A stretch of DNA of 21,522 bases from a virus, in the IMG/VR virus record IMGVR_UViG_3300031857_001612, positions 1 through 21,522 of that record; one strand, given 5' to 3'. Position 1 is the stretch's first letter; every line of letters begins with the position of its first letter. Positions 1-21,522 of the stretch are shown in pieces. Under the pieces are notes generated by a model. That model was not told where the DNA came from. It made no database searches and was given only the letters and a program-made list of their open reading frames with translations. The position numbers and the translations under genes were made by a program.

Positions 1-232
1 GGACAAGAGCCTGACAAAGAAGCGGACATTCCGCCCAGAGTTTCCGTTCCCTAAGATGAACGTTGGTGACAGCTTTGCGGTGCGTCCAGAGGATTGTGGC
101 GCAGAGACGCTTATCCAGTGTCAGAACATGGTTACATCAGCAGCGTGTGGCTATCGTAAGGCGTTTAACAATAACTTTGGCTACACGAGCCGCCAGATGA
201 ACGGATACGTCCGTATCTGGAGAACCCAGTAA
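1..232 (+). CDS. Small conserved phage protein, 5' partial (DUF7303-like)
   Basis: The reading frame enters from the left edge (codons start at base 2) and ends at TAA 230-232, giving 76 visible residues. Visible landmarks are MNVGDSFAV near residue 20 and a C-terminal segment ending GYVRIWRTQ. The pattern 'K(M)xVGDSF ... small helix ... basic residues ... VRIWR' matches a short protein family common in phage DNA-metabolism operons (DUF7303-like by recall). Its function is unknown to me. The stop overlaps the next start (TAATG), so it belongs to the same operon. Its N-terminus lies outside the window. Confidence 0.7.
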   Translation, partial: DKSLTKKRTFRPEFPFPKMNVGDSFAVRPEDCGAETLIQCQNMVTSAACGYRKAFNNNFGYTSRQMNGYVRIWRTQ

Positions 233-456
233 TGGCAAAGCTCACATTTAGCTGGCCTATGCACGGAGATGGTGCATCACCATCGGCAAGGGATATGGAG
301 CGCCTTTTGGAGCAAAATATCGTATTCCAGTTGGACTTCCTGCAAGACGTTATGGGTGAGGCCACGCGGCTATACGAAGAGGCGCTTGAACGCTCTCGCG
401 CTCACTGGGAAGAAGTTAGGAAGCGCCGTGAAAGCGCCGACAAAGCGGGATCGTGA
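232..456 (+). CDS. Hypothetical helical protein, 74 aa
   Basis: This frame starts at an ATG that overlaps the upstream stop (TAATG) and encodes 74 residues. After a short hydrophobic/Pro start (KLTFSWPMHGDG), residues 18-70 look like one long charged helix rich in Glu, Arg and Leu. No catalytic motif is visible and I do not recognise a family. It overlaps the Ref-like nuclease gene by 29 bases. The overlap is acceptable because the nuclease start at GTG 428 has its own AGGAA motif inside this gene. Operon position suggests an accessory protein of the DNA-metabolism module (inference). Confidence 0.6.
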   Translation: MAKLTFSWPMHGDGASPSARDMERLLEQNIVFQLDFLQDVMGEATRLYEEALERSRAHWEEVRKRRESADKAGS

Positions 457-733
457 ACATATGGCGCGGGTAGGGCAAATGCCTTGCCTAGTGTGCGGAA
501 GTCAGGCAACAGTGCATCATGTCACGGGATACGCAGATCGTATGGGTCGAGTATCAAGGCGGCACGATAGAGTTGTTCCCCTATGCCCACGACACCACCA
601 GATACAGTGGGGGCCTAGAGAAAGTGTAGAGGCATTGGGCCATCAGGGCTTCTACAGGGAACATGGAATAGACTTGATGGCAGAAGCAGAAAAGTTAGCA
701 ATGAAGTTAGGAATTAGACATGATACCGAATGA
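428..733 (+). CDS. Ref-like HNH nuclease (RecA-dependent nuclease family)
   Basis: The frame gives 101 residues from GTG 428, which follows AGGAA by 5 bases. This start was preferred to an ATG at 269, which would read far through the preceding gene. The protein then begins MKAPTKRDREHMARVG, typical of the family. It carries C20-x2-C23, H30-H31, the stretch RRHDRVVPLCPRHH (C53, H56, H57) and a C-terminal GHQGFYREHGID segment. These match the zinc-binding HNH fold of phage P1 Ref-type and DUF968-like proteins, which cut DNA in RecA-dependent recombination. Recombination or displacement-loop cleavage beside SSB is the likely role (inference). At 101 aa it is the catalytic domain only, much shorter than P1 Ref. 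Confidence 0.82.
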   Translation: MKAPTKRDREHMARVGQMPCLVCGSQATVHHVTGYADRMGRVSRRHDRVVPLCPRHHQIQWGPRESVEALGHQGFYREHGIDLMAEAEKLAMKLGIRHDTE

Positions 734-1040
734 CGTTCCAATCTCTGAACGCTTTCGTTTAGCCGCGCTTGAATGGGCAGAGCTAGATAACGCCGCCAGA
801 ATGCTAGAGGAAGGAAAGACAACCTACCTCGCACAGCAGAAGACAAAACTAGGTGATATGCCGGATAGCCACGCAGAGCGGACGGTGAAGTCATCAAAGG
901 AATGGTCGGATTACATCAAGTCGATGGTCCGCTCCAAAACAGCAGCAAACAAGGCTCGTATCGAGATGGATTATCTCAAGATGCGTATGCAAGAATGGAT
1001 TGCCGCTGAAGCAAATAGCCGAGTAGAAAGGAAGCTATAA
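720..1040 (+). CDS. Conserved phage coiled-coil protein, 106 aa
   Basis: ATG 720 lies 14 bases inside the 3' end of the nuclease gene and is preceded by AGGA about eight bases upstream. The 106-residue product is almost wholly helical and charged, with conserved-looking stretches LEEGKTTYLAQ, LGDMPDSHAERTVKSS and EYxx-type heptads such as IEMDYLKMRMQEW. I recall this arrangement ('leucine-rich helix, LGDMPxSxAE, KxSxEWxxYI, long helix') as a common small protein in phage recombination/replication operons. No biochemical function is known to me. The stop overlaps the GapR-like start (TAATG), so translation is probably coupled. Confidence 0.72.
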   Translation: MIPNDVPISERFRLAALEWAELDNAARMLEEGKTTYLAQQKTKLGDMPDSHAERTVKSSKEWSDYIKSMVRSKTAANKARIEMDYLKMRMQEWIAAEANSRVERKL

Positions 1041-1276
1041 TGAGTGACTTAGTAGCAGCAGATGAATTGCGTCTGTTGATTGAGCGCATTGAGAATTTAG
1101 AGGCCGACAAGCGTGGCGTGCTGGAAGACATTAAGAACGTCTATTCAGAAGCCAAGAGCCGTGGGTTCGATCCCAAGATTATGCGGCAGATTATCAAGCT
1201 GCGTGCGATGGAGAGCCACGAACGAGCCGAGTGGGAAGCTGTGCTTGACACATATGTAACAGCATTGGGGATGTAA
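1040..1276 (+). CDS. GapR-like (DUF2312) DNA-binding protein
   Basis: The 78-residue product aligns along its full length with the GapR/DUF2312 family. It begins AADELRLLIERIENLE, followed by a KRGVLEDIKNVYSEAK helix, GFDPK(I/V)MRQIIKLR and a terminal helix ending VLDTYVTALGM. Cellular GapR is a tetrameric clamp that binds over-twisted DNA ahead of replication and transcription forks and stimulates topoisomerases. It is characteristic of Alphaproteobacteria and their phages, and is therefore the best host clue in the window. Here it sits in the DNA-metabolism operon just upstream of SSB. The start has a clear AAGGAAG eight bases upstream. A role on replicating phage DNA is inferred. Confidence 0.9.
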   Translation: MSDLVAADELRLLIERIENLEADKRGVLEDIKNVYSEAKSRGFDPKIMRQIIKLRAMESHERAEWEAVLDTYVTALGM

Positions 1277-1277
1277 G

Positions 1278-1679
1278 ATGGCGAAGATTATTATTCAAAA
1301 ATGCAACCTTGGCCGCGATGCCGAGTTGAAGAAAACCAAGAATGGGGACGACGTTTTGACGTTTCCTGTAGGCGCATCTCAGGGACATGGAGATAACAAG
1401 AAAACCAACTGGTTCCGCTGCTCCGTTTGGGGAAAGCGCGCCGTGTCTCTTGCTCCATATCTTGTCAAAGGCACATCTGTTGGTGTAATTGGTGAGCTTG
1501 AAATTGATGAATATGAAGGAAAGACGCAGCACAAAATCTCTGTTGATCCAAACGGATTAGAGATTTTCCCTCGTCAAGATGGCGGTGAGCGTAAACCAAC
1601 GGCGCACGATAAGGCCAAGGCTAATGGATACCAGCGCCAGCCGTTTGACGACGACCTGTCAGACGAGGTTCCATTTTGA
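1278..1679 (+). CDS. ssb: Single-stranded DNA-binding protein (SSB)
   Basis: The 133-residue protein has the order expected of bacterial-type SSB. An N-terminal OB-fold (residues about 1-100) includes NLGRDAELKKTKNGDDVLTF, TNWFRCSVWGKRA, the YLVKGTSVGVIGEL strand and a GKTQHKISV segment. A short flexible linker follows, then an acidic C-terminal tip (DDDLSDEVPF) like the one that recruits partner proteins in cellular SSBs. It coats single-stranded DNA during phage replication and recombination. The start follows the GapR-like stop by one base, with GGGG upstream. The intact acidic tail suggests it can dock host or phage recombination proteins (inference). Confidence 0.92.
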   Translation: MAKIIIQKCNLGRDAELKKTKNGDDVLTFPVGASQGHGDNKKTNWFRCSVWGKRAVSLAPYLVKGTSVGVIGELEIDEYEGKTQHKISVDPNGLEIFPRQDGGERKPTAHDKAKANGYQRQPFDDDLSDEVPF

Positions 1680-1690
1680 CGGAGATTGAT

Positions 1691-1900
1691 ATGGCAGCCC
1701 TACAAGAAGCCCGTGAGAAAGTCGCAAAAGCCTATTTAGAGGGCTCTGTTGTGTATCGCGGTATTTTGTCAGGGCAGTGGGATAGGGGAGAGTTGGTTCA
1801 ATCCGCTCTCCGCGATCTCGTTAACGCGGGTGAGGACTATGCGCGGCTTCCAGAGGAATTGCCGCCAGATACACCCTTAAATACTATTGACGACGAATAG
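1691..1900 (+). CDS. Small hypothetical helical protein, 69 aa
   Basis: This is the last gene of the rightward operon. ATG 1691 is chosen because GGAG lies at 1681-1684. A TTG at 1676, overlapping the SSB stop, would add five residues and cannot be excluded. The product is acidic and helical (AALQEAREKVAKAYLEG, then GELVQSALRDLVNAGEDYARL) with a Pro-containing tail (LPEELPPDTPLN). I see no catalytic or DNA-binding motif and do not recognise the family. The terminator begins about 50 bases after its stop. Confidence 0.65.
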   Translation: MAALQEAREKVAKAYLEGSVVYRGILSGQWDRGELVQSALRDLVNAGEDYARLPEELPPDTPLNTIDDE

Positions 1901-1953
1901 GGATTGTGTAAATTCGCGAGGCTTGCCACACAAGCATCCTCTCGTTGTTGGGG

Positions 1954-1997
1954 AAAGGGTCGGACACCGTTGGGGGACTGTCCGGCCCTTTTCTTTT
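1954..1997 (+). terminator. Rho-independent terminator of the rightward operon
   Basis: A 10-bp stem (1957-1966 GGGTCGGACA with 1979-1988 TGTCCGGCCC, one G-U pair) is followed by TTTTCTTTT (1989-1997). The AAA before the stem can pair with the first three T's. The loop is 12 bases. Placement directly after the last + strand gene and facing the minus-strand operon fits a transcription stop. In the other direction the tract after the stem is only TTTCCCC, so strong bidirectional activity is not supported. Confidence 0.85.
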
Positions 1998-2054
1998 GTG
2001 ATTTATTTTTGTCCCATCCCGACAACCAAACTGGCTTTACAGTATATGTCAGTA

Positions 2055-2082
2055 GGATGTTGTTTCGGGGGTTCCAACATCC
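2055..2082. repeat. Perfect 8-bp inverted repeat (hairpin)
   Basis: GGATGTTG (2055-2062) is repeated as its exact reverse complement CAACATCC (2075-2082) around a 12-base loop that contains GGGGG. After one mismatch the outer GT/AC bases can add two more pairs. There is no T-tract on either side in either orientation, so it does not look like an intrinsic terminator. It may be an RNA structure or a protein-binding dyad. Confidence 0.6.
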
Positions 2083-2090
2083 AACGTGCC

Positions 2091-2126
2091 GGGGCGGTGG
2101 TGTATCGGGATCTGCATCACTGCCCC
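2091..2126 (+). other. 14-bp hairpin favouring + strand RNA
   Basis: Bases 2091-2104 (GGGGCGGTGGTGTA) pair with 2113-2126 (TGCATCACTGCCCC) over 14 continuous positions with an 8-base loop. Three pairs are G-U wobbles when read as + strand RNA but become A-C mismatches on the minus strand. Folding is therefore favoured in a + transcript, although the flanking genes run on the minus strand. No U-tract follows. It could be part of a small RNA, a 3'-end structure of + read-through transcripts or an antisense element (inference). Confidence 0.5.
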
Positions 2127-2127
2127 A

Positions 2128-2247
2128 TTACCGCAAGTGAGACTTAGGCCCCAGCTTCTTACGATGACGTAGACCAGCGGGTTGATGGCGGCGCTTCTTG
2201 CGCTGCTGCGGTGTCCATGGAGTTTCTTTGGAAGCCTTTTTAGCCAT
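2128..2247 (-). CDS. Very basic 39-aa peptide, last gene of the late operon
   Basis: ATG 2247 to TAA 2128 encodes 39 residues: MAKKASKETPWTPQQRKKRR, then a second half that includes LRHRKKLGPKSHLR. Fourteen residues are Lys/Arg, three are His and only one is acidic. The start lies one base after the stop of the GNAT-like virion gene, with GAGGG about nine bases upstream. This supports translation as the final cistron of the late operon. The composition resembles nucleic-acid-binding peptides. I do not recognise a family. A packaged DNA-binding peptide or a small regulator are both possible. Confidence 0.55.
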   Translation of the reverse strand: MAKKASKETPWTPQQRKKRRHQPAGLRHRKKLGPKSHLR

Positions 2248-2248
2248 G

Positions 2249-2935
2249 CTACTGACCCTCAGATGGCAAGCGATACATACTATCACTTATTGTAAAGTCT
2301 TTATTTTTTCCTTTGTTTTGAACAAAACCAAAACGCTTATAAAAATCAGACAGTCGATTAGTGGAAGATGCGCCAAAACTAATATCTGGAGTAAGGGTAA
2401 TAACTTTACCCTCTGCATCTGCTGCCTCTGACAGGCGCGTCATAATATCAGTTCCAATACCAGAAGACCTTTTAGGCTTTGGAACTTCAATAAGATTTAA
2501 TGAGACAGAGTTAGGCCGATTTGAAATAGATAACTTAACGCCATTTTGCTCTGCGTATCTGATAACATCATCAATCTTTGACCCAATTCTGCCTCCGGGA
2601 ATAGCGCCCAATGCAGCCAGAATACCTAGTTTTGCGGCATCCCCATATTCTCCGCGCTGAAATGCCCCACGAGACTGAACTAGATTTTCCTCAGAGCCAA
2701 GACCTGTTGCAAAATCAAGAATGCCTTGGATTTTACGAGAGACATCTACGCCCGCCTTAGTGTTGGGCGTTACAAATTCAGCAATCTTTTGAGATATTGG
2801 GCGATATGCTGGACGAAGAGCGCCAGTTGCAACTGTTGGCCGATTAACCTCACGGCGCAGGCCTTGCGTCAAGTCACGGCGTGGAGCCGCGCCAAAGCCA
2901 AAAACGTCAGCAATGCGAATGGGCTTTTTAGCCAT
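2249..2935 (-). CDS. Virion-associated protein with C-terminal GNAT-like domain
   Basis: The 228-residue product has two parts. Residues 1-120 are basic and Gly/Ala-rich, with the mildly hydrophobic helix AAKLGILAALGAIPGG (100-115), and resemble linkers of phage internal proteins. Residues 125-224 look like a GNAT fold: NSVSLNLIEVPKPKRSSGIG with the acyl-CoA-loop-like RSSGIG (156-161), a following helix TDIMTRLSEAA, then LSDFYKRFGFV, the typical 'YxxxGF' end of acetyltransferases. Its start overlaps the stop of the transglycosylase gene (TAATG). Association with ejection-protein genes suggests a virion or ejected protein. Whether it acetylates anything is unknown. Confidence 0.65.
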   Translation of the reverse strand: MAKKPIRIADVFGFGAAPRRDLTQGLRREVNRPTVATGALRPAYRPISQKIAEFVTPNTKAGVDVSRKIQGILDFATGLGSEENLVQSRGAFQRGEYGDAAKLGILAALGAIPGGRIGSKIDDVIRYAEQNGVKLSISNRPNSVSLNLIEVPKPKRSSGIGTDIMTRLSEAADAEGKVITLTPDISFGASSTNRLSDFYKRFGFVQNKGKNKDFTISDSMYRLPSEGQ

Positions 2936-3522
2936 TAGAACAATCCATCAAGAATGCCGGGGGTCTTCTTCGTCTGGCGCTTGCGCTTTCCGACCATGCC
3001 AATTTTTGACAACAGCGACGCGAAGTTGCTTTCTGTCTCAGCTTCTACGTCAAACGGCGTAGGCTCTTGCAGTTTAAGCGTGAGAGGCTTGCCCGGCTCT
3101 GAGCGAGCAATTGGCTTCGCAACATCGGTTATCGGCTTTGTGATTGGCTTAATCGCCGCCTCAAATTTGCGGACATAATCCCTCGTCTCCTTGAAGGGAG
3201 GGATGCCGCCATATTTACGGACATTTCCGGGGCCAGCATTGTATGCAGCAGCAGCTAGGATTGCGTCACCATCAAACTGGTTAAACAGCTTTTTGAAATA
3301 CATCACGCCGCCACGGATATTATCTTTCCAGTCGTTGATGTTTACGCCCTGCTCCTTCGCAGTTGCAGGCATAAGCTGCATTGGGCCAATAGCCCCAGCC
3401 TTAGAGCGACCAATATTCAAACCACCAGAGCTTTCATTCATGATGATAGCTTTGATGTATTCGCGGGGAACGCCTTGCCGATCAGCTTCCTGAAGGGCAA
3501 AGTTTACGATGTTTTTATCCAT
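2935..3522 (-). CDS. Virion lytic transglycosylase (SLT domain)
   Basis: The 195-residue protein carries a soluble lytic transglycosylase domain in residues 1-130. It has the catalytic Glu30 in IIMNESSGG, the signature GAIGPMQLMPATA (about 43-55), NIRGGVMYFKKLF and AAAAYNAGPGNV with the substrate-binding AYNAG. The remaining ~65 residues are basic and Pro/Lys-rich and end KKTPGILDGLF. There is no signal peptide, so it is more likely a virion component that opens the peptidoglycan during DNA entry than the lysis enzyme; a GH19 endolysin is encoded separately. It is coupled to both neighbours by TAATG overlaps and sits between ejection-type proteins, which supports that role. Confidence 0.88.
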   Translation of the reverse strand: MDKNIVNFALQEADRQGVPREYIKAIIMNESSGGLNIGRSKAGAIGPMQLMPATAKEQGVNINDWKDNIRGGVMYFKKLFNQFDGDAILAAAAYNAGPGNVRKYGGIPPFKETRDYVRKFEAAIKPITKPITDVAKPIARSEPGKPLTLKLQEPTPFDVEAETESNFASLLSKIGMVGKRKRQTKKTPGILDGLF

Positions 3523-6092
3523 TAGCGTCCACCATATGGGCCAAGTATTGCACTCAGGTCAGCGTTAATCAAATCCTGCTCCACGTTTTGCATTCCAGAG
3601 CCATATTGCGCACCAGCAAGGGCCGACGCTCGCAATGCAGGGCTTTTTGAATACGCCTCAACCATGCGGGAAAGTGAAGGAAGGCTCCCGGCCACACGGC
3701 CAGCAGCAAGAGCGGTCTCACCAACCACGCGAGGTGACATTGCCGGAAGCGTAAGAAGTGCTGCTGGGGAAAGAGGAAGCCCGAAAGCTCCACCAGCAGC
3801 ATAAGTGCCACCAAGAGCAACACCACCTAAACCGCGTGGAGTGACAGAAGATGCCATCTGCCCAGCAAGAAGAGGCATCAACTGACCAGTTGGGTCGAGT
3901 TGCGCCAAACGCATACCGCGAGAAACACGCTCGCCATAATTAGTGTTTGCGTCATTCCGCATAATTGAAAGCAACTTGCGGTTTGCTGTGTCACTGCGAA
4001 CCTGCTTTCCGCCGAGGCTGAATGTGCTTTCCAATTGGAAAAGCTCATCCTGAGCCGCCTCGTAATCTTTCATCATCTGGTCGTATAGAGGATCGGCCTC
4101 TACCAGCTTCTGGCGGACACCTTGGTAGGCATCCCGTGCAATACGGGCGCTATCCGTATCAAACTTGCCAGCAACCTTTGAGCCGCGCTCATAAAGGTCT
4201 TTCTTAAACTGGTCGATGGCGAGAGGTTCAGCCTTTGCAGGATTTTTCTGAATTGAAGCGGAGTAATCCTCAACCATATCGCGCATAGTTTCCCAAGCGC
4301 GATGGCTTGTCGGCATATTCTTACGCGAATAAGTGCCATAATTCTCAGGACGCAAATCCTGAATTGTCTGGCGAATATCGTCAAAATTAACAGGCTGCGC
4401 TTGCGAGCCAAACTCTTGACGAGCCTTTTTGTATTGCTGAGAAGCGAGGCTACGAAGATTACGGACGCTCTGCGTGGCAAGGTCTACTGTCCTGCGGGTG
4501 ACGCTTTCAGGTTCACGCAATCCAGCAGTCGCCGCCTCATAAGGTTGAGTAGGCTCAGCGCCGAATGGGCGAGTTTTACCAGCTTGGAAAAGCGTCGATA
4601 TAGTTTCTCCGCCAACGCCGGAAGGGAACCCGGCCAGCGATGCTGTGGCATCACTTGCAAATTGACCGGCGGCAGGTGTCGCAGGAACGCGACGGCGAAT
4701 AGCTTCACGAACTGAGGGAGCCGTCCCGCGAGCGGTTTCAACGATAAGGGAGAGCGGATCAAGTTTAGTCGAAATAGCAGAAGTGATTTCAGCCGGACGA
4801 GTAAGGCCAGATACCTTCATGCCGAAACCAGCAGCCCCAGTGATAAGGCTGAGGTCCCCAGCAAACCCAACAGGATCGGTAATCATCGTGCGCTTGATGT
4901 TATCAAGGCCGCCGTAACGCTCGCCAAGGGCATCAGAAACAGCCTGAAGCGTTTTTCCGTCGGCGTCGCCCATGCCAGCAGCAGACGCGAGGTCACGAAC
5001 CAAATCAATGGTTGTCTTTGTCGTCCCCTGAGGGGTCATAGAGACAGCACTACGCACAGCGTCAATTGGCAACGCAGCAATGCCAGCCATCAAGTTGTAA
5101 GCTGATGCAGGGACGTTCTTAACAGCCTGTGCGGCGGCATCCAAAAGGCCAACGTTCTTAGTCGCTGATGCGTCAACCTTGCTGTAGTCGAAACCACTAA
5201 TTGCAGATCGAGTTTGATTGTTCAGCTTTGCAAGTCGAGCGCCTTCATTTAACGCATCTGCGCGATATGGACCTACATTTTCAGTAGTCGCAATGCCCTC
5301 ACGAACAGCAACTTTAGAAACAACGTCAGCATAGCCCTCTTTTGTGAAACCGGGGCTTTGGATATACGAAATGATCTCTGCCGCGCCCTGCGGTGAGAAG
5401 CGGTATCCCTCGATGTCTGTTCCTTGCGCGGTTCCACCAGAAGGCGTGACTTTAGTAGTGGCCTTCGATGGGTCTGCTTTCCCATCAAATTGCGCATTAA
5501 ACTCTTTGAGTTGCGGCGCATAAAGATTTGTAAAGCTATCGCCGATAACCTGATCTACAGGCACATCAGCTGCTTTAGCCCGCTTCGTATAATCATTACG
5601 GGCAGCATTATACGCGACTTTTTGCGCTTCTAATTTATTGCGCAGCGTAGCAAATAGTTTCCTGCGGCCTTCTGGCGAAAACTTTGCGCCATCCCAAAGT
5701 TCACGGGAAAACGACTGAAGCATTCGCTGGCGAGTGTTTTCAATAGCCTCGCTGACCGCATTTTGCTCCTCGCCACGAACGACTGAACCGGGGTCCCAAA
5801 TCTTTGCAGCGGCATAGGTTAGCGCAAGGTCGTCTGCGCCAGTTTTTGCGTCCATAACGGCCACAAGAGCTGGAAGAGCAACCTCATATTCAGCAATAGC
5901 GGGGTCTTTTTTATACCCCTTTGTCAGATCAAAAGCGAACTTTTGACGCTCAAGCCTCTCATTATATTCCTGAGTTGGTGTGCGTGGAGTTGGCTTATCC
6001 TCAGGCTTGCCGATAACAATTGATGGCCCGCCAGCACGATTGCCGCCAAGGTTGAGCTGCTGAAGAATGCGCGGATCGGTAATTTCTGCCAT
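3522..6092 (-). CDS. Large internal virion / ejection protein, 856 aa
   Basis: This is the longest gene in the window. It is mostly charged helices in residues 1-300, followed by Ala/Gly-rich amphipathic helices (about 310-480). A further helical region follows, and near the C-terminus a Gly/Ala/Leu-rich hydrophobic stretch (about 745-800, with GLGGVALGGTYAAGGAFGLP) that could insert in membranes. I find no enzymatic motif. Length, composition and position next to a transglycosylase match the large ejection proteins of podoviruses (equivalents of T7 gp15/gp16 or P22 gp16/gp20), though I see no clear sequence similarity. AGGA lies about eight bases before ATG 6092. Function is inferred from context. 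Confidence 0.7.
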   Translation of the reverse strand: MAEITDPRILQQLNLGGNRAGGPSIVIGKPEDKPTPRTPTQEYNERLERQKFAFDLTKGYKKDPAIAEYEVALPALVAVMDAKTGADDLALTYAAAKIWDPGSVVRGEEQNAVSEAIENTRQRMLQSFSRELWDGAKFSPEGRRKLFATLRNKLEAQKVAYNAARNDYTKRAKAADVPVDQVIGDSFTNLYAPQLKEFNAQFDGKADPSKATTKVTPSGGTAQGTDIEGYRFSPQGAAEIISYIQSPGFTKEGYADVVSKVAVREGIATTENVGPYRADALNEGARLAKLNNQTRSAISGFDYSKVDASATKNVGLLDAAAQAVKNVPASAYNLMAGIAALPIDAVRSAVSMTPQGTTKTTIDLVRDLASAAGMGDADGKTLQAVSDALGERYGGLDNIKRTMITDPVGFAGDLSLITGAAGFGMKVSGLTRPAEITSAISTKLDPLSLIVETARGTAPSVREAIRRRVPATPAAGQFASDATASLAGFPSGVGGETISTLFQAGKTRPFGAEPTQPYEAATAGLREPESVTRRTVDLATQSVRNLRSLASQQYKKARQEFGSQAQPVNFDDIRQTIQDLRPENYGTYSRKNMPTSHRAWETMRDMVEDYSASIQKNPAKAEPLAIDQFKKDLYERGSKVAGKFDTDSARIARDAYQGVRQKLVEADPLYDQMMKDYEAAQDELFQLESTFSLGGKQVRSDTANRKLLSIMRNDANTNYGERVSRGMRLAQLDPTGQLMPLLAGQMASSVTPRGLGGVALGGTYAAGGAFGLPLSPAALLTLPAMSPRVVGETALAAGRVAGSLPSLSRMVEAYSKSPALRASALAGAQYGSGMQNVEQDLINADLSAILGPYGGR

Positions 6093-6101
6093 TTTTAAAT
6101 C

Positions 6102-6788
6102 CTAGATAGGGTAGGCTTTGCCGCCGATAACGATTGCTCGCTTGGCTTCTTGAGTATCTGGGTCTGTATATTCTTGATAAGAAATACCCATGCCCGGAAC
6201 TTGGGCAGTTCCTTGTGGCGTTTGAATAAATTGCGGCTGTCCATATCGTTGAGTGATATACGCATTAAATGCAGGTGTGCCGGGAGTTAGGCCAAGGCTA
6301 ACAGCCTCACGCTCTGCCGTAGTAGCGCCATAATCACGAGGAGACATCTTCTTAATAAGATACTCTTCTTTCCCCTTGTCAGTCAGGGACATGAAGAAGT
6401 CTTTTTCAGCAGGATCAGTAATCCGAGAAGCTGCTTGCGTAACGAATGCCTCACGCTGAGCCTTTTCAGCAGCAGCTTTGCGAAGCTCTTGGATTTGCAG
6501 AGCGCCCTGAACTTCAGCCAATTTCTGCTGTTGGATGCCGCGAACAACATCCTGTGGGCTGGTCTGACTGCCGCGAGATACGGACTTCAGAAGAGCGCCA
6601 AGAGCCGACAGTTTGTCACCGCTGGAGAGCGTTCCACCAAGTTGCCCACTCATAATCTGCAGCAAGCGATTGGTAAGGTCTGGTCTGCTATCCGTGGCAG
6701 GCGTGGCAGCAGCCGCACCAGCAGGTGGCATGGTGTCCGAGATAAGGGTCGTAGGCCCTTTGCGCTTAAAATAATCTTCTAGGCTCAT
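6102..6788 (-). CDS. Hypothetical virion protein, 228 aa
   Basis: The product begins MSLEDYFKRKGPTTLI, has a low-complexity Ala/Pro segment (22-32) and then a helical Gln/Ala-rich core (about 38-150), including GDKLSALGALLKSV and GIQQQKLAEVQGALQIQELR. The C-terminal region is beta-like (TPQGTAQVPGMGISYQEY, IVIGGKAYPI). No catalytic motif is visible and no cysteines occur. It lies between two presumed internal virion proteins and is preceded by GGGGT. A virion assembly or ejection role is likely from context only. Confidence 0.62.
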   Translation of the reverse strand: MSLEDYFKRKGPTTLISDTMPPAGAAAATPATDSRPDLTNRLLQIMSGQLGGTLSSGDKLSALGALLKSVSRGSQTSPQDVVRGIQQQKLAEVQGALQIQELRKAAAEKAQREAFVTQAASRITDPAEKDFFMSLTDKGKEEYLIKKMSPRDYGATTAEREAVSLGLTPGTPAFNAYITQRYGQPQFIQTPQGTAQVPGMGISYQEYTDPDTQEAKRAIVIGGKAYPI

Positions 6789-6791
6789 GTC

Positions 6792-7694
6792 TTACCCCAG
6801 AATGCTCTTGAGGAGGTTCAGCTTGCTTGCATCGCTGCTGAACAGGGATTTCGCTGCACCAGCAACGCCAAGAATGTCACCAGCCGTGCCAAGGAAGCCC
6901 TGACCAGGTGCAGTAGACGTTGTGGTCGAAGATGTCGTAGCCGGAACGCCAGCGATACCAGATTGCAGGATTTTAAGCTGCTCAACCGGGTAGCCACGCT
7001 GTGCGAGGAAGTCCTGATAAGCCAGGTCAAGGTTCTGCTGGGCCATCTGACGTTGCTGTTGGCCTGCACCCATGAGCATCTGCTGACGAGCCTGCTCTTG
7101 CGAGATCATCTGGTTGCTCAAGCCAGCCAACTGAGCGGCTCCAGCAAGCTGTTGTGTCGGAAGCTGCGAGGCCAAGCCAGCGGCCTGTCCGTAGCCCTGC
7201 TGATACAGGTTAGCCAGCGTCTGCTGCGTGTTCAAATCCTGCTCTGCTGCCAACTGGGCTTCGTAAACTCCACGGCGCTCGTTACCGAATGCACGGGATG
7301 AAGCAAGGCGGGCGCGAGTTTCTGCGTCACGCTCTGCACGAGACTGGGCCAAGCGGCGCATTGTGGCATCTACAACGCTCTCCTGATACGGAGACATGAA
7401 GCCTTGAACGTTTTGCTGGAACTGGGCGGGAGAGTAACCAGCGGCCTGCTGTGCGGCTGTAAGTGCCTGTGCAAGCTGTGGCTGGCCAATGCGGCTCGTA
7501 GCGGCCTGCTCTGCCATCTGGAAGGCTTGCTGCTCCTGAGGGCGGAACTGAGCAATCCGAGGCCCCATGTAAGCCTGATACGGGACTGACGCTACATTCT
7601 GTGCAGCGGAGAACCCACGGGTCATCAAGTCCTGAACAAATGGATTTAGCTGCTGCGTTGTCTGCTGTGTCGCAGTCTGACCGCCCTTAGACAT
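6792..7694 (-). CDS. Gln/Ala-rich phage structural protein, 300 aa
   Basis: The 300-residue protein is unusually rich in Gln and Ala and almost wholly helical in residues 20-240. It has Tyr/Gln patches (YQQGYGQAAGLASQLPTQQL, with RGYPVEQLKILQSGI at about 234-248) and a Ser/Thr spacer (SSTTTSTA). A short Gly-rich hydrophobic C-terminus follows (GTAGDILGVAGAAKSLF). I recall the 'YPxEQLxILQSG' plus C-terminal Gly/Ala helix pattern from internal/structural proteins of environmental podoviruses. No enzyme motif is seen. AAGGAG precedes ATG 7694 at good spacing. An ejection-protein or internal-core role is inferred. Confidence 0.68.
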   Translation of the reverse strand: MSKGGQTATQQTTQQLNPFVQDLMTRGFSAAQNVASVPYQAYMGPRIAQFRPQEQQAFQMAEQAATSRIGQPQLAQALTAAQQAAGYSPAQFQQNVQGFMSPYQESVVDATMRRLAQSRAERDAETRARLASSRAFGNERRGVYEAQLAAEQDLNTQQTLANLYQQGYGQAAGLASQLPTQQLAGAAQLAGLSNQMISQEQARQQMLMGAGQQQRQMAQQNLDLAYQDFLAQRGYPVEQLKILQSGIAGVPATTSSTTTSTAPGQGFLGTAGDILGVAGAAKSLFSSDASKLNLLKSILG

Positions 7695-7696
7695 AC

Positions 7697-8065
7697 TTAA
7701 AGCTCCTTAGCGATGGTGGTGCATACTTCTTTCCACCCATCTCGCTCGAAAATCCTTACCCAACCCCGTCTACCAGATATTGACATAGAATTACAGCCAA
7801 TAGTTTTAGCATACGCTCTTACAGACTTCTCCATTTCGAGAAGCTCTTCTAAGTCTCCACCAGCAAGGAATATGTGCATTACCTTGGTCTGGGGATATAT
7901 CTGTATCTCAGTTATGACTGCCGACTTGTCACCGGGCCAAAACTGAAAGTCACCTCTAACTACGCCATTCCAAATATCATCCAGTGTATGCGTGCCTTTG
8001 GTGTATTCTAATGCGTCTTCGATATACCTACGGCGCGCATGAAACTGTTCGTAAACTGGTATCAT
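7697..8065 (-). CDS. Small GNAT-like phage virion protein, 122 aa
   Basis: The 122-residue protein shows the pattern of a short GNAT-like family found beside podovirus structural genes: a helical N-terminus, DIWNGVVRGDFQFWPG, TEIQIYPQTKVMHIFLAGG, DLEELLEMEKSVRAYAKTIGC and the conserved SGRRGWVRIFERDGW. T7 internal protein gp13 is assigned a similar fold, so a virion or ejection role is plausible. The usual acetyl-CoA loop (Q/RxxGxG/A) is not obvious, so catalysis is doubtful. Its 3' neighbour starts two bases beyond its stop. Its own start overlaps the upstream stop in ATGA. Confidence 0.72.
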   Translation of the reverse strand: MIPVYEQFHARRRYIEDALEYTKGTHTLDDIWNGVVRGDFQFWPGDKSAVITEIQIYPQTKVMHIFLAGGDLEELLEMEKSVRAYAKTIGCNSMSISGRRGWVRIFERDGWKEVCTTIAKEL

Positions 8066-9174
8066 TGCTGAACCTGAGTAACCGCCACATGGGCTGTCGG
8101 AGCAGATGGAGCAAAAGCTGTGGCCGCTACGTTAGTTGGTTGCAAGCCAGTGTCATCCACCGCCCAGAATAGTTCCACATAGTCACCCGCAGCCAGCGAC
8201 ACGAAGTCATTGATAGCCAGAACCGTGTAGCCACCGCTATCTTTAAGCGAACCTACAGCCGTGCTTGAACCAATGTTTGTCGTGCCGTTCTTCTTCAGCC
8301 ACATCCACGCCGCTTTTGCGTTAGCGTTTGCAGACGAGAACTGAATGCGTGCAGCAAAGTTGTAGAGGCCGCTGTGGGCCACTGTCAGGCGCGTTGTAGG
8401 GCTTCCTGTGAGGGTAATCCCCTCGGTGATAACTGTCGTGTCCCACGCAAGCGCATATGCCGTATTGGCGGCTGCCGGGGTGATTGTCGTGTTCTTGGTA
8501 AACTGGCCGTTGTAGTATTGCTGCTCAATGGCTGGGCGGACGAATATCTCACCATCCGTAGTCCCAACCTTGAGGACAGCAGCAACGGGAACCACGTTGT
8601 CGGGCGCAGTTGGCTTGACGTTGGTAAATGCGCCAGCCGTAGTCGGTGATGCGTAGAGAACATCACCAACGCTAAATGCACTCGTGTTGATGCCGCGAAC
8701 GTGGCCGAATGTGGTGCAGTAACCAACTTCGCCACTGTCAGGTAGTTCGTGGGTAAGCACGCCGAGAATGTAGAGCGTAGGCGTGGAGCCGTCAGCCAGA
8801 TACTTTGACACCGACAGGACGTTGTTAGCACCCACTCCAGAGAAGCCGACAACAGTTCCGTTTGGCAGCGTTACGCCGGTCATGTTCTCTACGCGGGCGT
8901 AAACCTCTTGGCCGACCTGCTGGATAACGCCGTATTCCATGCCAATGTCGAGCGTGCCGTCATTTGTATTCCACGACAAAGAACCCTCAGCGGGCGTGTG
9001 GCTGTCAGTGGTAATGAAAGAGGCATCCGAGACAATCAGCTTGGCAGGCTGGTAAACACCTACGTCCTGCCCCTTTTCGTAAAGGGTGGCCGAATAAAGC
9101 TCGATAAGGCGGTTACGTTGCGCCTCATACGCAGGGTTATATGAGCCGGGAGGCGGCGGTAGCTTGAGTGTCAC
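8062..9174 (-). CDS. Virion structural protein with C-terminal C1q/TNF-like domain
   Basis: The start is GTG 9174, embedded in a GTGA overlap with the stop of the tail-hub gene. The 370-residue protein has a short helical N-terminus (1-45). A beta-rich region follows (about 60-215) with SLSWNTNDGTLDIGM, GYCTTFGHVRGINT and GEIFVRPA, a pattern I know from conserved structural proteins of podovirus-like phages. A C-terminal jelly-roll-like domain (about 220-370) includes ITLTGSPTTRLTVAHSGLYN, a C1q-like 'HSGLYNFAARIQFS' strand pair and GDYVELFWAVDD. Such trimeric domains occur on phage tail appendages and may bind the cell surface (inference). Confidence 0.75.
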   Translation of the reverse strand: MTLKLPPPPGSYNPAYEAQRNRLIELYSATLYEKGQDVGVYQPAKLIVSDASFITTDSHTPAEGSLSWNTNDGTLDIGMEYGVIQQVGQEVYARVENMTGVTLPNGTVVGFSGVGANNVLSVSKYLADGSTPTLYILGVLTHELPDSGEVGYCTTFGHVRGINTSAFSVGDVLYASPTTAGAFTNVKPTAPDNVVPVAAVLKVGTTDGEIFVRPAIEQQYYNGQFTKNTTITPAAANTAYALAWDTTVITEGITLTGSPTTRLTVAHSGLYNFAARIQFSSANANAKAAWMWLKKNGTTNIGSSTAVGSLKDSGGYTVLAINDFVSLAAGDYVELFWAVDDTGLQPTNVAATAFAPSAPTAHVAVTQVQQ

Positions 9175-10655
9175 CTACGGCCCCCAGCCACAGCGTTAAT
9201 CCTCTGCGTCCCTACACGCCAGTCTGTAGGCGTTGCAGACGTTGTAATACGCATCTTTACCTGACGACCATTAAACCGCAGCGATGTGGGCTGTGTAAGG
9301 CTGTAAGGCCCATAGGACGTTTCGTCGTCGTTCGGGTAGTAGCGTGTCTTGAAAGTGATAGTAACGCTACCCTGATTGCGCTCGTCAGGGATTAGCTCAT
9401 TAACATACATCACGTTGTCGCCGTTGCCGATCTGCACGGGGCCGCTTTCCACATAGGGAGATGCGCCAGAGTAGTTCAGGCCAACTTCGTGGTCGTAGAT
9501 GAAGCCATCCGTGCCAATCATGATTGGGTTGCGGAATACGCTGCGGTCTGTGCCTGCCGTGCGGGCAAGCGTGCCGATCGACCAATGGTTCTCAACATAA
9601 TCCCACGAGACGTAGCTGTCGTTCTCGTTAGAACCAGCAGACGGATAGAACCACCACACCTCGTTGTATTGCGCGTTGTTCACGGCATATACCTTAGAGA
9701 TTTGGTTCGTGTTGATGTTGTTGAAAACGTAGTCGTAAACGTCACAGGGAAGTGGCTTTACATAACCATCGTAAACGTGGAAGCCCTTCTGCCCCATCCA
9801 GACAGCCATGTTGTCGAGAACAGCCACAGAATTAGCAGAAGCCACGCCGCACGCACGGCCAGCAATTTCCGCCGAGTAGACGAACGGCTGTCCAACATAT
9901 GTTAGAACGTGCGCGTCGATGTCTGTCAGGATAAGGTTCTGGCCGCGAACGCGTTTGGCGGTGATAATCCGGCCTGATGTCTGAAGGATAATGCTTCCCG
10001 CCAAATTGGTAGATGATGGGGTCCAGATGGTGTTGTCTTCAAGGTCGGACCAAGCAACCTTACGGCCATCGCCTGAAGCGCCAAGCGCAAACAGCGAACG
10101 CTCGGCGGTGACAAGACAGCCGATGTTGTTGATGGGTGCGTTGGTGATGACAGCGGCCTTGGTCGGCGTAGAATAGTCGAGTTGCCATTCGTATAGCTTG
10201 CCGTCCGAAGTCGAACATCCAACAAGATACTCGCCCCAAGTGTCGAGCGACCATGTTGTTGCAGGCGTTACAGAACCAGTGTCAGGACGAGGTGTGCCGT
10301 AAAAGCCACCACTATAAGTGCCAATCCCGTAGCCAGCGCCCGTAGAAGCATCGTCAGAACCCGCTGTAAATCCAACAGGCGTAATATCTACCAGAACATT
10401 TGATTGAGTAACAGCATACAGCTTGGATGGCGTTCCAATCGCCATCAGACGCACGTTTCCGTTGGTCTTCCACGTTAGAAGCGAACGCGCCTTGCCCGTC
10501 AGTGCGGCGATGTTGCGCTTTTCCCACCCGCCAACAGGCTCCATTGAACCTTCTGTCCAGCGGACAAGGTTAGCGTCATACCAGCGCCCTGCGGACTGGA
10601 GTTCAGTGCCGCTACGATACACTCCGGGCGGTATAGAGAGTGGAATAAGGGCCAT
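9171..10655 (-). CDS. Tail hub / head-completion protein, P22 gp10-like
   Basis: The 494-residue protein starts MALIPLSIPPGVYRSGTE and has many repeated beta segments suggesting a propeller: LVRWTEGSMEPVGGW, KLYAVTQSNVLVDITPVGF, WGEYLVGCSTSDGKLYEW, and later AVWMGQKGFHVYDG and EVWWFYPSAGSNENDSYVSW. The combination of 'Y(R)sGTExqsxGRWxDxNLVRW', 'FvYSAEIAGRACGVAS(P/A)N' and 'WxGqkGFhxYDG' is characteristic of phage gp10-like packaged-DNA stabilisation/tail-hub proteins. These close the portal channel and form the short tail. This supports podovirus morphology. The gene begins two bases after the DUF6378 stop. Confidence 0.82.
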   Translation of the reverse strand: MALIPLSIPPGVYRSGTELQSAGRWYDANLVRWTEGSMEPVGGWEKRNIAALTGKARSLLTWKTNGNVRLMAIGTPSKLYAVTQSNVLVDITPVGFTAGSDDASTGAGYGIGTYSGGFYGTPRPDTGSVTPATTWSLDTWGEYLVGCSTSDGKLYEWQLDYSTPTKAAVITNAPINNIGCLVTAERSLFALGASGDGRKVAWSDLEDNTIWTPSSTNLAGSIILQTSGRIITAKRVRGQNLILTDIDAHVLTYVGQPFVYSAEIAGRACGVASANSVAVLDNMAVWMGQKGFHVYDGYVKPLPCDVYDYVFNNINTNQISKVYAVNNAQYNEVWWFYPSAGSNENDSYVSWDYVENHWSIGTLARTAGTDRSVFRNPIMIGTDGFIYDHEVGLNYSGASPYVESGPVQIGNGDNVMYVNELIPDERNQGSVTITFKTRYYPNDDETSYGPYSLTQPTSLRFNGRQVKMRITTSATPTDWRVGTQRINAVAGGRR

Positions 10656-10657
10656 AG

Positions 10658-10990
10658 CTACTCATCAAAGTCGTCGGGAGAGAACGTAAACACAATCTCT
10701 ATATCATCTTCTTCAGAGTTTTGCCATGCCTCTGCCATCAGAGCAGCGTAAGCAATTGCATCTTCAGAGCTATCTTGATGCCAGCCGGGTGATTGATGCT
10801 GCCGCGCAAGTTTCAAGAGTAGCATAAACAGCCATCCCTCCTGCTCACTTAGTATATTTCCCGTCAGCACGTTGAAAGCGGAGACTGTTGACCTCATGCT
10901 ACGCTCACCATCAGGTGTGTCGTATTCCTGCGCCCTTTCGAGCATCAGGTCTGCGGCCCTTTCTAAAAATTCAATTGCCGAGATTGTCAT
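10658..10990 (-). CDS. DUF6378-containing protein
   Basis: ATG 10990 (GGAG nine bases upstream) gives 110 residues; an ATG at 11041 would add 17 residues and increase overlap with the preceding gene to 71 bases. The body matches the DUF6378 pattern: LERAADLMLERAQEYDTPDG, ERSM...VSAFNVLTG, EGWLFMLLLKLARQHQSPGW, then EDAIAYAALMAEAW. The spacing of acidic residues recalls small all-alpha nucleotide-pyrophosphatase-like folds, but enzymatic activity is unproven. The C-terminus is very acidic (EEDDIEIVFTFSPDDFDE). It is encoded between a phosphoesterase and the tail hub in the late operon, an unexpected place for a metabolic protein. Confidence 0.75.
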   Translation of the reverse strand: MTISAIEFLERAADLMLERAQEYDTPDGERSMRSTVSAFNVLTGNILSEQEGWLFMLLLKLARQHQSPGWHQDSSEDAIAYAALMAEAWQNSEEDDIEIVFTFSPDDFDE

Positions 10991-11972
10991 TGCCACTTGC
11001 TCCGTCGAATACACATTGGCCTCGGAAATACGCTTTCCCATCTAGCACCTCGCATAATTCTGGAGGAAGAAGCACACCATCCTTGAAAGTTAGGACCGCA
11101 AATCCGGATGTGTGAGGAGAAGGGTTGTTCTCAGCGTAATCAAACTGAGGCCCGTGTGGCTCTGCAAGCGTTCCCGTGTCCACGCCATAGCGGCGACCAT
11201 TGTAGTCAGCCCAAGGCGTAACAGCCAAGCGGTGCAAGTGGCCTGTAACGATGCTCTTGCCGCTCTTCAGCGTGTTATTGTAGGCAGCGTGGATGCCGTT
11301 GTGGTAGCGATGTTTAATCATCACGTTATCGTTAACCATCAGCGACCATGCAAAGTCCCAGCGGTCAAACTTAGTGTCTAATCGCGCCAAAACGCCTTCA
11401 TATTCTGCCGCATTGGTTACAAGCATACGGTCAAACCGCATATCGTGGTTGCCAACGTTCCAGAATGTCGCACAGCCTTTCGGAAGCAACATCTCAATGT
11501 CAGCCATGTTTTCCTGACAGACTTCAAGCTCTTCTTTGACGCTTGGCAAATCAGCCCAGCCCATAGGAGCGTGGCGAGACACCCGTGCGCCGTCGAAGAT
11601 GTCACCATTAGCCACAACAGCGCGGGGCTTTAGTTCCTTGATGATAACGTGCAGGGCTTCGTGGGCTACAGTGCGCTCTTGATAAGGCCACCAGTGAGCG
11701 TCTGAGAATACGATGATGTTTCCCGTATCTACAGAAATGTCGTTCTGGTTCTTGTAGGCGCGGCCAACGTCATCGCGGGACCACTTCCCATGCGTGCCAG
11801 TGTTTCCGCGTGGCTTGCTTTGCAGAAATACACCATTTTCTGCGAGTTGCTCACGCCGCTTGTAGATTAGGCGCTCGTCAAGTCCTGTTTGTTCAGCCAT
11901 GCGGCGAGGGCTGCCATTAGCCTTAGCCCAAGCCTGTATAAATTCAGCGTCTGAAATAATGGGTGTAGGCAT
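10971..11972 (-). CDS. Metallophosphoesterase with N-terminal helix-turn-helix
   Basis: The 333-residue protein has a calcineurin-like phosphoesterase domain (about 84-310) with the full metal-ligand series: D91 and H93 (FSDAHWW), D124 (NGDIFD), N175-H176-D177 (VGNHDMR), H221/H224 (KHRYH) and H245/H247 (TGHLHR). Residues 6-45 (DAEFIQAWAKANGSPRRMAE, then LDERLIYKRREQL) resemble a helix-turn-helix. Such HTH-MPE proteins recur in phages, and their substrate (nucleic acid or nucleotide) is unsettled. The SD-like AGGGGG is four bases before ATG 11972. Placement inside the late operon, between the lysis and tail-hub genes, suggests it is made late and perhaps packaged (inference). Confidence 0.85.
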   Translation of the reverse strand: MPTPIISDAEFIQAWAKANGSPRRMAEQTGLDERLIYKRREQLAENGVFLQSKPRGNTGTHGKWSRDDVGRAYKNQNDISVDTGNIIVFSDAHWWPYQERTVAHEALHVIIKELKPRAVVANGDIFDGARVSRHAPMGWADLPSVKEELEVCQENMADIEMLLPKGCATFWNVGNHDMRFDRMLVTNAAEYEGVLARLDTKFDRWDFAWSLMVNDNVMIKHRYHNGIHAAYNNTLKSGKSIVTGHLHRLAVTPWADYNGRRYGVDTGTLAEPHGPQFDYAENNPSPHTSGFAVLTFKDGVLLPPELCEVLDGKAYFRGQCVFDGASGNDNLGN

Positions 11973-11981
11973 AAAGCCCCC

Positions 11982-12158
11982 TTACGACAAATACTGCGCA
12001 ATTGCCCCCAACAACGCAGCAGCCGCCGCAACAACAGCGGCAATCTTAGCTTTCTTCGACGTTTGAGCAGAAGTTGTATTAATTGGCAATGTTTTGCCAA
12101 TTACACCTTTATCAGACAGGCTTGCGGCAAGCGTCTTCAGTAAGTTCTTAATATCCAT
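11982..12158 (-). CDS. Small membrane protein, 58 aa (holin candidate)
   Basis: ATG 12158 is preceded by a near-perfect GGAGG five bases upstream and the frame ends at TAA 11982. The 58 residues divide into a soluble N-terminus (MDIKNLLKTLAASLSDKGVI...), a basic patch SKKAKIA (35-40) and one strongly hydrophobic Ala/Val/Leu helix (about 40-57) ending AIAQYLS. A single C-terminal transmembrane helix and location immediately downstream of Rz/Rz1 fit a lysis accessory or small holin, but nothing proves this. The phosphoesterase gene begins nine bases later. No homologous family is recognised. Confidence 0.7.
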   Translation of the reverse strand: MDIKNLLKTLAASLSDKGVIGKTLPINTTSAQTSKKAKIAAVVAAAAALLGAIAQYLS

Positions 12159-12167
12159 AGTAACCTC

Positions 12168-12488
12168 CTATTTGGCCTTCAGGGCTTCCTGCCATGCCTC
12201 TATGACAAGGCGATGTTTGGTTTTGCAGTCACCAAACGCTTCGATAAGTCCCTTTTCCCACAGCGCACGCTCTGGGTCTAAAAGTGGCTTAGGCGGCTCA
12301 CTCAGGTTTTTGCACGGCGCTGACAGGTTTGCCGGAGGAGCCGGGAGTGTCTGTATCACGGATGCTTTCGACGAGCAGGCTGACAACGCCATCAGGAGGA
12401 GCAGGGCAATCAGCGGGAGGAGCCGGGATGTCTTTGTAAATTTCCCGTATAGTGTTGGTCCGCTCAACAGATGTAACTTCTGCTGCAT
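12168..12488 (-). CDS. Rz1-like outer-membrane lipoprotein (o-spanin)
   Basis: The product has a short basic N-terminus, a hydrophobic stretch RLLPLIALLLLMALSAC and a lipobox (LSAC). The lipidated Cys is residue 38 from ATG 12488. A Pro-rich segment follows (TLPAPPANLSAPCKNLSEPP), as in Rz1 proteins. ATG 12488 is chosen because GAGG lies nine bases upstream; ATGs at 12503 and 12524 are in frame and possible. The gene begins inside the Rz gene in another frame and runs 130 bases beyond it. With Rz it would span the periplasm and fuse the inner and outer membranes at lysis. At about 106 aa it is longer than lambda Rz1, with an added helical C-terminus. Confidence 0.82.
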   Translation of the reverse strand: MQQKLHLLSGPTLYGKFTKTSRLLPLIALLLLMALSACSSKASVIQTLPAPPANLSAPCKNLSEPPKPLLDPERALWEKGLIEAFGDCKTKHRLVIEAWQEALKAK

Positions 12489-12675
12489 TTCGCGCTTCCT
12501 CATATTGGACTGACTTGCCGTCAATCACCTTCTGCATGACGACACGTTGCTTCTCAGCCTTTTCCAACGCCTTTGCGTATGCCGCGTCACATTGCCAATC
12601 TTTGACTTTGTAACCGCCAATGAAGCCGACCAGAATAAGGCCGCCCATGACGTAAGGCGTTGGAATGCCGAGCAT
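12298..12675 (-). CDS. Rz-like inner-membrane spanin (i-spanin)
   Basis: The 125-residue protein begins with one N-terminal transmembrane helix (about residues 8-24, YVMGGLILVGFIGGYKV). A charged coiled-coil periplasmic part follows (AYAKALEKAEKQRVVMQKVI ... ARNAAEVTSVERTNTIREIY), and the tail is Pro-rich with one Cys (DIPAPPADCPAPPDG). This is the layout of Rz-type spanins. The start overlaps the endolysin stop (TAATG). The Rz1-like lipoprotein is encoded in an overlapping frame across its second half. Presence of spanins shows that the host is Gram-negative. Confidence 0.85.
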   Translation of the reverse strand: MLGIPTPYVMGGLILVGFIGGYKVKDWQCDAAYAKALEKAEKQRVVMQKVIDGKSVQYEEARNAAEVTSVERTNTIREIYKDIPAPPADCPAPPDGVVSLLVESIRDTDTPGSSGKPVSAVQKPE

Positions 12676-13286
12676 TATAGCCAGCCTGCGTATTTACGGG
12701 TCTTCATCTTGCGGTCATCCAAGCCATGCGTGCCACCATTAATGCGCTTTGTAAGGGCCAAAATGGCAGCATCGTTAATGCCTTGGTCGCAGATGCCCCA
12801 CAGCTTGTTTTTGTCAAAGAACCAAAGGGCGCTTTCAAAGCAAAGCTCACCAGCCACCAGATCAGGGTTATCCATCACATCAGGGCGGCCAATGTAGTTA
12901 GCAAACGCCTGATAGTTAGACTTGCCTGTCAGTTGGAGCGCGCCGCGTCCTCGAAACTTCCATCCGTCTCCGCTTCCCTCGTCCCCATTGCCCATGCGAT
13001 TTGCATAGACACGATTGGCAATCTTCTGCGGTTGACGTTCGTAGGCTTTAGCCAGAGCATCAGTCGGGAAATACTTGCCGAAAATACCCCGCAGACCTTT
13101 CGCACCATAGTTCAGGTTCTCCGAAAACGCCTTGAAGTTGCCGCTCTCATGTGCCGTCTGGGCAAAGAAGTGTGCAGCGCGGTTCTTGTTTAGCTTGTAG
13201 AAGGCCGCAGCAGCCTTGAGCGTGCCAGGGCCGAAAGCGCCATCAGCGGTTACGCCGATTTTCTGTTGAAGGTTTGCGAGGCTCAT
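12675..13286 (-). CDS. GH19-family endolysin
   Basis: The start is ATG 13286 (GGAG nine bases upstream; ATGA overlap with the preceding stop), not a TTG 18 bases earlier, giving 203 residues. The GH19 chitinase/lysozyme fold is clear: AHFFAQTAHESGNFKAFSEN with the general acid Glu47 and Glu56 as probable second carboxylate, then YANRMGNGDEGSGDGWKFRG and the hallmark FRGRGALQLTGKSNY (about 111-125). The C-terminus is INGGTHGLDDRK. Phage GH19 enzymes cut the glycan of peptidoglycan. There is no signal peptide or SAR anchor, so it needs a holin to reach the periplasm. Residues 1-30 resemble a short peptidoglycan-binding-type helix pair. Confidence 0.9.
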   Translation of the reverse strand: MSLANLQQKIGVTADGAFGPGTLKAAAAFYKLNKNRAAHFFAQTAHESGNFKAFSENLNYGAKGLRGIFGKYFPTDALAKAYERQPQKIANRVYANRMGNGDEGSGDGWKFRGRGALQLTGKSNYQAFANYIGRPDVMDNPDLVAGELCFESALWFFDKNKLWGICDQGINDAAILALTKRINGGTHGLDDRKMKTRKYAGWL

Positions 13287-13774
13287 CGTCCAGCACTCCG
13301 CCAATCAGGGAAGTCATTCTCGTCAACCACGCCATCGCCATTGGCATCATAACGCAAGTCGTTACGATACTTCTCCCACGGGGCCATATCGTCGTCGTCA
13401 TCGTCGTCAGCCAGGTCCAGCTCTTCTTGGACAGGTGCTGCCATAGGGGCTGGCGGAGGCGCTACAGGCTCAGGAGCGGGTTCAGGCTCCATAGGAGCAG
13501 GCTCAACAGGCTTTTCGTCACGAGCGTTAGCATTGAGGCTCAGACCGCCCAGCAGACCGACAAACGCACCAATGATGGTCTGGAAGGCCGGATTAATCAT
13601 ATCCAGCACAGCCGTGCTATCTACGATGTCATTCGGCATAAACAAGCCAACAACCAGCGCCAGCACGACAACCAGAATGACTGTCGAGAGCGTTACAACA
13701 GCAGTGCGGATCGTGAACTCAATCGTGTCCTCGATACCTTCCTGCTTACTTTCAAATTTATCCCAGAAACTCAT
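13283..13774 (-). CDS. Two-helix membrane protein with acidic tail and EF-hand (holin candidate)
   Basis: The 163-residue protein has two predicted membrane helices (about 21-45, RTAVVTLSTVILVVVLALVV, and about 62-80, AFQTIIGAFVGLLGGLSL). A Pro/Glu-rich linker (86-119), a run of seven Asp (123-129) and a C-terminal segment with the canonical EF-hand loop DANGDGVVDEND (143-154) follow. The loop has Asp/Asn at positions 1, 3, 5, 9 and 12. A holin-like role is suggested by two helices and a position directly before the endolysin gene. The acidic and EF-hand tail is not usual in holins and may bind Ca2+. The start has GGGAGG upstream and an ATGA overlap with the preceding gene. Confidence 0.75.
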   Translation of the reverse strand: MSFWDKFESKQEGIEDTIEFTIRTAVVTLSTVILVVVLALVVGLFMPNDIVDSTAVLDMINPAFQTIIGAFVGLLGGLSLNANARDEKPVEPAPMEPEPAPEPVAPPPAPMAAPVQEELDLADDDDDDDMAPWEKYRNDLRYDANGDGVVDENDFPDWRSAGR

Positions 13775-14289
13775 TCGTCCCTCCCAGCAAGCGGATTGGC
13801 AAGTGTGCGCTGTATCTTGGCATCTAATTCGCCTTGAATTTCCTTGATACGGCGCTGTTGCTCCAAGTCCTGTGCGCGAAGCTCATTGATAATCGCACGT
13901 TGGGATTGAAGCGTCTCCCTCTCCGATACTTGCGTCCTTGCAGTTACAGCGTCCACTGTCTGGCGGGCGCTCATTACGCTATTCCCAAGGCTCCCAGACA
14001 GCGCGGCGAGATTATCTGACAAATACTTCGTAGTTTCAAGGTTCATTCTAATCATGCGCTCATTGCTGTCCTGGCGCTCCTTCATTTTGTTGAAGTCATC
14101 GCCCATCGCAGCGTATGTCGCAGTCACTTCCTGCATCGTCAGGAACTGCTGATAAACCTGAAAACCAGCCCACAGGCCGCCAACAATCGTGGAGATTGCA
14201 GCGAAGATAATCGCAATCTTGCCGCTGCTTAGGCCGCCAACGTTAAAGCTGAAGCCGCTTTCGTCAAAAGAGATTTTATCGTCACTCAT
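13771..14289 (-). CDS. Membrane-anchored coiled-coil protein, 172 aa
   Basis: ATG 14289 is preferred (GGATGAG five bases upstream, start overlapping the upstream stop); ATGs at 14298 and 14325 are in frame. The product has a soluble N-terminus (1-22, with FDESGFSFNVGGLSSG), one membrane helix (about 24-46, IAIIFAAISTIVGGLWAGF) and a long helical region (50-165) with heptad-like spacing of hydrophobics and many Gln, Arg and Glu. No enzymatic motif is seen. It follows the secreted nidogen-like protein and precedes the holin candidate, each by short overlaps. A structural role in the envelope or in lysis timing is possible; I do not recognise a family. Confidence 0.72.
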   Translation of the reverse strand: MSDDKISFDESGFSFNVGGLSSGKIAIIFAAISTIVGGLWAGFQVYQQFLTMQEVTATYAAMGDDFNKMKERQDSNERMIRMNLETTKYLSDNLAALSGSLGNSVMSARQTVDAVTARTQVSERETLQSQRAIINELRAQDLEQQRRIKEIQGELDAKIQRTLANPLAGRDE

Positions 14290-15787
14290 ATTGCTCATCC
14301 ACCATCTGTTGCCAACGACCATCACTCCCCTGCATCATTCTGTATAATACCATATTTGCGTCAGGAATGCGACGGCCCTTGTAGATGTCCCTTGGCTGGT
14401 AGAATGGCTGATCCGGGATGCGAGCCTGCGTGTAGGCGGAATAACCAGCCGGAATGGCCGCAAGCTGCACCATTGCCTCATTGTCGCCATTATTCACATC
14501 CCCTACATCAATGTTCTGGCCAGCAGCCATCTCACCCTGCATACCCATATTCAGGACTTCCAACTGCTGCGCTTGCCCAACAGGCGTGTAGGTGTCGCCA
14601 ATCGTTGTAGTGGTAACACCTACAAACGTGGGGCCTTCAGTGGGCTGTAAACTATAAGTTACACCATCCGTCTCAGTTGACTTCTGCTCACCATATTGCT
14701 GCTCGTATTGAGCGTCTGCCAGCGCCAGAAATGCCACGTTCTGCGTAGAGGCTTGAATAACAGTCTCTCGTGCGAATAAGTCCGCCTCTTCAACTGCCTC
14801 ACTTTGGAAAAACTCCACATTGCGTTCACGGCGTGTTCCAGACACCATAGTGGTGCTTTGCTGCTGCTCAGAACTGCCTTGTGGGGCTGAACCTGGCGGT
14901 GGTGGCGGCTGTGATGCTGGAGATGCCTCTGCGGCGCTCTCAGAAGCCTCCTCAGCCTCTGTAGCCTCTTCTGGCTCCTCTTGGGCCGTTTCTGCTTGCG
15001 GCTCATCTACAGCGGTTTCTGTAGGGGTTTCCTCCACAACGTCCTGCATGGCGACAATTGCATCCTCAACGGCTGCTTCTGCTGCCTCTATCTGCTCTTC
15101 CTGCTGCTCAATGACGACAACAGGTATCGCTGTAGCGGAATACACCACAACGGGAGCCACCTCGATGGGCGGAGGAGGCGGTTCAGGCTGTGGAGGCGCT
15201 CCAAGTGCCACATATGACGTATTGTCGAGTAGATTGACGTTCTGGCCGTAAAAAATACTGATACTGTCAGCCATTGTCGGGCCAGTTAGGCCAGCCGTGA
15301 CAGTATGCCAGACATTATTTACGTCTCCATAGTTCCATTGCACCTTGCCATCAGGGAACAATGCAATCTCGAACGTGTTAGATAGGTTAGAGCCGTATTC
15401 CTGCGTATTATACCAACCAAATAGGGCTATATTAGCGTCAGTTCGGTAATATGGGTTCCCGCCACTGATTAAATCCATCCAGAGGCCATAAATCGAGTTG
15501 CGTGGCGCGCTATCAATGGGCCATCCATCGCAGCAAAGATGCCCAATGTTGTTAAACGAGATGAACCCGTTCGATGACACCCATGCCTGCGTGTAGGTTT
15601 GGCCGTAATACTCGAACGGAAAGCCCAGTTGAACCAGTCGCGTGCTGTCATCGCCACCATTTAGGGGCGTGGATGTCTGTGGAGTGCCGATAATCTGTGG
15701 CGGGATTGGGGCTGGGGTGTAGTCCTGTGCCGCAATCGGTGCAGAGATTAGCGCCGCGAGGAACGCTTGGGCTTGTTTTCTTCCCAT
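14282..15787 (-). CDS. Secreted nidogen-like domain protein, 501 aa
   Basis: ATG 15787 (AGGAGG about ten bases upstream) is chosen because the product then begins with a Sec signal: MGRKQAQAFLAALISAPIAA followed by QDY, with cleavage likely after Ala20. Residues about 50-197 resemble a nidogen-like beta domain: LGFPFEYYGQTYTQAWVSSN, GFISFNN, IYGLWMDLISGG and NTFEIALFPDGKVQWNYGD, with a CC pair at 85-86. A Pro-rich hinge (199-208), an extremely acidic Glu/Ala stretch (227-290), a second Pro hinge, and a beta/helical C-terminus ending VLYRMMQGSDGRWQQMVDEQY follow. Export to the periplasm or surface is expected. The role is unknown; adhesion or envelope modification is inference. Confidence 0.78.
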   Translation of the reverse strand: MGRKQAQAFLAALISAPIAAQDYTPAPIPPQIIGTPQTSTPLNGGDDSTRLVQLGFPFEYYGQTYTQAWVSSNGFISFNNIGHLCCDGWPIDSAPRNSIYGLWMDLISGGNPYYRTDANIALFGWYNTQEYGSNLSNTFEIALFPDGKVQWNYGDVNNVWHTVTAGLTGPTMADSISIFYGQNVNLLDNTSYVALGAPPQPEPPPPPIEVAPVVVYSATAIPVVVIEQQEEQIEAAEAAVEDAIVAMQDVVEETPTETAVDEPQAETAQEEPEEATEAEEASESAAEASPASQPPPPPGSAPQGSSEQQQSTTMVSGTRRERNVEFFQSEAVEEADLFARETVIQASTQNVAFLALADAQYEQQYGEQKSTETDGVTYSLQPTEGPTFVGVTTTTIGDTYTPVGQAQQLEVLNMGMQGEMAAGQNIDVGDVNNGDNEAMVQLAAIPAGYSAYTQARIPDQPFYQPRDIYKGRRIPDANMVLYRMMQGSDGRWQQMVDEQYE

Positions 15788-16611
15788 GCCGCTGCGGCCT
15801 CCTTGCCTATCTTGCCCTGATACGGACAAGGTGTGCCAGCCATCTTCATAGCGTCGAATACACGCTCGTCCTGACAGAGAAGCGATACAGCAGCCACGCG
15901 CATCCCCATGTCGTAGAGCGTCTTGGAGAGCTTTAGAGCCTCGCAGTTCTTGTCGCGGATGGTCTTACCGCCAGAGATGCCCAAGATTTGCGTCTGGACA
16001 GCCCCAGAAACGCCTGTGGTGCAAAGGTCTTGGCTGTAGCTCATCATGCTCGGTGCGATGGCTGACGGAGGCGGAGACGTAATCTTCTGCGTCACGCTCT
16101 GGTTTGCGTTGCTCTCGCTGTAGCTGGTGGATTTGCTGTCGGACACGTTGGTGTTCGTGTTGAGGTTCTTGCTCTCAGACACGGACGTATTCGTGTTCAC
16201 ATTTGTGCTAACCGAGCGGCTGTCCGAGATGTTGGTGTTGACGTTTGTATTCACGCTCTCAGATGTGCTGGTCGAGAGGTTCGTGTTTACGTTGGTCGCC
16301 GTTGATACGCTTGTCGAACTGCTCTCGTTAAAGTTGCGGTTCGTGTTCGTCGCGGTTGACGAGCTTTCGTTGAAGTTCCGATTGGTGTTCAGATTGGTGC
16401 TGTTTACAGTGCTGTTAGATGTGCTGTTAACAGTCTGGTTAATCGTGCTGGTCGAAACGTCCGTGTTGAAGTTGTTGTTCGTCGCCGTGCTGGTAGACGT
16501 ATTGACGTTGGTGTTCGTGTTCGTTGAGTTGGTTGTCGTGTCGTAGACGTAGTTATTCGACTGCGCAAAAGCCGCCACAGGAACAAAAGCAAGCAGCAGC
16601 AGTTTACGCAT
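15748..16611 (-). CDS. Secreted Asn/Thr/Ser-repeat protein with Cys-containing C-terminus
   Basis: From ATG 16611 (TGATG overlap with the upstream stop) the 287-residue product has a Sec signal peptide (MRKLLLLAFVPVAAFA, cleavage near Ala16). Residues 25-172 form an almost pure Asn/Thr/Ser/Val low-complexity region (patterns NTNVNTSTST, NTNRNFNESSST at 75-86 and again at 89-100). A compact C-terminal domain has four Cys (197, 223, 246, 262) with ILGISGGKTIRDKNC, LYDMGMRVAAVSLLC and AGTPCPYQGKIG. Four cysteines suit oxidative folding outside the cytoplasm. I recall a similar C-terminal domain in environmental phages but no function. The repeat could be a beta-solenoid or a flexible stalk (inference). 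Confidence 0.78.
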   Translation of the reverse strand: MRKLLLLAFVPVAAFAQSNNYVYDTTTNSTNTNTNVNTSTSTATNNNFNTDVSTSTINQTVNSTSNSTVNSTNLNTNRNFNESSSTATNTNRNFNESSSTSVSTATNVNTNLSTSTSESVNTNVNTNISDSRSVSTNVNTNTSVSESKNLNTNTNVSDSKSTSYSESNANQSVTQKITSPPPSAIAPSMMSYSQDLCTTGVSGAVQTQILGISGGKTIRDKNCEALKLSKTLYDMGMRVAAVSLLCQDERVFDAMKMAGTPCPYQGKIGKEAAAAWEENKPKRSSRR

Positions 16612-16817
16612 CAACGATCCGCCTTGTTATCCAACTTGTCCTCAATCCGACGAAGGTGCATCATCACCTCGTCAAACTTCTTGTCAATCGCCGCAAACTT
16701 ATCATCACCATAAGACAGCTTCGTCTCAATGATGGCGATGTTCTTGTTTAACTGAACCCATACGCCGATAACGCTTCCGAGCAGGGCCAGTGCGGTAACG
16801 ATGAGTTCAGGTGTCAT
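16611..16817 (-). CDS. Small membrane protein with coiled-coil tail, 68 aa
   Basis: ATG 16817 overlaps the preceding stop (TGATG), which supports it over an ATG four codons upstream. The 68 residues comprise a membrane helix (about 5-22, LIVTALALLGSVIGVWVQL) and a charged helix (27-66) with heptad spacing (IETKLSYGDDKFAAIDKKFD, VMMHLRRIEDKLD). It resembles small phage membrane/coiled-coil proteins, some of them in lysis cassettes, in the reverse order of XhlA (helix first, coil second). A lysis or envelope role is inferred from the following secreted-protein genes. Confidence 0.68.
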   Translation of the reverse strand: MTPELIVTALALLGSVIGVWVQLNKNIAIIETKLSYGDDKFAAIDKKFDEVMMHLRRIEDKLDNKADR

Positions 16818-17272
16818 CAGGCAACCCATTCTTCAGCGGGGGCTTCCGGCCATGCGGGATCAAGCATATCCAAGTCACGTAAGGCTTGGCGGTATGCAGC
16901 GAAGGCGGTCTTGCAGTCAGCCGTCAGAGGAACGTCTGCAAGCTGCGTCCAGTCCGTGTTGTCCAGCTTGGTGTTACGAAGAGCCTTGTTTGCTACAATT
17001 GTAGCAGCGTCAACAGCGGCCTTAGCTTCGTCGTCCATGTCAGCAACGGAATACTTGGTATACCACTTGCCTTCGATCTGTTCGACACCATCGCGGTAGA
17101 CAACCTGATACTTTGTGGCTGTCGGCTGCGGGCCTTCAAACACAACGTCTGCGCCCAAGTCGTTAACCAGTTCTTCGGTTAAGACATAGGGGAAGGATGT
17201 GTTCGGGTGCATGGCGCGCAATTCGCTTTCAGTTACGACTGCGCCTGTTTCTTGAATTCGATACTCTGCCAT
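16817..17272 (-). CDS. Tail-assembly-chaperone-like protein (Phage_tail_APC type)
   Basis: The 151-residue protein has an N-terminal beta part (YRIQETGAVVTESELRAMHP ... KYQVVYRDGVEQIEGKWYTK), then a helical section and a C-terminal segment RNTKLDNTDWTQLADVPLTA...FAAYRQALRDLDMLDPAWPEA. The sequence 'R(x)xLLxxTDWTxLxDVPL...YRQALRDL...WPxxP' is typical of phage tail-fibre assembly/chaperone proteins (Phage_tail_APC/DUF4376-like). It lies immediately downstream of the large repeat fibre gene, as such chaperones usually do. AGGAAA lies upstream of ATG 17272. Assistance in folding or attachment of that fibre is the likely role. Confidence 0.82.
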   Translation of the reverse strand: MAEYRIQETGAVVTESELRAMHPNTSFPYVLTEELVNDLGADVVFEGPQPTATKYQVVYRDGVEQIEGKWYTKYSVADMDDEAKAAVDAATIVANKALRNTKLDNTDWTQLADVPLTADCKTAFAAYRQALRDLDMLDPAWPEAPAEEWVA

Positions 17273-17291
17273 CTGAGTTTCCTTAATTACC

Positions 17292-19193
17292 CTAGGCCAC
17301 GGCCATATAAATATATGTGGCGGCGTTAACGTTGACGTTGGTTGCAGCCACTTGATTTACCACAAACCCGCTGCTGTCAGTATCAATCGTGTCGTCGGTT
17401 GTAACTTCGGCTGCCGTTGTGTTCAGCGATAGGTGCGGGTCATTGCCAGAAACAATGCCACGGGCCGTATCCCAGACATACCAATCGCCCGTGCTGTCAG
17501 TCCGCTTAATCATCACGAACCGCGCACCAGCAGCAAAGCCACAGTTAATCGTCTGGCTGCTTCCGTTGCCGGTGTAAGTTCCCACCTTGCTCACGCCAGC
17601 GCATGAGGCAAAAAGGTAGGCGACAAATGTTCCACCAGAGGCGTTTTGCGAAGAACCTTGCACTGAAAACGTAGTAGATGTCGGGACGGCACCCCAGTTT
17701 GAGTTATTGTCAAAACCAAGATCACCGCGATTTAGGTAGCCGGTATTTAGACCTTGCGACGCAGCGTATACTGTCCACGGGCTAGAAGTATTTCGCTGCT
17801 TTACAATCATCAACTCAGGCGTAACACCAAGGTTGTGATTTAAAGTTTGCGGGGACGCACCATTGCCTGTGTAACAAACCTCATCAAAGAAGCCGGGCGC
17901 GCGGCGGAAGCACCAATCTATATATGTTGTATTTGTTCCATTCGTGTCGCTAAAGTTACCAGCGGTAAAGCCTGTATTGCTTGCGAAACTAGTTATGTGA
18001 TTAGTCGAAAACTCACTTCCCGTGCTGCTAACATTCAATGTATTTGTAGAACCCCGCAACCTATCAGTCTCATACGGAGAGTTTGCTGCGTAGTCGCCTG
18101 AACGACCTTTGGAAATTACAAAATCCGTAACAAACCCAGTGCTGATTGTTGCATTAGCCCCCGTTCCCGTCCGTGCCACTGGAGCAAACACACTCGTCCC
18201 GCTCGTCGGTGTCCGCATAGGGCCGCGACGAATGGCGATGTAGATGTAGGTGCTTCCATTGGCGTTGACTTGCGGGTCGCTGGTTGCCATGATTTGGAAG
18301 CCGGTAGCCGTCGGGCTTACATACTCCACAGAACTTTCCGCAGCGCTTGTGTTTGCCGCTAAAATAGCGTCAGAACTTCCAACCGGAAGTCCGCGCATAT
18401 TGTCAAATAAATTCCAGCTAGCGAGGCCGCTGGCGTTCTTGACCATTAACCACTGCGGCTCCCAGCCCAATGTTACGCTATTCCCAACCGCGCCAGTTCC
18501 AGTATAACTCCCACACTGAATAATCCCGTCAGACGTTGTGTCGTGGGCGAAGAGGTAGGCTACGTAGGTGCCGCCGGATGCGTTGACCGTTGCGTCCGTG
18601 CCGACAGTAAACTCAGTCGCAGTCGGTGTTGTGCTGTTCCAGCGGGTCGCGCCAGTGGCTACAGCAGCCGTTGCATTTAGCACCATATACTGCGTGTTGG
18701 CGTTACTGCGGTGATAGACCTGCCAATCGCCTGTCGTGTCGGTGCGCTTCACGAGAATGCAGCCGGGAGCCACACCAAGGCTATGCGCGATAGTGCGGTT
18801 AGCGCCTGTGCCCGTATACGTCACAACATCAAAGAACTTAGGTGCTTCGCGGAATGTCCATGAGGCGTAGTTTTGCCCGCTGCTATTACGCCAAATGCCT
18901 CCACTTAAAGAAAAGCCGTTTGAGTTAAACGACGTAATACTACCAGTATCATATCCATAGTTTGTGCTGGTAAATTGATCGTTCCCCGCTCCGCGTAGCG
19001 TATCTGCAATACAGTTTCCCTCGCTGTATACCTGAGTTCTAGCTTTAGACCAAACCATTCCGCCCTTGCCGGAAAGGTCGATGCCGTTGGTAATTGTCTG
19101 TGCGCTTCCCGTTCCCGTGTAGAGCCACGTCGAGAATACGTCCTCAACGAAGAGTTTGTCGTCTGATACCTGTGATGAATTAGCGGAGAACAT
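17292..19193 (-). CDS. Tail fibre / appendage protein with six DUF7483-like repeats
   Basis: The 633-residue protein is built of six units of about 100 residues that each begin with a Y-T-G-[TN]-G element (Tyr25, Tyr126, Tyr230, Arg341, Tyr441, Tyr540). Many units then read 'xxAHSLGVAPGCILVKRTDT(T)GDW' and end 'NASGxTYVAYLFA' or 'YIYMAVA'. This is the recognised DUF7483-like repeat of phage tail appendages. There is no signal peptide and few Cys. Position just upstream of the tail-chaperone-like gene supports a receptor-binding fibre or appendage. The fourth unit is the most divergent. Repeat number may vary between relatives (inference). Confidence 0.85.
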   Translation of the reverse strand: MFSANSSQVSDDKLFVEDVFSTWLYTGTGSAQTITNGIDLSGKGGMVWSKARTQVYSEGNCIADTLRGAGNDQFTSTNYGYDTGSITSFNSNGFSLSGGIWRNSSGQNYASWTFREAPKFFDVVTYTGTGANRTIAHSLGVAPGCILVKRTDTTGDWQVYHRSNANTQYMVLNATAAVATGATRWNSTTPTATEFTVGTDATVNASGGTYVAYLFAHDTTSDGIIQCGSYTGTGAVGNSVTLGWEPQWLMVKNASGLASWNLFDNMRGLPVGSSDAILAANTSAAESSVEYVSPTATGFQIMATSDPQVNANGSTYIYIAIRRGPMRTPTSGTSVFAPVARTGTGANATISTGFVTDFVISKGRSGDYAANSPYETDRLRGSTNTLNVSSTGSEFSTNHITSFASNTGFTAGNFSDTNGTNTTYIDWCFRRAPGFFDEVCYTGNGASPQTLNHNLGVTPELMIVKQRNTSSPWTVYAASQGLNTGYLNRGDLGFDNNSNWGAVPTSTTFSVQGSSQNASGGTFVAYLFASCAGVSKVGTYTGNGSSQTINCGFAAGARFVMIKRTDSTGDWYVWDTARGIVSGNDPHLSLNTTAAEVTTDDTIDTDSSGFVVNQVAATNVNVNAATYIYMAVA

Positions 19194-19205
19194 TACCCGT
19201 TTCCC

Positions 19206-19973
19206 TTACAGCGTGTAGTTCTGGCCCGCGTTTGAACCAATCCAGTTAGTCCCATCAGCCGTGAAGATATACTTGTCAGCCTTCGATGCCGTGCTGGTAA
19301 TCGTCGGCGCAGTGCCAGCAGGCCACTTTACGGCAGCGGGCCAAGTGACTGTGCGTGAGCCAGTGCCGTCTTGCTTCAGGATGAGGATGAAGCTGCGGCC
19401 AGCGGTGGCAGTCGGGAACGTGAATGTGCAGTTACCCGTTAGCGTCAGGATTTGGACAGAGCCGTTAGCAAGGTCAATCGTGTAAGCCGTGCTTGTGTTT
19501 GCTGTTACAGTCTCTTCCGTGTAGCCATTGGTGAACGTGCCAGCTTCGATGGTCTTGTTCGTGAGCGTCTGCGTGTCAGTTGTGCCGACCAGAGCGCCCG
19601 TAGGAGCCGTGAGAGAGGTCGTCCACGCAGTTCCCGTAGATACCGCGATACCGGCAGCAGGATAGGTCTGTGCGGGGATGGCAACCCAGCTATTGTCGCC
19701 ACGAAGGTAGGTGGATGACGATGCCGTGCCTGTAGCGTTCAGCTTGGACACCGAGAAGCCGGTAACAGTCGCGCTTGTCACGTTCAGTGTGCCAGCAATC
19801 GCAATCGTCTTGCCAGCGCCTACGTTCAGGCCAACGCTCGTCCCGTTACCAGCCGCAGCGAACAACGCATCGACGAGATCAAGGTCGGTATTCAGCTTCG
19901 TCCCCCAAGTATCGGCAGAAGCACCGACTTCAGGTTTCGTAAGTCCAAGGTTAGTTGTGGTTGTATCAGCCAT
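19206..19973 (-). CDS. Tail fibre-like structural protein, 255 aa
   Basis: The 255-residue product begins with the N-terminal motif [20 protein letters not shown], followed by [13 protein letters not shown], common in phage tail fibres and appendages. A beta-rich middle follows ([29 protein letters not shown], the latter a repeated tail-fibre motif 'TQTLTNKTI'). The C-terminal domain includes [37 protein letters not shown] and [14 protein letters not shown]. No enzyme motif is present. GAGGT precedes ATG 19973. A virion appendage role is well supported by motif and by flanking tail genes. Confidence 0.8.
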
Positions 19974-19981
19974 CTTTTACC

Positions 19982-20557
19982 TCATGCCGCTTCCAGATAT
20001 TCGGGGAAGCCTTTAACCGTCCAAGTTTCTGCTGTAACAGAAATTGGTGTCCATGTCTCTGCTGTTATTGGTTGCGGCTCCCATTTCTTAACAGCAGTCA
20101 CTGTAACGCTAGAAACACCGCTTACAGCTACGTTACCAAACCGCACATAACCAGCGTTTACAGCCACCGAAGCTACCGCGCTCGACGCTACCGCAGCACC
20201 AGCCGTAATTTTTGCATCTACAGAAACTACCGATACCGAAGTCAGCGAGACTTGGCCGATCACCGAAGTGCCACCAGCAGCCGTTACAGTAGATGCCGCA
20301 GAAACGGCCACAGAAGCGTCTACAACGCGAATAGCAGCAACTTGGGTAGTAGATACCGCATTAGCCTCTACAGCGCCATCTGTGCGCTCTCCAGCCGTTA
20401 CGCTAACAGATGAGACAGCGTTGCTCTCAAGTGCCGCTTCCTTGACGATTACAGCAGCAGCCGTGGTTGTGGATGACGCAGTTACAGATACCGAACCCTC
20501 AATCGGGTCGATACCGTAGGAGCCAATCCCAAATAGGCCGCTGCCGTAGCCTGCCAT
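19982..20557 (-). CDS. Virion protein with seven 20-residue beta repeats
   Basis: The 191-residue product starts MAGYGSGLFGIGSYGIDPIE. Residues 21-160 then contain seven consecutive units of 19-21 residues (beginning at about 21, 41, 61, 81, 101, 120 and 141). Each starts with G or A, then alternating Val/Ser/Thr/Ala, e.g. GSVSVTASSTTTAAAVIVKE and GNVAVSGVSSVTVTAVKKW. Two nine-residue repeats end the protein (PITAETWTP, SVTAETWTV). Regular 20-residue beta units suggest a solenoid or fibrous trimer. I recall similar 'GxGxFGxxxYG' starts in phage structural genes. No Shine-Dalgarno is evident and the start is four bases after the preceding stop. Confidence 0.75.
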   Translation of the reverse strand: MAGYGSGLFGIGSYGIDPIEGSVSVTASSTTTAAAVIVKEAALESNAVSSVSVTAGERTDGAVEANAVSTTQVAAIRVVDASVAVSAASTVTAAGGTSVIGQVSLTSVSVVSVDAKITAGAAVASSAVASVAVNAGYVRFGNVAVSGVSSVTVTAVKKWEPQPITAETWTPISVTAETWTVKGFPEYLEAA

Positions 20558-20560
20558 ATA

Positions 20561-20941
20561 TTAGTCCAGCGTAATGTCGAAGTCGCCCGCAGGAATGCGG
20601 AACACGTCACCGCTGTCAATCGTCTTAGATGTAGCCAGGCCGCCATAGGCCAGCATATTGCCGCCAGTGGAAGCGTCAAACAGCGCAGCGTAGGTGATTG
20701 TCCCCCACGATGCCGAAGCAGTCGGAAACTCTACAGCAGCCGTGTTGGATGCAAGGTTAGCAGCAACCGTGAAAGCAGCCGTCTGACGAGCGTAAGAGCC
20801 GCCAGAGACTTCCGTGCCACCACCAGCTTCGCCAGGGTTAGACGTAAACAGGCCGACATACAGTGTTGCAGGCGCAGTGTAGGCCGTTGCACCAAAAACG
20901 TGCAGCAGAACCTTGTTTTCGAGATAGTTAGAGAACGACAT
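20561..20941 (-). CDS. Phage tail fibre / appendage protein, 126 aa
   Basis: The 126-residue protein reads MSFSNYLENKVLLHVFGATA, then YTAPATLYVGLFTSNPGEAG, GGSYARQTAAF, FPTASASWGTITYAALFDAS, GGNMLAYGGLATSKTIDSGD, then a final beta strand. This order (NYLENKLLxHxFg...PaTLYVGLfT...YARq...FPtAsasWGTvTh...DA..GGNmLayG.L..sKtI..GD) is a recognisable, widespread phage tail-fibre protein family. AAGGAG lies 8 bases upstream of ATG 20941. It follows the adaptor gene directly, an order typical of podovirus tail modules. Confidence 0.84.
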   Translation of the reverse strand: MSFSNYLENKVLLHVFGATAYTAPATLYVGLFTSNPGEAGGGTEVSGGSYARQTAAFTVAANLASNTAAVEFPTASASWGTITYAALFDASTGGNMLAYGGLATSKTIDSGDVFRIPAGDFDITLD

Positions 20942-20951
20942 TTATAGCTCC

Positions 20952-21522
20952 TTAGCCAAAAGACTGAATACGCGGTGTTAATTTGCTGCTGCCAATTCTA
21001 GCACGTTCGTCAGCAATTTTCATGTCATTAACAAGCGTCTGATAAAGGCCAGCCCAGACACCCGTGCGCTCATCTTCCTTCAGATATGGCGCAGACTGAA
21101 CCAATGTCGCGTAAAGATATACGTCAGGAGCCTCTGTCAGCAGCCAATTGGTCGGTGCAGCATCGCTCAGAGCGGGGATTTTGGCATAATACAGCAATTC
21201 GCCCGTGTATGAACCATCAGGAGACGGCAATACCTGAAACTGTTGGCCCACCATCGTGTAGAACATGGGCTGGCCGGACGTAATGTAGGTCTGGCTGTCT
21301 TCTGTAAGCTGTTCTGGCGTTACAAACACCAACGGAGTGATGGGGTTCGTGTTCAACTGGAAGCGAATGTTCTCCATCCAATCGCTCGGAACAGCAAAAT
21401 ACGGCGTATCCAGAGTTGCGTCTGCCCGTGTCACCATCTTGCGGTGGCGGATTTGACGGTTCATCTGCGCTTCAGCAAGGGCGATGAAGTTAGGAATAGC
21501 AGAAGTAAGGTCGGAACGGTTC
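20952..21522 (-). CDS. Head-tail adaptor protein (SU10-adaptor-like), 5' partial
   Basis: The reading frame is open through the right edge, so the ATG at 21464 is internal. The 19 codons upstream read NRSDLTSAIPNFIALAEAQ, followed by MNRQIRHRKM. 'DLxxxIPxFIxLAExxMNRxIRxRxM' is the N-terminal signature of phage adaptor proteins that bind the portal. Later elements such as PPSDWMEN-type (AVPSDWMENIRF), YYAKIPALSDAAPTNWLLTE and DVYLYATLVQSAPYLKEDER are also typical. It would dock between the portal and the tail hub. It ends at TAG-type stop 20952, and the tail gene follows after 10 bases. A few N-terminal residues lie beyond the window. Confidence 0.85.
   Translation of the reverse strand, partial: NRSDLTSAIPNFIALAEAQMNRQIRHRKMVTRADATLDTPYFAVPSDWMENIRFQLNTNPITPLVFVTPEQLTEDSQTYITSGQPMFYTMVGQQFQVLPSPDGSYTGELLYYAKIPALSDAAPTNWLLTEAPDVYLYATLVQSAPYLKEDERTGVWAGLYQTLVNDMKIADERARIGSSKLTPRIQSFG

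Follow-up and report, generated by a model that had tools for sequence, protein, structure and literature searches.

A co-inherited three-gene block for predicted exported and membrane proteins in the late region of aquatic phages

Five overlapping genes between tail fibre and endolysin

Why should a phage carry a run of exported and membrane proteins between its tail fibre and endolysin genes, and do these proteins act together? The question was raised by the window analysed here, the whole of a 21.5-kb IMG/VR virus record (21,522 nt) whose late genes lie on the minus strand. An earlier note on this DNA had described five consecutive, overlapping genes for such proteins at 13283-16817 and proposed that they work jointly at the host envelope. 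We confirmed the five ORFs, all of them on the minus strand. Their maximum 17-residue Kyte-Doolittle means were 2.44 for P1, 1.78 for A, 2.22 for B, 2.19 for C and 3.11 for D; a mean of at least 1.6 was reached by 18.5% of 313 background ORFs, which gives a probability of about 2e-4 for five in a row under independence.

The late genes ran, all on the minus strand, from the structural genes to a DUF7483 tail fibre or virion protein (17292..19193; PF24299, 5e-101), a tail fibre assembly chaperone (16817..17272; PF16778, 3.8e-10), P1, A, B, C and D. They were followed by a GH19 endolysin (12675..13286; PF00182, 1.8e-9; phrog_181, 1.5e-61) and an Rz-like inner-membrane spanin (12298..12675), assigned by phrog_1152 (E 0.0014), position and topology. 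An Rz1-like lipoprotein spanin (12168..12524; phrog_456, 3e-7; Pfam LysC, 0.004) overlapped the Rz-like gene in another frame. Next in order after the spanins came genes for a small membrane protein and a 'stabilization' protein, with a phosphoesterase-like gene between them. From the chaperone through Rz, each start codon overlapped the preceding stop (TGATG, ATGA or longer; read from the sequence), and the tight coupling described earlier was thus borne out from P1 to Rz. With the best starts for P1 to D read off the sequence, the ATG of A overlapped the P1 stop, B started 40 nt inside A, B and C overlapped by 8 nt, and both the C/D and the D/endolysin overlaps were ATGA.

An EF-hand loop, DANGDGVVDEND, is visible in the last of the five, D (13283..13774), along with two TM helices and a Pro/acidic linker, in agreement with its earlier description as a two-helix EF-hand protein. 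D is best read as the likely holin of an ordinary lysis cassette because of its topology and position, since it has at least two TM helices and its gene directly precedes the endolysin; in the relative L201, a PHROG-recognised holin occupies its place. MW202879, from Manatee Spring, shared synteny with the window at g1 and g3 and lacked A-B-C; its order was fibre, chaperone-like, P1-like, one more small membrane protein, recognised holin and M15 endolysin. This layout suggests that A-B-C is an accessory block set between the fibre and lysis genes and that D sits in the holin slot. No holin-family profile matched D at E<=0.1, the only match being phrog_30794 (unknown function, 0.049), and the match to the holin family phrog_785 was not significant (0.29); this is weak evidence against a holin because profiles miss many of them.

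EF-hand loops numbered one in the window D and two in the relatives L005 and L022, and one downstream gene among the relatives matched Pfam EF-hand at 2.8e-4. In CRP-207, gp72 showed an N-terminal EF-hand followed by TM helices. It would be unusual for a holin to be controlled by calcium. A separate, unannotated conserved protein with about two TM helices (..WRIFPRAFLTVYIVLLY..GAGAAWFGLYAGT..) was found upstream of A in L032, L036, L037, L044, L048, L052, L068, L086 and L088, and resembles an undescribed holin family. The window endolysin was 72.5% identical to the vB_FspM_immuto endolysin of Flavobacterium phages, closer to a named phage than any other searched window gene, suggesting that it may have passed between phages of distant hosts.

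The conserved core and its distribution

The conserved core of the locus is three genes, A-B-C. When loci were anchored on A, B followed in 72 of 72 and C, with its NPL ending, in 71 of 72, these being the loci with room downstream, with named phages counted and near-identical records included. When a second scan started instead from the B tail, sharing some contigs with the first, A was found upstream in 60/60 and C downstream in 77/78. From either anchor the homologues kept together and were not scattered, scattering being the outcome that the earlier note had set against its own proposal. The conserved unit was A, B and C and not all five genes, so that the first interpretation was upheld in part. 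The five-gene unit was rejected as P1-like genes were found without A-B-C and D suits the holin slot. P1 (16611..16817), a 68-aa protein with an N-terminal TM segment, a coiled coil and weak PHROG matches only, probably lies outside the core, because P1-like genes occur without it; a similar small TM/coiled-coil gene stands in the same place (L201:7821-7991) in a syntenic relative lacking A-B-C.

The block was widespread in environmental sequence, with at least 598 IMG/VR stretches encoding A in a scan with the A domain. Among 50,697 named phage records, a tblastn search with A picked out only 11, all of them pelagiphages, roseophages or uncultured aquatic phages, and B-like and C-like genes followed A in these records except in L020, where C was not found. 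The isolated carriers were HTVC202P, HTVC115P, HTVC033P, HTVC023P, Baldr, Mosig, CRP-207 and CRP-810, which makes the role of A-B-C directly testable. HTVC027P, the subject of a pelagiphage transcriptome study (PMC12753301), was absent among the A matches. A genome scan yielded only 21 loci, which with few exceptions lay in metagenome-assembled genomes on contigs below 120 kb; a cellular origin was rejected, the loci being presumed to be mis-binned virus contigs.

The three proteins were found together in spite of considerable divergence. Pairwise distances averaged 0.5 in the A domain and about 0.72 in both B and C; across the 72 loci the distance matrices of the three covaried (Mantel r 0.38-0.68, p 0.001). 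Co-inheritance across such divergence is the strongest result of this analysis. A near-obligate cassette present in at least 598 environmental stretches, of which only A falls in any PHROG, points to a blind spot in abundant aquatic virus genomes.

Some neighbouring genes recurred around the block. A staphylococcal-nuclease homologue stood directly before A in L038, L043, L046, L049, L082, L095 and L097, such homologues making up 13 of 87 proteins upstream of A, and the one upstream of A in L033 carried a Sec-type signal peptide. A few genes downstream of the cassette, HTVC115P gp46 (L011:11243-11692) was annotated as a toxin-activating lysine-acyltransferase.

Domain layout of A, B and C

Protein A (15748..16611) consists of a signal peptide, an N/S/T-rich tract and a four-Cys domain. 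The Sec signal, MRKLLLLAFVPVAAFA followed by QS, has its predicted cleavage between AFA and QS, and a signal-peptide heuristic fitted A in 57/71 relatives, compared with 42/399 other ORFs. The tract spans about 147 residues (26% N, 24% T, 22% S), in which Thr or hydrophobic residues alternate with Asn/Ser at a two-residue period (autocorrelation at lags 1-4: -0.36, 0.34, -0.39 and 0.40). Significant alternation was detected in 63 of the 78 relatives with a tract of at least 40 residues, and several relatives lacked the tract altogether. Such a pattern may reflect the requirement of a beta strand with two unlike faces. The C-terminal domain of about 110 aa carried four cysteines (C39, C65, C88 and C104) that were invariant in 29 sequences. 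Some A relatives ended in a hydrophobic segment, which would tie them to the inner membrane near C. The structural model of A was helical and of low confidence (mean pLDDT 56), its fold search gave no convincing match (best E 4.1), and a PDB sequence search gave none. No Pfam family matched A, and its only PHROG match was phrog_20531 (E 2.5e-14), of unknown function.

Protein B (14282..15787) comprises a Sec signal (..LAALISAPIAA, then QD), a nidogen-like beta-sandwich head, a disordered, low-complexity, Pro/Glu-rich stalk and a conserved C-terminal tail of about 80 aa (FYQPRDIYK..IPDANMVLYRM...MVDEQYE). The heuristic fitted B in 65/72 relatives, against the same 42/399 other ORFs. The head was predicted with confidence as a beta-sandwich, with pLDDT above 90 across most of residues 25-195, and two among 31 B relatives matched Pfam NIDO (PF06119; best E 0.0019), in keeping with the nidogen-like label given earlier. 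The heads of B varied, CBM_4_9 being matched in 1/31 relatives (E<0.01). The window B itself gave no NIDO match and no significant Pfam or PHROG match of any kind. Searching the named-phage collection with B alone gave no match at 1e-5, which indicates that B diverges fast. PDB sequence matches were weak and mostly on the low-complexity stalk, a fold search with the full model gave no Foldseek match below E 0.44, and the best VIA match (Z 5.2 over 49 residues) fell under the informative level of the tool. Tandem 20-residue Cys repeats (C..D.LY...C.GYA.AYL.QQC) followed the head in many B relatives, among them L025, L032, L054, L059 and L066, and were absent from the window B.

Protein C (13771..14289) has a single N-terminal hydrophobic segment, predicted to span the membrane, and a long coiled coil, both recognised by inspection, and ends in NPLAG in the window. 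No Pfam or PHROG family was found for it; a match to the Rz-like phrog_739 was weak and not significant (E 0.31). Pelagiphage C proteins (L010, L016, L017 and L018) contained His-rich stretches such as SHSHDMPKHSHEVGEHQHDEHGH, which could bind metal. In the named phage records some A genes are annotated as 'OmpA family', some B genes as 'TonB' and some C genes as 'lysozyme', the others as hypothetical.

Possible roles at the host envelope and comparison with known systems

Starting from the observed gene order, co-occurrence, domain layout and selection, we infer location, complex formation and role as follows. A, B and C would be one co-inherited late module, with A and B exported by Sec into the periplasm, as the signal peptides and the four invariant cysteines suggest, and with C presumably anchored in the inner membrane, its coiled coil in the periplasm. 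Neither A nor B showed a lipobox, a beta-barrel terminus or adjacent secretion genes; with type-I signals, they should then remain periplasmic in a Gram-negative host, and the cysteines of A fit the periplasm and were counted for this location. The three proteins probably touch through the Cys domain of A and the conserved tails of B and C, and the stalk-borne head of B may bind a ligand. Together, the three would build a tethered structure across the periplasm that aids, localises or times envelope breakdown, added to holin, endolysin and Rz/Rz1. Our preferred reading, with a probability of roughly 0.4, is thus that A-B-C may be a late complex of the periplasm, anchored to the inner membrane, that aids or times lysis.

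This reading is favoured because the block often lies in or beside holin-endolysin-spanin genes and is exchanged together with D and the endolysin. In 27 of the 38 dereplicated loci that had 3 kb of sequence on either side, a homologue of a holin, an endolysin or a spanin lay within 3 kb on the same strand, holin-like genes being present in 22 and spanins in 9; the lysis seeds came partly from the same loci, so that these counts are descriptive and have no null model. L006 kept A-B-C-D-endolysin, with an endolysin 93.8% identical to that of the window, on a different backbone (g3, 24.6% identical), indicating that the block moved as a unit. Against a lysis aid, no recognised lysis gene was nearby in 11/38 loci, known lysis regulators are much smaller than the A-B-C proteins, and envelope disruption is already covered by Rz/Rz1 in the window and by the spanins near 9/38 loci. 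For the same window and nine loci we rejected the possibility that A-B-C replaces missing spanins.

Comparison with L002/L003 bears on a second role, in which an exported complex in the periplasm or inner membrane blocks the genome entry of a second phage. T4 Sp and P22 SieA block such entry by other means. DNA identity to the window was about 92-98% for the endolysin, C and Rz and 80-83% for A and B; a quarter of B and the whole DUF7483 fibre gene were unalignable. A and B are thus more diverged from the closest relatives than C, the endolysin and Rz, as if facing a changing partner, and a late, exported or membrane-bound, accessory block absent from a syntenic relative would also suit superinfection exclusion. 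However, all genes with computable dN/dS were under purifying selection (A 0.13-0.15, B 0.16), and the divergence of B fell mostly in the stalk, whose protein sequence is under the weakest constraint (dN about 0.4), whereas head and tail had dN/dS near 0.1. The nidogen-like head is therefore not hypervariable, and its positive diversification was unsupported. Known exclusion proteins, moreover, are usually single, small and often early, and we consider this role unlikely.

More improbable still is an adhesive or fibrous surface product, with the A tract forming beta fibres and B acting as an adhesin that gathers infected cells or debris into aggregates, to an end comparable with the sibling capture proposed for pelagiphage curli (PMC7029224, PMC9599517). 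The two-residue alternation of most A tracts and the variable heads of B (NIDO in two relatives, CBM_4_9 in one) would agree with it. Against it, the tract is missing from several A proteins, so that what is conserved is something other than fibre formation, the block has no outer-membrane exporter beside it, and CsgG (PF03783) was found in 0/36 A-B-C records, several of which are fragments, with 4 control genomes positive. For surface decoration, as suggested in the earlier note, a further step not seen here would be required, since A and B are predicted to stop in the periplasm. Finally, packaged or particle-attached parts such as ejection proteins are very unlikely, since the cleavable-type signals of A and B and the TM segment of C would remove them from the cytoplasm, the site of tailed-particle assembly, and since the block, although directly after the tail-fibre and chaperone genes in the window and several relatives, varies in position relative to fibre genes, standing before the terminase in HTVC202P and Baldr.

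Returning to a complex that aids or times lysis, there is a likeness to Rz/Rz1: C, with its N-terminal TM segment, would have the layout of an i-spanin if its coiled coil lies in the periplasm as predicted, the lysis neighbourhood is shared, and bridging of the periplasm is proposed for A-B-C too. The block differs in having two large type-I exported proteins in place of a lipoprotein partner. We rejected canonical spanins because A and B carry no lipobox Cys and the window lipoprotein belongs to the separate Rz/Rz1 pair. Pelagiphage curli (type VIII secretion) likewise come as a cassette of several genes for exported products, carried by marine phages that differ in morphology (PMC9599517, PMC7029224). 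Their gene content and order are different, A gave no Pfam match and has a different, N/S/T alternating tract, and the CsgG search of 36 records led us to reject this system. T4 antiholin RI, a phage protein with a cleavable signal peptide, influences the timing of lysis from the periplasm (PMC8385771). The likeness is an analogy only: RI is one small protein, and A-B-C consists of three that, in most relatives, add up to roughly 750 to 1600 aa. Among protein families, phrog_20531 covers A and neither B nor C.

As the earlier note had held, large exported proteins of this kind lie outside known lysis systems, none of those described being found to contain them. We found no description of the A-B-C cassette in the open-licence literature, in which pelagiphage curli and HMO-2011-type genomes are treated and the block is not (PMC9599517, PMC7029224, PMC9038755). 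A-B-C might even be a new trans-periplasmic machine of many phages that infect aquatic Gram-negative bacteria, unrelated to spanins, curli and known exclusion proteins, that controls envelope opening or binding at the end of infection, a tentative idea that we hold somewhat doubtful. The newness of A-B-C concerns its gene content and architecture, and in mechanism it could still prove to be a form of exclusion or lysis control.
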